Shown here: positions 1 to 53,002 of the stretch, piece by piece
Layout: the number at the start of each line of letters is the position of its first letter
How positions within the stretch are numbered: position 1 is the first letter of the stretch
IMG/VR virus record: IMGVR_UViG_3300027881_000018
Coordinates: 1-53,002 of that record
Origin: a virus
DNA length: 53,002 bases
Direction: 5' to 3' (one strand)
Translations under genes and position numbers: made by a program
Notes under the pieces: model-generated
Databases searched by the model: none
Told to the model about the DNA's origin: nothing
The model's input: the letters and a program-made list of their open reading frames with translations, nothing else

Positions 1-42
1 GTCTACAGCAGAGGCCGTCAAGTATATTGCGGCCCCCCCCCT

Positions 43-303
43 CTACTCTTCCTGCTCCACGTGACCAGTGATGTCGAGGCCAAGGTCGGTGTCATCGTCC
101 CCCTCCTCGGCCTGTTCCTCTGGCTCTGGCTCAGGTTCGGGCTCTGGCTCGGGCTCCGGTTCTGGCGTTGGGCCAGCCACCTCGTTCTCAAGATCCCACT
201 GTTCCTCGCAGTAGGCTCGGCGCTCCTCGGATGCCTTAAGCCGCTGTCGGACGTTCGGGTCATTCATCAGGCGCTCGATGAACTCCATTTTACTTTCGCT
301 CAT
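43..303 (-). CDS. Small acidic protein with Pro-Glu repeat
   Basis: This 86-residue protein has a charged helical N-terminus (about residues 1-42), then a run of alternating Pro-Glu dipeptides (about residues 45-61), then an acidic tail rich in Asp and Glu. The start is supported by a GGAG Shine-Dalgarno just upstream of the ATG. It is the last gene before the left edge. On a circular map it sits between the HNH nuclease and the radical SAM gene. The low-complexity PE run suggests an extended linker or DNA-mimic-like acidic segment, but no family is recognised and no function is assigned. Confidence 0.75.
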   Translation of the reverse strand: MSESKMEFIERLMNDPNVRQRLKASEERRAYCEEQWDLENEVAGPTPEPEPEPEPEPEPEPEEQAEEGDDDTDLGLDITGHVEQEE

Positions 304-327
304 GTCGTTCTCCTTGGGTTGGTCTTG

Positions 328-699
328 TCAGGCGGTGGGCTTGGCATGGAACCTACCTCCCCGCCGTGGTGTGTCTAGTCTCGCCGTCTTGCTTGAGTGA
401 CACGGCTTGCACGCCGCTCTCAGGTTGTGCCACTCGTTGGTACCGCCGTCGGCCAGCGCCAGCACGTGGTCCACCTCTGTAGCGGGTGTGCCGAGCCTGC
501 ACTTGCGGTTGTACGCACAGTTCGGGTGGGCCTTGAGGTACGCCGCCCTTATACGCTGCCAGTGGATGTCGTAGCCGCGCTTACCCGCGCTGGGCCTCTG
601 GTCTGGTTGCTTCGGGTATGGGTGTCGATCGCAGCGACCGCCCGCTACAAGCGTGGTGCACCCCGGATAGCTGCATATGGTGACCGCCTTAGTGGGCAT
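328..699 (-). CDS. HNH endonuclease
   Basis: A 123-residue HNH nuclease of the type found next to phage terminase genes. The protein has an N-terminal CSYPGC zinc-binding pair, the core EVDH (first H), a central N-L segment and a C-terminal C-x2-CH motif. In HK97-like phages such proteins assist the large terminase in cutting concatemers. The reading frame is open further upstream to 744, but the ATG at 699 overlaps the stop of a tiny upstream gene (TGATG) and gives the usual N-terminus for the family. If the genome is circular, the terminase genes lie about 4.3 kb downstream across the window edge, with a four-gene cassette in between. Confidence 0.85.
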   Translation of the reverse strand: MPTKAVTICSYPGCTTLVAGGRCDRHPYPKQPDQRPSAGKRGYDIHWQRIRAAYLKAHPNCAYNRKCRLGTPATEVDHVLALADGGTNEWHNLRAACKPCHSSKTARLDTPRRGGRFHAKPTA

Positions 700-794
700 C
701 ACATCATTACCAGCAGGCCGCGGGCCAGCCAGTATCCGTGCCACATCAGATAGGCGAGCAGCAGCAGCGCTAGCAGCAGCCCGATCTTCTTCAC
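699..794 (-). CDS. Tiny single-span membrane peptide
   Basis: A 31-residue reading frame starting with GTG three bases after the stop of the upstream gene. It begins MKKIGLLLALLLLAYLMWHG, that is, two lysines followed by an unbroken hydrophobic helix long enough to cross a membrane. Its TGA shares one base with the ATG of the HNH gene, suggesting translational coupling. No strong Shine-Dalgarno is visible. The composition and fit between its neighbours suggest a real gene, but its size makes this tentative. A lysis-related or toxin-like membrane peptide is possible. Confidence 0.45.
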   Translation of the reverse strand: MKKIGLLLALLLLAYLMWHGYWLARGLLVMM

Positions 795-797
795 GAC

Positions 798-1418
798 TTA
801 CGTCAGGAAGTCGACGTCGGCGTCGTTGAGGTTGAACGTCCCGTCAGAGGCGAACAGCTCCTCGCGGATCTGCCAGAACCTTACGTCCTGATCGCCTTGG
901 GTTGTCAGCGTTATGCCGCTGAACGGTGAGGCAGCCTTGGTGGCCTGCACCTCGAAGTCGTCTGCCGTCTCGTTGCCGACGTAGTAGATCGTCCCCTCGG
1001 ACAGTCCACCCGGTGCCGTGCCGCCGATGAACACCACGCCGTCGTCTGCTACCAGACCGTGCGCGGGTGCCTCGATGGTGTCCCCGGCTACATCCACAAC
1101 GTACCGCATTGGCCCGACGTCACCAGCCTGCTGGTTGGGCACCATGCCCATGAAGGCATCCGGTGACGGTACCGTGTCGTAGTAGCCCACGAACCGAATC
1201 GTGTTGCCACTCGGCACGCTGAACGACGGTGCATTGCTCGAGTTCAGCGCGGCTGATGCGGCGGCGTTCCACGTGATCGCCTGTCTGGCATACGATCCGC
1301 CGGTGACCTCGTTCGTGCCGGTGAGGCTGAATGCCGTGTGCAGGCTCACCTCGTCAAGCAGTGCGGCCAGTGCGTCCAGCATGGCCTCAAGGCCGGTGTC
1401 AACAAAAGCGTTAGCCAT
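798..1418 (-). CDS. Predicted tail or fibre-associated structural protein
   Basis: A 206-residue protein with a good Shine-Dalgarno (AGGAGAGAG) before its ATG. The N-terminal 50 residues are helical. The rest is rich in Thr, Gly, Asp and Val with beta-type patterns, as in virion fibre and decoration proteins. It is the last gene of the fibre block and follows a BppU-like gene by 16 bases. I do not recognise a catalytic motif. Its position and composition favour a minor tail protein, but this is inference. Confidence 0.65.
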   Translation of the reverse strand: MANAFVDTGLEAMLDALAALLDEVSLHTAFSLTGTNEVTGGSYARQAITWNAAASAALNSSNAPSFSVPSGNTIRFVGYYDTVPSPDAFMGMVPNQQAGDVGPMRYVVDVAGDTIEAPAHGLVADDGVVFIGGTAPGGLSEGTIYYVGNETADDFEVQATKAASPFSGITLTTQGDQDVRFWQIREELFASDGTFNLNDADVDFLT

Positions 1419-1434
1419 CTTTCTCTCTCCTGTC

Positions 1435-1794
1435 CTACGTTAAATTTACTGCGAAGCTGATCCAGCCCCGATTCGTCACGGCCTCCCTGCCGGTGCTATC
1501 CGTCACCTTGCACTCGTAGTAGTAGTCCCCTTCGAGCGCCTCCGTGTTCTCGTCCGTGATCGTCACCGTAAGCAGACCGTTTGCCGCATCCGTGAAGATC
1601 ACGCTCGCGGTGGGCGGTGACGCCTCCGAGTCGATGTCGATGGTCGTCGCCCTCGGCTTGCGGGCCATGGCGAAGCGGCCCGATGCGCCCGACAGGTTGA
1701 CGATCGCGTCGTCATTGTCCCTCACGGTTATGGGCAACACCAGCTCGTCGCCGGACATGGCCGGAAAGGATTGCATTGCTGGTGCCTGACCCAT
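1435..1794 (-). CDS. BppU-like N-terminal domain protein (baseplate or fibre attachment)
   Basis: A 119-residue protein resembling the N-terminal domain of siphovirus upper baseplate proteins (BppU/DUF2479 type). It has a F-x-x-GD-E segment followed by V-x-D-N-D and VNLSGA near residues 13-37, then a beta-sandwich pattern ending with GDYYYE. Such domains attach receptor-binding proteins to the tail. It lies directly downstream of the giant repeat protein and probably helps mount or terminate that fibre. The family assignment rests on motif pattern only. Confidence 0.55.
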   Translation of the reverse strand: MGQAPAMQSFPAMSGDELVLPITVRDNDDAIVNLSGASGRFAMARKPRATTIDIDSEASPPTASVIFTDAANGLLTVTITDENTEALEGDYYYECKVTDSTGREAVTNRGWISFAVNLT

Positions 1795-1803
1795 GCGCGG
1801 ATA

Positions 1804-4800
1804 CTACACCGGGTCGGCCTCGCCATCTAGCGTGACGGTCGGATCGAACAGACCGGTGAGCGGAGCGTCAGGGTCGAACACGCCGTCGAGTCGGCACGTC
1901 AGGTCGAACACGCCGTCCAGCGGCACGACCCGCGCTATGGTTCCGGCCACGCCGACGAAGAAGTCCGTTGCTGGTCGCAGCGCGAATCGGTTGAATGCTA
2001 TCCCCGCAATCGACTTCTCGCCGTCGTTCTCGGGCCGTATGGCCAGCCTTGCCAGTATCGCGCCTGCGGTCGTCTTGGCTGCGGCGTCGGTTGCCCTCAG
2101 CGCCATTGCCGTGCGGGTGGTGCCGATCTTGGCGAACGTGCGCTCGGTACCCGACCTCAGCGCCAGCGACGCGCGGGTCGTGGCGTTGACCACGAATCGC
2201 AGTACGCCCGTCGCCCTGACCGCCACAGATACGGCAGACACGGCCCCGACGATCTTGGCCGCTGCCTGCGCGGGCCTCGTCTGAACCCGAGCGAGCGCGA
2301 CCTGCCCGACCGTCTTGGCACTTGCCGCGGCGTGCCGCACCGCGAGACTCGCGCTCACGGCGGCGTTGAATACCGCCTCTACGATACCCGCCACCGTGGA
2401 TCTCAGCGCCAGTGATGCGACTGCCACGGCCGCGACTGTCTTCTGTGCGGTAGTCGTGGCGCGCACGGCCAGCGAGCTGGCAGCTATTCCGGCGGCGACC
2501 TTCTGCGCGGCCTCAGCCGTCCTCACGGCGAGGCTGGCGGCGCTGATTCCTATGCTCGTCTTGGCGTCTGCCGTGGTAGAGCGCAGCGCGAGGCTGACGG
2601 CCGATATGGCGTTGAATATGGCGGCAGGAATAGCCGCGACCGTCGCTCGCACGGCGAGACTGACCGCAGATACAGCCGCGATCACCTTGGCCGCGGCGGA
2701 GCTCGCCCTTAGTGCCATGCTCGCGCTCGCCGCAGAGGCAGCCGTCTTGGCCGCGTCCGTGCTCTCGCGCATGGCCATGCTGTCAGTCGCCGTGCCGTCT
2801 GCCGCCTTATCGGCTGCCGAGAGTGAGCGCAGGGCAAGCCGGAGGGCGCTGACGAAGCCGTGGACGGTGACGCCCTCAGCAAAAGTACGCACGGCGAGGC
2901 TGACGGCTGCTACCTGAGCCACAGTCTTGGCGGCGGCGTCGCTTGCTCTGAGCGCGAGGCTTGCGGCGGCTGCGGAGGCGGTCGTCTTGGCCGCGCCGGT
3001 AGTCTCACGCAGCGCCACGCTCACGCTCGACACGGCCTGAAAAACAATTCCGGCTACGCTTGCCAGCGTCGAGCGCAGGGCCACGCTGACCGCTGACACC
3101 GAGCTGATCGTCTTGGCCGCCGCGTCACTGGCTCTGGTCACCATCCTCGCGAACGTCGTCCCCGTACTCGTCTTCGCGGCGGCGTCACTCGACCGCAGCG
3201 CCATGCTGTCCAGCGCCACTCCTGCCGCCGTCTTGTCAGATGCCGAGAATGTGCGCAGCGCAAAGCGGGCAACGGCGACGAAACCGTGAACGGTAATGGC
3301 CTCGACTATCGTCCGCAGCGCGACGCTTGCCTGAGCTACCGCAGGTACCGTCTTGGCGGCCTCCGCTGTCGGCCTGAGCGCCAGCCGCATGACGGCGACG
3401 AAGCCGTGCACGGTCGTAAATGCAGCCAGCGCCCTTATGGCGAGGCTGACCGAAGACGCCGACGGCACGGTCTTAGATCCAGCAGAGGCGTGCCGCATGG
3501 CAAAGCGCGCGACGACGACCGCGTTGAATCCGCGTACCCCGTCCTGCAGGGATCGCAGCGCCATGCTCGCGGCGGCTACCGCGTCGGCGACCTTGCTCCC
3601 AGCCGTGCCGGTGAACAGCGCCACCCTTGCTACCGCTGCAGATGCCGTCGTCTTGGCCGACTCGTCGAGGGCGCGAACGCCAAGGCGCACGACCGACACG
3701 GCCTCGATGACCTTTAGCCCTACCGCATCGACGAGGCCGCGCAGGGCCACGCTGGCGGCAGCTATTGAGCCGATAGTCTTGGCAGCCGCCGAGCTGGATC
3801 TCAGGGCCATGCTGTCAGCCGCTATTCCGGCTGCGGCCTTGTCGTAGGACGACGCGGATCTGAGCGCGAACCGAACGACAGCGACGAAGCCGTGAACGGT
3901 GATCGCCTCTGTGATCGTCCGCAGCGCGACCCTCGCCTGAGAGACGGCAGTCGTCGTCTTGGCCGCACCTGAGGTCGGCCTGAGCGCGAGTCTCACTGTC
4001 GCGACGAATCCGTGCGTCGTGGTGAATACGCTCAGGGCGCGCAGCGCCATGCTGATCGAGGCTGTTCCCGGCGCAGTCTTAGCCGCCCCTGCGGCGTGGC
4101 GAAGCGCGAACCGAGCGATTACGACCGCATTAAATCCGCGTACTCCGTCCAGCGTTGATCGCAGCGCGAGGCGGGCGGCAGCGGCTGCATCGGCTACCTT
4201 GGCGGCCGCCGTACTAGTAAACAGCGCGAGCCGAGCGAGGCTGACCTGAGAGACCGTCTTCTGAGCGGCGTCCGTTGACCTGAGCGCCATGCTGTCTGCT
4301 GCCGTGCCTATGGCAGTCTTGTCTGAGGTAAAGAATGGGCGCAGCGCGAGGCGCACGACATTGACGAAGGCGTGGACGCTAATTCCATCGACGAGGGCGC
4401 GCACGGCGAGACTCGCCGCCGCTACCTGAGAGACCGTCTTGGCCGCCGCATCACTGACCCTGAGCGCGAGCCGGGCGATCACCGCCGAGGTCGTCGCCTT
4501 GGCCGAGGCTGTCGTCTCGCGCATGGCCAGACTCACGCTTGAGATCGCGTCGAATACTGCCGCAGCGGCGGCGTCTACGGAGGCCCGCAGCGCCATGCTC
4601 ACAGAGCTAATCGCCGCGGCTACCTTGTTCGCTGCGGTCGAGCTGCGCGGCGCGATCCGGCCTATAACGATGCCGTCCGCGGCCTTATCGTCTGCCGTAG
4701 TAGATCTCAGCGCGAGTCGAGCCCGCACCGCCGCAATGAAGGCCCGGATGCCATCGACCGTAGATCTGAGCGCCATGCTGACACTCGATACGGATGCGCT

Positions 4801-5058
4801 CGTCTTGGCCACCGCGTCTACCGGCCTGAGCGCGAGCCGAGCCAGTGCCGTGTCCACGACCGTCTTGGCCGAGTCGTTCGCTGCATTGAGGGCCATGCTG
4901 GCGGCCCCGACCTGCGGCATGGTCTTATCCGCGTCGTCGCTTGCCCTCGTTGCCAGCTTGGCCGCTACTGCGGCGTTGAAGGTCGGCGCGGCAGGGGCGG
5001 TCGGTAATATAAAACCCACGCCGAGCCGGCGGCGCCTGACCGGCCGCTTGACCCACAA
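1804..5058 (-). CDS. Giant fibre-like protein made of fifty 20-residue repeats
   Basis: A 1084-residue protein almost wholly built from tandem repeats. A 32-residue basic N-terminus is followed by 50 units (residues 33-1042), 45 of exactly 20 residues and five of 22. A 42-residue tail then carries four short L-x-G-x-x-D-like units, LDGVFDP being typical. The repeat consensus is roughly ASLALRSTDAAAKTVAAVAA. Every unit keeps the hydrophobic-Ala-hydrophobic-Arg core, and most keep Lys-Thr at positions 13-14. Some units replace the second half with VHGFV or DGVRGFN. Proline is common just after the Arg, which would suit a helix start. Start is TTG at 5058; GTG at 5019 is an alternative. It shares its C-terminal repeats with the 8534-11086 protein. 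A fibrous virion or adhesin role is inferred from length, repetition and neighbours. The fold is unknown. Confidence 0.8.
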   Translation of the reverse strand: MWVKRPVRRRRLGVGFILPTAPAAPTFNAAVAAKLATRASDDADKTMPQVGAASMALNAANDSAKTVVDTALARLALRPVDAVAKTSASVSSVSMALRSTVDGIRAFIAAVRARLALRSTTADDKAADGIVIGRIAPRSSTAANKVAAAISSVSMALRASVDAAAAAVFDAISSVSLAMRETTASAKATTSAVIARLALRVSDAAAKTVSQVAAASLAVRALVDGISVHAFVNVVRLALRPFFTSDKTAIGTAADSMALRSTDAAQKTVSQVSLARLALFTSTAAAKVADAAAAARLALRSTLDGVRGFNAVVIARFALRHAAGAAKTAPGTASISMALRALSVFTTTHGFVATVRLALRPTSGAAKTTTAVSQARVALRTITEAITVHGFVAVVRFALRSASSYDKAAAGIAADSMALRSSSAAAKTIGSIAAASVALRGLVDAVGLKVIEAVSVVRLGVRALDESAKTTASAAVARVALFTGTAGSKVADAVAAASMALRSLQDGVRGFNAVVVARFAMRHASAGSKTVPSASSVSLAIRALAAFTTVHGFVAVMRLALRPTAEAAKTVPAVAQASVALRTIVEAITVHGFVAVARFALRTFSASDKTAAGVALDSMALRSSDAAAKTSTGTTFARMVTRASDAAAKTISSVSAVSVALRSTLASVAGIVFQAVSSVSVALRETTGAAKTTASAAAASLALRASDAAAKTVAQVAAVSLAVRTFAEGVTVHGFVSALRLALRSLSAADKAADGTATDSMAMRESTDAAKTAASAASASMALRASSAAAKVIAAVSAVSLAVRATVAAIPAAIFNAISAVSLALRSTTADAKTSIGISAASLAVRTAEAAQKVAAGIAASSLAVRATTTAQKTVAAVAVASLALRSTVAGIVEAVFNAAVSASLAVRHAAASAKTVGQVALARVQTRPAQAAAKIVGAVSAVSVAVRATGVLRFVVNATTRASLALRSGTERTFAKIGTTRTAMALRATDAAAKTTAGAILARLAIRPENDGEKSIAGIAFNRFALRPATDFFVGVAGTIARVVPLDGVFDLTCRLDGVFDPDAPLTGLFDPTVTLDGEADPV
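1933..4962 (-). repeat. In-frame 60-bp tandem repeat array, 50 units
   Basis: The coding sequence of residues 33-1042 is a minisatellite-like array with a 60-bp period, five units being 66 bp. The unit boundaries account for all 1084 residues (32 + 1010 + 42). Units differ considerably in sequence, so the array is old rather than a fresh expansion, yet length is strictly conserved. That implies selection on the structural period of the protein. Confidence 0.9.
3025..4236 (-). repeat. Two consecutive 606-bp higher-order repeats
   Basis: Units 13-22 (3631-4236) and units 23-32 (3025-3630) of the 20-residue array match each other unit for unit. Each block begins with an ALFT unit, then a LDG/QDG-VRGFN unit, a RHA unit, two VHGFV/THGFV units and a DSMALRSS unit, and each holds one 22-residue unit near its end. 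This is a segmental duplication of ten units (202 residues) inside the array. Confidence 0.8.
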
Positions 5059-5072
5059 TGTTCTGCGCGTAG

Positions 5073-5579
5073 CTATGCCGACCCCGTAAGGCCAATCATC
5101 GCGCCAACCTCAAAGGTCAGCGATACTGACGGCGGCCATACCATCCTGAATCCGATCCCGCTGGTGGCAGGCGAGATAATCAGCGGCGTGCCCGTATCGG
5201 CCCACGTCCAGCGCCAGCCACTGGCGAGATTGAAGGGCCGAGCGCCGCCGAGTACGTCCGTCACAGGTGGCGGCGTCGACCATCCGTCAGCGTCCACGTT
5301 AATGCCGAGCATCATGCCTGCGCCGACAGGATTGCCTAAATCGAGTGCTTCCTGAGTCATATTGCTGCCGCCGCTGCCCTCAGATGAGGTGCGCACGATC
5401 TCCATTGCATTGTTCTCGTGCAAGAAGTCGGTGCCTCTCGGAGAGAACCACAGCTCATAGACTAGGATTACCGTGGCGTTGGTGGGATTAGAAAAGCTCA
5501 TCAGCACCTCGTCGGTGCCGATCTGCCTTACGATTGACGCGTTACTGCCGAGGTAATATCGCGGCCCGGACGGAAACAT
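5073..5579 (-). CDS. Beta-rich virion protein, paralogue A
   Basis: A 168-residue protein homologous over its length to the next gene upstream. Both start with MFP-S/F-G and share NAME-I/M-VR, a G-x-GGS segment, a DVLGG-x-x-PFNLA-x-GW core near the middle, and a C-terminal GFR segment. The start ATG overlaps the upstream stop (TAATG). The pattern of short beta strands with Gly, Asn and Trp suggests a carbohydrate-binding or structural module of the tail fibre complex. No family is recognised with certainty. Confidence 0.65.
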   Translation of the reverse strand: MFPSGPRYYLGSNASIVRQIGTDEVLMSFSNPTNATVILVYELWFSPRGTDFLHENNAMEIVRTSSEGSGGSNMTQEALDLGNPVGAGMMLGINVDADGWSTPPPVTDVLGGARPFNLASGWRWTWADTGTPLIISPATSGIGFRMVWPPSVSLTFEVGAMIGLTGSA

Positions 5580-6064
5580 TACCCACCTATTTCAAGAATT
5601 GTCATTCCAACGTGGCAGTTCATAGCCGTCGACAGCGGATCGACGATCCTGAATCCGATGCGCCCTGAGGGCGAGACGACTATCGGCGCTGACTGTGTCC
5701 ACGACCATTGCCAGCCCGTCGCCAAATTAAAGGGCGTGCCGCCGCCGAGAACGTCGCTCACCGTCGGCTCGGCTGTCCAGTCGCCAGCGTCTATAGCCAG
5801 GCCTGTGGCGCCGGTAGCAGGGTCACCGACCTCACGCGGCTCGAATAAGATCGTGCTGCCGCCAGTACCGTCGGTCGATAGGCGAACCATTTCCATGGCG
5901 TTCGGCTCGTTCAGATCATCCTGTCCGATGATGGCGAACCATGCCTCAAGCACCATCAGAATCGCGTCGCTCGGCGCGCTGACGCGGCAGATCACCTCGT
6001 CGGCGAGCAGCGACCTCGAGAACGTCGGGATCTCGCAGTCGTACATTCTTCCAAAGGGAAACAT
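5579..6064 (-). CDS. Beta-rich virion protein, paralogue B
   Basis: A 161-residue paralogue of the 5073-5579 protein. An ATG seven codons further upstream exists, but the ATG at 6064 aligns with the MFP start of the paralogue and lies one base after the stop of the upstream gene, so it is preferred. Conserved features include NAMEMVR, a G-x-GGS segment, VLGGGTPFNLATGW and a C-terminal IGFRI segment. A tandem duplication of a small fibre-associated or binding protein is the simplest reading. Confidence 0.65.
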   Translation of the reverse strand: MFPFGRMYDCEIPTFSRSLLADEVICRVSAPSDAILMVLEAWFAIIGQDDLNEPNAMEMVRLSTDGTGGSTILFEPREVGDPATGATGLAIDAGDWTAEPTVSDVLGGGTPFNLATGWQWSWTQSAPIVVSPSGRIGFRIVDPLSTAMNCHVGMTILEIGG

Positions 6065-6065
6065 A

Positions 6066-7799
6066 TCAGTAGTACCTCGCTCCAATTTTATGCTGCAACA
6101 AAAATCCCGGGTTCATCTTGACGCCGGCGATCAGCACTTTCTCATTGTACTTCTGCACGCCGCCGTCGTCATAGACATAAGCCATGACAATTGGTGGTGG
6201 TGAGTAATAAACCTTCATTTGCATAGAATCAATCTGCGTCTTGCTCACAAATGTCGTGTTATTAGTAGAGCCACAAAAGAAGCCAAAATTTGAGTTAACA
6301 ACATCGTCGCGTCCTATCAATTCAGACCACAAATCAAGCTGCCCACCAAAATCAAATGTTTGCGGGGTTGCTACTATTGAAGGCGATGTCTCGGTCACGC
6401 TGCCATCTGAATCATCGGCTAAAATAAGCTTTATAGTCGTAAAAATGTGACCACCACCAGAGTGATCGGGGGCACTGACATCCTCAAATCTTATTTCTAT
6501 TCCAGTTATAAAGCTGCCTACTGGAATACTAAAATTAAAATTTGACGCCGCTAATCCAGAACTGCTTTCATTCTCGCCTAAAGCACTCGTTGTTTCCGCT
6601 TCGCTACTATCATCAGCCTTGCAATTATCTACATTAGACCAATCGGTATCGGAACCCGCAATCGTCCTGTTGCCAACCATCGTGCCGGGAAATACCCAAC
6701 CAGTATCAGTGGGAGCTGCATTCGAATAAATATTGGCTGATATGTAGTTGACGGTTATACCGTCTATTTCTTCTGTTGGGGTGTCCCATGTAGCGCCGTC
6801 GTCAGTGCTTTTTGTATAATAAAGGTCTTGATCTTCGCCACGAAGATCGCCGCCCGAATATAGTTGATGTAAATCTCCGTTTAACTCGATCCCGCTTAGA
6901 ATTGCGTTTTCCAGGGTGGAGCTACCATACCCCTGCCGATTGTCCGAAAGCGCCTCAATGTCAACACTGTCTAGTGATATGTTGTCCGAGCCATCTTCAG
7001 TCGCCAAGACATGTTTGCGCGGGCTTTTATTAGGACTAAAACTGAATGCGACGGCCATGACAATAATGCGTTGAGTCCCAGCATCATCGTAGGAAAGTGC
7101 GTGGGCCATTCCGGTCATCGTCAAATCACTATCCGCATCAGAAAGTGTAGATACAGTACTTAGCGTGTCGCTTGAATTTAATGTACGTCCTTCGCCATCA
7201 ACCCATCCCGTCGGTGGATCATCGGCAGTACTGATTTGAGTCTGCCAAACGCAATGAACAAAATCATTCGTGCCTAAAACACAGTTGGGGTTGCCGTAAT
7301 GAACATCCCCGCCCGCATCTAATGCAACCGGGCCACCCCAAGAACCAGATGTTCTTACGTTTACATCAACACGCTCTTTGGTATCGCCCATGTTCCGGTC
7401 GGTGTCACCAGCATAGACAACAACTACATCACCGTCTGAGCGGACTGCTATTGATGCCCAAGGGAAGGTAGGTGCATTGGTAGGCGTTTCTATCGCCTGA
7501 TCGACAACCCACGCATCAGTAGCCATGTTGAACGTGTAGTATTCATACGCCGCAGAACTCCACGCGACCATATGAATAACGTCGCCATCCTGAACGGTAG
7601 AAAAACCTAAGATGGTTCCCGCATGAACGGGATTGGTGCCCTGTACTGACCACGAATCCGTAGGGTCTGTGGCTTTGTAAACGTCTAGCTCATCGGCATC
7701 GGTTCGCACGACAGCATAAAACGCGCCGCCACTGGACTTATACGGCGGGTGATGCCCACCAAGACCCGCGGCAGCCAAAACTGTCGTTGGCAACGCCAT
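6066..7799 (-). CDS. Beta-propeller (BNR/sialidase-like) fibre protein
   Basis: A 577-residue protein whose first about 350 residues read as repeated propeller blades. One good Asp-box, S-T-D-D-G-A-T-W, is preceded by YYTK, and further W- and D-rich strand patterns recur. The last about 200 residues look like a beta-sandwich domain (FNFSIPVG, then GIEIRF, ending in a DSMQMKVYY strand). Sialidase-type propellers in phage tails bind or cleave host glycans, but I see no full set of sialidase catalytic arginines, so binding rather than hydrolysis is safer. Its base composition is clearly more AT-rich than the repeat proteins on each side, suggesting separate acquisition. Confidence 0.6.
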   Translation of the reverse strand: MALPTTVLAAAGLGGHHPPYKSSGGAFYAVVRTDADELDVYKATDPTDSWSVQGTNPVHAGTILGFSTVQDGDVIHMVAWSSAAYEYYTFNMATDAWVVDQAIETPTNAPTFPWASIAVRSDGDVVVVYAGDTDRNMGDTKERVDVNVRTSGSWGGPVALDAGGDVHYGNPNCVLGTNDFVHCVWQTQISTADDPPTGWVDGEGRTLNSSDTLSTVSTLSDADSDLTMTGMAHALSYDDAGTQRIIVMAVAFSFSPNKSPRKHVLATEDGSDNISLDSVDIEALSDNRQGYGSSTLENAILSGIELNGDLHQLYSGGDLRGEDQDLYYTKSTDDGATWDTPTEEIDGITVNYISANIYSNAAPTDTGWVFPGTMVGNRTIAGSDTDWSNVDNCKADDSSEAETTSALGENESSSGLAASNFNFSIPVGSFITGIEIRFEDVSAPDHSGGGHIFTTIKLILADDSDGSVTETSPSIVATPQTFDFGGQLDLWSELIGRDDVVNSNFGFFCGSTNNTTFVSKTQIDSMQMKVYYSPPPIVMAYVYDDGGVQKYNEKVLIAGVKMNPGFLLQHKIGARYY

Positions 7800-8506
7800 C
7801 AGAGATACACTAAACCATCAGTTGAAATTACTTCCGAACCCGATGGCAATAAATCAAATAAGTCCTGATAACTCCTAGCTAAAGTTTGCTTATATACCCA
7901 GATCAGTCGCTGTGAACCACCAAAACCATTACCCGCATTCCGGGCATTGATAATATCCTGGTCTGTCCATGTGTCATCAACAATATTTTCATACACAACA
8001 ACAGTAGGCCAATTATTGCCTAAAGCTGAACGTATTGCTTGTCGTGATCCATTTGTTGCAGCATCTTCTTGTAACAATATTGTGTTTGTGCGCGGTTGGG
8101 CATCATATATGAAACTCATAATTTCAAGCCCACGGCCCTCGTCGGGATCTAACCCAGTCGCCGTTACTTCTGCGCGTAGTTCTGTTTCCTCTGTATTAGT
8201 CTTTTCCGCATTGATATAATCAGATATATCAATTCCTACAACTGTTGCTCCTGTCTCTGAGACAATAGCCTCAACGCCCCATCCAAATCCCGCACCAACT
8301 ACACAAACGTAATCAGTTGAAAGGATATTAAGAACAGGCTGTAATCTCGCCCACATAGAAGCAAGAACAGGCTTCATAGCCCACTTGTGATAATGGACTT
8401 TGAACTCTGATCTGCCTTCGCTCGGACCGGGGCCACCACCGGGCATGTAACGCTCTACACGCCATCTGTAGTTTAAGTCGTAATCTGCCTTAGTCCATCC
8501 AGCCAC
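7799..8506 (-). CDS. SAM-dependent methyltransferase-like protein in fibre block
   Basis: A 235-residue protein with a class I methyltransferase core: motif I VCVVGAGFGWG near residues 67-77, then VVGIDIS for motif II about 20 residues later. The GTG start follows a GGAG Shine-Dalgarno. Its stop is coupled to the propeller gene by a one-base overlap. It shares the AT-rich composition of that neighbour. The substrate is unknown. Because it sits among fibre genes it may modify a virion protein, or it may be a cargo gene acquired with the propeller. The C-terminal half (after about residue 120) has no recognised motif. Confidence 0.6.
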   Translation of the reverse strand: MAGWTKADYDLNYRWRVERYMPGGGPGPSEGRSEFKVHYHKWAMKPVLASMWARLQPVLNILSTDYVCVVGAGFGWGVEAIVSETGATVVGIDISDYINAEKTNTEETELRAEVTATGLDPDEGRGLEIMSFIYDAQPRTNTILLQEDAATNGSRQAIRSALGNNWPTVVVYENIVDDTWTDQDIINARNAGNGFGGSQRLIWVYKQTLARSYQDLFDLLPSGSEVISTDGLVYL

Positions 8507-8533
8507 AGCGGTTTATCTCCAGTAGGGCGATCA

Positions 8534-11086
8534 TCACGGCACCGGGTTCACGTGTCCGGCCAGCGGTACGCTCAGGTCGAACACGCCATTCAGCGGCACC
8601 TTACGGACTATAGTTCCACGGAGGCCAACTGAAAAGGCAGTCGCCGTCGTCAGCGCGAACCTGTTGAACGCGACTCCTGACAGCGACTTCTCGCCGTCGT
8701 TCTCCGGGCGTATGGCGAGCCTCGCCAGAATTGAGCCCGCCGCAGTCTTGCCGGTCGCGTCCGTCGCCCGCAGGGCCAGCGCCGTCCGGGTCGCGCCGAT
8801 CTTTGAGAATGCCGTGTCCGTGGTGGATCGCAGCGCCAGAGATACCTTGGACGCGGCGCTGAACCCGACGCTCAGTGCGGTACTCGCTCGGGCAGCCAGC
8901 GAGGCCACCGCCGCAGAGTCAATGATCTTGCTCGCCGCGCTGACCGACCTGAGCTGGACACGAGCGAGCGCGATCTGCGTCGCCGTCTTGGCGCTCGCCG
9001 CAGTAGAGCGAAGCGCGAGGCCAGCGGTGATCGACGCGTTGAATACAGACGCGACGGCACCGACCAGCGTAGATCTGAGCGCCAGAGAGGCGGCTACCGC
9101 AGCATCGAATGTCTTTTGTGCAGCCGTAGTAGCGCGTGCAGCAAGCGAGCTGATGGCGACCCCGACCCCGATCTTGGCGCCTTCCGTACTTGAGCGAAGC
9201 GCGAGACTAATCGACGATACGGCGTCAAATGCCGCGCCAACTGCGCCCTCGATTACGCCGCGTACCGCTAGGCTCGCCGCTGATATGCCGTCCGCGATCT
9301 TGGCCGCCGCAGAGCTGGCCCGCAGCGCCGTGCTTGCGCTCGTGGCCGATGCCGCTGTCTTAGCCGCATCAGTACTCTCGCGTGTCGCCATGCTGACAGC
9401 CGCCGTGCCGTCTGCCGCCTTATCGGCTGCCGAGAGTAGTCGCAGGGCAAGCCGGAAGGTGCTGACGAAACCGTGAGCAGTGACGCCCTCGACAAAAGTG
9501 CGTATGGCAAGGCCAGCGGCGGCAATCTGATCTGCGGTCTTGGCGGCTACCGCACTGGCCCGACTGGCGAGACTGGCGACGGATACGCCTGCGCCGGCCT
9601 TAGCGTCGGCTGTCGTGGCGCGAACTGCAATGTTATCAAGAATGGCAGACGAGGCGACCTTGTCTGCGTCGGTCGTCGAACGCGCAGCGAGGCGAGCGAT
9701 TACCGCCGCGTTGAAGGCCCGAACGCCGTCGATCAGGGCCCGCAGGCTGACGCTGACCGCACCCACGGCCGCGACCGTCTTCTGGTCCGCGCCGAATGGT
9801 CTGAGGGCGATGCTTCCCTGACCTGCAGCTACGGCACTCTTGGCCGCGCCGTTGCTCGGTCGGGTTGCCATGCTCGACTGCCCGATCTCAACGACCGTCT
9901 TGGCTCCGGCATCGATGGCGCGCATGGCTAGGCTTGCCAGCATCACCGCGTCGAAGGTCTGCGCCGACGGCTCGCGTATGGCGACGAAGGTTCGCTCGCG
10001 GCATATCCTTTGGTCGGTGGTTGCGCCCTCCCAGAATATCGTGAGGTCTTCGGTCGAGCCCGTCGTGGTGACGCGTACACCCGCACGAGTAGAGATGTCC
10101 GCGCTGTCGAGTGAGTTCTCGTTCTCGTTGCCGCGCTCGCTGTCCGTGACCAGCGTCCCGGCGACGCGGTTGCTGTAGGTAGCCAAGCCCGCTGGCGCAG
10201 TAATGTCGCCCCAGAACTGCGAGGACGTGAAGATCGTGAGGTACGTGTCGACTCCGGGGTCGGTGATAAGCATGTCGTCGATCTGCTTGTCGGTCGTGGT
10301 GCTGTCGGAGTCGTCGGCGGTTGCGCTGGCCTCGAAGATGTCGGCGCCGTCAGTGGGGACGATGTTCAGGGTACGTTCGGCGACTACTATCGTGCTGGTG
10401 TTTCCCTCCTCGCGGAACTCGATCTCAACGTCTTGGCTGCCGTTCGGGTTGATCTCGCAGGCGAGGCCCATGAACCACATATCGTCGGCAGCAGAACTCT
10501 CGTGTTCGTTCGTTCGCACGGTATGGGCGATAGGGGTGCCGCCAACCGTCACGCGGAACTGAGCCCGCGCGCCTGCGGGCCCCTCGTTGGAGCAGCTGAA
10601 CGTCAGTATGTACGCGCCGCTTGCGGGATCGGGGATTGACATCCCGACGAGCAGTGACCACGTGGACGAACTCGTTGAGTCGGTAGCCGTCGCGCTCGCC
10701 TCGAGGTCGGTGCCGACAATAGGGAACAGGCACATCTCCCGGTTGATCGCGACGAGCGGCGAGGTCGTACTCGTCGTGTCGTGCCGGATCTCTACGTCCT
10801 GCGAGCCATTCGGGTTGACCATGCAGGTCAGCATGACCGTTAGCGTCGTGTCATCGACGCTGGTGTCCTCGTCGAATATCCGCTCCGAGTGGTCTATGAC
10901 GCTGCCACCGACATAGACCAAGAAGTGCGTCCTGCCAGATGCGCCGGTCCCTATCTGACACTGAACCGTGGCGTGCAGCAGGTACTCGCCGGACGCAGGG
11001 TCCGTCAGGATCATGCCGTTGATTAGCGTCGGCGACGTAGAGTCGAGCGTGTCGCTGGCGGTCGCTTGGGCCCGCAGAATGGTCAT
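8534..11086 (-). CDS. Second fibre-like protein: three beta domains plus 22 repeats of 20 residues
   Basis: An 850-residue protein in two parts. Residues 1 to about 380 contain three homologous beta-sandwich-like domains of about 120 residues, each with DP-x-x-x-x-Y at the start. Domains one and two also share NPNGSQDVEI. Residues about 384-827 are 22 units of the same 20-residue repeat as in the 1804-5058 protein, two of them of 22 residues. A 23-residue tail carries LNGVFD. The N-terminal domains are probably for virion attachment or receptor contact, and the repeat forms a shaft. Units 1-6 and 7-22 match units 1-6 and 34-50 of the larger protein, with unit 41 missing. Confidence 0.75.
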   Translation of the reverse strand: MTILRAQATASDTLDSTSPTLINGMILTDPASGEYLLHATVQCQIGTGASGRTHFLVYVGGSVIDHSERIFDEDTSVDDTTLTVMLTCMVNPNGSQDVEIRHDTTSTTSPLVAINREMCLFPIVGTDLEASATATDSTSSSTWSLLVGMSIPDPASGAYILTFSCSNEGPAGARAQFRVTVGGTPIAHTVRTNEHESSAADDMWFMGLACEINPNGSQDVEIEFREEGNTSTIVVAERTLNIVPTDGADIFEASATADDSDSTTTDKQIDDMLITDPGVDTYLTIFTSSQFWGDITAPAGLATYSNRVAGTLVTDSERGNENENSLDSADISTRAGVRVTTTGSTEDLTIFWEGATTDQRICRERTFVAIREPSAQTFDAVMLASLAMRAIDAGAKTVVEIGQSSMATRPSNGAAKSAVAAGQGSIALRPFGADQKTVAAVGAVSVSLRALIDGVRAFNAAVIARLAARSTTDADKVASSAILDNIAVRATTADAKAGAGVSVASLASRASAVAAKTADQIAAAGLAIRTFVEGVTAHGFVSTFRLALRLLSAADKAADGTAAVSMATRESTDAAKTAASATSASTALRASSAAAKIADGISAASLAVRGVIEGAVGAAFDAVSSISLALRSSTEGAKIGVGVAISSLAARATTAAQKTFDAAVAASLALRSTLVGAVASVFNASITAGLALRSTAASAKTATQIALARVQLRSVSAASKIIDSAAVASLAARASTALSVGFSAASKVSLALRSTTDTAFSKIGATRTALALRATDATGKTAAGSILARLAIRPENDGEKSLSGVAFNRFALTTATAFSVGLRGTIVRKVPLNGVFDLSVPLAGHVNPVP
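8606..9937 (-). repeat. In-frame 60-bp tandem repeat array, 22 units
   Basis: Same repeat family as 1933-4962. The unit keeps the hydrophobic-Ala-x-Arg core and Lys at position 13. Two units are 66 bp. The last 16 units match the last 17 units of the other array in order, so the two arrays descend from a common ancestor, not from independent expansion. Confidence 0.85.
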
Positions 11087-11088
11087 GG

Positions 11089-11553
11089 CTAGATGCTGGC
11101 GGTTCGGTCGATCACCCTCGCGACGAGTCGGGTCAGGTTCTTCAGCACAGCGTCCTTCTGCGCCGCGTCGAGGCTGTCCCAGTTCTGGAATCGGTCTATC
11201 AGGATGTCCTTGGCCGCGACGTCTGCCTGCTTGGCGATCTGAAGGTCTGACAACTGCGATCCGTCGTGCGCCGCGAGCAGGCCGTCGAGTATCGTCTCTT
11301 GTCCGGCATCAAGCGGCGGCTCGAAGTTGTAGCGAAGCTCCCCCGGATCGGCCTCGTCCTCGAAGTCCCCGCCCGCGGGGTTTGTCCGCCTCGCGATCAC
11401 CTGTCGGGTCGCGTTCGGCGTATGGAGTGCGTTGCCCTGTGCGGTGAAGCCCGCGAACAGCAGCCCGCCCGGTGGAAGGCCGAGCGCGTCGTGCTGCTGC
11501 TTGAGCAGCGCCGCGTTCAGATCCTTGACCGCGAACTTTATGAGCTGCGCCAC
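11089..11553 (-). CDS. Hypothetical virion-associated protein
   Basis: A 154-residue soluble protein, helical at both ends, with a middle containing HTPNATR and a DEADPGEL segment. It lies between a membrane-anchored protein and the three-domain fibre, sharing one base with the upstream stop. I do not recognise the family. A role in fibre assembly or attachment is suggested only by position. Confidence 0.55.
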   Translation of the reverse strand: MAQLIKFAVKDLNAALLKQQHDALGLPPGGLLFAGFTAQGNALHTPNATRQVIARRTNPAGGDFEDEADPGELRYNFEPPLDAGQETILDGLLAAHDGSQLSDLQIAKQADVAAKDILIDRFQNWDSLDAAQKDAVLKNLTRLVARVIDRTASI

Positions 11554-11951
11554 TACGGCGGCCCCGGTGGGTCATCCAGTATTGGCGGGTTCGGCCTCGC
11601 GGGATTGACCACTCGCAGCACTACGTTCGAGGCACGCGACTCCTGTCCCGCGGTGTCTACGTGCGTCGCGTGGCAGGTGTGGCTGCCGATGGTTAGGTTG
11701 CCGGTGATGTTCTGGTCGGCTCCGGCCTCGGTCGAGACCAGTACGCCGTCACAGTAGAGCCGCGTCTCCGCGATGTCCGCTAGTGCCAGTGGCGAGCCGT
11801 CAACGCGTTCCGTGGCGCGAATGTAGCTGAACCCTACAGTCTCAGCGTAGAGCCCGCCGCTGATGATGCCGAGCGCGATCAGTACCGAGATTGCCCACGC
11901 CTTACCGTGCCGCCAAGCCGAGACAGACTGGCGCTTGATCCACTTCCACAT
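11553..11951 (-). CDS. Membrane-anchored Ig-like domain protein
   Basis: A 132-residue protein with a short basic N-terminus (Lys/Arg/Trp-rich, residues 1-19), one transmembrane helix (about residues 20-38) and an outside domain with beta-strand pattern. The domain resembles an Ig/fibronectin fold: a Cys at YCDG and another at SHTC, ending with VLRVVNPA. The tail is proline-rich. The topology puts the domain in the periplasm. It may tether an assembly factor or act in superinfection exclusion. Function is not known. Confidence 0.6.
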   Translation of the reverse strand: MWKWIKRQSVSAWRHGKAWAISVLIALGIISGGLYAETVGFSYIRATERVDGSPLALADIAETRLYCDGVLVSTEAGADQNITGNLTIGSHTCHATHVDTAGQESRASNVVLRVVNPARPNPPILDDPPGPP

Positions 11952-11981
11952 GATCTTCTCCGCTGCGTGACTGCGGCAAGT

Positions 11982-12371
11982 CTAACACCGGGGCGCGACC
12001 TTGAGTATGCCCTGATCGAACAGGCGCTCGAGCGTCAGACACAGCGCCTTCATCCTGATCGTCGCGTCCTTGCGGCACTCGTTGTCGATCGCGTGGTGGC
12101 ACACGTCGCAGAGGTGGGCGACCAGCCAGTCGTGGGTTTTCTGCCCGGTGCCAGCGGGCATCCCGTAGAATGATCCGGGCAGGTGCGCGGGCACGACGGT
12201 GTCGCGCTTCATCTCGCGCTCGCACAGGACGCAGAGCTGACCCCTCGCGGCGTCGAGTAGCTCTCGGCTGCGGAACCGCTTTATCTTGGCCTGTGGACCT
12301 GCGGCAATCCGCCGCCGTTTCCCTTGGTTAGCTTGTCGATCTCGCCGACCTGCTTCATGATCTGCCGACAT
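11982..12371 (-). CDS. YbcO/DUF1364-like metal-dependent nuclease
   Basis: A basic protein of up to 129 residues matching the YbcO/DUF1364 family of small phage nucleases. It has a Cys pair (CVLC), then VVPAHLPG, a GTGQK-x-HDW segment and C-x2-CHHAID, the expected zinc/HNH-like site. The only standard start is ATG at 12371, which forces a 91-base overlap with the upstream gene. The family core begins only around KIKRF, so translation may start internally at a rare codon. Family members act in phage recombination and repair, often in Nin-type regions. Confidence 0.7.
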   Translation of the reverse strand: MSADHEAGRRDRQANQGKRRRIAAGPQAKIKRFRSRELLDAARGQLCVLCEREMKRDTVVPAHLPGSFYGMPAGTGQKTHDWLVAHLCDVCHHAIDNECRKDATIRMKALCLTLERLFDQGILKVAPRC

Positions 12372-12499
12372 ATTTCGTGCGCCTTGTCGATTGGAAAGCT
12401 CAGTGTACCGCCGCCGTGGATGTGCATTATCACGAACCAGCTATTGCCGTGCAGCTCGCGCCCGAAGCTGACCTCCTGCGGGGTGGCAATCTTAGCCAC
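12281..12499 (-). CDS. Hypothetical early protein
   Basis: A 72-residue protein starting with GTG at 12499, chosen because GTGGCTAA makes the 8-base overlap with the upstream stop that recurs in this gene cluster. The sequence has a beta-type N-terminal half (NSWFVIMHIHGGG) and a helical middle (KAHEICRQIMKQ). The family is not recognised. It overlaps the YbcO-like gene by 91 bases if that gene uses its first ATG. Confidence 0.6.
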   Translation of the reverse strand: MAKIATPQEVSFGRELHGNSWFVIMHIHGGGTLSFPIDKAHEICRQIMKQVGEIDKLTKGNGGGLPQVHRPR

Positions 12500-12959
12500 T
12501 AGCCTTTTCCTCTCCCTGCTCCAACTCGGGCAGCGTGAGCTGGCGCTCGACGACCTCAAGCTCGACCGTGCCCTTGAGCCACTTGTGCAGCTCGACGATC
12601 TCGTTGCCGATCTCAATGCAGCGGATCGAAAGCTCGACCTGACACCTGCCGCCGTGTCTCGGCGTGATGCTTACCTTGCGAATGTCAGCGCCGGTCATCG
12701 TTATTGTTTTCTTACCGACGGTCATCGTCGCCGCCACGTTCTCGATGGTGTGCTGCACCTTTACCGGGTAGGTCTCCTGCAGAATCAGCGCGTCTCCGTG
12801 CCAGTACTCCTCGATGTCGGCTATCGCGGAGTCGAGCCGCTTGGCCTCCACGTCCGCTACGATCAGCTTAACGTCCACGGCCCTGACCAGATCGTCACCG
12901 TGGGCCTCCATCCTCAGGTTGACGTTCTTGATCTCGGCTGCGCTCTTGATTACAAACAT
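12492..12959 (-). CDS. Conserved early phage protein of unknown function
   Basis: A 155-residue protein. The ATG at 12959 has a strong Shine-Dalgarno (GAGGAGAG) and replaces an upstream in-frame start that lacks one. The N-terminal pattern KNVNLRMEAHGDDLVRAVD resembles a widespread phage early protein that lies near recombination genes and has no assigned activity. The C-terminus ends in a Glu-rich helix. It is flanked by nucleases of the DUF1064 and YbcO types, so a DNA-metabolism role is plausible but inferred. Confidence 0.65.
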   Translation of the reverse strand: MFVIKSAAEIKNVNLRMEAHGDDLVRAVDVKLIVADVEAKRLDSAIADIEEYWHGDALILQETYPVKVQHTIENVAATMTVGKKTITMTGADIRKVSITPRHGGRCQVELSIRCIEIGNEIVELHKWLKGTVELEVVERQLTLPELEQGEEKASG

Positions 12960-12972
12960 TTTTCTCTCCTCG

Positions 12973-13356
12973 TTACACCTCTGTGATGCGATAGCCCATT
13001 GCCTCCATGAGCGCCCGCTTGATCTTATAGACTTCTGTCCGGTGGCCCGACTGCATCTTGACGTCTTCGATGACGACCTCCTCGAGGACCAGATCAACGT
13101 AGCTGAAGTCTGCTACATAGGTAAGCTTGCGCCCGTTCGGGTATCCCTTGGATCGCATCAGCACGGTGATGCCGCCTATCTTGATCGGGTATCGCGGGTG
13201 CAGCTTGAGGCTCTCGATCTGACCGTACGCCAGCATGAGCTTCAGCTCTCCGTATCGGTTGGCCTCGTGCTGCGAGTCGAACCGGTGACCGTCCACGACC
13301 GGCTTCTTGACGTTGGCGTACCGACTCCGAAGGTGGTCTTTCAGCTTGGGTCTCAT
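12973..13356 (-). CDS. DUF1064 PD-(D/E)XK-like endonuclease
   Basis: A 127-residue protein matching the DUF1064 family. It has an N-terminal VDGHRFDSQHEANRY segment with the helix carrying the conserved Glu, a LKLHPRYPI strand, then YVADFSY and VIEDVKM, giving the D...E-x-K catalytic pattern of restriction-like nucleases. Phage members are thought to process recombination or replication intermediates. The start ATG overlaps the upstream stop (ATGA). The C-terminal helix KIKRALMEAMG is typical. Confidence 0.8.
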   Translation of the reverse strand: MRPKLKDHLRSRYANVKKPVVDGHRFDSQHEANRYGELKLMLAYGQIESLKLHPRYPIKIGGITVLMRSKGYPNGRKLTYVADFSYVDLVLEEVVIEDVKMQSGHRTEVYKIKRALMEAMGYRITEV

Positions 13357-13538
13357 GGCTCGCCTCCGTTGCAGCGAATGTATCCGCGGTCGCTGTCGTT
13401 GATCTTGCTCGGGTTCGAGGTGCCCTCTGGCACCGTGCCGTATCCACCGCAGCGCGGGCAGAGGTCGTTGTTCACCTGCATCGTGACGCCGCTACGATTC
13501 TCCCCGCTGCCCTTGCAGAGCCTGCACTTCACGCTCAT
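13353..13538 (-). CDS. Small DnaJ-type zinc-finger protein
   Basis: A 61-residue protein with two CxxC pairs in DnaJ-like style: C-R-L-C-K-G-S-G and C-P-R-C-G-G-Y-G. Both its start (ATGA with the replication gene) and its stop (ATGA with the DUF1064 gene) overlap neighbours by four bases. It is probably a zinc-binding adaptor or nucleic-acid-binding peptide. No specific function can be given. Confidence 0.7.
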   Translation of the reverse strand: MSVKCRLCKGSGENRSGVTMQVNNDLCPRCGGYGTVPEGTSNPSKINDSDRGYIRCNGGEP

Positions 13539-14128
13539 GCTGCCTTCCTCCGCGCTGCGGCCAGTACCCGATCGCCGAGCGACAGTCCGTAGGCCGCGTC
13601 GAGCCGCTTCACGAACAGCTCGGCCAGCTCGGCGCACACCTCGTTCGGCGTGATCTCCTCCGCAGCTATCGACACCCGGTATCCGGGCACGTAGTCCCGC
13701 ATCAGCTCGGCCTTGATCTTGAGCGCCAGCTTGGTGCTCGGTAGGCCGCCTGCGGTAAGTACGTACACGCGGAATACCCGTCCGATCAGAGACTCCTCCC
13801 ACGGCACCTCTGGCTCTGGCTCCTGCGACGGAGGCACGTAGCGCCCGGTGTCGGGCCTGCGCTCGTCCTTCTCGATCTCGTCCTCCCACCCCTCGTCGTA
13901 CCAGCGCATCGCGTTGATCCAGCTCGACGGGTGCGGAACCTTGCTCTTGTCCTTCGACCACCAGCGCAGCCGCGTCCGCTTCTTTACGTCGTCGATGGCG
14001 GCCTGCGCCATGTACATGTCGTCCTCGACGCCGTTCTTGGTCCACGCCCTGAACGCGAGCGGCTTGGCTACTTTGCGCGGGTACGCCTTCCAGAACTCCT
14101 CGAACTTCGGCGGGTACGCTTCAGCCAT
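13535..14128 (-). CDS. Replication-initiator or helicase-loader-like protein
   Basis: A 197-residue protein whose N-terminus, FEEFWKAYPRKVAKPLAFRAW, is the signature segment seen in phage replication proteins of the lambda O or DnaT-like kind. It is followed by a WW-x-KDK segment and PSSWINAMRW. These proteins bring the host helicase to the phage origin. No P-loop is visible, so it is not a DnaC-type ATPase. It is the only clear replication gene in the window, which suggests the host supplies polymerase, primase and helicase. The start overlaps the upstream stop by eight bases (ATGGCTGA). Confidence 0.65.
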   Translation of the reverse strand: MAEAYPPKFEEFWKAYPRKVAKPLAFRAWTKNGVEDDMYMAQAAIDDVKKRTRLRWWSKDKSKVPHPSSWINAMRWYDEGWEDEIEKDERRPDTGRYVPPSQEPEPEVPWEESLIGRVFRVYVLTAGGLPSTKLALKIKAELMRDYVPGYRVSIAAEEITPNEVCAELAELFVKRLDAAYGLSLGDRVLAAARRKAA

Positions 14129-14291
14129 ACAGGTCCATCGCTTCGTTGTAGCAGTCGTCGCAGATCAGAACCAACGGCTCTGGTTTGTCTAGAAACCCAT
14201 TGTCATTTGCCTCGCGCATCGCGTCGTCGTCGGACCATTCCTTGTCGAATGTACCGCCGCACGCAGCGCACGTAAATTTGTCCTCAGCCAC
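14121..14291 (-). CDS. Small zinc-binding protein
   Basis: A 56-residue protein starting with GTG at 14291. It has two CxxC pairs (CAAC and CDDC) spaced about 35 residues apart, with acidic sequence between them. GTGGCTGA overlaps the stop of the upstream gene by eight bases, and its own stop overlaps the next start by eight. This regular coupling supports it as a gene. The function is unknown; it is probably a zinc ribbon. Confidence 0.7.
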   Translation of the reverse strand: MAEDKFTCAACGGTFDKEWSDDDAMREANDNGFLDKPEPLVLICDDCYNEAMDLYG

Positions 14292-14511
14292 TTTCGCGCT
14301 CCAGCAGCAGCCGGTACGCCTCGTTCAGCGCGAGCCGGTAGCTCGACGGGTGCGTGGCACTGGTCTCTGGCATCGTCGGAATCCTTGCTATGGTGGCGCG
14401 GCAGATGTGGCCGCCGCCGATCAGGACACTCGGCACGAGCCGGACGTCGTACTGGTCGTCGTACCGCCGTCTCAGCTCGCACATAATCTCGTTGATCGTC
14501 ATGTCAGCCAT
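14284..14511 (-). CDS. Hypothetical early protein
   Basis: A 75-residue mixed helix/strand protein. The N-terminus INEIMCELRRRYDDQYDVRL is helical, followed by a short strand segment VLIGGGHICRATIARI and a C-terminal helix. The start ATGGCTGA overlaps the upstream stop by eight bases. The family is not recognised. Confidence 0.65.
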   Translation of the reverse strand: MADMTINEIMCELRRRYDDQYDVRLVPSVLIGGGHICRATIARIPTMPETSATHPSSYRLALNEAYRLLLERESG

Positions 14512-14692
14512 ACTGGACGATCCACAGCAGCGCCTCGATCACCCACTTGGTTATGACCACGGCACCGACGCCGAAGCAGGCAAGGAAAACCAGCGGCAGG
14601 AACCAGCTGCACCACTCTGGCAGCCTCAGCCACGGCGGCTCGGGTATCAGCTCAGCCTGCTGGTCCTCGAAGCGTTCGGGATAGTCAGTCAG
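14504..14692 (-). CDS. Small membrane protein with putative CTG start
   Basis: A 62-residue reading frame with an acidic N-terminus (residues 1-20) and a strongly hydrophobic segment WFLPLVFLACFGVGAVVI (about residues 29-46). It ends in another short hydrophobic helix. No ATG, GTG or TTG starts it. CTG at 14692 sits seven bases after GGAGG, and CTGACTGA overlaps the upstream stop by exactly eight bases, as at neighbouring junctions. Both facts point to CTG initiation. The gene is probably a one- or two-span membrane protein of unknown role. Confidence 0.55.
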   Translation of the reverse strand: MTDYPERFEDQQAELIPEPPWLRLPEWCSWFLPLVFLACFGVGAVVITKWVIEALLWIVQYG

Positions 14693-14813
14693 CTGGTGGC
14701 CTCCATTTACAGTTGGGGCAGAACCAATACCAACCGCCGCCGGTCTTCGGGCGACCCTTCAGCGTAGTTCCGCACTCGGCACACTTGTCTTTTCTCGCGC
14801 CTTGGTTAGACAC
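14685..14813 (-). CDS. Tiny zinc-ribbon protein
   Basis: A 42-residue basic protein with the classic ribbon pattern C-A-E-C-G at residues 11-15 and F-C-P-N-C near residues 31-35. The GTG start makes the 8-base overlap GTGTCTAA with the upstream stop. It is one of about ten mini zinc proteins in the early regions. It is probably a nucleic-acid or protein-binding adaptor. Confidence 0.7.
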   Translation of the reverse strand: MSNQGARKDKCAECGTTLKGRPKTGGGWYWFCPNCKWRPPAD

Positions 14814-15120
14814 GACCACACTCCGGGCAATTTTCGACGCCTATCTCTTTTCGGATAACGGTTTTGCCAGTTCCATGACATTCAGGGCACGTATCTGGCG
14901 GCAGTCCTTCCGAGGCGGGCTCCATTTCGTCTGCAACGACGCCGCCAACAAATAAAGCCATTTCCGGCTCAAGTTCGCTGGTATCAGCTATTGTCCAAAG
15001 CTCGCAGATCGCGGCTCGCAGGCGTTCGCCTTCACAAGACTGTGCCGTATATAGCCTTTTCCAATATTGCGCTCGTGATTCTGCCATTTTCAATGCCCTC
15101 GATTTGAATATGAGTGCCAT
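14806..15120 (-). CDS. Early protein with C-terminal DnaJ-type zinc finger
   Basis: A 104-residue protein: a basic helical N-terminus (residues 1-45), a hydrophobic middle, then CPECHGTGK and CPECG near residues 78-102, the DnaJ-like CxxCxGxG zinc pattern. The ATG follows the upstream TAA immediately. Base composition is slightly richer in AT than nearby genes. The function is unknown. Confidence 0.7.
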   Translation of the reverse strand: MALIFKSRALKMAESRAQYWKRLYTAQSCEGERLRAAICELWTIADTSELEPEMALFVGGVVADEMEPASEGLPPDTCPECHGTGKTVIRKEIGVENCPECGRV

Positions 15121-15354
15121 TTAATCCCGTTCCTCTAATACCCGCTCCTTTTCGCTCGGCCAATCATTCGACTCTATGGGCGTGGCTATCAAGAGAGCGC
15201 CATCTATATATGTCTGCACGGTCAGAAACATCCGGCACCCGCCAAGTTGCAGAAACCATTCGTCGTCGTCCATTTGTTCAAAATGAAACTTACCTTCACC
15301 GACAATTTCATCAAGTGTCTTAAATTCGTCATCATTTAGCCGTATTTCAATCAT
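15121..15354 (-). CDS. Hypothetical acidic early protein
   Basis: A 77-residue acidic protein with an alternating strand/helix pattern: MIEIRLNDDEFKTLDEIV, then a beta hairpin WFLQLGGCRMFLTVQTYIDG. It reads like a compact alpha/beta domain. Neighbours overlap or abut, so it is co-translated in the leftward early operon. The family is not recognised. Confidence 0.65.
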   Translation of the reverse strand: MIEIRLNDDEFKTLDEIVGEGKFHFEQMDDDEWFLQLGGCRMFLTVQTYIDGALLIATPIESNDWPSEKERVLEERD

Positions 15355-15392
15355 CAGGAGCCCGCCTTGTCTGGACGGGATCGTAAATCCAC

Positions 15393-15674
15393 TTATTCAT
15401 TCCAAGGCCCGTCTCTATCAGTCGGCTCCAAGACAAAATCGGCGTCTTTGTTGCGATAACGCTCACCAACTGAGTCATCGTCCACAATATCGTCTTGTCC
15501 ATGTAACGTGGACAGCGCTGTATCCGCAACTATGAAAAATTGATACCCAATATCTCCCTCTCTGTATCGTTCCTTAGCATAGGTGCGAATATCCGACAAA
15601 GCGGTTACAAGCAACGTCAAATCTCGCACAGCTCGCTTCAATTCATCATGTTCATTGTATGGAACCCAATTCAT
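15393..15674 (-). CDS. Hypothetical early protein
   Basis: A 93-residue protein, helical in its first half (HDELKRAVRDLTLLVTALSD) and strongly acidic near the C-terminus (DDIVDDDSVG). The start overlaps the upstream stop by four bases (ATGA). A gap of 38 bases follows before the next gene. No recognisable domain. Confidence 0.65.
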   Translation of the reverse strand: MNWVPYNEHDELKRAVRDLTLLVTALSDIRTYAKERYREGDIGYQFFIVADTALSTLHGQDDIVDDDSVGERYRNKDADFVLEPTDRDGPWNE

Positions 15675-15982
15675 TTCTGCTCCCGTTCGGGCTGATCAGG
15701 GGCAGGGCCGGGAGCGTGACGTTTGCAAACCGTCGTTTTGGAGATACGACATTCACACCCTTGATCCGGCCCTGCGTGGTCATCTTTCGGCTCTGGCATC
15801 AGGCTGTCAAGGTGGCAGTTCCAGCATCGGGCCGTCCTGTCCGGATCTCGGCTGCGCTTGCGGAACTCGGTGTGACCGCAGGATAGCGTCAGCTCGACGC
15901 AGCCGGTGTATCTCGGAAAGCCCTTCGGCCTGTAGTAGCGACGGGCGACGATCTCGCGCATCGGCCAGTTGTTCGTTCTCAT
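15671..15982 (-). CDS. Cys-rich early protein
   Basis: A 103-residue basic protein with scattered metal-ligand candidates: CVELTLSCGH, a C-W-N-C-H motif near residues 53-57, and C-E-C plus CKRH near the C-terminus. It probably binds one or two zinc ions. It overlaps both neighbours by four bases (ATGA). The function is unknown. Confidence 0.65.
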   Translation of the reverse strand: MRTNNWPMREIVARRYYRPKGFPRYTGCVELTLSCGHTEFRKRSRDPDRTARCWNCHLDSLMPEPKDDHAGPDQGCECRISKTTVCKRHAPGPAPDQPEREQK

Positions 15983-16302
15983 ATCAGCCTCCCCTGCTCG
16001 GGCTCGGCCCTGACCCGCAGCGTCCAGCAGTACTCCGGGTGGCCGTACGGACCGCTGATCTGTATGTCGGTCTTGGTCAGCAGGCTGGCGTTGGTCAGGT
16101 TGGTGATCGCCCGCCTGATGCTGGTGATCGGCGCGCCCGTCAGGTTCAGGTATTGCCGCACCTGCGACGGCGTGTACTGCATCCCCGGGCGGCTCGCGAA
16201 GTACTCGTAGATCAACTCCTCCTGAGACTTCGCCTGATGCTCGCGTCGGTCACGCAGCGCCCCGGTCGCCCCGGTCGTATTGTAGTAGCTGCCGCTACCC
16301 AC
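15979..16302 (-). CDS. Winged helix-turn-helix protein
   Basis: A 107-residue protein with a clear winged-helix pattern. It has an N-terminal helix EELIYEYFASRPG, then TPSQVRQYLNL (helix 2), PITSIRRAITNLTNASLLTK (recognition helix and start of the wing) and a short wing. It probably binds DNA, either as a regulator of the early arms or in replication. The GTG start gives the 8-base overlap GTGGGTAG with the upstream stop. Confidence 0.7.
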   Translation of the reverse strand: MGSGSYYNTTGATGALRDRREHQAKSQEELIYEYFASRPGMQYTPSQVRQYLNLTGAPITSIRRAITNLTNASLLTKTDIQISGPYGHPEYCWTLRVRAEPEQGRLI

Positions 16303-16759
16303 TGGACTCTTCGCGTCTGCTCTCCTTGTACGCGATCAGCGAGTCCCTGTGGTGCAGAAGTTTATTTGCTGATCGCTCCATTCTCGTCGCGTTGTAGTCG
16401 ATCTCTGCGTCGGTCAGGTGCTCAAGAAGGATGTATTCCGAGTCCCTGCCGCCGCCGCGCTTAGTCGGATAGCGAGTCTGCAGGTCTGGGAAAAGTGGGT
16501 GCTGCTCTACTGTATCGTCCGTGTCCTCCTCGTCCGTCGGGTCGAACTTGTGCCGCAAAATATCGCGAGCGGCATGTCGGCACTGAAGGTTACAGCCCCA
16601 AGCGACTACGACTGGCGCGGCCGCCTTCTTATCCAGTGTCTTCATTGCCTCACTGGCTACGGCAGCAGGCCCGATGCCTATATCTCCCCCGTGTCCTAAT
16701 ACTGCCTCTCGGCAGGCCGCGTAAATAAGCTCGGTCAGCGAATGTCTTTTATTTGCCAT
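16295..16759 (-). CDS. Hypothetical early protein
   Basis: A 154-residue protein with a helical N-terminus (LTELIYAACREAVLGHGG), a hydrophobic strand VVVAWGCNLQCRH carrying two Cys, an acidic central loop and a basic C-terminal helix (MERSANKLLHHRDSL). It overlaps the upstream gene by 11 bases. I do not recognise the family. The Cys/His pattern may bind metal. Confidence 0.6.
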   Translation of the reverse strand: MANKRHSLTELIYAACREAVLGHGGDIGIGPAAVASEAMKTLDKKAAAPVVVAWGCNLQCRHAARDILRHKFDPTDEEDTDDTVEQHPLFPDLQTRYPTKRGGGRDSEYILLEHLTDAEIDYNATRMERSANKLLHHRDSLIAYKESRREESSG

Positions 16760-17369
16760 TTGAATCTCCGTTTATCGCCCGTAGAAAATCACGTACTGCT
16801 GGCGCAAGGCGTCGGGCGTCTGCCGCCATGGTGTCAGTCATCAGTTCAATAAGTTCGGCCACGTCTCGGGAAAATATGTCGCGCCGCTCGAAGTCTCGGA
16901 GCCTGCCCCACAACCACAGCGCATCTGAATCCATCGCGGTCTCACTGTCGCCAGACTTGCGCAGTACGCCGGTTGTCGATGGCTTGTCGGAACCACTGAT
17001 CGCGCTCTCGAACTGGTCGTCAGATATTGCGGCCAGCCTCTGCCACCTGCTCGATTGACCCTTGCTGATGCCGAGGGCATCGAGAGTTGACGCGGTATCA
17101 TTGCGTGACCGCGTGGTGCCTCTATTTGTGCCCGGCTCTCGTGCCCCTTTCGCTTTCTCCATATCAGCCAGCAGCGCACCGGCCTTCCGCTCGGCTCGCA
17201 CGCGAATGTCAGCGCACTGATGCTCTGCGTCCGTGTTCATTGCGACCTGCGCGTACTTCTCAAACGCGAGCGCCCTGTCTCTGATGTCCTTGATCTCGTC
17301 GATGTCGTAGCAGACGGCGATCGCGTGAATCATCGCGTCGTACTTGATCAGCCCGGTTTCAGTCGTCAA
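16749..17369 (-). CDS. ParB/HTH-like DNA-associated early protein
   Basis: A 206-residue protein resembling phage proteins with a helical N-terminus (AFEKYAQVAMN, then ADIRVRAERKAGALLADM) and a helix-turn-helix-like segment ALGISKGQSSRWQRLAAIS near residues 98-116, followed by DDQFE. In relatives this arrangement precedes a DNA-modification or partition domain. Here the C-terminus is a helical tail only. The start is TTG overlapping the upstream stop (TTGA). It probably binds DNA. A regulatory or replication role is inferred. Confidence 0.6.
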   Translation of the reverse strand: MTTETGLIKYDAMIHAIAVCYDIDEIKDIRDRALAFEKYAQVAMNTDAEHQCADIRVRAERKAGALLADMEKAKGAREPGTNRGTTRSRNDTASTLDALGISKGQSSRWQRLAAISDDQFESAISGSDKPSTTGVLRKSGDSETAMDSDALWLWGRLRDFERRDIFSRDVAELIELMTDTMAADARRLAPAVRDFLRAINGDSNGK

Positions 17370-17614
17370 TGCTGCTTCTCCAGTGCGTCTGTATATATCT
17401 GCCTGATCGTACCGAGCAGCTTGCCGGCCGCCTCGATGTTCAACATGCTGAGATACCCGAAGCCGACGAATGCCATCTCTGCCATGTATGCCTGCTCATC
17501 GTCCTGCGTGATGCTGAGACATGACTCGTGCAGCTCCGCGAGCGCCTCTGTAATTTCCAGCGGAAAGCTACCGCGCAGCGAGTCCGCCAGTGCCTTGACG
17601 TCGATGTCATCCAT
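17366..17614 (-). CDS. Hypothetical helical early protein
   Basis: An 82-residue protein, mostly helical and acidic (DVKALADSLRG, ITEALAELHESC). The ATG at 17614 gives the 8-base overlap ATGGATGA with the upstream stop. The ATG one codon earlier (17617) is also possible. The family is not recognised. Confidence 0.6.
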   Translation of the reverse strand: MDDIDVKALADSLRGSFPLEITEALAELHESCLSITQDDEQAYMAEMAFVGFGYLSMLNIEAAGKLLGTIRQIYTDALEKQH

Positions 17615-17846
17615 CATCGGCCCAGCGTCGAAATACCGGCGCGTCCGGGCAGGTCGCGAAGTGCGACTCGTGCTCGTCGTAGCTGAACTTGGTCTCGCCC
17701 GCATTCGGGCCCCGCTTCTTGGAGTCGGTCGGCACGACGTTGACCGGGATGTACTTGCCGCGCTTCGTCTTCATGAACACGATGTCGGCGTCGCATCCCT
17801 TGCATTGCTTGACGTCTTTCGGGTACGGGCCCGCGCCGAGGATCAT
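17607..17846 (-). CDS. Small zinc-binding-like protein
   Basis: A 79-residue protein with CKGC near residues 15-18, a GKYIPVN segment and a later H-x-x-x-C (HFATC) that could complete a zinc site. The TKRGKYIPVNVVP segment followed by H...C is seen in small phage proteins that bind nucleic acid. The ATG overlaps the upstream stop (ATGA). The longer in-frame extension to 17945 lies inside the upstream gene and is rejected. Confidence 0.65.
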   Translation of the reverse strand: MILGAGPYPKDVKQCKGCDADIVFMKTKRGKYIPVNVVPTDSKKRGPNAGETKFSYDEHESHFATCPDAPVFRRWADDG

Positions 17847-17998
17847 GTTGACTCGAACTCGACATTGCAGTCGGCGCAGTAGTAGTGCTCGATAATTTTC
17901 TTTCCAGCCCCGGTCGTGTTGCAGATCGGAGCCATGCCGCCGCACTCAGGACAGGCTTCAGTTGGTGTCTCTGGCCACGGTTCCTTGGGTTCACTCAT
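17843..17998 (-). CDS. Tiny zinc-ribbon protein
   Basis: A 51-residue protein with C-P-E-C-G-G near residues 16-21, a lone C-N-T-T-G, and C-A-D-C near residues 41-44, a typical mini zinc ribbon. Its ATG overlaps the stop of a possible 26-residue peptide (18075-17995, minus strand), and its stop overlaps the next start (ATGA). Coding sign is supported by this coupling. The function is unknown. Confidence 0.7.
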   Translation of the reverse strand: MSEPKEPWPETPTEACPECGGMAPICNTTGAGKKIIEHYYCADCNVEFEST

Positions 17999-18025
17999 TG
18001 TCGTTTTGCTCCATGATCGCTAGAT

Positions 18026-18253
18026 TCAAATGCGCCGAACTTCCCAAAACGATGGGCTGTTCGACGCGCACTCATGATCGCTGAGTTCATTTATGCTCGG
18101 AGCTACTGTCAACTTTCGCTGCCCGATCTTGCGGCTTCTCCGTTGCCTGCCGCTGCGCTGCGCCGGGTTCCCCTTGTAGCGCGTACTCGACCACCGCAAG
18201 TGGATTCCCGTCCGGTAGGCGAGGTCGGGCGCCGACACGTTACAGTTTCTCAA
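18026..18253 (-). CDS. Possible basic leader-proximal protein
   Basis: A 75-residue basic reading frame starting with TTG, first after the putative leftward promoter. It is rich in Arg and Ser (RSGRQRRSRKIGQRK), which suits nucleic-acid binding, but there is no Shine-Dalgarno and part overlaps a 26-residue frame (18075-17995) whose stop couples to the next gene. Only one of the two is likely to be translated. Evidence is weak. Confidence 0.3.
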   Translation of the reverse strand: MRNCNVSAPDLAYRTGIHLRWSSTRYKGNPAQRSGRQRRSRKIGQRKLTVAPSINELSDHECASNSPSFWEVRRI

Positions 18254-18295
18254 GGACTGGATGTTGTGGCTTGGTGACCGGCACCCGACTCGCCA

Positions 18296-18324
18296 AATAT
18301 ATACCCCTTTGGGCCCCTTGAAAA
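18296..18324 (-). promoter_or_regulatory. Leftward early promoter candidate
   Basis: On the minus strand TTTTCA (18324-18319) is followed after 17 bases by TATATT (18301-18296), a four-of-six match and a five-of-six match to sigma-70 hexamers at ideal spacing. It would start transcription near 18289, ahead of the leftward early genes. Confidence 0.5.
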
Positions 18325-18426
18325 CACCAGTTTGAGCCGTGGGCGCGGCCCTGTTTTATTTTCCCTGATTTTTTTGTTCTTTGTGTGCTGAATCAATGCG
18401 TTACGAGCTGTTTATTTCGTTGTTTT

Positions 18427-18456
18427 TTGGCCGCTTCAGTGTGGGTGGTATATAAT
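18427..18456 (+). promoter_or_regulatory. Rightward early promoter candidate
   Basis: TTGGCC (18427-18432) and a perfect TATAAT (18451-18456) are separated by 18 bases. Transcription would start about 18463, giving a leader of about 27 bases before the first rightward gene, which begins at 18490. Confidence 0.6.
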
Positions 18457-18489
18457 GTCCATTCGGGCAGACAACGACGGAGTGTCATC

Positions 18490-18714
18490 ATGGCAATCAC
18501 CCCCCAAGACGAGCAGGCTTTTAGGCGTTACATCGAGCCATTCGGCGGCGAGCTGATGGAGATTGTGGACGGCCAAAAAATCGTGGTCCGTTTTTCGTCG
18601 ACGCTGAAGATGATGAAGGTCATCGACGGGCTCAACGAGCTTGGCGGCCGACGGTTTGTGTACAACTCGAAAATTGTGGACGAGAAGAACTACCTGACGA
18701 TTTCTGGACGGTAG
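18490..18714 (+). CDS. First rightward early protein
   Basis: A 74-residue alpha/beta protein. The ATG at 18490 has GGAG eight bases upstream and lies just after the promoter, so an in-frame start at 18385 (upstream of the promoter) is rejected. Its sequence suggests a ferredoxin-like or small regulator fold: helix DEQAFRRYIEPFG, strand ELMEIVDGQKIVVRF, helix MKVIDGLNELGG. The family is not recognised. Being first after the promoter, it may be a host takeover protein. Confidence 0.7.
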   Translation: MAITPQDEQAFRRYIEPFGGELMEIVDGQKIVVRFSSTLKMMKVIDGLNELGGRRFVYNSKIVDEKNYLTISGR

Positions 18715-18756
18715 TTTTTTTTGGCTTGTTTTTTTTTGACGAACAGGAGAGACACC

Positions 18757-19008
18757 ATGGCAAACTTTTACGACACCGTCCGCTGCCCGAGCGCAGTAGT
18801 AAGAGACGACGATGCGCCCTACGTAATTCGTTGTGAAGTATCTGGCGGCGTGACAGGACGCAGGACGCACCTTCTCAAGAACTACGGGTACGTCGTGGAG
18901 TTTGCGACGCGCAAGGCCGCAGAGGCGCGAGCGCGCCAGCTTACCAAGACGACAATGGACAACCCGTACCGAACTGCCAACTTTAGCTACACCGCCGAGA
19001 AGCGGTAA
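18757..19008 (+). CDS. Hypothetical early protein
   Basis: An 83-residue protein starting at the ATG at 18757, preceded by AGGAGAG. Strand-rich N-terminus (VIRCEVSGGV), then a strand VVEFATRKAAEARARQL running into a basic helix. It looks like a compact alpha/beta domain. The function is unknown. Confidence 0.7.
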   Translation: MANFYDTVRCPSAVVRDDDAPYVIRCEVSGGVTGRRTHLLKNYGYVVEFATRKAAEARARQLTKTTMDNPYRTANFSYTAEKR

Positions 19009-19017
19009 GGAGAAATC

Positions 19018-19221
19018 ATGACAGCAATAACGGCATCAGTAGTACAGATGGAGATTCGGGAGTTTCACTGGCCGGTGCGCGGACAGTGGATGCTTCGTAT
19101 CTGGCGTGAGGGCCTTCACTGTTCCTCGTTTGCCTACGACACGTACGGCTCTCGCGATGCAGCTCACGACGCCGCGCGGGATGTTGAGGCGACGGTAGTT
19201 CTCGGCAACGCATCGGAGTGA
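19018..19221 (+). CDS. Hypothetical early protein
   Basis: A 67-residue protein with AAGGAG before the ATG. It has a beta hairpin (EIREFHWPVRG, then QWMLRIW) and a C-terminal helix (RDAAHDAARDVEA). Its stop is followed at once by the first copy of the repeated stem-loop element. Confidence 0.65.
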   Translation: MTAITASVVQMEIREFHWPVRGQWMLRIWREGLHCSSFAYDTYGSRDAAHDAARDVEATVVLGNASE

Positions 19222-19278
19222 CCCATGCGGGCGCTGTCAGAGAGCGCCCTGATGGATTCACACAGAGGAGTAAATGAG
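19222..19278 (+). promoter_or_regulatory. Repeated stem-loop leader element, copy 1
   Basis: Fills the gap between two genes. TGC is followed by the stem GGGCGCT (19229-19235), the loop GTCAGAG and the complement AGCGCCC (19243-19249). Then come GGATTCACAC and AGGAG before the next ATG. In this copy ATGCGG at 19225 is also in frame with the downstream gene. Confidence 0.8.
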
Positions 19279-19689
19279 ATGTACCGAGACAGCCAATACG
19301 GACTGACGATTGATCTGAGTGGCCCAGACGGGAACGCCTTTATCCTGCTGGGCAAGGTGCGGGAATACGCGAAGCAGTTGGACAAGGACGCGAAGGCCAT
19401 CGTCGAGGAGATGATGGCGGGCGACTACAACGACCTGATCGCGGTTTTCGCTCGCGAGTTTGGCGACGTAATCACCCTGCTGAATGTGCCCGAGAGCGCG
19501 GGCGTCCGACACGACCCTCAGCCCGGCGACGACGAGCCTTTGATAGACGGGCCAGCCGCTGCGCGGCGCTGCGCCGACAACAGCTCACCGTGCGAGCGTC
19601 GCCGCAACAGCGACGACAATACTTGCGAACACTATCCGGACGAGCCTTTTTTCAACGACCCGGACTACGCGAGCGGAGGTGACTCATGA
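19279..19689 (+). CDS. Acidic early protein
   Basis: A 136-residue protein beginning at the ATG at 19279, eight bases after AGGAG of the stem-loop element. An in-frame start at 19225 would translate the element itself. The N-terminal half is helical with LIAVFAREFGDVITLL; the C-terminal half is disordered-looking, with Cys, Asp, Asn and Arg. The function is unknown. Its stop overlaps the next start (ATGA). Confidence 0.65.
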   Translation: MYRDSQYGLTIDLSGPDGNAFILLGKVREYAKQLDKDAKAIVEEMMAGDYNDLIAVFAREFGDVITLLNVPESAGVRHDPQPGDDEPLIDGPAAARRCADNSSPCERRRNSDDNTCEHYPDEPFFNDPDYASGGDS

Positions 19690-20057
19690 GCAGCGTTGAC
19701 ATCAGAACCGGAACAGAGGGACCGCGGCACGATCCCTACGGGTACGAGGAGCTAACGGTTACGAGCGAGCGTTGCGGCACGGTCACGCTTCACGAGGGGC
19801 TGGGCTGCTGGCTACGCGTCAACGGGGCCTGTGCAAACGAGGGCGATCACGATCGATGCGTCGCACTGTTCGAGCATGTTTGCGGCATCACGGCAAAGGC
19901 GGCACGGCGAGCATACGAGCGCCTTCGCAACCGATGCCAGAACTGCGGCTGCACCGACCAGCGCGCTCTGTCCGGGTATCCCGGCGAGACGCTGTACTTG
20001 TGCGTCCGCTGCGACGCCGTCGTACACGTTGACTTCAACGAGGCGGCAATCAGATAG
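19686..20057 (+). CDS. Early protein with C-terminal zinc ribbon
   Basis: A 123-residue protein. The C-terminal part has C-Q-N-C-G-C and C-V-R-C about 22 residues later, a zinc ribbon. The middle has additional Cys residues (CANEGDHDRC). The helix AARRAYERLRNR precedes the ribbon. The start overlaps the upstream stop by four bases. Stem-loop copy 2 follows the stop. Possibly a DNA- or protein-binding adaptor. Confidence 0.7.
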   Translation: MSSVDIRTGTEGPRHDPYGYEELTVTSERCGTVTLHEGLGCWLRVNGACANEGDHDRCVALFEHVCGITAKAARRAYERLRNRCQNCGCTDQRALSGYPGETLYLCVRCDAVVHVDFNEAAIR

Positions 20058-20118
20058 GAGCGACCCATGCGGCCATCGTCAGAGGGTGGCCTGATGGAAT
20101 CACACCAAGGAGAAACTG
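20058..20118 (+). promoter_or_regulatory. Repeated stem-loop leader element, copy 2
   Basis: Stem GGCCATC (20071-20077), loop GTCAGAG, partner GGTGGCC (20085-20091) with one T-G pair. TGGAATCACAC and AAGGAG follow. The stem differs from copy 1 at both sides in a compensating way. Confidence 0.8.
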
Positions 20119-20523
20119 ATGCACACCAAAATCACCAAGATTGACAAGGCGGCCTGCGGGCTGATTCGGGATCGGATCAATAAGGAGCTGGCCGAGGCCG
20201 TAGCGAAACTTGGGCTGACCGCAAAGGCCGGCCACGCCAGCTACGACGACCACAGCGTGACCATCAGGGTCGAGGTTGCGCTGGCTGGCTTCGACAAGGC
20301 GCGGCACGAGTTCGACGCGTACTGCCACATGTACGGGCTCACCCTGCGCGACTACGGCAGCACGTTCCGGCGCGGCAACGCCACGTACAAGATTGTCGGC
20401 CTGAACCCGAATGCACCGAAGTATCCGATCATCGCCGAGCTACCCAGCGGCAAGCGATACAGGTTCACGCTGGACGCGATTAAGACCAGCGATAGCTGGG
20501 AGCGAAACACCGAGCTGGCGTGA
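20119..20523 (+). CDS. Hypothetical early protein
   Basis: A 134-residue alpha/beta protein: a long N-terminal helix (IRDRINKELAEAVAKLG), then a strand HSVTIRVEVAL, a helix and a C-terminal segment with YKIVGLNPNAPKYPI, a pattern that recurs in phage early proteins of unknown function. It has AAGGAG at good spacing. Its stop starts stem-loop copy 3. Confidence 0.7.
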   Translation: MHTKITKIDKAACGLIRDRINKELAEAVAKLGLTAKAGHASYDDHSVTIRVEVALAGFDKARHEFDAYCHMYGLTLRDYGSTFRRGNATYKIVGLNPNAPKYPIIAELPSGKRYRFTLDAIKTSDSWERNTELA

Positions 20524-20585
20524 TCCCTGCGAGCGTCGTGACAGGGCGCTCTGAGGGAATCATCCCATGCAACGAGGAGAACATC
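20524..20585 (+). promoter_or_regulatory. Repeated stem-loop leader element, copy 3
   Basis: Stem GAGCGTC (20531-20537), loop GTGACAG, partner GGCGCTC (20545-20551) with a T-G pair. Then GGAATCATCC and, after a longer spacer, GAGGAG. In this copy TGA falls inside the loop in the frame that is open in copy 1, so the element is not primarily coding. Confidence 0.8.
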
Positions 20586-20762
20586 ATGACTGAAAGAACA
20601 CCGATGGAAAAATTGGCCGGCATTAAGACCGAGCTGATCACACTGAAGCCGCGGCTGACGCAGGAGTACCAGCGCAACATTGAGACCTGTATCGGATGGT
20701 GCCGTGATCTTGAGGAACACTTGACGGTGATCGACGCCGAGGACGACGACGATACATCGTGA
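20586..20762 (+). CDS. Small helical early protein
   Basis: A 58-residue protein (MTERTPMEKLAG start) that is helical throughout, with an acidic tail (DAEDDDD). The ATG follows the Shine-Dalgarno of stem-loop copy 3, and copy 4 starts right after its stop. The family is not recognised. Confidence 0.65.
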   Translation: MTERTPMEKLAGIKTELITLKPRLTQEYQRNIETCIGWCRDLEEHLTVIDAEDDDDTS

Positions 20763-20825
20763 TCTCTGCGAGCGCGGCCAGAGCGCGCTCTGAGGGAATC
20801 ATCCCGTAACCAAGAGGAGAAGACC
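20763..20825 (+). promoter_or_regulatory. Repeated stem-loop leader element, copy 4
   Basis: Stem GAGCGCG (20770-20776), loop GCCAGAG, partner CGCGCTC (20784-20790), seven Watson-Crick pairs. Then GGAATCATCC, a ten-base spacer and AGGAG before the DUF932 gene. Confidence 0.8.
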
Positions 20826-21917
20826 ATGTCTAAGGGAATGTCATTGCAGGAACTGGCCGTCGAGCTTGAGCGTCAGAAAAACGCCAAGCGAGACTTCATG
20901 GCCGACACGAAGGAACTGAGGGTAGAGCCGAACGAGGCGAGCCCGACGAACCTGTCGCTGCACATCGGGCAGCAGGATCAGTTCCCGATCAACAAGCACG
21001 CCGTCCGTCAGATCGGGGCGCGTCTCGAGATACCGGCGAAGTACGTTGACCGGCTGGCAGAGAAGCATCCCGACCTTCTGGCGTGGAATGTCAACACGCT
21101 GTTTGAGCGCGAGCCCGAGACGCGAATGGTTCGTGTTCTCGACGACAACGTGCGCGCCTTCCTGTCCGAGCGGTTCCGTCCCCTCGATAACTTTGACTTC
21201 GCCAACGCGGTGCTGCCGAAGCTGATCGAGACCGGCTGCGAGGTCAAGTCTTGTGAGATCACGGAGAGCCGCTTGTACATCAAGGCTTTTCGCCCCGGCG
21301 TCGAGCGCGAGATCAAGAAGCCCGGTACGCACATGGGCGACGGCGGTCACAACGTGATCCACAAGCTGCGACCCGGACTGTGCCTCAGCAACAGCGAGGT
21401 CGGCGCGGGATCGATGGCGGTTCAGCCCGGTGTCGATGAGGAGTGGTGCAGCAACTTGGCGCTGTTCAGCAAGAACGCCATGAAGAAGTACCACGTCGGG
21501 CGCAAGCAGGGCAACGATCAGGAGTCGATGTGGGAGATCTTCACCGACGCCACCAAGCGAGCCAGCGACAAGGCATTCTGGCTACAGGTGGCCGATCTGG
21601 TCGACGCCTCTCTGGACGGCGATCTGTTCGAGCAGATGGTCGCGGAGTGCGAGGCCAAGATGCTCGGCACCGAGATCGTCAAGCCGAGCGTTGCCATCAA
21701 GGAGCTGGCCAACCTCTCCGAGACTGAGGAGGAGGGCATCCTCGCTGAGCTGATCAAGGGCGGCGACCTGTCGCAGTTCGGGATGCAGTACGCCGTAACC
21801 CGGTTCGCGCAGGCGCGCGACGTCAGCTACGACCGGCAGGTCGAGCTTGAGCAACTGGGCGGCAACATCATCGAGCTACCCACCAAGGACTGGGAACGTA
21901 TCGCGCTGGCCGCGTAG
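20826..21917 (+). CDS. DUF932 family protein
   Basis: A 363-residue protein with the features of DUF932, a family common in phages, plasmids and integrative elements: an N-terminal region with FPINKHAVRQIGARLEIPAKYVDRL, the core RMVRVLDDNVRAFLSERFRPLDN, and a conserved middle with GAGSMAVQPGV. No member has a well-established activity; roles in replication or host takeover have been suggested. It is the largest rightward gene and lies behind stem-loop copy 4, so it is probably well expressed early. Start ATG has AGGAG at eight bases. Confidence 0.8.
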   Translation: MSKGMSLQELAVELERQKNAKRDFMADTKELRVEPNEASPTNLSLHIGQQDQFPINKHAVRQIGARLEIPAKYVDRLAEKHPDLLAWNVNTLFEREPETRMVRVLDDNVRAFLSERFRPLDNFDFANAVLPKLIETGCEVKSCEITESRLYIKAFRPGVEREIKKPGTHMGDGGHNVIHKLRPGLCLSNSEVGAGSMAVQPGVDEEWCSNLALFSKNAMKKYHVGRKQGNDQESMWEIFTDATKRASDKAFWLQVADLVDASLDGDLFEQMVAECEAKMLGTEIVKPSVAIKELANLSETEEEGILAELIKGGDLSQFGMQYAVTRFAQARDVSYDRQVELEQLGGNIIELPTKDWERIALAA

Positions 21918-21927
21918 AAGAAACGCC

Positions 21928-22131
21928 ATGCTGTTAACACGCAAGCAACGCGAAGCACTGAAGGCCGTATTTGATCGGCAGCCAGTGTACGAGCAGTTCA
22001 CGCGAAACCGGCTAACTTATCGCCAGTTCAGGCGCTTAGTGAAACCGGAAATAGGTGGCTTTGGCGCGGCGATGGTGCCGTGGTGCGGTATGTGGCTAGG
22101 CATCGAAAAAGATGGCCACACCCACAGCTAG
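21928..22131 (+). CDS. Hypothetical basic early protein
   Basis: A 67-residue basic protein starting at ATG 21928. Helical N-terminus TRKQREALKAVFDRQPVYEQ, then TYRQFRRLVKPEIG, a pattern also seen in small DNA-binding phage proteins, and a C-terminal hydrophobic segment (MVPWCGMWLGI). No known family. Stem-loop copy 5 follows. Confidence 0.65.
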   Translation: MLLTRKQREALKAVFDRQPVYEQFTRNRLTYRQFRRLVKPEIGGFGAAMVPWCGMWLGIEKDGHTHS

Positions 22132-22194
22132 AGGAGGTGATCCATGCGAGCGTCGTCAGAGGGCGCTCCGGTGGAATCACACCGAGGAGATGAC
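22132..22194 (+). promoter_or_regulatory. Repeated stem-loop leader element, copy 5
   Basis: Stem GAGCGTC (22148-22154), loop GTCAGAG, partner GGCGCTC (22162-22168). TGGAATCACAC and GAGGAG follow before the ATG at 22195. As in copy 1, an ATG at 22144 is in frame with the downstream gene. Confidence 0.8.
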
Positions 22195-22494
22195 ATGAGC
22201 ATTTTGTTCACGCAGTTTTTGTTACCCGACGGTCACACGCGAGAGATGTGGATCAGGCGACCGCGAGCAGTCGAGCTACTGGCCCGTCAGCTCAGGGACG
22301 CGGGACACCGCTTCGAGATCGAGACGCTGACCACTGGCGAAATCTCTATGACGGTCGAGGCCGACGGCGAGGACGGCGCGGAGATCGTGCGCTCTCACCA
22401 GATTTGTGCCAACGGACCGCCAGTTCTCAAAAGCGTCGACACGATGATGGCCGAAGCGTATCTCAACTGGCAGTCGGGCAAGGCGGCCTACTGA
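22195..22494 (+). CDS. Hypothetical early protein
   Basis: A 99-residue alpha/beta protein beginning MSILFTQF, with an amphipathic helix (RAVELLARQLRDAGHRF) and strands EISMTVEADGE. The ATG 22195 follows the element Shine-Dalgarno; an earlier in-frame ATG at 22144 would translate the element. Its stop shares one base with the next ATG (TGATG). Confidence 0.65.
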   Translation: MSILFTQFLLPDGHTREMWIRRPRAVELLARQLRDAGHRFEIETLTTGEISMTVEADGEDGAEIVRSHQICANGPPVLKSVDTMMAEAYLNWQSGKAAY

Positions 22495-22823
22495 TGGGGC
22501 ACCGGGAGGGTGAGAACCGCACCGTGCTGCCGTTCGCAGACGACGACGCGCGAATCATCGACGACCGGGAGTGGCCCGAGGACGACCCGTACGAACTTCA
22601 GCGACAGCGCGACATCGACGAGGAGAGAGAGATGAACCACAGGGCCGACATGGAGGCCGCCGAGGCGGCATTTAAGAACTGGCTGCACCGTCAGGGCGAC
22701 CTGAGCGCGAAGTCGATCCATCAGGCGGTGCGGACCGCCTTTTTCGACGGCGCTCAGTTCGGCATCGAGCTGTGCAAAAAGATCAACGACGAGATCATCG
22801 CAGAGGTGAAGGGCGATGACTGA
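22494..22823 (+). CDS. Hypothetical charged early protein
   Basis: A 109-residue charged protein. ATG 22494 couples to the upstream stop. ATG 22632, inside the frame, is preceded by GAGGAGAGAG and may be the real or a second start, giving 63 residues. The C-terminal part HQAVRTAFFDGAQFGIELCKKI resembles a helix seen in small phage proteins. The N-terminal part is acidic. Confidence 0.6.
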   Translation: MGHREGENRTVLPFADDDARIIDDREWPEDDPYELQRQRDIDEEREMNHRADMEAAEAAFKNWLHRQGDLSAKSIHQAVRTAFFDGAQFGIELCKKINDEIIAEVKGDD

Positions 22824-23031
22824 CGCCGAGTGGCTAGAGATGGCCCTCGTTACCATCGACCGTTGCCCCCGCATGATGGCGAGGGCGGCGGTTCTTTTTG
22901 ACATGAGACAGGAGAATGACCATGACCGACAAAGACGACTACGACGACATCCCCGAGGGATACGTCGTCACCGAGAGCCTGAACGACGGCCCGATGGTGC
23001 TGGCACCGGACGGTACGCAGACCCCGCTTGA
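22816..23031 (+). CDS. Small overlapping reading frame
   Basis: A 71-residue frame starting with ATG that overlaps the upstream stop by eight bases (ATGACTGA), the same junction type found in the leftward early genes. Its first about 32 residues look like a real protein (EWLEMALVTIDRCPRMMARAAVLFDM split over a helix). The remaining half runs through the next gene in another frame and is Arg-rich. Translation is plausible but the C-terminal half is probably incidental. Confidence 0.4.
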   Translation: MTDAEWLEMALVTIDRCPRMMARAAVLFDMRQENDHDRQRRLRRHPRGIRRHREPERRPDGAGTGRYADPA

Positions 23032-23785
23032 GGCATTCAGAACGGCCCTTGCTGTAGGAGCCGAACCGATCAGCGAGTTTGAGATGGGCCTGCACACGGC
23101 TGGACCGACCAGCTCGTGGATGGACAGCGACCCGGATCTGCTCGATCAGTCGCTGGCCCGACGACGCAAGAACCGCACCGCCCTCATGGACTGGCTGTGG
23201 GGTGCGCTCGTGCAGGGCGTCGACTACGGGCAGATCAAGGCGACCCAGAAGCCAGCCCTGTGGCAGCCGGGTGCAGAGAAGCTCTGCGGCTACCTCGACC
23301 TGATCCCGTCCTTCCCCGACGCGGAGAAGTACGTAGAGGTCGCGGCGCAGGGCGGCAAGATCGGCGACATCGTGGTGCGCTGCTTTTTGACGGACGCCTC
23401 CGGGCGGCTGGTGGGCGAGGGCATGGGAGCCAGAGAGCCCGAGCAGAACCCCAAGCTGAACGACCGCATCAAGATGGCGCAGAAGTCGGCGCTGATCGAC
23501 GCGGTGAAACGCTGCGCCGGTCTCAGCGAGGTGTTCACTCAGGACGAGGCAGACGAGGGTGCGGGCGCTCCCATCGACAAGGAGGCCCGGAACTATCTGC
23601 TGGAGAAGGCGCAGGCGCTGTTCGGAGAGGAGAAGGGCGATGCCGTTCTCATGTCCCTTGCCAAGCGGCGCTTCGGCTTCGACGGCGGCGACTGGCACCT
23701 GATCCCGGCCATGCGATTGCAGGATGCGGTCAGGTCGCTTGAGGAGAAGGCCGCCGAGGGCTTCAAGCCGGAGGCCGAGGCGTGA
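22922..23785 (+). CDS. Candidate single-strand annealing recombination protein
   Basis: A 287-residue protein. The central region (about residues 95-205) has DYGQIKATQKPALWQPGAEK, then GDIVVRCFL, GRLVGEGMGAREPE and KMAQKSALIDAVKRC ending in FTQDEA. This pattern is shared by a broad group of phage proteins that keep company with exonucleases and look like Rad52-type or related annealing proteins. The YqaJ-type exonuclease 3.7 kb downstream would be its partner. ATG 22922 is eight bases from AGGAG; ATG 22916 is too close. The family assignment is by pattern and context and is not certain. Confidence 0.5.
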   Translation: MTDKDDYDDIPEGYVVTESLNDGPMVLAPDGTQTPLEAFRTALAVGAEPISEFEMGLHTAGPTSSWMDSDPDLLDQSLARRRKNRTALMDWLWGALVQGVDYGQIKATQKPALWQPGAEKLCGYLDLIPSFPDAEKYVEVAAQGGKIGDIVVRCFLTDASGRLVGEGMGAREPEQNPKLNDRIKMAQKSALIDAVKRCAGLSEVFTQDEADEGAGAPIDKEARNYLLEKAQALFGEEKGDAVLMSLAKRRFGFDGGDWHLIPAMRLQDAVRSLEEKAAEGFKPEAEA

Positions 23786-24090
23786 ACCAGTGCTACGAGT
23801 GCAAGTACCGAAGGCCGGCGCCGGGCAGCACGCACAGCAAGTGCGAGCATCCCGCGACGAAGGGCGGCGACAACAAGAGGGCCGAGCTGCTGGCAATTCT
23901 GGCGAGCGTCGGTCGAGGCGGACCCGCCATTGGGCCGGGTGCCGAGGAGCTGGCGATAACAGCCGACGCGCACGGACTGGCAAGTGGCTGGTTCAACTGG
24001 CCCTTTAACTTCGATCCCACATGGCTCGGCAACTGCGACGGCTTTACAGCGAAGGAGACACAGCATGAGAACGCTACTGGTCGGGCTTGA
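23782..24090 (+). CDS. Cys-containing early protein
   Basis: A 102-residue protein starting with GTG overlapping the upstream stop (GTGA). N-terminal C-Y-E-C-K-Y, a later C-E-H, and a C-terminal C-D-G-F suggest a metal site of the kind C-x2-C...C...C. The middle is helical, followed by a WFNWPFNFDP aromatic stretch. Function not known. Confidence 0.65.
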   Translation: MNQCYECKYRRPAPGSTHSKCEHPATKGGDNKRAELLAILASVGRGGPAIGPGAEELAITADAHGLASGWFNWPFNFDPTWLGNCDGFTAKETQHENATGRA

Positions 24091-24583
24091 CAACCCGCAC
24101 TCTACCGATCCGAAGAACGCGCTGGCCCCGCTTCCGGCGAACGCTACCGGAAGCCGGATCGTCGAGATGATTCAGACGAGCCTGACCGACTACACGATGC
24201 GAGACTATCTGCGCGACTTCGACCGGCTGAACCTCTATCCGATCAAGGCCGCCGCGTCCGGCAAGGGCGCGACCAAGACGGATCGGCTCATGGCCCAGTG
24301 GTGCCTGATGGTTGCCGTCGTAGCGGGGTACGACAATATCGTGCTGTTCGGCAATCGGGTCAGGGCCGCGTTCGCGGACATCGTGGAACTGGACGCTGAC
24401 CTTGCTCTCGACTACCGAACCATCGACGCGGACTGGCTCGTGAAGGGACACAGGCTCACGTTCTTTGCCGTGCCGCATCCGTCCGGTCGCAACCGCTGGT
24501 ACAACGACAAGCGCAATCAGGTGGCCGTCGGCGACACGCTCATGCGGCTCAGAGAGCGACGACACAAGGAGCGATCAAGATGA
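24065..24583 (+). CDS. Uracil-DNA-glycosylase-superfamily-like protein
   Basis: A 172-residue protein. It begins MRTLLVGLDNPHS, resembling motif 1 of the UDG superfamily (GE/D-x-P), and ends with FFAVPHPSGRNRWYND, resembling the HPS motif 2 loop. A central helix/strand pair, VAGYDNIVLFGNRV, fits the fold. Phage members of this group are often encoded close to nucleotide and DNA-modification genes; their activity is mostly untested. The start overlaps the upstream gene by 26 bases and has AAGGAG. Confidence 0.6.
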   Translation: MRTLLVGLDNPHSTDPKNALAPLPANATGSRIVEMIQTSLTDYTMRDYLRDFDRLNLYPIKAAASGKGATKTDRLMAQWCLMVAVVAGYDNIVLFGNRVRAAFADIVELDADLALDYRTIDADWLVKGHRLTFFAVPHPSGRNRWYNDKRNQVAVGDTLMRLRERRHKERSR

Positions 24584-24840
24584 TGACCCGAGACGACTAC
24601 TCGAAGATGGTCGAGGGCGTGACCTGCCGGTGGTGCGGCTACACGCTGCCGACCGAGATTCAGAACTACAACCACGGCGGAGGGTGGCAGCTAGACGGCT
24701 ACACCCGCCGCCAGTGGCTCTTCGTCGAGTGCCGCCGCTGCGACTATCAGTGGTCGCTGGCCAAGCTCGGCATCCCCCGAAATGTTGGAGAAACCATACT
24801 GGCGTCGAGCGACGCCGAAGGAGCGAGACATGATCTTTGA
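24580..24840 (+). CDS. Zinc-ribbon early protein
   Basis: An 86-residue protein with C-R-W-C-G near residues 16-20 and C-R-R-C near residues 51-54, a standard ribbon, with a Trp-rich loop between. The start overlaps the upstream stop (ATGA). Function unknown. Confidence 0.7.
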   Translation: MMTRDDYSKMVEGVTCRWCGYTLPTEIQNYNHGGGWQLDGYTRRQWLFVECRRCDYQWSLAKLGIPRNVGETILASSDAEGARHDL

Positions 24841-25234
24841 CTTAATCAGAGACTCAGCAACAGAGACGCTGACGCACGGCGAGCGTGTGTTTGCCTACTA
24901 CGAGAAGCACCACAGAGCTATCGTCGAAGTGTGTTCGGCCCTAGCCAAGATCGAGGACAAGGTGATCAGAACGCAGGCGACGACCGGAGCCATCGACCTG
25001 AATATCAGCGGCGACCGGCATGTCCTGAATGCAGTATTCGCTGCGTTCCGCAAGCTCGGCTACGAGCCCGGTACCCGGCCCGGAAAGGAACCGGAGCCCA
25101 GCTTCTCGACCTACTTTAGTCACACGGAACACGACTGTAAATTCTGGCTCAGCTTCACCTCGTCCCAGTGTACCCGCGTCAAGGTCGGCACGAAGACGCA
25201 GACCATCGACGTGTACGAGACAGTCTGTGAATAG
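24830..25234 (+). CDS. Hypothetical early protein
   Basis: A 134-residue alpha/beta protein. The ATG 24830 (MIFDLI) overlaps the upstream gene by 11 bases; an earlier in-frame ATG at 24782 lies deeper in the upstream gene. Helix AIVEVCSALAKIEDKVI, then AIDLNISGDRHVLNAVFAAFRKL, then a beta C-terminus. No recognised family. Confidence 0.65.
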   Translation: MIFDLIRDSATETLTHGERVFAYYEKHHRAIVEVCSALAKIEDKVIRTQATTGAIDLNISGDRHVLNAVFAAFRKLGYEPGTRPGKEPEPSFSTYFSHTEHDCKFWLSFTSSQCTRVKVGTKTQTIDVYETVCE

Positions 25235-25577
25235 CGTCAGGTACGGCGACGGGCGATCAGGCGACGTCCTTCAGGATGCCGTGCGGCGTCGTGCAATCGA
25301 ACACGACTGGCACCGGCTGCGGGATCAGGACGCCGAGTGGCGGCTCTTTCAGCGGATCGTGACGCGGGTCGTCCTCGTGATCGCGGCCCTGTTCGTCCTC
25401 GGCACGCTGACCGGCTGCGACTCGCCGGAAAAGAAGTGCGGCAGGTGGGACGCCATGGTCAAGGGCTATGAGCTCTGTGCCGCCGACCCCGGCTGTCGAA
25501 TGAAGATCAGGAACTACGACGCGCTGACTCACGCACGCATCGAACGGGCGCAGTGGTGCCCGGAGGAGAAGCTATGA
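25227..25577 (+). CDS. Early membrane or lipoprotein
   Basis: The GTG at 25227 makes the 8-base overlap GTGAATAG with the upstream stop and gives 116 residues: a charged N-terminal domain (1-43), a hydrophobic segment (45-62) and a Cys-rich exterior domain. The hydrophobic segment ends in LTGC, a good lipobox. An internal GTG at 25359 would give a 72-residue product with a textbook lipoprotein signal (MTRVVLVIAALFVLGTLTGC). Two products, one inner-membrane anchored and one lipidated, are therefore possible. A lipoprotein in an early arm suggests superinfection exclusion. That is inference. Confidence 0.6.
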   Translation: MNSVRYGDGRSGDVLQDAVRRRAIEHDWHRLRDQDAEWRLFQRIVTRVVLVIAALFVLGTLTGCDSPEKKCGRWDAMVKGYELCAADPGCRMKIRNYDALTHARIERAQWCPEEKL

Positions 25578-25819
25578 GCAAGTACTACTACAGCTTTGGC
25601 CAGAGCCACACGCACCGAGTCCACGGCGTGACGCTCGACAAGGACAGCATCGTCGAGATCATCGCGCCTGATGATGAAAGAGGGATGGAGGCGGCCCGAG
25701 CAAAGATGTTCGATACGTTCGGGCAGAAGTGGTCCATGCAGTACGACGATGCCAGCCTCGATCTAAGCTACTTTCCTCGCGGCATAGTCCTGACGCTTCA
25801 CGCTGGGGGCTCGCCATGA
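25574..25819 (+). CDS. Hypothetical early protein
   Basis: An 81-residue alpha/beta protein beginning MSKYYYSFGQSHTHRVHG, with DSIVEIIAPDDERGMEAARAKMF, a strand followed by a helix. ATGA overlap with the upstream stop and with the next gene. No known family. Confidence 0.65.
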   Translation: MSKYYYSFGQSHTHRVHGVTLDKDSIVEIIAPDDERGMEAARAKMFDTFGQKWSMQYDDASLDLSYFPRGIVLTLHAGGSP

Positions 25820-26049
25820 ATATCACCATCACAATCAATACCGATAACGCAGCATTTGACGACTGGCACGGCGGTGAATTGCGCAACATCCTAGCGGCTA
25901 TCGCAGACGGGATTGAGGCCGGTCGCTACTCTGCCCGTCCGGCAGACCCCGCACAACTGTGTACGGATAACGAAGCATTCGGCGAAAATGGTGCGCGGAT
26001 TATGGACAGCAACGGGAACACGTGCGGCAGCATCAAGGTGTCGCCATGA
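25816..26049 (+). CDS. Hypothetical early protein
   Basis: A 77-residue protein, MNITITINTDNAAFDD at the start, a helix ELRNILAAIADGIEAG and a C-terminal strand pair ending MDSNGNTCGSIKV. This is a known style of small phage protein of unknown role. It overlaps both neighbours by four bases. Confidence 0.65.
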   Translation: MNITITINTDNAAFDDWHGGELRNILAAIADGIEAGRYSARPADPAQLCTDNEAFGENGARIMDSNGNTCGSIKVSP

Positions 26050-26312
26050 GCATCGGAGCCGGATACGCCTGCGTGCCGTGTCAGACCTACCTGCGGCCCC
26101 GCAAGAACGAGATCGTGGTACTCGAGACGGACGACAAGCACAGGCCCTACAAGATCTGGCTGGCCGACCTGTGGGAGTGTCCCGACTGCGGCCATCAGGT
26201 CATTCTCGGCTACGGCCTGCACCACATCAGCGAGCACTACGAGCCCGACTTCGACCGCTACCTGAAGCGAGTCACGCACACGATCCTCGGCTGCCCGAGG
26301 GGTCTGCCATGA
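26046..26312 (+). CDS. Zinc-ribbon early protein
   Basis: An 88-residue protein starting at ATG 26046 (ATGA overlap). C-V-P-C near residues 9-12 and C-P-D-C-G-H near residues 46-51 form a zinc ribbon. The helix after it contains EHYEPDFDRYLKR. Probably a nucleic-acid or protein adaptor. Confidence 0.7.
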   Translation: MSIGAGYACVPCQTYLRPRKNEIVVLETDDKHRPYKIWLADLWECPDCGHQVILGYGLHHISEHYEPDFDRYLKRVTHTILGCPRGLP

Positions 26313-26473
26313 GCCTGTCGCACGAAGCGTACTTTATCCATCCGACCATGACTGTCGAGCAGGCGGCGAAGGAGGCCAACAAGTACCACTGCTGGCTCAA
26401 GCTGCGCTGGACTACCGACGGCGGCCTGCGGGTCGTCGCAGTTCCACGTGAAACAGAGGAGCGGAAGCCATGA
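26309..26473 (+). CDS. Small hypothetical early protein
   Basis: A 54-residue protein coupled to both neighbours by ATGA overlaps. A helix (VEQAAKEANKYH) is followed by a beta hairpin (CWLKLRWTTDG, then LRVVAV). No family recognised. Confidence 0.6.
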   Translation: MSLSHEAYFIHPTMTVEQAAKEANKYHCWLKLRWTTDGGLRVVAVPRETEERKP

Positions 26474-26676
26474 AGGTAACCGAGCAACAGGCCCGCAAGC
26501 TAGGCTGCCCGCTGATGCTTGGGAAGGGAGAGCGAAAGACCTGCTGTCGCGGATCGAGCTGCATGGCGTGGCGCTGGACCGACAAGCTAACCGAAGGCCC
26601 GGACTCGTACCGGGCTGAACCCGGCCCGACCGGATACTGCGGCCTCGCCGGAACACCCGAATGCGCCGGGAACTGA
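26470..26676 (+). CDS. Cys-rich early protein
   Basis: A 68-residue protein with six Cys: C13, a CC pair, C-M-A-W-R-W, C-G-L and C-A-G-N. This spacing resembles small phage proteins that carry an iron-sulfur or zinc site, with the tryptophan motif MAWRW after one Cys. Function unknown. Confidence 0.65.
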   Translation: MKVTEQQARKLGCPLMLGKGERKTCCRGSSCMAWRWTDKLTEGPDSYRAEPGPTGYCGLAGTPECAGN

Positions 26677-26706
26677 GTTCGCGGTGCAAAACAACTGGAG
26701 AAAATT

Positions 26707-27102
26707 ATGAACTTAGCAGAATACGTTGGTAAGACTACGCGACGTGGATCATGCGGCTGCGGCCGGTGCTTCGACGCGCCGGATGAGCCGAGCAAGCCGG
26801 ACGGTCACACGGTCAGCGTCGAGTTCTTCGACGTCAGCCAGCAGGGCGCGAACAAGGACACGTTCCTCGACCTCGTTCGGTCGGAGTTCCCGCACTGGCT
26901 CGACGGCAAGGAACACAGCTACCTTGAGACCGGTGCCGACATCGGAGATCAGGGGCTCGCCATGCAGGCGATGGCGCTCGGCCAACTGCTCGGCGCGTGG
27001 GAGCTGATGACCCCTAGCAAGATGCTCGGCACGGACGTCGACAAGGACATCGCGATGCAGATGGCGGGCAGCGGTTACGTCACGATCAGGTACACGTCAT
27101 GA
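26707..27102 (+). CDS. Hypothetical early protein
   Basis: A 131-residue protein with an N-terminal C-G-C-G-R-C cluster (residues 16-21), a strand VSVEFFDVS, and a C-terminal helical region (MQAMALGQLLGAWELM). ATG has AACTGGAG ten bases upstream after a 30-base gap. Function unknown. Confidence 0.65.
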   Translation: MNLAEYVGKTTRRGSCGCGRCFDAPDEPSKPDGHTVSVEFFDVSQQGANKDTFLDLVRSEFPHWLDGKEHSYLETGADIGDQGLAMQAMALGQLLGAWELMTPSKMLGTDVDKDIAMQMAGSGYVTIRYTS

Positions 27103-27488
27103 GCCTTGAGCTATCGGAGAAGACGGTCGGCATCTGGGCCGTCGATATGATGAACGGCAGCGACTTCCTCGGCGCCGTGTGGCGCGAGAGTGACAACTAC
27201 GTCATCGAGTATCGCTTCCGGTACTACGAGGACGACAAGGTGTTCGACAGCGAGGACAAGAAGAACTGGTACCGGGCCGAGATCCCGACCGACCGGGCCA
27301 GCGAGGAGGAGTTGATCGACGCTATGAAGGTGGTCGTCGAGGCGCTCTGGAAGAAGAGCGGCGGCAAGCGATACGAGATCCTGATGGGCTCCGGCGGCGT
27401 CGAGGAGATGACGTCCGCCCTGAAGAAGTGGCCGTCGATCTCGATGCTGACCCTGACGCCCGAACAGGCCAAGGAGCGCGGGCTGTGA
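27099..27488 (+). CDS. Hypothetical protein beside the exonuclease
   Basis: A 129-residue alpha/beta protein. The N-terminal sheet (VGIWAVDMMNG, DYVIEYRF-like) is followed by ELIDAMKVVVEALWKKSG and an all-helical end. It overlaps the upstream stop by four bases and shares four bases with the exonuclease start. Close coupling suggests a recombination-associated role, but none is known. Confidence 0.65.
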   Translation: MSLELSEKTVGIWAVDMMNGSDFLGAVWRESDNYVIEYRFRYYEDDKVFDSEDKKNWYRAEIPTDRASEEELIDAMKVVVEALWKKSGGKRYEILMGSGGVEEMTSALKKWPSISMLTLTPEQAKERGL

Positions 27489-28126
27489 AGGTTCTCTGCG
27501 ACCAGCAGCGCACGCCCGAGTGGAACGACGCACGGCGCGGCAAGCTCACGGCCTCGTGCGCCAACCTCGCCCTCGCCAAGCGCGGCGGCAAGGGCCGCCA
27601 GAACTACATCGAGGAGCTTGTCATGGACATCGAGGGCATCCCCGACTTCGGCGACGAGGATAACCCGCCGTGGTACACCGACGGCGTGTACTACGAGTCG
27701 TGGGCTCGCGGCTGGTACTCGTGGACGTTCGATGCAGACGTGCGGCAAACGGGCTTCATAATCCACGACGAGTACCAGTGGCTCGGCTGCTCGCCGGACG
27801 GGATGCTCGACCCGGACGGCGGCATGGAGATCAAGTATCGCAAGTCGCTCAAGACCTTTCAGCAGCACGCGCAGATCGGCAAGGTCGCGGCCGTGATGCC
27901 GCAGGTGCAGACGACCCTGTTCATCACCGGGCGCCGTTGGTGGGACTATGTGAACTACTGGCGCTCGGACGACCACGAGCTTGAGAAGGGCCACGTTCAG
28001 CGGATCGAGCGCGACGACGCGTACATCTACAACACCCTGCTTCCGGCCTTCGTCGGGCTGTGGCGAGAAGTCGAGGGCTTGCTAGAGACACACGAGCGAA
28101 AGTACAATCCAGACCGCGCGCGCTGA
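27485..28126 (+). CDS. YqaJ/lambda-type recombination exonuclease
   Basis: A 213-residue nuclease of the YqaJ/lambda Red exonuclease group. Motifs: TPEWNDARRGKLTAS at the N-terminus, DGVYYESWARGWY for the helix with the conserved Glu, LGCSPDGM with the catalytic Asp, EIKYRKS for the E-x-K, and QVQTTLFITGRRWWDYV for the conserved Gln helix. It digests one strand of duplex ends to feed an annealing protein. Start GTG 27485 overlaps the upstream stop (GTGA). It is the last rightward gene; its end lies inside an inverted repeat. Confidence 0.85.
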   Translation: MKVLCDQQRTPEWNDARRGKLTASCANLALAKRGGKGRQNYIEELVMDIEGIPDFGDEDNPPWYTDGVYYESWARGWYSWTFDADVRQTGFIIHDEYQWLGCSPDGMLDPDGGMEIKYRKSLKTFQQHAQIGKVAAVMPQVQTTLFITGRRWWDYVNYWRSDDHELEKGHVQRIERDDAYIYNTLLPAFVGLWREVEGLLETHERKYNPDRAR

Positions 28127-28200
28127 CCCGCGCTCCGCTTATCCGGTTGTTGCTGCCCGCATCCACCCTTAGGCACTCGACAGGGCAACGGTCAGCGCGC
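28118..28200 (+). repeat. Long-loop inverted repeat at end of rightward operon
   Basis: GCGCGCTGACC (28118-28128), overlapping the exonuclease stop, is exactly complementary to GGTCAGCGCGC (28190-28200). The 61-base loop contains no gene. CCTTTCC follows. It may protect the 3' end of the rightward messages or help end them. Confidence 0.6.
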
Positions 28201-28211
28201 CTTTCCATGTC

Positions 28212-28236
28212 AAAAAAAAGCGCCCCGAAGGGCGCT
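28212..28236 (-). terminator. Rho-independent terminator
   Basis: On the minus strand AGCGCCC (28236-28230), a TTCG tetraloop and GGGCGCT are followed by a T-run, eight in all. It ends the single-gene leftward unit starting near 28768, only six bases after that gene's stop. Confidence 0.9.
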
Positions 28237-28241
28237 CAGTC

Positions 28242-28685
28242 CTACTTGCCGCGAATGGCGATCTCTGTGCGCGAGATTTCCGCGGCCTGAATGTCACCGA
28301 GGGTGAAGCCGTGGTCGATAACGTTCTTCCACTCGCACTTCTTGCCCGGATAGCACAGCCAGAGCAGCTTGTTTCGCGGCTGATACTCCCACACGCGGCA
28401 CCACTGTCCGGCCTTGATGTTATAGACCATGCTCATCCTCATGGTGCTGAAGCTCATGTACGACCGGTTGTCGGACTTCCCGAAGAAGACCTTTTGCCCC
28501 TGTCGCCAGCTCCTCGCATCCTCGTGGAAGGGTACGAGCTCTGCCTTCCGGATCTCGCCGCATCGGGCTCTGTGCGCCTTCTTGTTTGCGGTGATGATCC
28601 TTCTCGGCTCGGCGTTTAGATCCTTGAGCAGCTCGCTTGCCTGCTCCTTGGTGTCACACATATCGAACGTGCTATGATTGCTCAT
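28242..28685 (-). CDS. Independently transcribed hypothetical protein
   Basis: A 147-residue basic protein beginning MSNHSTFDMCDTKEQASELL, with a Cys/Arg-rich helix, an aromatic middle (QGQKVFFGKSDNRSYMSF) and a C-terminal region with CRVWEYQPRNKLLWLCYPGKK. No family recognised. ATG 28685 follows CTGGAG. It is alone between its own extended -10 promoter with a boxA leader and its own terminator, like a phage moron gene. A host-altering or anti-defence role is possible but unproven. Confidence 0.7.
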   Translation of the reverse strand: MSNHSTFDMCDTKEQASELLKDLNAEPRRIITANKKAHRARCGEIRKAELVPFHEDARSWRQGQKVFFGKSDNRSYMSFSTMRMSMVYNIKAGQWCRVWEYQPRNKLLWLCYPGKKCEWKNVIDHGFTLGDIQAAEISRTEIAIRGK

Positions 28686-28744
28686 GTGATTTTCTCCAGA
28701 GAATCTAGGGTCGGCCCAGTGCCGGCCCTTCCTTTTGCCCAAAT

Positions 28745-28756
28745 TGTTAAAGAGCG
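28745..28756 (-). promoter_or_regulatory. boxA antitermination element in leader
   Basis: CGCTCTTTAACA on the minus strand equals the consensus boxA bound by NusB and S10 in rRNA and phage nut leaders. It lies about 20 bases after the -10 box. Downstream an imperfect hairpin, GGGCCGGC then a short loop and GCCGACCC, lies where boxB would be expected, before the Shine-Dalgarno. Confidence 0.7.
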
Positions 28757-28774
28757 TGTTCGTCCTACATATAC

Positions 28775-28783
28775 ATTATAACA
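28775..28783 (-). promoter_or_regulatory. Extended -10 promoter
   Basis: TGTTATAAT on the minus strand is a perfect extended -10 (TGnTATAAT) within an AT-rich stretch. No good -35 stands at 17 bases, which extended -10 promoters can lack. It serves the 28242-28685 gene. Confidence 0.7.
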
Positions 28784-28884
28784 AATGATATTTTTCAATC
28801 ACTTGCGAGCGTATTTAGGCGAAACTCGACCAAGCCGTTTGGGCTCTAAAGTCGTTTGCGCGAAGTTGCGCGAGGTTTTTGGGG

Positions 28885-29322
28885 TCAGAGGGCCGAGACG
28901 CCGAGTATCAAAATGGCGCCTGCATACAGCGTGATCTTCTCGATGAAGTGGTGTCTGCGCTCCTCCTGAAGAATCTCAAGCCGCAGGTCTGCGACGCGCC
29001 TCTGCGCCTGTCCGGTCTCGATTAAGGTTGCTGCGGCGTCCTTGAGGTCGTCGATCTGCGCGGCGTGTTCCTCGGCCAGCTCAGTATTACCTTCACCAGT
29101 GACCCGGTATGCCTCCAGTGCGCGAGCGCCGCTGAGGTCGAACGTCACTTCGTCCTCCGTGAAGCTCGTCTCCTGCGGCCACTCAGGCAGCCTGACGGGC
29201 CTTTCAGCGGGTGTCAGATCTACCTCGACCTTGGCCCACGGATCGGAAGCCGGGGCCGTGGCGCAGCCGCTACTTAGGCTTAGGCTTGCGCCAACTGCTA
29301 ACAATGTCAGCCATGCTCGCAT
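28885..29322 (-). CDS. Lipoprotein with C-terminal membrane helix: spanin candidate
   Basis: A 145-residue protein with a lipoprotein signal (lipobox SSGC, lipidated Cys20), a Pro-rich stretch, a long charged helix (about residues 70-125) and a C-terminal transmembrane helix (about 129-145). A protein lipidated in the outer membrane and anchored by its C-terminus in the inner membrane is the architecture of a unimolecular spanin (as T1 gp11). It overlaps the 3' end of the upstream N-anchored gene by 53 bases in another frame, the arrangement of Rz/Rz1 pairs. So it is either a u-spanin or an unusual o-spanin. Confidence 0.6.
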   Translation of the reverse strand: MRAWLTLLAVGASLSLSSGCATAPASDPWAKVEVDLTPAERPVRLPEWPQETSFTEDEVTFDLSGARALEAYRVTGEGNTELAEEHAAQIDDLKDAAATLIETGQAQRRVADLRLEILQEERRHHFIEKITLYAGAILILGVSAL

Positions 29323-29584
29323 CGCGTTCTCCGATCTGATTCAGCCGCGCCTTGGTCCGCTTCACGGCCTCGCGCGCCCGCGCGTCGTGATCGTTGGCCC
29401 TGCCGAGCGCGGCCTTTGCCTTGTCGAGCCCCTCGTCGACGTCACTCTCGGCCTCGGCGACGGCGCGATTCTTCCACTTCTTCGCAGACGCCTTCTCGCG
29501 GCTCACCTTCGCCGCCAACATGAAGGCCATGAAGCCGAGGACGGCAACGACCAGAGCGGATCCGGCAGACTTGAGCCAGCTCAT
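29270..29584 (-). CDS. N-anchored helical membrane protein (i-spanin-like)
   Basis: A 104-residue protein: a transmembrane helix at residues 8-25 ([15 protein letters not shown]), then a highly charged coiled-coil-like helix. This is the form of inner-membrane spanins (Rz). The next gene, a lipoprotein, starts inside its 3' end. It overlaps the upstream holin-like gene by four bases. Function as spanin is inferred from topology and overlap. Confidence 0.55.
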
Positions 29585-29781
29585 AGCCGGTCGAGCGGCA
29601 GGACGTTCTCTTTCTTCTTGTAGCCGATGATGACCGCGATCAGGACTGCGGAGCCAGCTTCCATGCCGGGCGGGACGAGCGCGTAGTACTCGGGCCCGAA
29701 GATCGCCAGCCCGCCGAAGCCCAGACTTGCTACCGCACCAGAGATCGCGGCCGCTGTGATTGTCGATGAAGGCTCTTTCAT
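29581..29781 (-). CDS. Holin candidate (two membrane spans)
   Basis: A 66-residue protein with two hydrophobic helices ([20 protein letters not shown] and a second at about residues 42-53) separated by a short turn with EYYALVPP, and a basic C-terminus (GYKKKE). Size and topology fit a small phage holin. ATG 29781 has GGGAG upstream; a longer in-frame start at 29847 lies in the preceding gene. It stands beside spanin-like and DUF5675 genes. Confidence 0.6.
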
Positions 29782-29785
29782 AACA

Positions 29786-30028
29786 CTACTCCCAAAGAAA
29801 ACTGTAAAAGTGCGGGATAATCCAAACGAAAAATCCACCGAGGCCAAGTCTGAATGCCCAGTGCTTTAATTTTGCATCGACGTCCTTACCCAATAAGCGC
29901 CGCGTGTAGTGCGACAGCGTGAAGTCGCCCTCTGCCTTGTCGTCGTCGATGATCGCCCTGTACTCGATCACGGCGAATCCCAGCACCCACAGGATCCATG
30001 CCCAAGCGTACTTTCCTCTCAGCTTCAT
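29786..30028 (-). CDS. Small membrane protein, holin or antiholin candidate
   Basis: An 80-residue protein with two membrane helices ([18 protein letters not shown] and [18 protein letters not shown]) flanking a charged, soluble loop of about 35 residues. AGGAGAG precedes the ATG. With the next gene it could form a holin/antiholin pair. No sequence family is recognised. Confidence 0.6.
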
Positions 30029-30095
30029 GTCGTCTCTCCTCTCAGAGACCGCCCGCCCGGTGGCTCTAGGTTAGCGGCGTAGTCTAAGGGAAACA

Positions 30096-30127
30096 GCCCG
30101 TCGCCGACCATACCTGTCCAGACGGGC
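30096..30127 (-). terminator. Weak intergenic hairpin
   Basis: GCCCGTC and GACGGGC form a 7-bp stem with an 18-base loop just after the stop of the DUF5675 gene, followed by TGTTTCCC. It might slow or process the transcript within the lysis region; the T-run is poor. Confidence 0.35.
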
Positions 30128-30129
30128 GA

Positions 30130-30594
30130 TCAGTCCTCGGTGCCGCAGTCAGGCGCGATGATGATCGAGCTGCGTCTGTGCGCCATGATGTGCGCTACGG
30201 CGCGGCGCGAGCTGCGCACCATTCTCCTGTTGTCCGCAATCGTCCTGACGAGCCCCGGCGCTATGCAGCCGACGATCTGCTCGACCCAGTTAGCCGAGTG
30301 AATCAGGATCTTGTAGCGGCCCTCTCGGGTGCCTCGATCCTGCTTGGTGAAGTACACGCCCAGATCAGGATTCCGCAGCGCGAGCACGTGATCTCCGTTC
30401 TGCCTCTCGTACTCGATGAGCTCATAGTGACCGTCCGGCACGCACGACTCAAAGGGCATTCCACCCGCAGGGCCTGCAATCCAGCATCGTTCCAAGGTGT
30501 AGAGAAAGTCTTCATATTCAGGTAGGTACAGTCGGCCCTCGGTCTCGGTCTCCGAGTAGCAGTAGCGCTCAAGGTGCAGCACTTCATTTCCCAT
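30130..30594 (-). CDS. DUF5675 protein, possible lysis enzyme
   Basis: A 154-residue protein matching the DUF5675 family: LERYCYSETETEGRLYL at the start, FLYTLERCW, a SCVPDGHYELI segment and an IHSANWVEQIVGCIAPG segment. The H...GC pair looks like the active site of L,D-transpeptidase-like folds, which handle peptidoglycan. It lies in the lysis region, and I see no classical endolysin in the window, so it is the best candidate for the cell-wall enzyme. ATG 30594 is preferred; the frame extends to 30636 inside the upstream gene. Confidence 0.65.
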   Translation of the reverse strand: MGNEVLHLERYCYSETETEGRLYLPEYEDFLYTLERCWIAGPAGGMPFESCVPDGHYELIEYERQNGDHVLALRNPDLGVYFTKQDRGTREGRYKILIHSANWVEQIVGCIAPGLVRTIADNRRMVRSSRRAVAHIMAHRRSSIIIAPDCGTED

Positions 30595-30802
30595 CTGTCC
30601 GTCCTCGGTTCTTCCACAGGTCAACGATTTTATCATGGAGTCGGTCGATCTTGTCGTGGATTACGCGGTGATTATTGCGGTGGGTCTCGGCCATCTTGTC
30701 GATCTTCCTGTCCTGCCGCGCCTCGATCTTCCACCAGATCGTGAACGCCGCGATCAGCAGCGGCACGCCGACGCCGGCGACCCAAGGCAACCACGTGGAC
30801 AC
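30584..30802 (-). CDS. Single-span membrane protein with helical tail
   Basis: A 72-residue protein with an N-terminal membrane helix (AGVGVPLLIAAFTIWW) and a charged coiled-coil-like tail (IDKMAETHRNNHRVIHDKIDRLHDKI). The GTG start shares one base with the upstream TAG. Similar small proteins in phage lysis blocks are holins of one span or spanin partners. No assignment is made. Confidence 0.6.
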   Translation of the reverse strand: MSTWLPWVAGVGVPLLIAAFTIWWKIEARQDRKIDKMAETHRNNHRVIHDKIDRLHDKIVDLWKNRGRTDGK

Positions 30803-31167
30803 TAAATCTCGCCTTCGACCCTACAGCCTTCAGTTCGGTAGCAGTCGATCTTGGCGTCCAGCGCCACTATGTCATCGCTGATCTCGTCCACGTCGTCTGC
30901 CGCGTTATCGTCGTCCGGGTTGCGCCTCGCGTCTCGCCTTGCCTCGCGCAGCTCGGACTGAAGGGCCTCCTTGCGAATGGTCAGGATCTGTATGGCGGTA
31001 CTCACCTGATAGACGTCGATCTTGTCCTCGATGCGCGCGAGGTCGGCGGCGAACAGCGGCCTGCCGATGCCGAGCGCCGTCCACACGAACACGACTATCG
31101 CGACGATGGTCCCGAGGCTCATTCCCACCACGGTGTTCTTGGTGATCTCTTTACCGGCTATGTTCAT
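30802..31167 (-). CDS. Single-span membrane protein with coiled coil
   Basis: A 121-residue protein with an N-terminal transmembrane helix (LGTIVAIVVFVWTALGI, residues 18-34), a long charged helix, an acidic linker (DDDNAADDVDEISDD) and two Cys near the C-terminus (DCYRTEGC). It is the first gene after the tail block. A periplasmic coiled coil fits a spanin-like or holin-regulating role. Confidence 0.6.
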   Translation of the reverse strand: MNIAGKEITKNTVVGMSLGTIVAIVVFVWTALGIGRPLFAADLARIEDKIDVYQVSTAIQILTIRKEALQSELREARRDARRNPDDDNAADDVDEISDDIVALDAKIDCYRTEGCRVEGEI

Positions 31168-31223
31168 GTCGGCCCCTCCGTCTCTGACGGGCGAAGTTTA
31201 CCGCTTCGCGCCGTCGGCTTCCA

Positions 31224-33812
31224 TCAGATCTGCCGCAGCCTGTATCCCTTGCCGCGCACCCCCCCCGACTCCTCCGGGTCAATCGTCCACTCGCCGTCGG
31301 CGAGCGTGGTGTTGCTGCCGTGGAATATATAGCCCCATTGCAAAATTATCAGCGTGTCGTCGACGGTGTTGTCCCTGTACACCACCGTGCCGATATTATT
31401 CATGGTCGTATTGGTAATTTCTGGCGTGTTATCTACCGCCGGTACGTGCATCTTTGCGGTCAGCGTAAGCGCCATCGTGTCGTCTCCGGACGCATCTGCC
31501 TCTACTCCCTTGTACGGAAAGTTAGTCGTGGGCAAGCCGACGAAAAAGTCGCCGCTGCCGAACTCTTCTAGATCGTTCGGGGTGTTGAACGAGGCCATCT
31601 GCCACACCTCGGTAAGCACCGTCGCCGGAGCCGTCAGGGTGTCGTTGGCGTCATTGGTGGCAACCCGGTGGAAGAATCGATGTGTATTGTCACCGGTATT
31701 GCTGAACTCGCCCCACGTCGGCGGACTGGCACTAACCTCAGCGGGAGTGGCCATCAGGCCCTTGCCGTAGACATGAACTAACAGCACGTCTCCTGCTACG
31801 CGGCTCGGTAGCGGTATCGCCGTGGCGCTGGTGCCCGACTGCTCCGTCGTGTGCGCGGCGGCTGTGTCGCGTAGATTGATCAGATCGGTGGTCTGCTCTG
31901 CGGTCAGGTCGAAGATCGCAGTCGCCAGCACGTTGCTGCCAAACTGATCGTCTGCGATCTCTAGCGTGATGTTCGCGGCATCTGTGCCTATGGTCGAGCG
32001 CACGATGGTCCATGACCGCGACGTCGAGAGCGCCTCCCACGTGCCCTCGGTTCCCGTGTCCAGCGTGCCGCTGTTCAGGGTCGCCCGTACCCAGTAGTCG
32101 CCGGGTATGAGCATCCACTCGTCGTCGGGCACTCCGACCAGAGTAAAGACGCCAGCGGCGTTGGCGTACTCTAGCTGGCCGCTGGAATTAAGTTGCACGC
32201 CGCTGGTCGTCGTCGCGTCTAGGCTACTGTTGTGGATGTTGCCGCCGGTCAGCTTTACCGGCCCCTGATCTACCGACAGCAGCTCGCCGGTCGGAGTGCG
32301 GACGGCGTAGTCGCCGACGTCCGGGTCAGCCCAGACCGTATCGTCCTCCTCCACCAGCGTGAGGCTGACGCCGGAGGCGTTCTTCTGCAGCACCCACTCG
32401 GTGACGAACCACTTGGTCAGCGGTGAGGTATCGAGGCCAAGCTCCGCGACGCTCAGCTGCACCACACTGCCCGGCTGAACGCGGAAGCACGACCAGTTGC
32501 CGGGGAATACCAGCGTGCGCTGAAGCCGGGACTGGCGCAGTCGGATGATCGCGTCGCGCTGCGCCTCGAACGAGTTGTTGGCCGTGTTGATGTCGAAGAT
32601 GTTGTAGCGCACCTCCGTGTCGCTGGCCTCGAAGCTGGCGCTGCGCTGCTCGGGATAGACGGCGGCGGTGTAGTTCCTGCTCGGGTCGATGAACTTGCCG
32701 CGCACACGGTTGTATCGCTCCTGCGAGCCGGTGCTGGCCTGCATCTGTATGGCGCCTGCAAGGTTGGCCTCGGTCAGTATTACGTCCGGCGTGATGGCGG
32801 CGCCCGCCCACATCTTCCACTGGCCCTGACTGAACACGGTGCGCCCGAGCATGGATGTCTCCAACATCTCCTTGATCTCGTCCCGACTGCGATTGGCAAA
32901 GAAGGTCAGGTTGCACGTGTATCGTTTCTGCTCCGTGGTCGGTGATGCGGGCGGAATCAGTACAAGTTCGTCGCAGATGTCTGCGGCGGCGGCGCACTTC
33001 GGCCAGTCGACGCGGTCGTCCTCCTCGCCCATGCCGACGATGTCCCACCGGATGAAGTCGGCCAGCAGCAGCGCGGGATTCTCAGACCACTCCCACGTGG
33101 TGTCGTCGTCCGTTCGGTGCGCGCCGCTGCCGGTAGTAGGCGGCGAGGTGGTGGGGTCGATGACCTGCGTCGAGTCGAGGCGCGGATCGTAGATCAGGTG
33201 GCCGTCGCATAGTGCTCGAAGGTTCTGCGGGATGCCGTTCTCATAGGTCGTGTCGCCCGCTTCGAGCGTCATCTTGGCGTACATCAGAGACCAGCTTCTG
33301 GCCCGATGGTCGCTCGTCCACAGCGACGGGAAGGTTCCGGTCATGCCGCCCATAGCCGTCTGCGTCGTGCTGCCGAGCCGCCGATCTATCTCCAAGACAC
33401 CAGCGAACTTTCCTCCGGTTACGGCTCCCACAGCAGTGGACATGTCGCCCGGCGAGCCGATTGAGATGTCGTCGTCGTCGATGCGGTAGGCGATGATCGA
33501 GTCGATCTCCCTGCCGTGCATGGCGACGATGCGGTGCAGATCCTCGCTGCCGTCGCCCGCCACCTGCGCCCAGATCAGCGGGCCGGAGATCATGTCGCGC
33601 CCGTAGGTGAACCCCTGCGGCTGCACCGTGCCCCTGACTGTCAGCAGCTTGCTGGACGCCGTCTCGGTGAGATCCAGCTTCGGTGCGGTGAGCTTTGACG
33701 CCAGCGACAGCAGCGCAATCCGGGCGAGGTTGACCGCGAGCACGTAGATCGCGCTGGCCCCGGCAGCCGTGCCGAACAGCACCGCGCCGAGGAAACCGAT
33801 TACCGGGCCCAC
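31224..33812 (-). CDS. Tail tip / host-specificity protein (gpJ-like)
   Basis: An 862-residue protein of the lambda gpJ/TipJ type: a hydrophobic N-terminus, then the RGTVQPQGFTYGRDMISGPL and IVAMHGREID segments typical of the first domain, a central region with EMLETSMLGRTVFSQGQWKM and RYNRVRGKF, and C-terminal beta domains for the receptor. Such proteins plug the tail end and begin DNA ejection. GTG start two bases after the upstream stop. It is the last tail gene before lysis. Other receptor-binding proteins are probably encoded at 0.8-12 kb. Confidence 0.8.
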   Translation of the reverse strand: MGPVIGFLGAVLFGTAAGASAIYVLAVNLARIALLSLASKLTAPKLDLTETASSKLLTVRGTVQPQGFTYGRDMISGPLIWAQVAGDGSEDLHRIVAMHGREIDSIIAYRIDDDDISIGSPGDMSTAVGAVTGGKFAGVLEIDRRLGSTTQTAMGGMTGTFPSLWTSDHRARSWSLMYAKMTLEAGDTTYENGIPQNLRALCDGHLIYDPRLDSTQVIDPTTSPPTTGSGAHRTDDDTTWEWSENPALLLADFIRWDIVGMGEEDDRVDWPKCAAAADICDELVLIPPASPTTEQKRYTCNLTFFANRSRDEIKEMLETSMLGRTVFSQGQWKMWAGAAITPDVILTEANLAGAIQMQASTGSQERYNRVRGKFIDPSRNYTAAVYPEQRSASFEASDTEVRYNIFDINTANNSFEAQRDAIIRLRQSRLQRTLVFPGNWSCFRVQPGSVVQLSVAELGLDTSPLTKWFVTEWVLQKNASGVSLTLVEEDDTVWADPDVGDYAVRTPTGELLSVDQGPVKLTGGNIHNSSLDATTTSGVQLNSSGQLEYANAAGVFTLVGVPDDEWMLIPGDYWVRATLNSGTLDTGTEGTWEALSTSRSWTIVRSTIGTDAANITLEIADDQFGSNVLATAIFDLTAEQTTDLINLRDTAAAHTTEQSGTSATAIPLPSRVAGDVLLVHVYGKGLMATPAEVSASPPTWGEFSNTGDNTHRFFHRVATNDANDTLTAPATVLTEVWQMASFNTPNDLEEFGSGDFFVGLPTTNFPYKGVEADASGDDTMALTLTAKMHVPAVDNTPEITNTTMNNIGTVVYRDNTVDDTLIILQWGYIFHGSNTTLADGEWTIDPEESGGVRGKGYRLRQI

Positions 33813-33813
33813 G

Positions 33814-34236
33814 TCAGCCCCACCAACCGATGCGAACCCGCAGGCGATTCACGAACCCGACCGGCTTGGTCTTCCAGCCTGATCGCGCCTCGCTCAGCGG
33901 TACCCGCAGGATCGTGCGCCTGTACTTGACGGCAATATAGTCCGGCATTATCAGGCCGATGTTAGACGGCGGTAGCCACGCTATGTCTCCCACGTCAAGA
34001 TCGCTCATCGGGATGTCCTGCCCGAGGTGCTCGCTGATCGCCTCGTCGAGTCCTCCCGCAGCCCGCAGACGATCTACCGCGCTGCGGCGGCCGTCATATT
34101 GCAGCCTGATCAGGTAGTCTCTGTTCCAGCCCTCGCGCAGCGCCTCGAACACGAACGACACGCAGTCGAACTTGCCGAATTTGGCCGGTCTGGCCGCGGC
34201 CGCGATCAGATACTTGTGCAGGGCCCAGACGTTCAT
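33814..34236 (-). CDS. Tail assembly peptidase-like protein (NlpC/P60 type)
   Basis: A 140-residue protein with FGKFDCVSFV (Cys in the place of the NlpC/P60 nucleophile), DLDVGDIAWLP in the middle and a C-terminal IGWWG. It resembles DUF6950/gpK-like tail proteins that lie just before the tip gene. The expected catalytic His is not obvious, so the enzyme activity is uncertain. ATG 34236 shares one base with the upstream TAA. Confidence 0.65.
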   Translation of the reverse strand: MNVWALHKYLIAAAARPAKFGKFDCVSFVFEALREGWNRDYLIRLQYDGRRSAVDRLRAAGGLDEAISEHLGQDIPMSDLDVGDIAWLPPSNIGLIMPDYIAVKYRRTILRVPLSEARSGWKTKPVGFVNRLRVRIGWWG

Positions 34237-34862
34237 TACGCCCAGCCGGGAGTGCCGCCGCCGGTGCTGCCGCCGCTCACCTCGCCGCCCCACTTGAGCT
34301 GCAGGTCGGCCATGCGGAATATGTACTCTCCGGCGAGGTCGCCGGTGAAGGCCGCCTGCAAGTCTTCGTCTGTGAAGCGCAGGTCGCTCGCTCCCTTGAG
34401 ATTGGTGGCCCGCGACTCGCAGGTGAGCGTCAGCGCGCCGATGCCCTGTCCGAGATTGATGTCCACCTTGTCCATGAAGCCCGACCAGAGGATTACCGGG
34501 TCGTCCAGCAGCTCGCCGTTCTCGTCGTCGAAGCCGAACATCAGCTCGATGTCGCGGCGGTAGTAGTCGTCGTCCAGCGCTATGTTGATGAACGAGGACT
34601 TGACGCCCGTTATGGCGATCTTGATTGACTCTGGCGCAACCGAGATCGACTCCTTGATGTCCGAGACGATACCGCCGAAGTCACCGATGCCGGTATACAG
34701 CTCGCTGCCAAATATCGGGTGCAAGGCGTTGCGCGGCCCGATCTCGGTGTGCAGCCTCTGGACGCCAGACGAGAAGGCCATTCGCGCGAACATGATCGGC
34801 CGCACGATCTGAGCGAGCACCGCGTTCTGATTCAGCGTCGTGATGGTGCGCTTGCTGGTCAT
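34236..34862 (-). CDS. Minor tail protein
   Basis: A 208-residue protein in the position of lambda gpL/gpM-type tail genes, between the distal tail protein and the NlpC/P60-like gene. It contains IALDDDYYRRDIELMFGF and a DKVDINLG segment, the pattern of DUF2163-like tail hub proteins, with a Gly-rich end. It overlaps the upstream gene by four bases. Confidence 0.65.
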   Translation of the reverse strand: MTSKRTITTLNQNAVLAQIVRPIMFARMAFSSGVQRLHTEIGPRNALHPIFGSELYTGIGDFGGIVSDIKESISVAPESIKIAITGVKSSFINIALDDDYYRRDIELMFGFDDENGELLDDPVILWSGFMDKVDINLGQGIGALTLTCESRATNLKGASDLRFTDEDLQAAFTGDLAGEYIFRMADLQLKWGGEVSGGSTGGGTPGWA

Positions 34863-35503
34863 GACTGAGTGGCGAACACGTCCTCTAGGATACCGAGGCT
34901 TATATCAGAGAGCTGCGAGGCCTTGCCCGGCTTAGACGTCCAGCCCTGACCGTCGCTGACGAGGGCGAAGATCCCGCGCGGCGCGCCGAGCACTCCGTCC
35001 TCGACGAAGATTGCCGCGCTGTTGGCCGGTGAGGCGCGCAGCCTGGGCTCGAACGCCAGCGCTGTGATCGTACCGCTGCCGCTCGAGCTGGCGTCGGCGG
35101 TGCACATCTTTAGCTCATGCTCGGTGCCTACCAGTATCGAGAAGTAATCGCCGCGCCGGATCCAGTTCGTGATGCTGTTGCTGCAGCCCTTCACGTTGAT
35201 GGTCGAGCCGGTCTGACTCGCGCCATCGACCAGCGGCGTGCCGCCGTATAGGCCGCGCTTCGGGTTGTCATGGACTATGACCCGCAGCCGGTTGGCCCGG
35301 CCGCGAGCCCCGGTGATGATGCCCATCAGCTCGGCTCTGTCGTCGGTCTGAAGGTTGGTGAAGGTCAGCGTCATCTTCCACTTCTGGCCGCCACGGTCGA
35401 TGGTCTGCGCGCTGGCGATCAGCGGCGAGTTGAACAGGCCCGTGTTGGCCTGCGGTATCACGCCGATTGCGTTTGGTACTGTGATGACGTCAAAGGTGGT
35501 CAC
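34859..35503 (-). CDS. Distal tail or hub protein
   Basis: A 214-residue protein directly following the tape measure gene, as distal tail proteins do. It has WKMTLTFTNL and LRVIVHDNP strands and a C-terminal region with GWTSKPGK. Beta-rich throughout. Assignment rests on order and fold pattern. Confidence 0.65.
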   Translation of the reverse strand: MTTFDVITVPNAIGVIPQANTGLFNSPLIASAQTIDRGGQKWKMTLTFTNLQTDDRAELMGIITGARGRANRLRVIVHDNPKRGLYGGTPLVDGASQTGSTINVKGCSNSITNWIRRGDYFSILVGTEHELKMCTADASSSGSGTITALAFEPRLRASPANSAAIFVEDGVLGAPRGIFALVSDGQGWTSKPGKASQLSDISLGILEDVFATQS

Positions 35504-38148
35504 GCGAATGTCCCCCGTCTCAGCTCATCGACGAACTCGCCCTTGAGCTTGCGGTTGTTTTCCTCGAGCAGCGGGATGAGCGTCGCGGGCTCAAGCGGTC
35601 CGGATCCGGCGAAGCTGTTGCGCTGCTCGATGTTGACGACGACGTTGCCGAAGCCGCCTGCCGGTATCACCTGACCTGCCTTCTGCGGAATGAACAGCTC
35701 CGGCCCGGCTTCCCCGACGACCGATGCCTGACCAGCGGCCAGCGGCCCTCCCGATTGGCGTTTCTCTATGTCCTTCAGCACGTCGCTTGATAGCAGAGCC
35801 GTAGGCACTACGGTTCCCGCCTCGGTCGGCGCAAACAGCTCTGAGCCGCGCTTGCCGATCATGCGAAGCTGGTCGGTGGGCAGGGTTCCCTCCTCGTGTC
35901 TCTTCTCGACGTCTCGCGCCACAGCGCCCGGCAGGTTTGAGGCCGTCGGGAATGTCAGCACGTTCTTGGGGATGAATACCTCTGGCCTCTCCTCTCCGAC
36001 GATCGCCTGCTCGCGGGCCGCGACGGCACCGCCAGCCGCAAGGCCCAGCCCTGTAATGGCGCCTCTGGCAAACTGAGCGAACGCGCCGCTGCCCTTCGAG
36101 AACAGGCCGAGGAACGACAGCAGGATGCGGCGAGCGAGGAGCTGCGCCACCATCTTCTTCAGCATATCCGTGAATCCATCTACCAGACCCCTGAAGCCGC
36201 CCTTGGTGTTGGCGAAGAAGTCCGCGAGGATGTCCTGCATGTTGCGAAGTGCTTGGATACCGACCTGCGTCATTTTGCTGACCTGCGTTTGCTCTTCGAC
36301 CTGAGCTGCGATCAGTTCATCGATGAGTACCTTGCGCGCTCTCATTATCTCGTTGCGATCGCCCTCGCCCTTGACCAGCGCCTTGTTGAGAACAGCGATT
36401 TCGCGCGCGATCTTTGTGCTCTGCTTCGTGCCTCGCTCAAGTACCTGCGCCAGCTCCGTTGCCGCCTCAGTGGCGGTCTGGATGCCTTGTTCTTTCTGCT
36501 GTGCCTCGACCAGCTCTCCCATCAGCTCGGCGCGGGTACGGAGCGCCGCGTTGCGCTGCTCTTCGGTTTTAAGTACGCCGTCTGTGCCAGCGGCCAGCGC
36601 CCGATTGATGACGGCTATGTCCTCAGCGATCTTCAGCGCCTCGCTGCGGCTCCCCTTGAGTACGCCTTCGAGTCTCTTGGCCGCCTCGGTCGCCGTCTCG
36701 ATGCCCTGCTCCTCTTGCTGCGCGTCGATCAGTTCCTGCATCAGCGCGGCGCGAACCACGAGTGCGGCGTTGCGTTCCTTCTCCGTCTTCAGAAACTCGC
36801 CGCTGATCAGATTCTCGTTGATCTTCGCTATCTTTAGCGCGATCGTCAGGCTCTTCGCCTGCCCTGCGGTCAGGAGGGAGTTCAGTTCGTTTAGCCTCGC
36901 GGCTGTGTCTGCCTCTGCCGTCGCGGCCTTTTTCCTGATGTCTAGCTGCCTCTGCATTTCGGCGGAGACTTCCCTCATTTCCTCCCTCATCTCCTGTATC
37001 CGCTGGGCCTGTTCCTGCGTGAGGTTCGCGGCGTCCAACCATGCCGCCGAGAACTTATCCATTGTCTCGACGATTGCTAATCCTTCGTTCAGCAGGCCGA
37101 GCTGTTCGGTGCGGGCCTGCTCCATCCCCTTGATAAAGCCGGTGAGGCCAACCTTGTCGGCGTCGATGTCTATGCCGGGTACGAGGTCAGCGATGCGGTT
37201 CCAGCCCTCCTCGACCTTAGCCAGCGGCTTCAGGAAGAACGTGACGAGCGCAGAGCCGATTATGGCGATGGCGCGAAAGACTTGCGTAAGGGCCTTCAGA
37301 ACTCCGGCGATGGCACCGATTGACCGGACGAAGTTAAAGGGCCAACTGTCGGTCACGACGGTCACCGTAGCAGCGTCAGTCGCGAGCGACTGGATCAGGG
37401 TAGACATGATCTTGACTGCCGGCAGTAGCTGAAGGCCGATCTCGTTCCGTATGCCCTCGAAGCCGAGCCTCATCAGTACCAGATCTTGCTGCGCCGCCTC
37501 GAACTGCGCGACCTCGAACTCGTCGAGGACGGCGTTCATGTCTCTGGCGGCCTTCTCGGTATCCTTGAAGCCGGCCTCCTGCAGGAGCTTCATCGTGTTG
37601 ACCAGCCCGACGCCCTCTGTGTCCAGTAGCTTGAACCCGAGCTGAATCCGCTGGCCCTGATTTGCCACGTTCCCCATGGCTTCTGCAAGCGAACGAAACT
37701 GCTCGTCCGGCGTCATGGCAGACAGCTTCTGGGCGCTGAGTCCGAGATCGATGAGCGCCTGCTTGGCCTCGCCCGTGCCGACGGCGGCCTCTGCTATGCG
37801 CCGCGTCATGCGCTGCAGGCCGATCGTGAGGTTCCCGGTGGTCTGGCCGCTGAGCTCGGCGGCGATCTGCAAGACCTTCAGCTCGTCGGCTGCCAAGCCG
37901 AGCCGGGTGGCAAACTGGCCCAGCTCTTGGTTGGCCTCGATGGCCTGCTTGGTTATCGAGGTAAACACGGCTCCGCGTGCAAGCGCGCCGAGTGCTGTTA
38001 GGGCGACGCCGGTCTTAGCCAGCGTACCGATGAACCTCTTGGCCGACTTCTGGAACTTGCCCATGCTCCGCTGGCCTTTCTTCATTCCGCTCTGGAAGCG
38101 GCCTGTCTTCGCTACTAGGTTGACGATGATGTCAGCTGCGTTCGCCAT
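35500..38148 (-). CDS. Tape measure protein
   Basis: An 882-residue protein: helical N-terminal region (SGMKKGQRSMGKFQKSAKRF), two hydrophobic stretches (near residues 40-60 and 280-310), three related segments of about 67 residues at roughly 430-620 (each with an ALKIAKIN- or IAVINRAL-like helix and EEQGI), and three C-terminal copies of an E-x-F-I/A-P motif. At about 1.5 angstrom per residue the tail would be near 130 nm. Three sequence repeats suggest that tail length has changed by unit duplication. Confidence 0.85.
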   Translation of the reverse strand: MANAADIIVNLVAKTGRFQSGMKKGQRSMGKFQKSAKRFIGTLAKTGVALTALGALARGAVFTSITKQAIEANQELGQFATRLGLAADELKVLQIAAELSGQTTGNLTIGLQRMTRRIAEAAVGTGEAKQALIDLGLSAQKLSAMTPDEQFRSLAEAMGNVANQGQRIQLGFKLLDTEGVGLVNTMKLLQEAGFKDTEKAARDMNAVLDEFEVAQFEAAQQDLVLMRLGFEGIRNEIGLQLLPAVKIMSTLIQSLATDAATVTVVTDSWPFNFVRSIGAIAGVLKALTQVFRAIAIIGSALVTFFLKPLAKVEEGWNRIADLVPGIDIDADKVGLTGFIKGMEQARTEQLGLLNEGLAIVETMDKFSAAWLDAANLTQEQAQRIQEMREEMREVSAEMQRQLDIRKKAATAEADTAARLNELNSLLTAGQAKSLTIALKIAKINENLISGEFLKTEKERNAALVVRAALMQELIDAQQEEQGIETATEAAKRLEGVLKGSRSEALKIAEDIAVINRALAAGTDGVLKTEEQRNAALRTRAELMGELVEAQQKEQGIQTATEAATELAQVLERGTKQSTKIAREIAVLNKALVKGEGDRNEIMRARKVLIDELIAAQVEEQTQVSKMTQVGIQALRNMQDILADFFANTKGGFRGLVDGFTDMLKKMVAQLLARRILLSFLGLFSKGSGAFAQFARGAITGLGLAAGGAVAAREQAIVGEERPEVFIPKNVLTFPTASNLPGAVARDVEKRHEEGTLPTDQLRMIGKRGSELFAPTEAGTVVPTALLSSDVLKDIEKRQSGGPLAAGQASVVGEAGPELFIPQKAGQVIPAGGFGNVVVNIEQRNSFAGSGPLEPATLIPLLEENNRKLKGEFVDELRRGTFA

Positions 38149-38700
38149 CTTGTGCGCCTGCTCCCTTCATTTGTGAGACCTGCGCCTCTGCCGCAGCCCT
38201 CGCTGGCGCTGCATCATCCAGCAGGAAGTACGCCATCCACTCGGCCAGCTCCGCGCTGGTTATCCTCGCCAGAAGCTCGCTGACCGTACAGCCGAGTTGC
38301 GCCGCTAGGTAGAAGCTGAAGCGCCTGACCGGTCCGGCCTTGAGCCTTTTCCCAACTTCTCTAGCTCGTCCTCCCCGATGCGGCTCAGGCGTCTCGCGAT
38401 GTCCGTAACGCGATCCAGCGCGGCAGCCGACTTGGCGCCGAGCTTAATCGCGTCCTTCTCGCTGAACACGCGCTTGCCGTTCTCATCGACGATGCACAGC
38501 GAGGCCAGCTTCGCCCGCATGTTTCGGGAATCGACCGTGACCTTGGTGCCGTTGGTCTTGACGACCGACGCCTCCCACTCGTCGCGCTCGGCTCCTGTCA
38601 GCTCGCGTACTAACACGGTACCGCCCCACTCAGGTACTTCTACACTCTCAGTCTTTAGGTCATCCGCGCCGAGAATCTCGTCTCGTGTGAGTGCTTTCAT
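38132..38700 (-). CDS. Tail assembly chaperone GT fusion (programmed -1 frameshift)
   Basis: Residues 1-118 are those of the G-like protein; the ribosome slips at GGGAAAA (38353-38347) and reads 71 further residues in the -1 frame to TGA at 38134-38132. The T part holds LAAQLGCTVSELLARITSAE and WMAYFLLDD, the helix pattern of gpT/GP24-like tails. It ends inside the start of the tape measure gene. Such fusions bind the tape measure during tail assembly. Confidence 0.8.
38305..38700 (-). CDS. Tail assembly chaperone (G-like, unshifted product)
   Basis: A 131-residue protein: MKALTRDEILGADDLKTE at the start, VPEWGGTVLVRELTGAERD, KLASLCIVDENGKRVFS, and a C-terminal helical region ending in Ala/Ser. 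It matches the general form of gp13/GpG-type siphovirus chaperones. Most ribosomes would stop here; a fraction shift to make the GT form. Confidence 0.8.
   Translation of the reverse strand: MKALTRDEILGADDLKTESVEVPEWGGTVLVRELTGAERDEWEASVVKTNGTKVTVDSRNMRAKLASLCIVDENGKRVFSEKDAIKLGAKSAAALDRVTDIARRLSRIGEDELEKLGKGSRPDRSGASAST
38347..38353 (-). other. -1 frameshift slippery heptamer
   Basis: G-GGA-AAA in the zero frame of the G-like gene (after TTG), identical in form to the lambda site GGGAAAG. The -1 frame downstream is open for 71 codons with good protein sense, while the zero frame stops after 13 codons. Confidence 0.85.
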
Positions 38701-38715
38701 ATTGCCCTCTCTCTG

Positions 38716-39129
38716 TTAGGCCCAAGCCAATGCCCCGCTGATCTTCATCCGAACGCTGCCCTTTACGGCGTCGTTGGCCTCGGTGTTCAGCGAGAACTCC
38801 ATTACCTCTGCGGCGAACGTAACCTGCGTGGACGACAGGTCAGACCATACGATGCGATAGTTCCGCACCGTGCTGCCTTCCGCGTCTGTCCTCAGGTTTA
38901 CGTGCTCCGAGTCCTGCGGGTTCCAGTTCAGCTCCATCGTGATCTCGCCCGGATCGTCGAGCGCGCCGATAAACTCCTTGGCGGCCGAGTCGAGCGCCGT
39001 GACCTCGATCTCATCCTTGGTGATCGCCGGGCCAGCGATACTAACGACATCGCCTACTGCGGTGAACACCTCTGGCGAGGCCGCGTCGCCTCGGCTTAGA
39101 ACCGTTCCACTACCTCTGAATACTGCCAT
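38716..39129 (-). CDS. Major tail tube protein
   Basis: A 137-residue beta-rich protein starting MAVFRGSGTV, with IAGPAITKDEIEVTALDSAAKEFI and ITMELNWNPQD, the usual segments of HK97/lambda gpV-like tube proteins. ATG 39129 is three bases after the upstream stop; an earlier in-frame ATG is inside the upstream gene. Confidence 0.8.
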   Translation of the reverse strand: MAVFRGSGTVLSRGDAASPEVFTAVGDVVSIAGPAITKDEIEVTALDSAAKEFIGALDDPGEITMELNWNPQDSEHVNLRTDAEGSTVRNYRIVWSDLSSTQVTFAAEVMEFSLNTEANDAVKGSVRMKISGALAWA

Positions 39130-39131
39130 TT

Positions 39132-39542
39132 CTATGTCTCCGTATGTATCACAATCCAATCCTGCGAGACCCTGTAGTCTCGCCGATCACCCTCAAAGTC
39201 CGGCAGGTCGCCGTCGTTGTCCAAGTACACTAACTGCACCGGCTCTGCACCGAGCAGCTTCGGGCTCGCTAACCCTACACCGTTGAGCGCCACTCTGACA
39301 GCATCGGCGAGCGCCTTCGAGCCGCCGTAGGTATTGTCCCATAGGTCAAGGCTCATTCGCACCTGCACGAAGTCGCTCGGCCCGTCGAGGTCAACCTCGC
39401 GCGCGGTGCTGACGCGCAGATAGACGATTGCCGGAAGCGCGCCGTCCTGCGGTATCTGTCCGGGATGAACCCTGTTGCCGACCAGCGCAGATACGCCTGC
39501 GTCGGCTAGAAGGTGTGCGACCAGTCCCTGCTCGATGCTCAT
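39132..39542 (-). CDS. Tail completion protein (DUF3168-like)
   Basis: A 136-residue protein beginning MSIEQGLVAHLLADAGVSAL, then VHPGQIPQDGALPAIVYLRVS and VRMSLDLWDNTY, the order of motifs of DUF3168 tail terminators. It caps the tail tube and joins it to the connector. Overlaps the upstream gene by four bases. Confidence 0.8.
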   Translation of the reverse strand: MSIEQGLVAHLLADAGVSALVGNRVHPGQIPQDGALPAIVYLRVSTAREVDLDGPSDFVQVRMSLDLWDNTYGGSKALADAVRVALNGVGLASPKLLGAEPVQLVYLDNDGDLPDFEGDRRDYRVSQDWIVIHTET

Positions 39543-40027
39543 GCCGTTTTCTTGACCTTGCTCTTGGCCATCTCTGCGCTTATGCCCCGGTTCGTCTCGC
39601 GGATTACGTGGCGCAGGATCGCGCGAAAGTTGATGTCTGCGGCCCGCTGGATGTAGGGGTTGGCCTGCATGTTAACGGTGCCCTCCTCGACGAATCGCCA
39701 GTAGAAGGCGTTCTTCGGATTATCGCTGTCACCGATGGTCGGGTAGATCAGCGACACCTTGAGGTAGCCGCGCTTGCCGCGTCTGCCCTTGACGCGAACG
39801 AGCCGCCGCAGCCTGCCGGGCTTCGATTGCTTCTGGCCCCTGCGCACGCCCCGGCTCTCGGCTCGCGAGCGTATCGGCGCGGTGGCCTTGATGGTCTGCC
39901 GAATCTTTACGATGCCCTGCCGGATGGCGCGGCGCATGTGCTTCGTGCCGACCGTCCGAGGCACCTGCTTCAGTAGCCTGATCAGCTCGTCGGCGCCGTC
40001 GATCTTCACTTGAATATCTTTTGCCAT
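39539..40027 (-). CDS. HK97 gp10-like head-tail protein
   Basis: A 162-residue basic protein with VKIDGADELIRLLKQVP at the N-terminus, a strongly basic central section (RRGQKQSKPGRLRRLVRVKG) and AFYWRFVEEGT near residue 110, the marker of the HK97 gp10 family. The C-terminal helix is basic. It acts at the tail side of the neck. Confidence 0.8.
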   Translation of the reverse strand: MAKDIQVKIDGADELIRLLKQVPRTVGTKHMRRAIRQGIVKIRQTIKATAPIRSRAESRGVRRGQKQSKPGRLRRLVRVKGRRGKRGYLKVSLIYPTIGDSDNPKNAFYWRFVEEGTVNMQANPYIQRAADINFRAILRHVIRETNRGISAEMAKSKVKKTA

Positions 40028-40350
40028 CAGGGCCTCTCAAGCGCAAGGATCTCAAGCTCTCGCATCCTGCCGTCCTTGTCCATCGGCGTCACGATGTCAA
40101 AGGTTCTCGCGCCAAGCGTGATCCTGTCGGCGGCCGTGAGCGTGTTGGCAAGGTTGGAGTACCGGATCTTGATGCGATGGCTGACCTCGGCCTTGACCTG
40201 CTGGCTCTCGAATCGCTCGCGCGCGCCAACGGCCTCAACGCTACCCCACGCCGTCATCAGCTCCGTGTACGTCAGGCCGCCCTCGCCGAATGTGTCAAGC
40301 GCGGTGCTGCGACGCTCCAGTGTTAGCAGATGTCGCTTAGTTCCGATCAT
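40027..40350 (-). CDS. Head-tail adaptor (SPP1 gp16-like)
   Basis: A 107-residue beta-barrel-like protein: MIGTKRHLLTLERRS, a TAWGSVEAVGARERFESQQ segment and a RYSNLANTLTAADRI segment, the pattern of phage head-tail stoppers. ATG 40350 overlaps the upstream gene by four bases. A longer in-frame start lies in that gene. Confidence 0.75.
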   Translation of the reverse strand: MIGTKRHLLTLERRSTALDTFGEGGLTYTELMTAWGSVEAVGARERFESQQVKAEVSHRIKIRYSNLANTLTAADRITLGARTFDIVTPMDKDGRMRELEILALERP

Positions 40351-41132
40351 GTCTCGAGTCCGTCTCGCAGGTGTCGCCACGCCTCGCCGTTCGCAAGCTC
40401 GTCGTGCGTCCACTGTCGATAGGCGAGATTGTACGCCCACTGCTCACGCTCACCCAAGTAGGGTGGATCTGAGACTTTGCGCGAGGTGACCGGCCACGCC
40501 ATCGAGCCTCGATTTATGGCGACCGTCGGCACGCCGAGACAGACCGACTCAAGCGCAGCCGTACTCGACCACGTGACGCACATCGCCGCGTCTCTGAGAG
40601 ATTGTGACAACGGGCCCATCTCGTCGGCCATCAGCGGGTGCGGTCGGTAGATGCTGTTCAGTTTCATGTCAGGCTCGGCGTCGTGCAGCGCAGCTACCCA
40701 CCACCTGCGATTACCGGGAGACACGGAGTCGCCGGGATGCTGGTCGCAGATCAGGATGTAGTTGCCGCCGGTTCTCCACGGCCGCAGCTTGACGCCGATG
40801 GCCTCCCACCTGTCTGGTGGACAGTCGAGCGGTCCCGGATCAGCGCAACCGTGCAGCCCGTTCCACCCGACTGACACGAACCGCAGGCGATCCTTGACGT
40901 AGTCGCCCGACCGTCCGTTGATGTATCCGGCCTCAAGAATCAGCCTCGGCTTGTCGCGCAGCTCTGCGGGAACCTTGTCTCCCCACCACGCGACGAAGTC
41001 GGCCTGCTCTGCGCTCGCTGTGCCGGGACTGATGTCGATGTGTACGCCGTGTCTTGCCAGACCGGAGCCGAGCGCGATCATTGCGTCGAGCTGATGCGCC
41101 GCGCGCGACTCGTAGTGCAGGAACGCTCTCAT
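40347..41132 (-). CDS. Glycosyltransferase-like protein, paralogue 1
   Basis: A 261-residue protein with GT-B-type C-terminal features: RPHP near the middle, then VTWSSTAALESVCLGVPTVA, a donor-site helix pattern as in capsule and CDP-glycerol-type transferases. The N-terminal half has DKPRLILEAGYING. It ends in a WAYNLAYRQWT-x-x-EL segment shared with its neighbour. The gene is paralogous to 41129-41917 and overlaps it by four bases. It lies between connector genes, an odd place for an enzyme. The acceptor (DNA, virion protein or host glycan) is unknown. Confidence 0.65.
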   Translation of the reverse strand: MRAFLHYESRAAHQLDAMIALGSGLARHGVHIDISPGTASAEQADFVAWWGDKVPAELRDKPRLILEAGYINGRSGDYVKDRLRFVSVGWNGLHGCADPGPLDCPPDRWEAIGVKLRPWRTGGNYILICDQHPGDSVSPGNRRWWVAALHDAEPDMKLNSIYRPHPLMADEMGPLSQSLRDAAMCVTWSSTAALESVCLGVPTVAINRGSMAWPVTSRKVSDPPYLGEREQWAYNLAYRQWTHDELANGEAWRHLRDGLET

Positions 41133-41917
41133 CCCAACCCTCTCTGAATGTGTGGCCACGCCGTGCCGTCGGCCAGCTCTTCCATAGTCCACTGTCGATA
41201 CGCGAGCCTGTTTGCCCACGTTGTTCGATCGCCGACGTATGGCTCATCCGAGAGCAGCGGTCTCGTTACTGGCGCAGCAATCGATCCGGGGCCAAGCGTA
41301 TAGGTAGGCACGCCCGCGATCACGGCCTCCACCGCTGCTGTCGAGCACCACGTGACAGCAAACAGTGCGTTGGACAGATCCTCTGCCAGTGTGCGCTCGT
41401 TTCGGTAGTAGCTTGGGTGAGGCCGCCTGTGAAACGTCCACTGACGTCGCTCGCACTCGCGCTTTATATCTCGACGGAACTTCCCGACGTCCGGCGCTGC
41501 CCTGTCTCCTACGTGCTGTTCCAGCAGCAGCACGTACTCGCCGGTCAGCTTCCAAGGCTTCAGCTCAACGCCGAACGCGTTCCACCGCTCGCCGCATATT
41601 TCTTTCGGCCATGCCCAGTCAGACAGTCCGTGCCGCTTATTCCACGACGCAGAGATGAAGCGCATTCGATTCTCATTGTAATTGTCGCCGCTGCCGTTGA
41701 TGTACCCGCACTCTAGGATCAGGTGCGGTACGCGAGAGTGCGGCACTTCCTTGTCGCCCCAAGTCACGACGAAGTCGTCGTCTGGACGAGGCGAGGCCGG
41801 GGCCGATTTTACCCTAGCCTCGATTCCGCACAGCCCCATGCCGTCTGCCAAGGCGCACATCGCGTCGCGCTGATGGTCGTAGTGCGGACCGCTCTTGGCT
41901 GCGAGCAGCGCCTTCAC
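41129..41917 (-). CDS. Glycosyltransferase-like protein, paralogue 2
   Basis: A 262-residue paralogue of the next gene, sharing PHLILECGYING, RRPHPSYYRNE, VTWCSTAAVEAVIAGVPTY and a WANRLAYRQWTMEEL end. GTG 41917 overlaps the upstream methyltransferase stop (GTGA). It has the same donor-site pattern as GT-B capsule transferases. Tandem duplication followed by divergence suggests that two sugars, or two acceptors, are handled. Confidence 0.65.
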   Translation of the reverse strand: MKALLAAKSGPHYDHQRDAMCALADGMGLCGIEARVKSAPASPRPDDDFVVTWGDKEVPHSRVPHLILECGYINGSGDNYNENRMRFISASWNKRHGLSDWAWPKEICGERWNAFGVELKPWKLTGEYVLLLEQHVGDRAAPDVGKFRRDIKRECERRQWTFHRRPHPSYYRNERTLAEDLSNALFAVTWCSTAAVEAVIAGVPTYTLGPGSIAAPVTRPLLSDEPYVGDRTTWANRLAYRQWTMEELADGTAWPHIQRGLG

Positions 41918-42507
41918 CGCCACGCTCGCCAAGTCTCCGAGACGTACTGCTTGTTGGTCATGCGCTCGACGGTCCACTCGGACAGCCACGCTCGGATCAG
42001 CTTGTCCCACTCGTCGTAGGGCCGCTTGTTCACGTGTAGCTGCGTCTTGGTCGTGGGGTCTATCGAGTCCTTGTTGTTCGCCGTCAGCGCGATGCAGTCG
42101 CGGGCGATCCGGCCCATCTGCGTTACGAGTAGCTGATCGTCGTCCGGCAGCAGGTGCTCGATCACGTCGAAGCTGGTTACCATCGAGTACGCCGCGTCCG
42201 GGCAGCGGTGCAGGTCGTGGACAAACATCAGGGATACGCCCTCGCGCTCGCACAGTCCGGGGACGACCTCGGCTCCGGAGGCGGTGTGGAAGCCGATCTC
42301 GGTCGCGTAGTCGAGCATTTCGCCGCGTCCGCAGCCGATGTCCAGATACGATCCTGCCCCTCGCTCTAAGGCCCAGACCAGATCCTCCCTCGCGTCGATC
42401 ATGCGCGTTGGCCCCATGGCGTAGTTGTACGTCTTCTGAACGTAGCAGTGAACGTACTTGGCACGCTCGAACTCGCGGGCCTCGGTGCTCGGTGCGCTCA
42501 GTTCCAT
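41914..42507 (-). CDS. Class I SAM methyltransferase
   Basis: A 197-residue protein with motif I SYLDIGCGRGEMLDYA near residues 53-68, an acidic motif II region (GAEVVPG), and motif IV-like SFDVIEHLLPDD near residues 113-124. It belongs to the UbiE/SAM-dependent type. It overlaps the connector gene upstream by ten bases and the glycosyltransferase-like gene by four, so the three enzymes are co-expressed. The methyl acceptor could be a sugar. Confidence 0.75.
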   Translation of the reverse strand: MELSAPSTEAREFERAKYVHCYVQKTYNYAMGPTRMIDAREDLVWALERGAGSYLDIGCGRGEMLDYATEIGFHTASGAEVVPGLCEREGVSLMFVHDLHRCPDAAYSMVTSFDVIEHLLPDDDQLLVTQMGRIARDCIALTANNKDSIDPTTKTQLHVNKRPYDEWDKLIRAWLSEWTVERMTNKQYVSETWRAWR

Positions 42508-43082
42508 ATCGGCAGCGTCCAGTTGGCGAGCATCATGGATGCCGCGCTTGCGATCGCCTCGCTCTCGGGATCTCCGGGCGCTCGCGCCTGCTCAAACTCC
42601 GCGAACTTCAGGAGTATGGCCTGCCGGACGGTCAGCGGAATGTTCGCCTGCGCCCAGCCGGCCTCAAGCGTGACCTGTGCCGCGCCCATGAAGTCGCCTG
42701 TGATCGGCCACGAGTCGTCGCGCTTCGGCCTGAGTCGCGGCGAGAAGTCGGTGTCGAGATCCGTCTCGTACGGCAGCGGCGAGCTGGTCCACGTTTGCAG
42801 AAACCCGTCGGCGTCGATGTACTTGACGCTCACGATGCTCGCGACCCGACCGAGCGGCAGCGCCCACGCGCCTGCCGGAAAGCCGTCTCGCGTAATCCTG
42901 TGCTCGCGAAGCACGATGGCCCTGCGGGTACTCTCGGTCGCCCACTCGAAGGCTCCTTGCAGGTAGCTTCGAAGAAGCTCGTCCTCCTCGTCGCCGGTAA
43001 TCTTGACGTGGGCCTTCGCCTCCTCAAGCGTTACCGGAAGCTGGCCGAGTTCGTCTGTGGTGATGATTCGCTCTCTGGTCAT
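42498..43082 (-). CDS. Head-tail connector (phiE125 gp8-like)
   Basis: A 194-residue protein: LPVTLEEAKAHVKITGDEED, LRSYLQGAFEWATESTRRAI, then a beta region and VRQAILLKFAEFEQAR, the standard order for HK97 gp6/phiE125 gp8 connectors that sit under the portal. It is overlapped by a DUF115-like gene upstream and a methyltransferase downstream. Confidence 0.8.
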   Translation of the reverse strand: MTRERIITTDELGQLPVTLEEAKAHVKITGDEEDELLRSYLQGAFEWATESTRRAIVLREHRITRDGFPAGAWALPLGRVASIVSVKYIDADGFLQTWTSSPLPYETDLDTDFSPRLRPKRDDSWPITGDFMGAAQVTLEAGWAQANIPLTVRQAILLKFAEFEQARAPGDPESEAIASAASMMLANWTLPIWN

Positions 43083-43747
43083 AGCACCTCTCTGATCTCT
43101 ATCTTGCGAAATGCGCTGATGCGCGACTGTGGACTACAGTTGATTATCTCCACGTGCGGCCAGCGGCCCGGCACCTGATTGTACTTGGCTGCCCACTGGT
43201 CGAACGGCGGCTCGCTGCTGAATCTAGGCTCTCGGTTGGGATGGCAGTTTCGCTTGTTGCCGCCGCAGTCGTAGCCGAGCAGGATGATCCGGGTCGCGCC
43301 GAGGGTAAGCGCAAGGCCTAGCGCCTGAAAGCCGCTGTGATCTCCGCTGACTACCGAGCCCGGTTCTCGCGGCATCGGTTCTCCGCGAGCCAGCATTGTG
43401 AGTGGAGTCGTCTCGACGTCCTTGACCTCCTCGCCGCTGATGCGCAGGCCGGTGAAGGCGGGATTGTAGAACTGCCACCAGCGAGCGTCGGCGGCGTACA
43501 GGATGTCGGCCCACGGTGCGGCCAGCGGCAGGTTGCGCCGCAGCCCAGCGTCGTTGATGGCGATGGCGCGCATTGTCATCGCGCCGTGCTTGCGATAGCT
43601 GTGAACCATCGTGAGCTGTTCTTCGGTCAGGCTCGGGCCAGTGCCGATGCACACGCAGGTGTTCTGATGCCAGTCAGGCCACTTGCTTGGTCTCACGCTC
43701 GCCTTTTTCTCTGATCCTGATGCCAACTCCGGCAGCGATAGCGCCAT
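43079..43747 (-). CDS. DUF115-like Rossmann protein
   Basis: A 222-residue protein with TCVCIGTGPSLTEEQL near residues 30-45 and SGDHSGFQALGLALTLG followed by IILLGYDCGG near residues 133-162. These are the markers of a DUF115-like group found in phage head gene clusters and in glycan-modifying loci. No enzymatic activity is established. In relatives it often accompanies glycosyltransferases, as here. It overlaps the upstream small gene by 74 bases and the connector by four. Confidence 0.65.
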   Translation of the reverse strand: MALSLPELASGSEKKASVRPSKWPDWHQNTCVCIGTGPSLTEEQLTMVHSYRKHGAMTMRAIAINDAGLRRNLPLAAPWADILYAADARWWQFYNPAFTGLRISGEEVKDVETTPLTMLARGEPMPREPGSVVSGDHSGFQALGLALTLGATRIILLGYDCGGNKRNCHPNREPRFSSEPPFDQWAAKYNQVPGRWPHVEIINCSPQSRISAFRKIEIREVL

Positions 43748-43862
43748 GTGCTGCGTCCTTTGGTATGTCTATGCCGACGACGTAGTCGCCCGGCTTCAAG
43801 GGCTTGAGGAGAGCGCCCATGCGCTCCCCCCAAGTGTAGGGCTTCAATAGCCTGATCTTCAT
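43674..43862 (-). CDS. Small head-region protein
   Basis: A 62-residue basic protein after the capsid gene, beginning MKIRLLKPYT, with GDYVVGIDIPKDAAHGAI and IRIREKGE. ATG 43862 is two bases after the capsid stop. Small proteins here are often neck or decoration components, but no match is recognised. Its end overlaps the DUF115-like gene. Confidence 0.65.
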   Translation of the reverse strand: MKIRLLKPYTWGERMGALLKPLKPGDYVVGIDIPKDAAHGAIAAGVGIRIREKGERETKQVA

Positions 43863-43864
43863 TC

Positions 43865-45166
43865 TTACCGAAGCGCGACCTTTGCCGCATCGTTGTTGAG
43901 GATGATCCCGCCCTCGCGGCGGAAGAAGTACCAGCGGATGAAGCCGGGGTTCGTGATCTCGTCGCGGATCACTCGAACGTCTGACCTCTGCACCAGCAGA
44001 TAGAAGCGACCCCAGTTGCCGAAGGCAATCGGCGTGGTCGTCAGCGGGCTGTCTGGCCCGGTCTGCATGTCTTCCCAGACCACGAAGCTGAAGCCGACGA
44101 TCGTCGAGGGCTGGCCGGCGATTAGGCTCGGCTGCCACAGGTACTGACCGTTGCTGTCCTTCGCTCGCCTGATCTGACTCAGGATGGTGCTGTTCATCGT
44201 GAACGCGGCGCCTTGTCTGTACGCGCTATTCAGCGTGTAGATCAGGGAGATCACGTGCTCGGTGATGTCGTCCGGTGACGGAGCAGCGACGAACTGGCAC
44301 GCCTCGGCGCTACGCAGCGGGCTCGCGCCATCTGCCGTAGATACCGGAGACGTATTCAGGAAGCCGGTCGGCTTGTTGGTGCCGTCGCCGAGAATGACCG
44401 CAAGGCCCTCCTCCTTGGCGAACTCCTGCGCGACGCTGCGAGACAGCCAGCCGTCCACGGATGCGAGATCCATAGCCGCCCACTGAGTCGCCTCTGGCCG
44501 AGCGTACAGCTCGCCCATCGTCGGTGCGCGTTGCCTGAGCTGCGGGGTGCCGGTCACGCTTCGCGCGTCGGCCTCTCCGACCCAGCCGGATCCGGTACCG
44601 AGGATGTCCACCACCTGCTTGAAGTCGTTGGTGGTGATGTCAACGACCGGGATCAGCTGCCTCACTGGTGACAGCAACTGCTCCATCGTCTCGACCTCGG
44701 CCCTGATGACCTCTGGCAGTAGGAACTCGCCCGATGCGCCTGCGGTCAGATCGACGCGCTTCTGCTCGTCGCTGTAGCTGGCGATGACTCGCTCCTGTAC
44801 TTGGTGCAGCTTCTCCGTATCTCCGTGCCTGCCGCCCGATCGCAGCATCTTGTAGAAGGCTTCCCGATGCTCCTCGTGCAGCTTCTTCGTGACGTCGCCG
44901 CCAGCGCCTCCGGCCTGATACAGAGCTTCCAGCTCCTCGATGCGCTCCTTGTAGGCGCTCATCATTGTGTCGATCTCCGTTTTCTTCGTCTCGGCCTTGG
45001 TTACGGCCTCCTCGATGCGATCGAGCTTTTCCTCGATCTCAGAGACTGACTCGTTGCTGGCTTTCTGTTCCAGCATCGTGTCGTTCGTCTCCTTGAAGGC
45101 GGTGACCGCCGTGCCGAGCTCCTCGATAGAGTCGCGAAGCTCGCTATATTTCGGTTCATTGTCCAT
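43865..45166 (-). CDS. Major capsid protein (HK97 fold)
   Basis: A 433-residue HK97-type capsid precursor. Residues 1 to about 110 form a helical, charged scaffold-like delta domain (LDRIEEAVTKAETKKTEID). The mature part has GASGEFLLPEVIRAEV at the N-arm, VVDITTNDFKQVVDILG, ARPEATQWAAMDLASVD, and NSTILSQIRRAKDSNGQY before the conserved C-terminal part with IAFGNWGRFYLLVQR. The S78 protease next to it would remove the delta domain. Confidence 0.9.
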   Translation of the reverse strand: MDNEPKYSELRDSIEELGTAVTAFKETNDTMLEQKASNESVSEIEEKLDRIEEAVTKAETKKTEIDTMMSAYKERIEELEALYQAGGAGGDVTKKLHEEHREAFYKMLRSGGRHGDTEKLHQVQERVIASYSDEQKRVDLTAGASGEFLLPEVIRAEVETMEQLLSPVRQLIPVVDITTNDFKQVVDILGTGSGWVGEADARSVTGTPQLRQRAPTMGELYARPEATQWAAMDLASVDGWLSRSVAQEFAKEEGLAVILGDGTNKPTGFLNTSPVSTADGASPLRSAEACQFVAAPSPDDITEHVISLIYTLNSAYRQGAAFTMNSTILSQIRRAKDSNGQYLWQPSLIAGQPSTIVGFSFVVWEDMQTGPDSPLTTTPIAFGNWGRFYLLVQRSDVRVIRDEITNPGFIRWYFFRREGGIILNNDAAKVALR

Positions 45167-45812
45167 TTCGTAAATCCTGTGCGAGCGTCCTGAGCGTGTC
45201 GCTCAGTTGCCCGATGTCTGGTGACTGTCCGTTGCCAGAGTGAGTGTCCCACTCGCTGTCGTCGGTCTCTTTTCTAATCAGGGCCGCAACGTGCTTGGCG
45301 CTCCGTTTGTTCAGCCCGTAGTCCTCTCTGAGACTACGTTCCAACTCTCTGCGCGTGGCGTGCTTTACACCCGCGATCCGCGCGTCCGGGTTCATTGGAA
45401 ATGTTGCCAAGCTGACCTCGATGAGATCAACCCGCTTCAGGACGCGAACCTCGTCCTCAAATTCAAAGTCCTTCGGGATGTAGCCGATTGACAGGCCCTT
45501 CACGGCGCCCTGCTTGGCGAGTGAGCGCGCCTCGCGGCCCTGCTGTACGTCGAGGTTGATGTCACCCTCTACGACCAGACCTTTGGCGCTCTCGCGCAGG
45601 CCGTCCCACAGGCCGATCGGTGCGTCGGAGAAGTGCTGCCACAGCATCGGCACGCCGTCCTTGAGCTTCTTCAGCGTCTCCTTGAAGGCGCCGCGCTCGA
45701 TGCGATCGAAGCCGAGGTCCACGTTGCCGAATACCGCGCCCAGTCCCTCGATGCGGCCGTCGTCCTGCAGTGCTTTGATCTGCAAACCGCAGTCCAGCCA
45801 TAGTCGTCTCAT
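45156..45812 (-). CDS. Prohead protease (HK97 gp4, peptidase S78)
   Basis: A 218-residue protease with VPMLWQHFSDAPIGLW (His of the active site), EARSLAKQGAVKGLSIGYIP (Ser in the GLSIGY motif) and DLIEVSLATFPMNPDA (Glu and the conserved PMNP turn). It cleaves scaffold domains during head maturation. Residues after about 150 are a helical extension. Start ATG with CGGAGAG. Confidence 0.9.
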   Translation of the reverse strand: MRRLWLDCGLQIKALQDDGRIEGLGAVFGNVDLGFDRIERGAFKETLKKLKDGVPMLWQHFSDAPIGLWDGLRESAKGLVVEGDINLDVQQGREARSLAKQGAVKGLSIGYIPKDFEFEDEVRVLKRVDLIEVSLATFPMNPDARIAGVKHATRRELERSLREDYGLNKRSAKHVAALIRKETDDSEWDTHSGNGQSPDIGQLSDTLRTLAQDLRNGQ

Positions 45813-45841
45813 GGCGCTCTCCGTTTTCTGCTGTCAGTTAT

Positions 45842-46072
45842 TCAGGCTGCTTCAAGCACGACGTCCACGCCGCGCGGGAACTGATCGTCAACGATCTCCA
45901 AGTCTCCGAGCGGCTTGCCGAGCATACGCTGTCTGAACTTGTACCTGCTGGCGTCCTCGTCGAGAGACCTGAACGGCAGCTCGTGGTCGTCTAGGAATAC
46001 CAGCGCGTGGCTGCGATCCCATCCCTCGCCGTGATTGATGCGAGCCGGGCTCTCGGTCTTACTAAACCGCAC
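45842..46072 (-). CDS. Small hypothetical protein between portal and protease
   Basis: A 76-residue protein beginning with GTG 46072 inside the portal's last codons. It contains HGEGWDRSHALVFLDDHELPF and RMLGKPLGDLEIVDDQF, a compact alpha/beta pattern. Not recognised. The upstream extension of its frame lies wholly inside the portal gene. Confidence 0.55.
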   Translation of the reverse strand: MRFSKTESPARINHGEGWDRSHALVFLDDHELPFRSLDEDASRYKFRQRMLGKPLGDLEIVDDQFPRGVDVVLEAA

Positions 46073-47366
46073 TGAGAGCAGTCGATCCTGTATCTTCGTC
46101 AGACTCGCCTTCCGCAGGCTCGTCGCCAGTTCCCTCATCTCCAGTGTCGTTCTCATCGATGTTACTCCCCATCTGAGGATTCGCGTAGGCGTCTCCGCCC
46201 GGATCGGTGCGCGGATTCATGCCTTCGCGAGCCCTGATCTCGTTCGGATTGATGGCCCCGACGCGGTGAAGCTTCTCGTAGCCATCGACCCTGCTCTTGA
46301 AGTCGGCGCGAACCGCTGCGTCCATGTCGAATCGTACCACCACGCCCTTGCGCCTGTCACTGACCGTTAACAGATCGCGCTCCATGGCCTGCTCGAACAG
46401 CTTCACGTACGGCAGCATAACGTCCTGACTGAACTCGACGCCCTGATGCTCGATGTTGCTGAAGGTGGCTCGCTCAAGGTCGGCCAGCTTGTGCGGCGGT
46501 ACTCCCCACACCGAAGCGATCTCGGTGCGCTGAAACTTGCGTGCTTCGAGTAGCTGCGCGTCCATCGGCTTGAAGGTCAGCTCCTTGGCCTCCATCCCCT
46601 CGGGCAGCATTCCGACGCCGCCGCGATCGCCGCCCTTGCCGTAGGTCTGCTCAAACGACTTGACCCACATGTCGTACTGCTCCTTGCTCGTGAACTTGCC
46701 GCCAGTCAGCAGCAGGGCCGGGATGGCGCCGTTGCCGTATAGCTCGGACAACAGTCGCTCGGCGGCCAGACACAGGCCGATTGCCTCTGTGGCCTCCTCG
46801 ACGGGTGAGTCGCCCTTGGAGCCGTCCACGCTGATGCCGCCGGTGATGTGCAGGATCTTGTTAGCCGTGAACTTGCGCTCGCCGGCCTTGAGCCGAACCG
46901 TGTAGATGGGATTCAGCGGATCGTCGTCGTTGATCGAAACGGTGTCGGGATGCACCGGCCTGAGAAACAGAATCGGCCCGGTCGCACCCTGCCCCTTGAT
47001 CGAGTAGTGGTTCCCCCACAGCGCAACGTGCGTCATGGCGCGCCTGAAGAACTGGGTCTGAGTCTGACGTCTGTTCGGCACTCGCAGCAGCCGCACTACG
47101 GAGTGGTTCGGCAGAGGCTCCAGCGTGACCTTGCCGTCGTCGTCCTTGATCTCCTTGAACACCGAGGGCGGGAACGATCCGATGGCGTTGGTCAGCGCTC
47201 GGACGATTGCGTGAACCGTGCTGCACCGCATGGCGTTCGCTGGCGTTACGTTCTCGCCCGACGCGGCAACGTTGGTGAGCATCAGCCGAATGATCTCGTC
47301 GAAGCTCCTGTCCTTCGACTGTATCGACGAGCCGCGGCCCCAAGTGGAAGGTCTGAGAATGTTCAT
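46062..47366 (-). CDS. Portal protein (HK97 gp3-like)
   Basis: A 434-residue portal: NAMRCSTVHAIVRALTNAIGSFP near residues 43-65, FFRRAMTHVALWGNHYSI, ILHITGGISVDGSKGDSPV, and QRTEIASVWGVPPHKLADLERATFSNIE, the signature of the family. The C-terminus is acidic (GDEGTGDEPAEGESDED). Overlaps the terminase stop by four bases. Confidence 0.9.
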   Translation of the reverse strand: MNILRPSTWGRGSSIQSKDRSFDEIIRLMLTNVAASGENVTPANAMRCSTVHAIVRALTNAIGSFPPSVFKEIKDDDGKVTLEPLPNHSVVRLLRVPNRRQTQTQFFRRAMTHVALWGNHYSIKGQGATGPILFLRPVHPDTVSINDDDPLNPIYTVRLKAGERKFTANKILHITGGISVDGSKGDSPVEEATEAIGLCLAAERLLSELYGNGAIPALLLTGGKFTSKEQYDMWVKSFEQTYGKGGDRGGVGMLPEGMEAKELTFKPMDAQLLEARKFQRTEIASVWGVPPHKLADLERATFSNIEHQGVEFSQDVMLPYVKLFEQAMERDLLTVSDRRKGVVVRFDMDAAVRADFKSRVDGYEKLHRVGAINPNEIRAREGMNPRTDPGGDAYANPQMGSNIDENDTGDEGTGDEPAEGESDEDTGSTALSAV

Positions 47367-49078
47367 ATCACACGGACGACTCCTTCACCCGGAAAGTATG
47401 TCGCCTCCTGCGCCCGGAGACGGTTCAGCGCCATGAGCAGGGCCACGACGCCGTCGATCTTTCTGTTCGCCGCGCCCTTGCGCGGGTAGATATTATCCTT
47501 CTGGTCGCGCTTCACCTCAACGTTAGAAACCATCCACGTCAGCACCGGGCAGTTGTGGTGAAACGTGCCGTCCTTGACGTACGCCTCAAGCCACTTCATC
47601 GGCTCGCTGAAGTTTAGCACCGTCGGCCGCACGTCGACGACGAGTATGCCCTGTTGTGCCATGTGGACGCCGTACTGAGTCGAGTTGTGCATCGGATCGA
47701 CCGCGAGCTCGACCAGATTAAATATGCCGCTGACCTCCGCGAGCGTGTCGGCCTCGATCTGGTCAACGTCGATGACGTTGCCCGGCGTGGTTCTCATGTG
47801 GCCCGCGCGCACCCAGCCGTCGTACTGCGCGTTTGGATCTTCCAGTACCGCCGTCTCTGGCAGCCAGTGGCGCATGAAGCAATAGATGTGCTGCTTGCCG
47901 TCGATCTCGCGCTCGAATAGCTGCGCCATCGAGTTCACGTCGATCTTTGACGCCAGATCCAGACCGCCGTAGGTGTCCTCGCCGAGGAAGTCTTCGAGCT
48001 TCAGGTGCGGGTCGTGGCACGCCTCCCACTTCCGCATGTCCATCCACGCCTCTGCGGCGTTGACCCAGACGTTCATCCGCTTGGTCAGGAAGGCGTTCAC
48101 CTGACTGACGACCTCCGTCGCCTTGCGGCACAGGTTCTCCATGTCCAGCGGGTACACGGAGACACCGAGATTGGGGTTGGACTTGATCCACACGTCGCGG
48201 TCGGTCCAGTCGTCGTCCTTGTCGAGCGTGTAGATCACGCCGAAGAACGAGTCGTCCTCGATCTGGCCCTCAAGGATTCTGACGAGGTAGGTGCGCAGCT
48301 CGTAGCAGATCCCGCTGGTGTCGCTGCCCGCCGTGGTGATGTTGAAGATCAAGGGCTGAAGCCGAGATCCGGTCGCCGTCTCGATGACGTTGTACACGTC
48401 GCGGTTCTTCCACGCGTGCAGCTCGTCGTTCAGCGCACAGTGGATGTTGTAGCCGTCAAGGGTCTCGCCCTGAGCGTGCAGCGCCTCGAACAGGGACGCC
48501 GTCTCCGGCTTGTTGATGTTATGCGCCCGTACCTCAAGGGGTAGCTCGGCGGTTCTTTTGGCCATCGCGTTGGCGATGCCGAACACGATCTTGGCCTGAT
48601 TGCGGGTAGTTGCGGCTGAGTACACCTCTGCCCCGGCCTCGCCGTCCTCCTCTAGCATGTACAGGCCGATGGCTGCCGCCAGCGTGGACTTGGCGTTCTT
48701 GCGGGCGACCTCCTCGTAGCAGGTTCTGAATCGTCTCGTGTTGGCGCGGATCGTCAGGGCGCCGTCCGCGTCGCGGATGTCTGCCGCGTGCAGCCAGCCG
48801 AAGATGTTGCAGACGCTGAACATCTGCCACGGTTGCAGCACGATCAGCTCGCGCCGCTTGGCCCACTCGCCCTTGATGTGGGGCAGCATCTCTATGAAGC
48901 TGCAGGCGCGCTCTGCCGCCGCCGCGTCGAAGTACCACGGCGCGTCCTCGCGCTCAAGGTCGCTCAGGAACCTGCGGCAGGATAGCCGGGTTAGGCGGCA
49001 CGTGGTTATCTGGCGCTCGCACACGTCCTCGGCGTACTTGATCGCCGCCGTAACGTGCCGATTCGGGTCGTGGCTCAC
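47363..49078 (-). CDS. Large terminase subunit
   Basis: A 571-residue Terminase_1/HK97 gp2-type protein. The ATPase has Q82-type PWQMF, a modified Walker A EVARKNAKST (residues 123-132) and Walker B IHCALNDE (212-219). The nuclease has YGGLDLASKIDVNSM and later Asp residues. It drives DNA into the prohead and cuts it. GTG start overlaps the small subunit stop (GTGA). Confidence 0.9.
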   Translation of the reverse strand: MSHDPNRHVTAAIKYAEDVCERQITTCRLTRLSCRRFLSDLEREDAPWYFDAAAAERACSFIEMLPHIKGEWAKRRELIVLQPWQMFSVCNIFGWLHAADIRDADGALTIRANTRRFRTCYEEVARKNAKSTLAAAIGLYMLEEDGEAGAEVYSAATTRNQAKIVFGIANAMAKRTAELPLEVRAHNINKPETASLFEALHAQGETLDGYNIHCALNDELHAWKNRDVYNVIETATGSRLQPLIFNITTAGSDTSGICYELRTYLVRILEGQIEDDSFFGVIYTLDKDDDWTDRDVWIKSNPNLGVSVYPLDMENLCRKATEVVSQVNAFLTKRMNVWVNAAEAWMDMRKWEACHDPHLKLEDFLGEDTYGGLDLASKIDVNSMAQLFEREIDGKQHIYCFMRHWLPETAVLEDPNAQYDGWVRAGHMRTTPGNVIDVDQIEADTLAEVSGIFNLVELAVDPMHNSTQYGVHMAQQGILVVDVRPTVLNFSEPMKWLEAYVKDGTFHHNCPVLTWMVSNVEVKRDQKDNIYPRKGAANRKIDGVVALLMALNRLRAQEATYFPGEGVVRVI

Positions 49079-49494
49079 TGTGACTGAACCCGCGTCCGCG
49101 AGCTGGGCGTCATGCCGAACTCGGTCAGTATGTCCATGCAGGTCCGCTGGGCCTTGTTTGCGATCGCCAAGAACGGGTTTTGGATCGGGTATCCCTTCGG
49201 GCTCTTCACGATCATGCCCATCTCGCGAACCTTGATGACTGAGTCTCGCCAGCGAACGAAGTTGACTGCGTATATCGAGAGGGCGTCGATGTCGTACTCG
49301 GTCATCACCCTCATGCGCGCCAGCTTCGCGGCGTTGTCGGTAAAGACGGCCGTCTCGTCTGGCTCAAGGTGACTCGGGGCATCGGGAATGGTGACGGGTA
49401 CGACCGGCTCGTCCGCATTCATCCGGTCTGGACGATCCGTGCCCCGTATTAGGCGCAGATTTCTTGGTGTCGGCTTCGGCCCTCGCTTACTCAT
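49075..49494 (-). CDS. Small terminase subunit (P27 family)
   Basis: A 139-residue protein with the P27 pattern: KRGPKPTPRNLRLIRGT at the N-terminus, PSHLEPDETAVFTDNAAKLARM, YDIDALSIYAVNFVRW and IQNPFLAIANKAQRT. It binds the packaging start. ATGAGTAA overlaps the glycosyltransferase stop by eight bases, tying packaging genes to the upstream cassette. Confidence 0.85.
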   Translation of the reverse strand: MSKRGPKPTPRNLRLIRGTDRPDRMNADEPVVPVTIPDAPSHLEPDETAVFTDNAAKLARMRVMTEYDIDALSIYAVNFVRWRDSVIKVREMGMIVKSPKGYPIQNPFLAIANKAQRTCMDILTEFGMTPSSRTRVQSQ

Positions 49495-50407
49495 CGCTCG
49501 CGTCTTCCTCGATCATCGCTCGCAGCGCCTTGCTCGCTGTCTCGCGCCCCTCTACGGTTCGCAGCACCATCTTGTACTTGTCGTTGCTCCTGATCTTATC
49601 CCAGTCGATGTCTGTCCGTCTCCTCAGGGGCGTGTCGAAGTGCTGCCAGTTCTTCTTGATCTCAAAGTGCGGCCTCTCGAATCTCCTGTCGACGCTCGCC
49701 ACCTGCGGCCACGCTCGCTCAAGCAGCCGCGCCCCGCGCAGCCTGCCGTCGCCGTCGTAGAGCTTGCCCATGCCGCCCGGCATCTTCATGGTCGGAACCT
49801 TCTGGCACAGAAAGGCGTTTAGCTGCACCGTACACCAGCCGTCTGACAGCACCTGCAGGCACATGTCCACGTCGTCGTTCTGCTCTAGCCGCCACCGCTG
49901 ACTCAGCTCATTCAACACCAGCGTGCAGGAGTACACGTGCGCGTTCAGCACGAACGGCGGCTGCGGTACGCCCGCGAAGTTGACGTAGTTCAGGCCAGCG
50001 ACGGCGACGTTCTCGTAGCGATCGCAAAAGTCCTCGCACGCGGCCAGCGCGATGCCTGCGCGGATCGGCAGCCGCTTCTGCCTGTGCATCCGACAGAGGT
50101 ACCGGATGTTGTCGTCGAGCTGCCAGTGCCGCTTGTCGCCTCGCGCTACAGAGTGATCCTTGATCCAGTTGCGGGCCGCCACCAGTCCCTTGTCTGACCA
50201 CGGCAGAACCAGCACCTCGGCTGCCGGGTATCGCTTCTCGTACTCCTCGGCCTGATGCGGCTCGGCCACGATGTAGTGCGGAACCTTGTCGCGCTCCAAG
50301 AACCTCAGCGTCGGCGCGGGTGCAGGCGGCAGGTGATCCCACCTCCGGTGCCGGATCTCGTAGCGGTCCTTGGACGGTACGTATATGGGGTAGCGCGGCT
50401 CGATCAT
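49487..50407 (-). CDS. TET-associated-type glycosyltransferase (DNA modification candidate)
   Basis: A 306-residue protein: RYPIYVPSKDRYE at the N-terminus, VPHYIVAEPHQAEEYE, VLVLPWSDKGLVAARNWIKD, and HWQLDDNI (residues 94-101) in place of a DxD metal/nucleotide site. Later come VYSCTLV, NDDVDMCLQVL, and RRFERPHFEI. This order matches the TAGT group of phage glycosyltransferases described with TET/JBP oxygenases, thought to add sugars to modified bases. No TET/JBP gene is visible here. It is coupled to the methyltransferase (ATGA) and the small terminase. Confidence 0.65.
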   Translation of the reverse strand: MIEPRYPIYVPSKDRYEIRHRRWDHLPPAPAPTLRFLERDKVPHYIVAEPHQAEEYEKRYPAAEVLVLPWSDKGLVAARNWIKDHSVARGDKRHWQLDDNIRYLCRMHRQKRLPIRAGIALAACEDFCDRYENVAVAGLNYVNFAGVPQPPFVLNAHVYSCTLVLNELSQRWRLEQNDDVDMCLQVLSDGWCTVQLNAFLCQKVPTMKMPGGMGKLYDGDGRLRGARLLERAWPQVASVDRRFERPHFEIKKNWQHFDTPLRRRTDIDWDKIRSNDKYKMVLRTVEGRETASKALRAMIEEDASDE

Positions 50408-51228
50408 GTCTGGCCGCCCCTTCTCTTGCGCCAGAACATCGGGCGGCTGTTCCACAGCGTCGTCTGCATCTTGTCGTAGCCGAGCTTTCGCAGCGCCTTG
50501 TTGAATAGCTTCGACGTCTGCCTTCCGCCGACTGTCCTGCCGAATATCTCGTAGTCCACGAAGTGCCCGGTGGACAGCGTGCCGAACGAGTTTGCGATCA
50601 GCAGGTACCGCGGCTGAAGGTACTCGATGACCTCGAACAGGTGGGAGATCGGCGCGAGAATATGCTCGAAGTACTCGCTGGCGAACACGAGGTCGGTCTG
50701 CCCCTCGGCGTCCATGACGGTCGCGGCCATCGAGAATCCGTAGCGGTCGCCCATCACTGTCGCGACGCTCATCTGCACCGTGCCGTCGAGGTTCGTGCCG
50801 ACGACCTCGGCCTCTGGAAATAGCTGCGCGAGCGCGGCGGTCGAGTGGCCGCAGCCGCAGCCGAGATCGACGACGCGCCGCACGTGGCCCATGCTGCCGA
50901 CGATGCCCGCTGGCGGCATTGACTTGTCCTGCTGGATCTCCGTCAGGTACTTGCGCGAGTAGATGATCCACGACGACCACAGGTCGCCGACGTACTCGTC
51001 GGTGTCGTACACGGCGTAGTCTGGCTCGGGCAGAGAGTCGTACCAGCGCCTCTCCAGATCGATCAGCTCCGGTGCGTTGTCCGGCTGCGTCACGCTGCCG
51101 TTCTTCCAGCGAACCGTGCTCCTGCAGATCTCTCCGATCTTCTCCTCGTCGATCTCGCGGAACGAGCCGAAGTCACTCAAGAATACCTGAAGCGTATCGC
51201 TCGGATTCTCTTGGAGGATTGTGTTCAT
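50404..51228 (-). CDS. Class I methyltransferase of modification cassette
   Basis: A 274-residue protein with motif I VVDLGCGCGHSTAALAQLFP (residues 119-138), motif II VVGTNLD, and FASEYFEHIL for the motif IV-like region. No PC motif of cytosine-C5 enzymes or DPPY-type motif of N-methylases is seen, so it is unlikely to be a plain DNA methylase. In its cassette it could methylate a base side chain or a sugar. Overlaps both neighbours by four bases. Confidence 0.7.
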   Translation of the reverse strand: MNTILQENPSDTLQVFLSDFGSFREIDEEKIGEICRSTVRWKNGSVTQPDNAPELIDLERRWYDSLPEPDYAVYDTDEYVGDLWSSWIIYSRKYLTEIQQDKSMPPAGIVGSMGHVRRVVDLGCGCGHSTAALAQLFPEAEVVGTNLDGTVQMSVATVMGDRYGFSMAATVMDAEGQTDLVFASEYFEHILAPISHLFEVIEYLQPRYLLIANSFGTLSTGHFVDYEIFGRTVGGRQTSKLFNKALRKLGYDKMQTTLWNSRPMFWRKRRGGQT

Positions 51229-51950
51229 TGATCTTCGCTGGTCGGATCCGCTTCCTCGAAGATAACCGAGGTGATGTCGTCGTCCTCTCGCTCCGGCCAC
51301 CACGACGACCAGACCCTCACCTTGTAGTGGGCCTTCTGTGCGGACGGAACTAGGTCGAGACCGGCCAGCCGCATGAAGTCGTTGGTCTTGCAGAACTCGA
51401 CGCGGTCCTCGTTGTTGTCGAATGAGACTATGACCTTCAGCCTGTTCTTCAGCGGCTCGTAGTCCGGCATCCCCAGCCACTCGGCGGCGGCGTCAGAGTC
51501 CTTGATCTCCGATGCCGGGCGGGTAATCATCACCAAGCTGGCGAGCATCACGTCGTCGAAGCCGGTTCCCTCAAGCCCCCACTCGTCGAACTCCTTGACC
51601 TCCTTCAGAAGCTCGGTGAGCTCGCGGTCGTCGATCTCGGCGAAGCGGGCCAGCTCGTTGTCTGCGGCGAGTAGCTTGAGCGCCTGCGGTGAGTCCGGGT
51701 CGAGGTCCATCCGGATCGCGCTGACCGAAGTCCAGCCGATGCTCTTCGCGGCCCTGACCACGCCGTGTCCGGCCAAGATGGTCGAGTCCTTGGCGATTAC
51801 CACGTTTCGGTACTGGCCGTGCTGAGTCAGGCTCTGGCCGATGTGCTCGACCTGATCGTCGGTATGCTTGCGGTAGTTGCGCGGGTGTTCGGTGAGCTTC
51901 GCAAGCGCCACCGACTCGGCTCCGTATGTTCTCTCGACTGCCGCCTCCAT
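51225..51950 (-). CDS. ParB-like protein with C-terminal extension
   Basis: A 241-residue protein. Residues 10-95 form a ParB-N-like domain (LTEHPRNYRKHTDDQVEHI, then ILAGHGVVRAAKSIG, with the G-H-x-x-R-A core). The C-terminal about 90 residues hold LKVIVSFDNNEDRVEF and end in a W-W-P segment. Phage ParB-like domains linked to methyltransferases and glycosyltransferases are known from base-modification loci, where they may recognise or process nucleotides as CTPase-type enzymes. ATG 51950 shares one base with the radical SAM stop. Confidence 0.7.
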   Translation of the reverse strand: MEAAVERTYGAESVALAKLTEHPRNYRKHTDDQVEHIGQSLTQHGQYRNVVIAKDSTILAGHGVVRAAKSIGWTSVSAIRMDLDPDSPQALKLLAADNELARFAEIDDRELTELLKEVKEFDEWGLEGTGFDDVMLASLVMITRPASEIKDSDAAAEWLGMPDYEPLKNRLKVIVSFDNNEDRVEFCKTNDFMRLAGLDLVPSAQKAHYKVRVWSSWWPEREDDDITSVIFEEADPTSEDQ

Positions 51951-52951
51951 TACTCGCACCTCATGCAGTGCCCGCAGACCGGGTGCTCGTGCCACTCGTT
52001 GGCGGCGTGCATCCGGCGCAGAGGCTCCATCTCCGACCACGCCTCCGCGAGCGTCATGCTCGCCACGTTGCCGAGCGCCAAGTCCTTGCTCGTCAGCTTG
52101 CAGCACGGCAGCATGACTCCCCTGTGATCGACGACGATCTGCTTGAACGGAAACTTGCAGCCCATGTCCGGGTCGCTGTAGTGAAACGTGAGCCCGGTCT
52201 CGACGTCCGGAACCTCGTTCATCTTCTGGAATGACACCACGTCCGCTAGGCCGACCCACTTCTCGGCGAACGCCTCGGCCTCGTGCTCGTTGAGCTGGTT
52301 CTTCAGAAAGCTGACCAGCACCAGCGGGAACTCGTAACCGGCCTCGTTGCGCTCTCGGATGAACGCCTCGACGTTGCCGACCACCCTGTCGAACCGGCCC
52401 GACGTTCGCTGACGATCGTACGTCTCTGCGGTCACCGCGTCGATGGAGCAGAACAGCTTGGTGAGGGTACTGCCCAGAAGTCTCTTGCGGCGCGGCGGCG
52501 TGAGCAGTAGCCCGTTGGTGACGAAGTAGATGTTGAGCATACCCCGCGCAGTCGCATACTCGATCAGCTCCTCGAGATCGCGCCGCATCAGGGGCTCGTT
52601 GATGTAATTCAGCTTGAGCGATCTGGCCCCGAGATCAACCGCCTGATCCACTAGGTTCTTGTAGACCCTGACCGGCATCGCGAGGTTCGGCCTCTGCTCG
52701 TAGCCGTGGAGGCAAAACGGACAGCTCATGTTGCAGCCGCCGTTCAGCTCCACGTCGAGCTGGATCGGGTGTGCCCAGAACTGTAGCCGCTCGCTCGCCT
52801 TGTACTTGGCGATGAACTCGGCCCACTGTCGCTCCTGAATCCACGGCGGGCAGCGGTTGAATGCGTCCCGGTTCCTGATGTCGAACCAGTTGTCCGTCTC
52901 GACGGCCTGCTCCGCTACCTGCGCCCTGTTCTGATTGGCTGCGTCAAACAT
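51950..52951 (-). CDS. Radical SAM/SPASM enzyme
   Basis: A 333-residue radical SAM protein: C73-N-M-S-C77-P-F-C80 (CxxxCxxC cluster motif) after VELNGG, a barrel with LKLNYINEPLMRRDLEEL and FVTNGLLL, and a C-terminal SPASM-type Cys set (MGC, PCCK, and a final CGHCMRC). It is the first gene of the four-gene cassette. It could functionalise a nucleobase or a protein side chain; the context of a ParB-like protein, methyltransferase and glycosyltransferase favours DNA. Its start lies 51 bases from the window end. Confidence 0.8.
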   Translation of the reverse strand: MFDAANQNRAQVAEQAVETDNWFDIRNRDAFNRCPPWIQERQWAEFIAKYKASERLQFWAHPIQLDVELNGGCNMSCPFCLHGYEQRPNLAMPVRVYKNLVDQAVDLGARSLKLNYINEPLMRRDLEELIEYATARGMLNIYFVTNGLLLTPPRRKRLLGSTLTKLFCSIDAVTAETYDRQRTSGRFDRVVGNVEAFIRERNEAGYEFPLVLVSFLKNQLNEHEAEAFAEKWVGLADVVSFQKMNEVPDVETGLTFHYSDPDMGCKFPFKQIVVDHRGVMLPCCKLTSKDLALGNVASMTLAEAWSEMEPLRRMHAANEWHEHPVCGHCMRCE

Positions 52952-53002
52952 TCGGTGTCTCTATACCCCCCCGGTTCAAATTTGACTACGCAAAAGTGTT
53001 GC
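52952..53002. other. Right end, palindrome upstream of cassette
   Basis: The 51 bases before the radical SAM start hold a run of seven C and the perfect 10-base palindrome TCAAATTTGA (52976-52985). It may be part of an operator or a coincidence. No gene or clear promoter is seen. Confidence 0.35.

Follow-up and report, generated by a model that had tools for sequence, protein, structure and literature searches.

The stretch of DNA analysed here, called the window in the following, is the entire IMG/VR record IMGVR_UViG_3300027881_000018 with a length of 53,002 bases. As the record is linear it is possibly a fragment of a genome. It contains siphovirus-type structural genes (terminase, portal, capsid, and tape measure), and its terminase is closest to those of proteobacterial phages, with at most 47% identity, which makes a proteobacterial host likely. 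No nucleotide match to the stretch from 15 to 30 kb of the window was found among GenBank phages. According to protein scans (downstream gene, terminase, and YqaJ recombinase) the early region is shared by two sister phages only, G008 and G015, with 69–73% identity to the window in the terminase and 45% in a 363 amino acid protein. Positions 6001–8000 have a G+C content of 47% as compared to 55–68% elsewhere in the genome, and possibly are a recent acquisition. A protein encoded at 49487–50980 on the minus strand resembles the beta-glucosyl-HMC-alpha-glucosyltransferase family (phrog_842), which may hint at glycosylation of DNA or of something else. A fluoride-riboswitch-like match on the plus strand (26958–27023; 28.3 bits versus a gathering value of 34) has much of the conserved core but lies inside the open frame 26707–27102.

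Five hairpins in identical orientation are found in one rightward gene block, between a promoter and a terminator which were both recognised by consensus only. The block is labelled early from its gene content.

18427..18456, plus strand: sigma-70-like promoter TTGGCC-18-TATAAT, 10/12 consensus matches
19218..19261, plus strand: hairpin E1, type A, before a 136 amino acid gene at 19279; 73.2 bits
19266..19271, plus strand: Shine-Dalgarno sequence GAGGAG downstream of E1, with an equivalent behind each of E2 to E5
20060..20103, plus strand: hairpin E2, type A, before a 134 amino acid gene at 20119
20520..20563, plus strand: hairpin E3, type B, before a 58 amino acid gene at 20586
20759..20802, plus strand: hairpin E4, type B, before the 363 amino acid gene at 20826 (phrog_1362, unknown function)
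22137..22180, plus strand: hairpin E5, type A, before a 99 amino acid gene at 22195
22858..22893, plus strand: terminator-like hairpin followed by CTTTTT, -24.6 kcal/mol, z-score -3.5

Judged from its consensus match the promoter likely starts the rightward early unit; promoter scans are weak evidence, with about two chance hits expected in the region. The terminator-like hairpin is the strongest one in the stretch from 18 to 30.5 kb and is likely to be the 3' end of the unit holding the five elements. The proteins encoded downstream of the copies have no recognised family in common. To the left of the unit, a divergent promoter region (18005–18100) contains the near-direct repeats CATGATCGCTAGATTCA and CATGATCGCTGAGTTCA, a possible operator, and the leftward gene 17843–17998 has a long hairpin in its leader.

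A preliminary description of this DNA had seen in five gaps a TGC, a 7-bp stem with a 7-base loop, a GGAATCA box, and a Shine-Dalgarno sequence, in two subtypes. All five copies were found in their places, with stems, loops, subtypes, and Shine-Dalgarno boxes as described. The 7-bp stem is only the upper part of a longer hairpin, however, two further helices having been missed. Each gap carries one bulged hairpin of 44 nucleotides. Its lower stem P0 reads GUGAY/AUCAY, and the middle stem P1 is CCAU/AUGG in type A (E1 and E2; E5 with a G-U pair) and CYCU/AGGG in type B (E3 and E4). A symmetric 2x2 internal loop GC/YG (GC/UG, with CG in E5) separates P1 from the upper stem P2 of 7 bp, which is capped by a 7-nucleotide loop with the consensus GYSASAG and the sequence GTCAGAG in three of the five copies. 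The TGC and GGAATCA boxes correspond to the internal loop and the helices P1 and P0 and lie within the hairpin; the latter box, which reads GGATTCA in E1, is a pairing arm and not unpaired. RNAfold predicted the full shape for E1, E3, E4, and E5, and P1 plus P2 for E2, and RNAalifold yielded the same structure from the alignment of the five copies. P0 is the weakest part; E1 has one mismatch there, and E2 has two. In all five copies the Shine-Dalgarno sequence is located outside the hairpin and directly after it, and the hairpin ends 14–23 nucleotides before the ATG. The upstream stop codon is overlapped by the hairpin in E1 (19219–19221), E3 (20521–20523), and E4 (20760–20762).

At the base of E5 the sequence AGGAGGTGATCC (22132–22146), which is perfectly complementary to the 16S rRNA 3' end over an extended length, precedes an in-frame ATG, so that type A copies contain a potential start site of their own. 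An upstream reading frame which begins at the hairpin base of the type A copies (GGAG-N6-ATG) was considered as a general function and rejected, as type B has CTG, the frame of E3 meets a stop four codons in, and the frames differ between copies.

In the alignment of the five copies 96.3% of the 80 pair cells (16 pairs) are standard pairs. Changes on both sides occur in five of the 16 pairs and amount to eight cells as compared to a mean of 2.4 two-sided cells in shuffled alignments, and none of 500 shuffles matched the observed number of paired cells or the covariation score. Upon sliding the arms by 1–3 columns 34–48% of the cells were paired, with 0–1 compensatory pairs. The earlier view that structure rather than sequence is conserved passes both controls. 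Chance is excluded as the source of the five copies, and the elements are real covarying RNA elements in which the structure is kept while the sequence changes. As the two-sided changes follow no single split of the copies, with pair 8-36 placing E5 with E1 and E2 and pair 13-31 placing it with E3 and E4, they represent several events or mixing between copies. All one-sided changes which keep a pair are G-U on the mRNA strand, where seven G-U cells are found versus two A-C cells, and this bias fits selection on the mRNA and not on double-stranded DNA. Three cells are exceptions to pairing (two with C-A, one with C-U), and all of them are located in P0. Three of seven positions vary in the apical loop, one of four in the internal loop, and nine of 14 in the upper stem. 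A covariance model of the five window copies scored them, its own training sequences, at 68–73 bits and found no sixth copy in the window, where the next best match (15.8 bits) was the reverse strand of E1.

In G008 and G015 bulged hairpins of similar build stand before the orthologue of the 363 amino acid gene, with stems which differ from those in the window, and G008 has a second such hairpin before the gene preceding the orthologue. Their fold z-scores range from -3.2 to -5.4. The build is kept in these hairpins; the sequences of loop and internal loop are not. A search of relatives with the covariance model of the window copies, suggested as a check in the preliminary description, did not find the sister elements. 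Its best match in the sisters (E=0.06) lies inside coding sequence and was rejected. As the sequences differ and the model gave no match, homology of the sister hairpins rests on place and build. DNA-pattern scans of IMG/VR yielded no true relatives with the patterns tried, the matches listed not being the element.

Phages which are more distant in leader type (66–70% identity in the 363 amino acid protein) have a short hairpin beside a promoter instead. Short hairpins with the loop GTTGT or GTTGC and variable stem sequence were seen in L124 (3190–3235), L125 (4440–4479), L126 (5728–5771), and L249 (upstream of 5001), where they have a sigma-70-like promoter on one side and the start of the same gene on the other. 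In L038 (10303–10362), L231, L235, L238, L239, L241, and L242 a hairpin ACCCG..CGGGT is followed by GGTGG-CAATT-CCGCC and a Shine-Dalgarno sequence; it precedes one gene (MALTKEFEYD...) and may be a leader motif in its own right. Hairpins with GGTGGCAATTCCGCC in other phages have only a short motif in common with the elements and were not counted.

No Rfam family matched the elements at E values of up to 5. The leader of lambda N has an RNase III site, and so does the leader of lambda cIII (cited in PMC5371410). These leaders share with the window elements a hairpin near the ribosome binding site of an early phage mRNA. The likeness is one of description, and their sites are single and form no repeated covarying family. 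The ESAS elements of cluster K mycobacteriophages, to which the preliminary description had compared the hairpins, are likewise inverted repeats which occur in several copies, each shortly before a start-associated Shine-Dalgarno sequence. Their arms are 17-bp imperfect repeats, however, with changes generally not supporting RNA pairing, and an RNA hairpin was rejected by the authors (PMC3203893). As changes in the window elements are compensatory, the comparison fails; the elements do not belong to ESAS, and the likeness is superficial.

The R sites of T7-like phages are a textbook example of phage mRNA processing. Dunn and Studier in 1983 reportedly located the RNase III cuts of the T7 sites in the internal loop. 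The enzyme reads structure and not a fixed sequence and cuts lambda, T7, and T3 RNAs (PMC5371410); R1.1, located between T7 genes 1.0 and 1.1, is a structured RNA of 60 nucleotides with an internal loop (PMC6121014). Five RNase III recognition sites are annotated as stem-loops in the record of T3, and five putative ones in that of phiYeO3-12. They are 40–56 nucleotides long, a range which includes the 44 nucleotides of the window elements, consist of an upper and a lower stem separated by an internal loop with about 2-3 nucleotides per side, and end 12–36 nucleotides before the start codon, some of them overlapping the upstream stop codon. On folding, the leaders of T7 genes 0.3, 0.5, 1, and 1.3 yielded a bulged hairpin of the same kind. 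Among known elements the T7/T3 sites (R0.3, R0.5, R1, R1.1, and R1.3) come closest to the window elements. Both show the order of stop codon, bulged hairpin, Shine-Dalgarno sequence, and start, and both are repeated within an early polycistronic unit with host-type promoters. The upper stem of E2, GGCCATC/GGTGGCC, is identical to that of T3 R1, GGTCATC/GGTGGCC, in 13 of 14 positions, and G008a, the hairpin before the gene preceding the orthologue, has GGTCATTC/GAGTGGCC as compared to GGTCGCTC/GAGTGGCC in T7 R0.5. The T7 signature GGUC/GGCC with a U-G wobble is fully present in G008a, nearly matched in E2, and absent in E1, E3, E4, and E5. The internal loop of the window elements is a symmetric 2x2 in contrast to 2/3 or 3/3 in T7/T3, and an additional helix break and the conserved 7-nucleotide loop set them apart as well. 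With its siphovirus-type structural genes the window phage is unrelated to T7 and T3.

A second covariance model was trained only on sites of the T7 group (n=15), leaving out T7 R1.1, which it recovered at 57.7 bits. With filters off, E2 was the top match in the window and the sole one with E≤10, at a weak score of 10.9 bits (E=7.4). In the sisters, also with filters off, the G015 leader of the orthologous gene ranked first over the full length of the model (17.4 bits, weak at E=0.16), and G008a second (12.8 bits, weak at E=2). On other phage DNA (562 kb, searched with default filters) the maximum was 15.1 bits. Taken singly these scores are not significant; what is unlikely to arise by chance is the ranking, the three placements having a probability of about 1e-6 among the full sets of 326 7-bp hairpins in the window and 290 in the sisters, a rough estimate which treats hairpins as equal. 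Annotated putative RNase III sites of gh-1 showed no match to the T7 model, so that a missing match does not exclude an RNase III site.

Among the functions offered originally, namely protein binding, control of processing, and control of translation, the resemblance to T7/T3 RNase III sites favours processing, the other two staying as rivals. The five elements are probably, with a rough probability of 0.6, intercistronic RNase III-type processing sites working like T7 R sites. The transcript would fold into the hairpins while being made, and the stem would be cut by host RNase III at the internal loop or close to it, some 24–33 nucleotides before the next start codon. No RNase III domain was detectable in the window phage. 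The polycistronic early RNA would thus be turned into shorter mRNAs, upstream pieces ending in a protective hairpin and downstream pieces beginning with a short leader which carries a free Shine-Dalgarno sequence, and the mRNA stability and translation of each gene would be set separately. Support comes from the covariation with its controls, the strand bias of the wobble pairs, the T7/T3-like build, the ranking by the T7-group model, and the unit running from a host-type promoter to a terminator, which resembles the T7 early region in this respect. Several points count against RNase III. The scores of the T7-group model are weak, with only E2 reported from the five copies and the GGUC/GGCC signature absent in the other four. 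The window helix of about 18 steps including the 2x2 loop is below the 22-nucleotide minimum criterion of PMC5371410, though the annotated T3 R1.3 is as short. Finally, the stem is more variable than the apical and the internal loop, and a nuclease reading structure only does not need such a constraint on the loops.

The low variability of the loops speaks for a translational operator, in which a phage or host RNA-binding protein reads both of them (GYSASAG at the apex, GC/YG internally) and either blocks or helps the loading of ribosomes at the neighbouring Shine-Dalgarno sequence, thereby coordinating five early genes. That unrelated genes follow the copies is also in favour of such an operator. 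The sisters, however, keep the build and not these loop sequences, no candidate binding protein was identified, and the loops could be shared by descent if the five copies are of recent common origin, and an operator is judged rather unlikely. It is doubtful whether the elements form a phage RNA regulon, in which a dedicated phage or host protein reading both loops acts on the RNA to control the five early genes jointly. Still less likely are passive mRNA elements, uncut hairpins which protect 3' or 5' ends or which insulate the Shine-Dalgarno sequence from upstream pairing and uncouple neighbouring genes. The hairpins do occupy the gap from stop codon to Shine-Dalgarno sequence and leave the latter free, and the more distant relatives have their short promoter-side hairpin before the same gene, but a passive role needs neither a bulged shape of two or three tiers nor a conserved internal loop.

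A switch operated by the ribosome is very improbable. A ribosome at the upstream stop codon would cover the 5' arm and leave the 3' arm free to form a small alternative hairpin close to the Shine-Dalgarno sequence, which would alter initiation. In E1, E3, E4, G008b, and G015 the stop codon does overlap the 5' arm, and E5 (GGUG-GAAUCA-CACC) as well as each of the three sister elements (GGUGG-CAAUU-CCGCC) has a well-formed alternative hairpin; this hairpin is broken in E1, however, and has an A-C mismatch in E2 to E4, and the stop codons of E2 and E5 lie outside the arm. A site at the DNA level, be it an operator, a promoter, or a site of recombination, has been proposed for ESAS; here it would account for inverted repeats upstream of starts but is scarcely credible in view of the compensatory arm changes, the G-U wobbles on the mRNA strand, the low score of the E1 reverse strand (15.8 versus 73.2 bits forward), and the single orientation of all copies.

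The element is most likely a variant, in a new lineage, of a known kind of site at which phage mRNA is processed. If this holds true, it would point to host RNase III processing of early operons as a wider or a convergent phage strategy, a similar multi-copy covarying design occurring here in a siphovirus lineage unrelated to T7. The structure would then provide a handle for spotting sites of this kind in uncultured phages, for which searching by sequence fails.

Follow-up and report, generated by a model that had tools for sequence, protein, structure and literature searches.

A four-gene cassette beside the terminase genes

In the accounts of phage DNA glycosylation consulted here, a sugar is placed onto a hydroxylated pyrimidine that another enzyme has made first. 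The locus analysed here, in IMG/VR virus record IMGVR_UViG_3300027881_000018, raises the question of what a TAGT glycosyltransferase would modify when it is encoded with a radical SAM/SPASM (rSAM) enzyme, a ParB-like protein and a class I SAM methyltransferase (MT), and no recognisable enzyme making such a base (Table 1). The window, that is the whole stretch of 53,002 nucleotides, is a linear virus contig without end repeats, with an HNH gene at its left end. Because the rSAM gene begins 51 bases from the window end, one flank of the cassette lies outside the window.

All four cassette ORFs are open and lie on the minus strand. The initial annotation had described them as a series of overlapping genes running into terS, and the junctions agreed: the rSAM and ParB-like genes overlap by 1 base (TAATG), the ParB-like and MT genes by 4, the MT and TAGT genes by 4, and the TAGT and terS genes by 8, with TerL and then the portal (Pfam) following TerS. 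Chance assembly or an annotation artefact was ruled out by these overlaps, the coding score and conservation.

Table 1. Features of the cassette and the adjoining terminase genes in the window.
Feature	Coordinates	Strand	Details
rSAM/SPASM enzyme (Twitch-type)	51950..52951	-	333 aa; Pfam Radical_SAM 4.6e-12, SPASM 3.6e-9
ParB-like protein	51225..51950	-	241 aa; PHROG ParB-like 3.9e-28; alignment
ParB-like C-terminal domain	51225..51482	-	EWxGMPEF...KSxWYP; window aa ~157-241
Class I SAM methyltransferase (MT)	50404..51228	-	Pfam Methyltransf_25 4.2e-6
TAGT glycosyltransferase (PF20691)	49487..50407	-	306 aa; LDDN motif; Pfam TAGT 9.9e-40
Terminase small subunit (TerS)	49075..49494	-	Pfam Terminase_4 PF05119 2.7e-20
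Terminase large subunit (TerL)	47363..49078	-	Pfam TerL_nuclease 3.1e-41

The glycosyltransferase is paired with a ParB-like protein

The family assignments made earlier held in profile searches, with Radical_SAM and SPASM both matched, ParB recognised via PHROG and TAGT matched at full length (Pfam PF20691, profile positions 1–205 of 205, 137.1 bits against a cut-off of 27.5). The glycosyltransferase also matched PHROG 842, beta-glucosyl-HMC-alpha-glucosyltransferase (2.6e-38), and its LDDN site, noted in the initial annotation, reads HWQLDDNI; a search of the PDB by sequence gave no match. By its sequence profile it is a TAGT family member and a predicted GT-A DNA glycosyltransferase, in one family with the TAGTs of T2 and T6, which act on glucosylated 5hmC DNA (PMC13216743).

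The partner protein scored below the cut-off of Pfam ParB_N (0.0014; 19.1 bits against 26.3) and was counted as a ParB-like member on its matches to PHROG ParB-like families, the strongest of which is given in Table 1. In the alignment its Box II reads GHGVV, without the arginine of the GHGRV found in other members. This arginine is required for NTP binding in ParB (PMC12704722), and the window protein thus lacks the conserved Box II (P motif) residue of an NTP-switching ParB.

The C-terminal extension of the ParB-like protein, already pointed out in the initial annotation, proved to be a real conserved domain of ~64 residues. Loci found through this domain had a TAGT nearby in 76 of 77 cases. 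The domain is also encoded by itself, in an ORF next to TAGT, and in both metagenomic and cultured phages it is found fused to TAGT. When cultured phages were searched, one version of the query gave 0 matches and another 18 records, all 18 of which fall within the 24 TAGT records; in those inspected, domain and TAGT form one CDS. Being common to ParB and TAGT, the domain can readily serve as a query with which to find systems of this kind. ParBc proteins are recurrent neighbours of phage DNA base-modifying enzymes (PMC12783734).

The cassette recurs, with the radical SAM enzyme as an optional member

Dereplicated phage rSAMs sharing 37% identity or more with that of the window numbered 33; TAGT lies within three genes in 28 of them and ParB in 26, whereas rSAMs below 37% identity have neither nearby (0/12 viral and 0/18 cellular; 0/30). 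MT homologues show the same company, with TAGT within three genes at 66 of 74 loci and ParB at 62. Gene order permutes among cassettes (ParB-GT-rSAM, ParB-rSAM-GT and rSAM-ParB-GT), and since the arrangement recurs in many unrelated contigs with its order permuted, it is beyond chance. Fusion ORFs join ParB to TAGT (454 aa, L047), MT to ParB (511 aa, L036) and TAGT to MT (L108), with further TAGT and MT combinations in L212, L240 and L242. The cassette is therefore not a one-off, and linkage across loci and gene fusion support the earlier proposal that its four genes form one functional unit.

The rSAM-bearing members all come from uncultured phages. In cultured phages, tblastn found no MT, and the rSAM search gave three weak matches only, the annotated one lying outside such a cassette. 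On the TAGT tree at least eight changes in rSAM are forced, so the rSAM is an optional member; the core of the cassette is the ParB-like protein and TAGT. Cassettes of ParB-TAGT(-MT) without rSAM are widespread, and may carry an NAD-epimerase/dehydratase, a nucleotide-sugar dehydrogenase, an RmlD-like reductase or an FkbM MT.

The initial annotation had also coupled the cassette to packaging and read this as a sign of late modification. The adjacency stood for rSAM-bearing cassettes, which lie beside terminase genes in 28 of the 30 with 4 kb of downstream sequence, but loci found by TAGT have terminase within six genes in only 19 of 46, and late modification is therefore not proven. Packaging coupling as a general sign of late timing was rejected on this count of ParB-TAGT loci.

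Known handle-making enzymes are absent

Profile searches of the window, a contig that may be incomplete, gave no Tet_JBP (PF12851), no TS-type hydroxymethylase (PF00303) and no C5-cytosine methylase (PF00145), as the initial annotation had stated; the absence of PF00303 extends to the TS-type 5hmdUMP synthase of M6/ViI-type thymidine hypermodification. The three families are likewise absent in nearly all related records, including many ParB-TAGT contigs of 30–130 kb, and the rSAM-free cassettes hold no recognisable handle-maker either. The rSAM-bearing phage records yielded a single weak C5-methylase match, below cut-off, and TET/JBP occurred in 1 of 50 TAGT records (L024); the expectation that TAGT usually sits with TET/JBP thus fails for TAGTs of this kind. 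Positive controls for these searches were recovered from the P12024L, henriette 12B8, L024 and L057 records; the Tet_JBP search over the rSAM records gave no match with its controls also silent, its sensitivity being taken from separate positive records.

Ordinary glycosylation of a hydroxymethyl-pyrimidine would still be expected if the handle-maker were outside the sequenced part, encoded by the host or too divergent, as might be so for a linear fragment with the cassette at its end: virus records are often incomplete, precursor synthesis varies among phages, and one related record, L024, does hold a Tet_JBP. Against this, many of the long ParB-TAGT contigs hold none of the three families. 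The genomes of the cultured Vibrio phages 1.124.O and 1.076.O, both of ~47 kb and marked as partial, carry a fused domain-TAGT gene and no Tet_JBP or TS, and Aeromonas phages Aeh1 and 65 carry domain-TAGT without T4 gene 42 (PMC2993671). The left-end HNH also suggests that the gap between the window's ends is small, and we consider this explanation improbable.

A probable sugar-tailoring role for rSAM and MT

The rSAM carries the cluster motif C73-x3-C77-x2-C80 and auxiliary-cluster cysteines at 265, 283 (284), 326 and 329, a short SPASM of Twitch type; C73, C77, C80, C265, C283, C326 and C329 are invariant in 53 homologues. Its best PDB profile match is BtrN (5e-20), a sugar-alcohol-type dehydrogenase whose substrate is an aminocyclitol. 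BtrN and other Twitch enzymes have one auxiliary cluster, spaced C-x17-C ... C-x2-C, as in the window enzyme. For its AF2 model (pLDDT 91.3) the top folds include BtrN, DesII and BlsE; the peptide-modifying SuiB and EpeE match it at least as closely as the sugar enzymes do, at TM of only ~0.5–0.6, and the fold match to BtrN is weak (TM ~0.5 across the model, with only ~18% identity). Distant cousins, both cellular and viral, sit in nucleotide-sugar clusters, with a nucleotide-sugar gene within three genes at 21 of 32 distant rSAM loci; among these genes is a glucose-1-phosphate cytidylyltransferase that scores above the TIGR02623 cut-off and lies immediately upstream.

The MT belongs to a phage family in which the motifs SEYFEH and WNxRP are conserved. 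DNA-methyltransferase motif IV ([DNS]PP[YFW] or PC) is absent from its alignment, with SEYFEH in its place, and the closest folds to its AF2 model (pLDDT 92.6) are small-molecule MTs. A role as a DNA methyltransferase was rejected on these grounds, and we predict a small-molecule or sugar methyltransferase. As rSAM-free cassettes can carry sugar enzymes and distant rSAMs lie in nucleotide-sugar clusters, we read both rSAM and MT as sugar tailors.

The initial annotation had instead proposed that the rSAM may modify the base itself, supplying a handle, or even the complete adduct, for TAGT to glycosylate and MT to methylate. Radical SAM isomerases do act on 5hmdU amino-acid adducts in thymidine hypermodification, the rSAM is tightly linked to TAGT, and the window and nearly all rSAM-bearing records hold no TET/JBP, C5-methylase or TS-type hydroxymethylase. 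Yet most ParB-TAGT(-MT) cassettes lack the rSAM and equally lack those enzymes, so that TAGT appears independent of an rSAM that comes and goes on its tree; moreover, the relatives of the rSAM belong to sugar pathways, and its Twitch architecture fits BtrN and not any known base-modifying rSAM. The proposal was thus not upheld, and we now regard it as improbable.

A proposed DNA-glycosylation cassette with exchangeable sugar-tailoring genes

We slightly favour the reading that this is a widespread phage DNA-glycosylation cassette, in which the ParB-like protein would bring TAGT to DNA, the pair would put a sugar on bases of the phage's own DNA, the rSAM would probably oxidise, epimerise or deoxygenate that sugar, either before transfer, as a nucleotide-sugar, or afterwards, and the MT would methylate it. 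DNA coated in this way would be hidden from host nucleases. The conserved linkage, fusions, modularity and lack of known handle-makers are observed, whereas the DNA target, the sugar as substrate of rSAM and MT, the order of steps and the counter-defence purpose are inferred. The hydroxyl-bearing base precursor is not accounted for, which counts against this reading, as does the resemblance of the rSAM fold to peptide-modifying enzymes. In a more radical form, which we think rather unlikely, the ParB-like protein and TAGT would join the sugar straight to a normal base without any hydroxymethyl handle, an exocyclic amine being one conceivable site, and rSAM and MT would make it an unusual sugar of oxidised, deoxy or methylated type.

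A second sugar-enzyme cluster lies at 40347-43747, between the head and tail genes of the window, and comprises a sialyltransferase-like gene (43079-43747, for which a search for relatives gave L262 only), a DUF6716 GT-like gene and a second MT. Glycosylation of a virion protein is therefore conceivable in this phage, and the cassette itself might serve a capsid, portal or tail protein, the ParB-like and terminase neighbours being incidental; packaging and head genes are close by, the sialyltransferase-like, GT-like and MT genes lie among head and tail genes, and no base handle-maker is recognisable. We give this little credence: in T-even phages the TAGT family serves to glycosylate DNA (PMC13216743), the pairing of TAGT with the ParB-like protein is near-obligate and extends to fusion, ParBc is found repeatedly with enzymes that modify DNA bases (PMC12783734), and many cassettes have no terminase genes close by.

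Relation to known systems

T-even TAGTs extend a glucose on 5hmC that derives from dCMP hydroxymethylase (PMC13216743, PMC13390438), an enzyme the window lacks, and in the window TAGT is joined by a ParB-like protein that has a C-terminal domain of its own. Nonlabens phage P12024L likewise has its TAGT in a short base-modification operon (TET/JBP - TAGT - DNA methyltransferase), whereas the window has no TET/JBP or C5-methylase and instead a ParB-like protein, an rSAM and a small-molecule-type MT. The CmoX/CmoY carboxymethylcytosine loci also modify phage DNA, often with a ParBc protein as in the window, but their base handle is an amidated carboxymethyl, and TAGT and rSAM go unmentioned (PMC12783734). 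The novelty would lie in a common ParB-like/TAGT two-part machine without a hydroxylating enzyme, served by interchangeable sugar-tailoring genes, the rSAM among them. If it acts on DNA, it points to a large reservoir of undescribed sugar-modified bases, which could protect against restriction and CRISPR nucleases; if direct base glycosylation is true, sugar would be attached to DNA in a new way in many uncultured phages and in cultured ones such as Aeh1.

In cultured phages, the ParB C-terminal domain and TAGT share one polypeptide in Aeh1 (NP_943971.1), phage 65 (YP_004300965.1) and Vibrio phages 1.124.O (AUR89558.1) and 1.076.O (AUR85517.1), and unlike in the window the ParB core, MT and rSAM were not seen beside them. 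The Aeh1 glycosyltransferase already appears in the literature as the presumed modifier of an unknown base (PMC8056088), and this puzzle of a T4-like Aeromonas phage becomes directly testable.

Cassette organisation and conservation

At the right end of the window, a virus contig of 53,002 bases, genes for a radical SAM/SPASM enzyme (rSAM), a ParB-like protein, a class I methyltransferase (MT) and a TAGT glycosyltransferase (GT) are followed in order by TerS, TerL and portal. The four-gene observation of the initial annotation is sound, including its overlaps of 1, 4, 4 and 8 bases from rSAM through TerS. The start of the rSAM gene is separated from the contig end by 51 bases, and what lies upstream of it falls outside the contig.

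Features of the cassette, the left contig end and a second sugar-gene group
Feature	Coordinates	Strand	Assignment
rSAM	51950-52951	minus	Pfam Radical_SAM and SPASM; PHROGs concordant
ParB-like	51225-51950	minus	Pfam ParB_N, weak; PHROGs concordant
MT	50404-51228	minus	Pfam generic class I MT; PHROGs concordant
GT	49487-50407	minus	Pfam TAGT, full-length match, 9.9e-40; PHROGs concordant
Sialyltransferase-like	43079-43747		phrog_4603, 3.1e-29
Class I MT	41914-42507		second sugar-gene group
Apparent paralogue of DUF6716 putative GT	41129-41950		no Pfam match
DUF6716 putative GT	40347-41138		second sugar-gene group
HNH	328-744	minus	left contig end, directed towards/out of that end

IMG/VR scans that used the rSAM sequence or an alignment built from it yielded about 75 loci, the sets being the best 80 per scan and containing near-copies unless stated, on fragmentary contigs with ORFs called by a simple longest-ORF rule. 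Close rSAM relatives nearly always lie within an operon with ParB-like and TAGT genes, in permuted order. After removal of near-copies at 90% identity, 33 viral rSAMs were at least 37% identical to that of the window; a TAGT gene lies within three genes of 28 of these and a ParB-like gene within three genes of 26, several of the exceptions being loci cut by contig ends. Below 37% identity, neither gene was found within three genes in any of 12 viral or 18 cellular relatives. Counting near-copies, 30 rSAM cassettes have 4 kb or more of downstream sequence, and 28 of these have a terminase gene within six genes; the terminase clusters were checked, one of the three cluster types having no Pfam match. 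One phage contig (L144) has two TAGT and two ParB-like genes around an rSAM frame that contains an internal TAG and falls into two ORFs, and three loci (L333, L334, L340) show another ParB-domain/TAGT layout, with an rSAM three genes upstream and an 829-aa ORF intervening.

A ParB-domain/TAGT core with optional modules

The ParB-like protein is extended at its C-terminus by a domain of about 64 residues (EWxGMPEF ... KSxWYP; domain alignment A4). A domain scan of IMG/VR gave at least 484 loci; in 76 of the 77 best readable ones, which were examined, TAGT lies within three genes of the domain, and the remaining locus is cut by a contig end. The domain also occurs as a stand-alone ORF adjoining TAGT (L069, L071, L074, L079, L245) and fused to the TAGT N-terminus in two loci that also carry rSAM and MT (L250, L261). 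Among cultured phages, all 18 records with the domain fall within the 24 TAGT records, domain and TAGT forming a single CDS in those inspected; Vibrio phages 1.124.O and 1.076.O have the same fusion. Further direct fusions are ParB-TAGT, MT-ParB and TAGT-MT, and MT homologue loci have TAGT within three genes in 66/74 cases and ParB in 62/74.

On a TAGT tree of 112 sequences (rSAM present in 29, absent in 46, the others undecidable), the distribution of rSAM needs 10 changes, of which well-supported branches force at least 8, and close relatives of the window's GT include some with and some without it. The rSAM is an optional module of the cassette. In rSAM-free loci, ParB-TAGT is adjoined by a dTDP-glucose-dehydratase-like epimerase (L018), a nucleotide-sugar dehydrogenase (L011), an RmlD-like reductase (L044), another NAD-epimerase (L060) or an FkbM methyltransferase (L062); in L008, a cytidylyltransferase follows the rSAM.

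A ParB-domain/TAGT glycosylation system, in which rSAM and MT would be tailoring modules, describes the cassette better than the initially proposed pathway in which rSAM builds a base adduct. Its predicted target is DNA, on the basis of TAGT family precedent (PMC13216743), the ParB partner and the repeated occurrence of ParBc proteins next to enzymes of phage base modification (PMC12783734).

Two other gene products were seen beside this core: a family of about 312 aa between ParB and TAGT (L060, 7073-8011; L037; L066), with no Pfam/NCBIfam match and possibly another sugar enzyme, and a protein reading like a DNA N4/N6-methyltransferase (ICDLPYG), immediately after ParB-TAGT (L051-L053, 8897-9661).

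Likely role of rSAM and MT

The rSAM cysteine pattern, invariant in 53 sequences, is of the Twitch/short-SPASM type with one auxiliary cluster. In a profile comparison with solved structures, BtrN ranks first (5e-20), followed by MoaA and BlsE; an AF2 model (pLDDT 91) matches SuiB, DesII, BtrN, EpeE and BlsE at TM 0.5-0.6, values at which fold alone leaves sugar versus peptide chemistry undecided. Gene context favours a sugar better than fold does, and from it we infer a sugar substrate: a nucleotide-sugar gene lies within three genes in 21 of 32 distant relatives from cells and viruses. In Helicobacter (L178) and an archaeal MAG (L159), the gene directly upstream scores over the curated cut-off for glucose-1-phosphate cytidylyltransferase; in Pelagibacteraceae and Prochlorococcus, that position is held by a related nucleotidyltransferase scoring below it. 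The cellular relatives directly downstream of such a gene (L178, L159, L167, L174-L176, L179) would constitute an uncharacterised sugar rSAM family. Further relatives are L163, L165 and L166 in cells, of which L163 and L165 adjoin genes for ABC exporters and GT2 enzymes, and L145 in a virus, where several SPASM-type proteins follow one another. The MT resembles small-molecule MTs, and its alignment contained no DNA-MTase motif.

Search for handle-making enzymes

Known enzyme families involved in making a base handle for the sugar were rare. Tet_JBP was found in 1/50 records of the first set and, by profile search, in 0/46 rSAM records; divergent oxygenases can escape profiles. C5-methylase occurred in 4/50 first-set records and, in the rSAM set, only in a Maricaulis MAG and one sub-cut-off match; a thymidylate-synthase-type enzyme occurred in 1/50 first-set records. 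Positive controls, run separately, worked. In Vibrio phages 1.124.O and 1.076.O, searches for Tet_JBP and for thymidylate synthase were both negative. A single thymidylate-synthase-family gene is present in each of Aeromonas phages 65 and phiAS5; Aeh1 has a full-length one plus a sub-cut-off fragment. Aeh1 and phage 65 lack T4 genes 42 and 56 (PMC2993671). Following Iyer et al. 2013, one paper lists the Aeh1 glycosyltransferase as the presumed modifier of an unknown base (PMC8056088), and another notes that solitary TAGTs could be novel transferases (PMC13216743). The cassette would be a variant of TAGT-based DNA glycosylation, an already predicted kind of modification, and the way its sugar is attached has an appreciable chance of being chemically new.

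Other features of the window

A second group of sugar-related genes (40347-43747) lies among head-tail genes and may either glycosylate virions or contribute a second step to the cassette's pathway. The two contig ends may be close together in the phage, given the HNH gene at the left end and, in homologue locus L002, an HNH-like ORF (our reading; no Pfam match) between rSAM and TerS. If the ends abut, the HNH gene would sit directly upstream of the rSAM gene.
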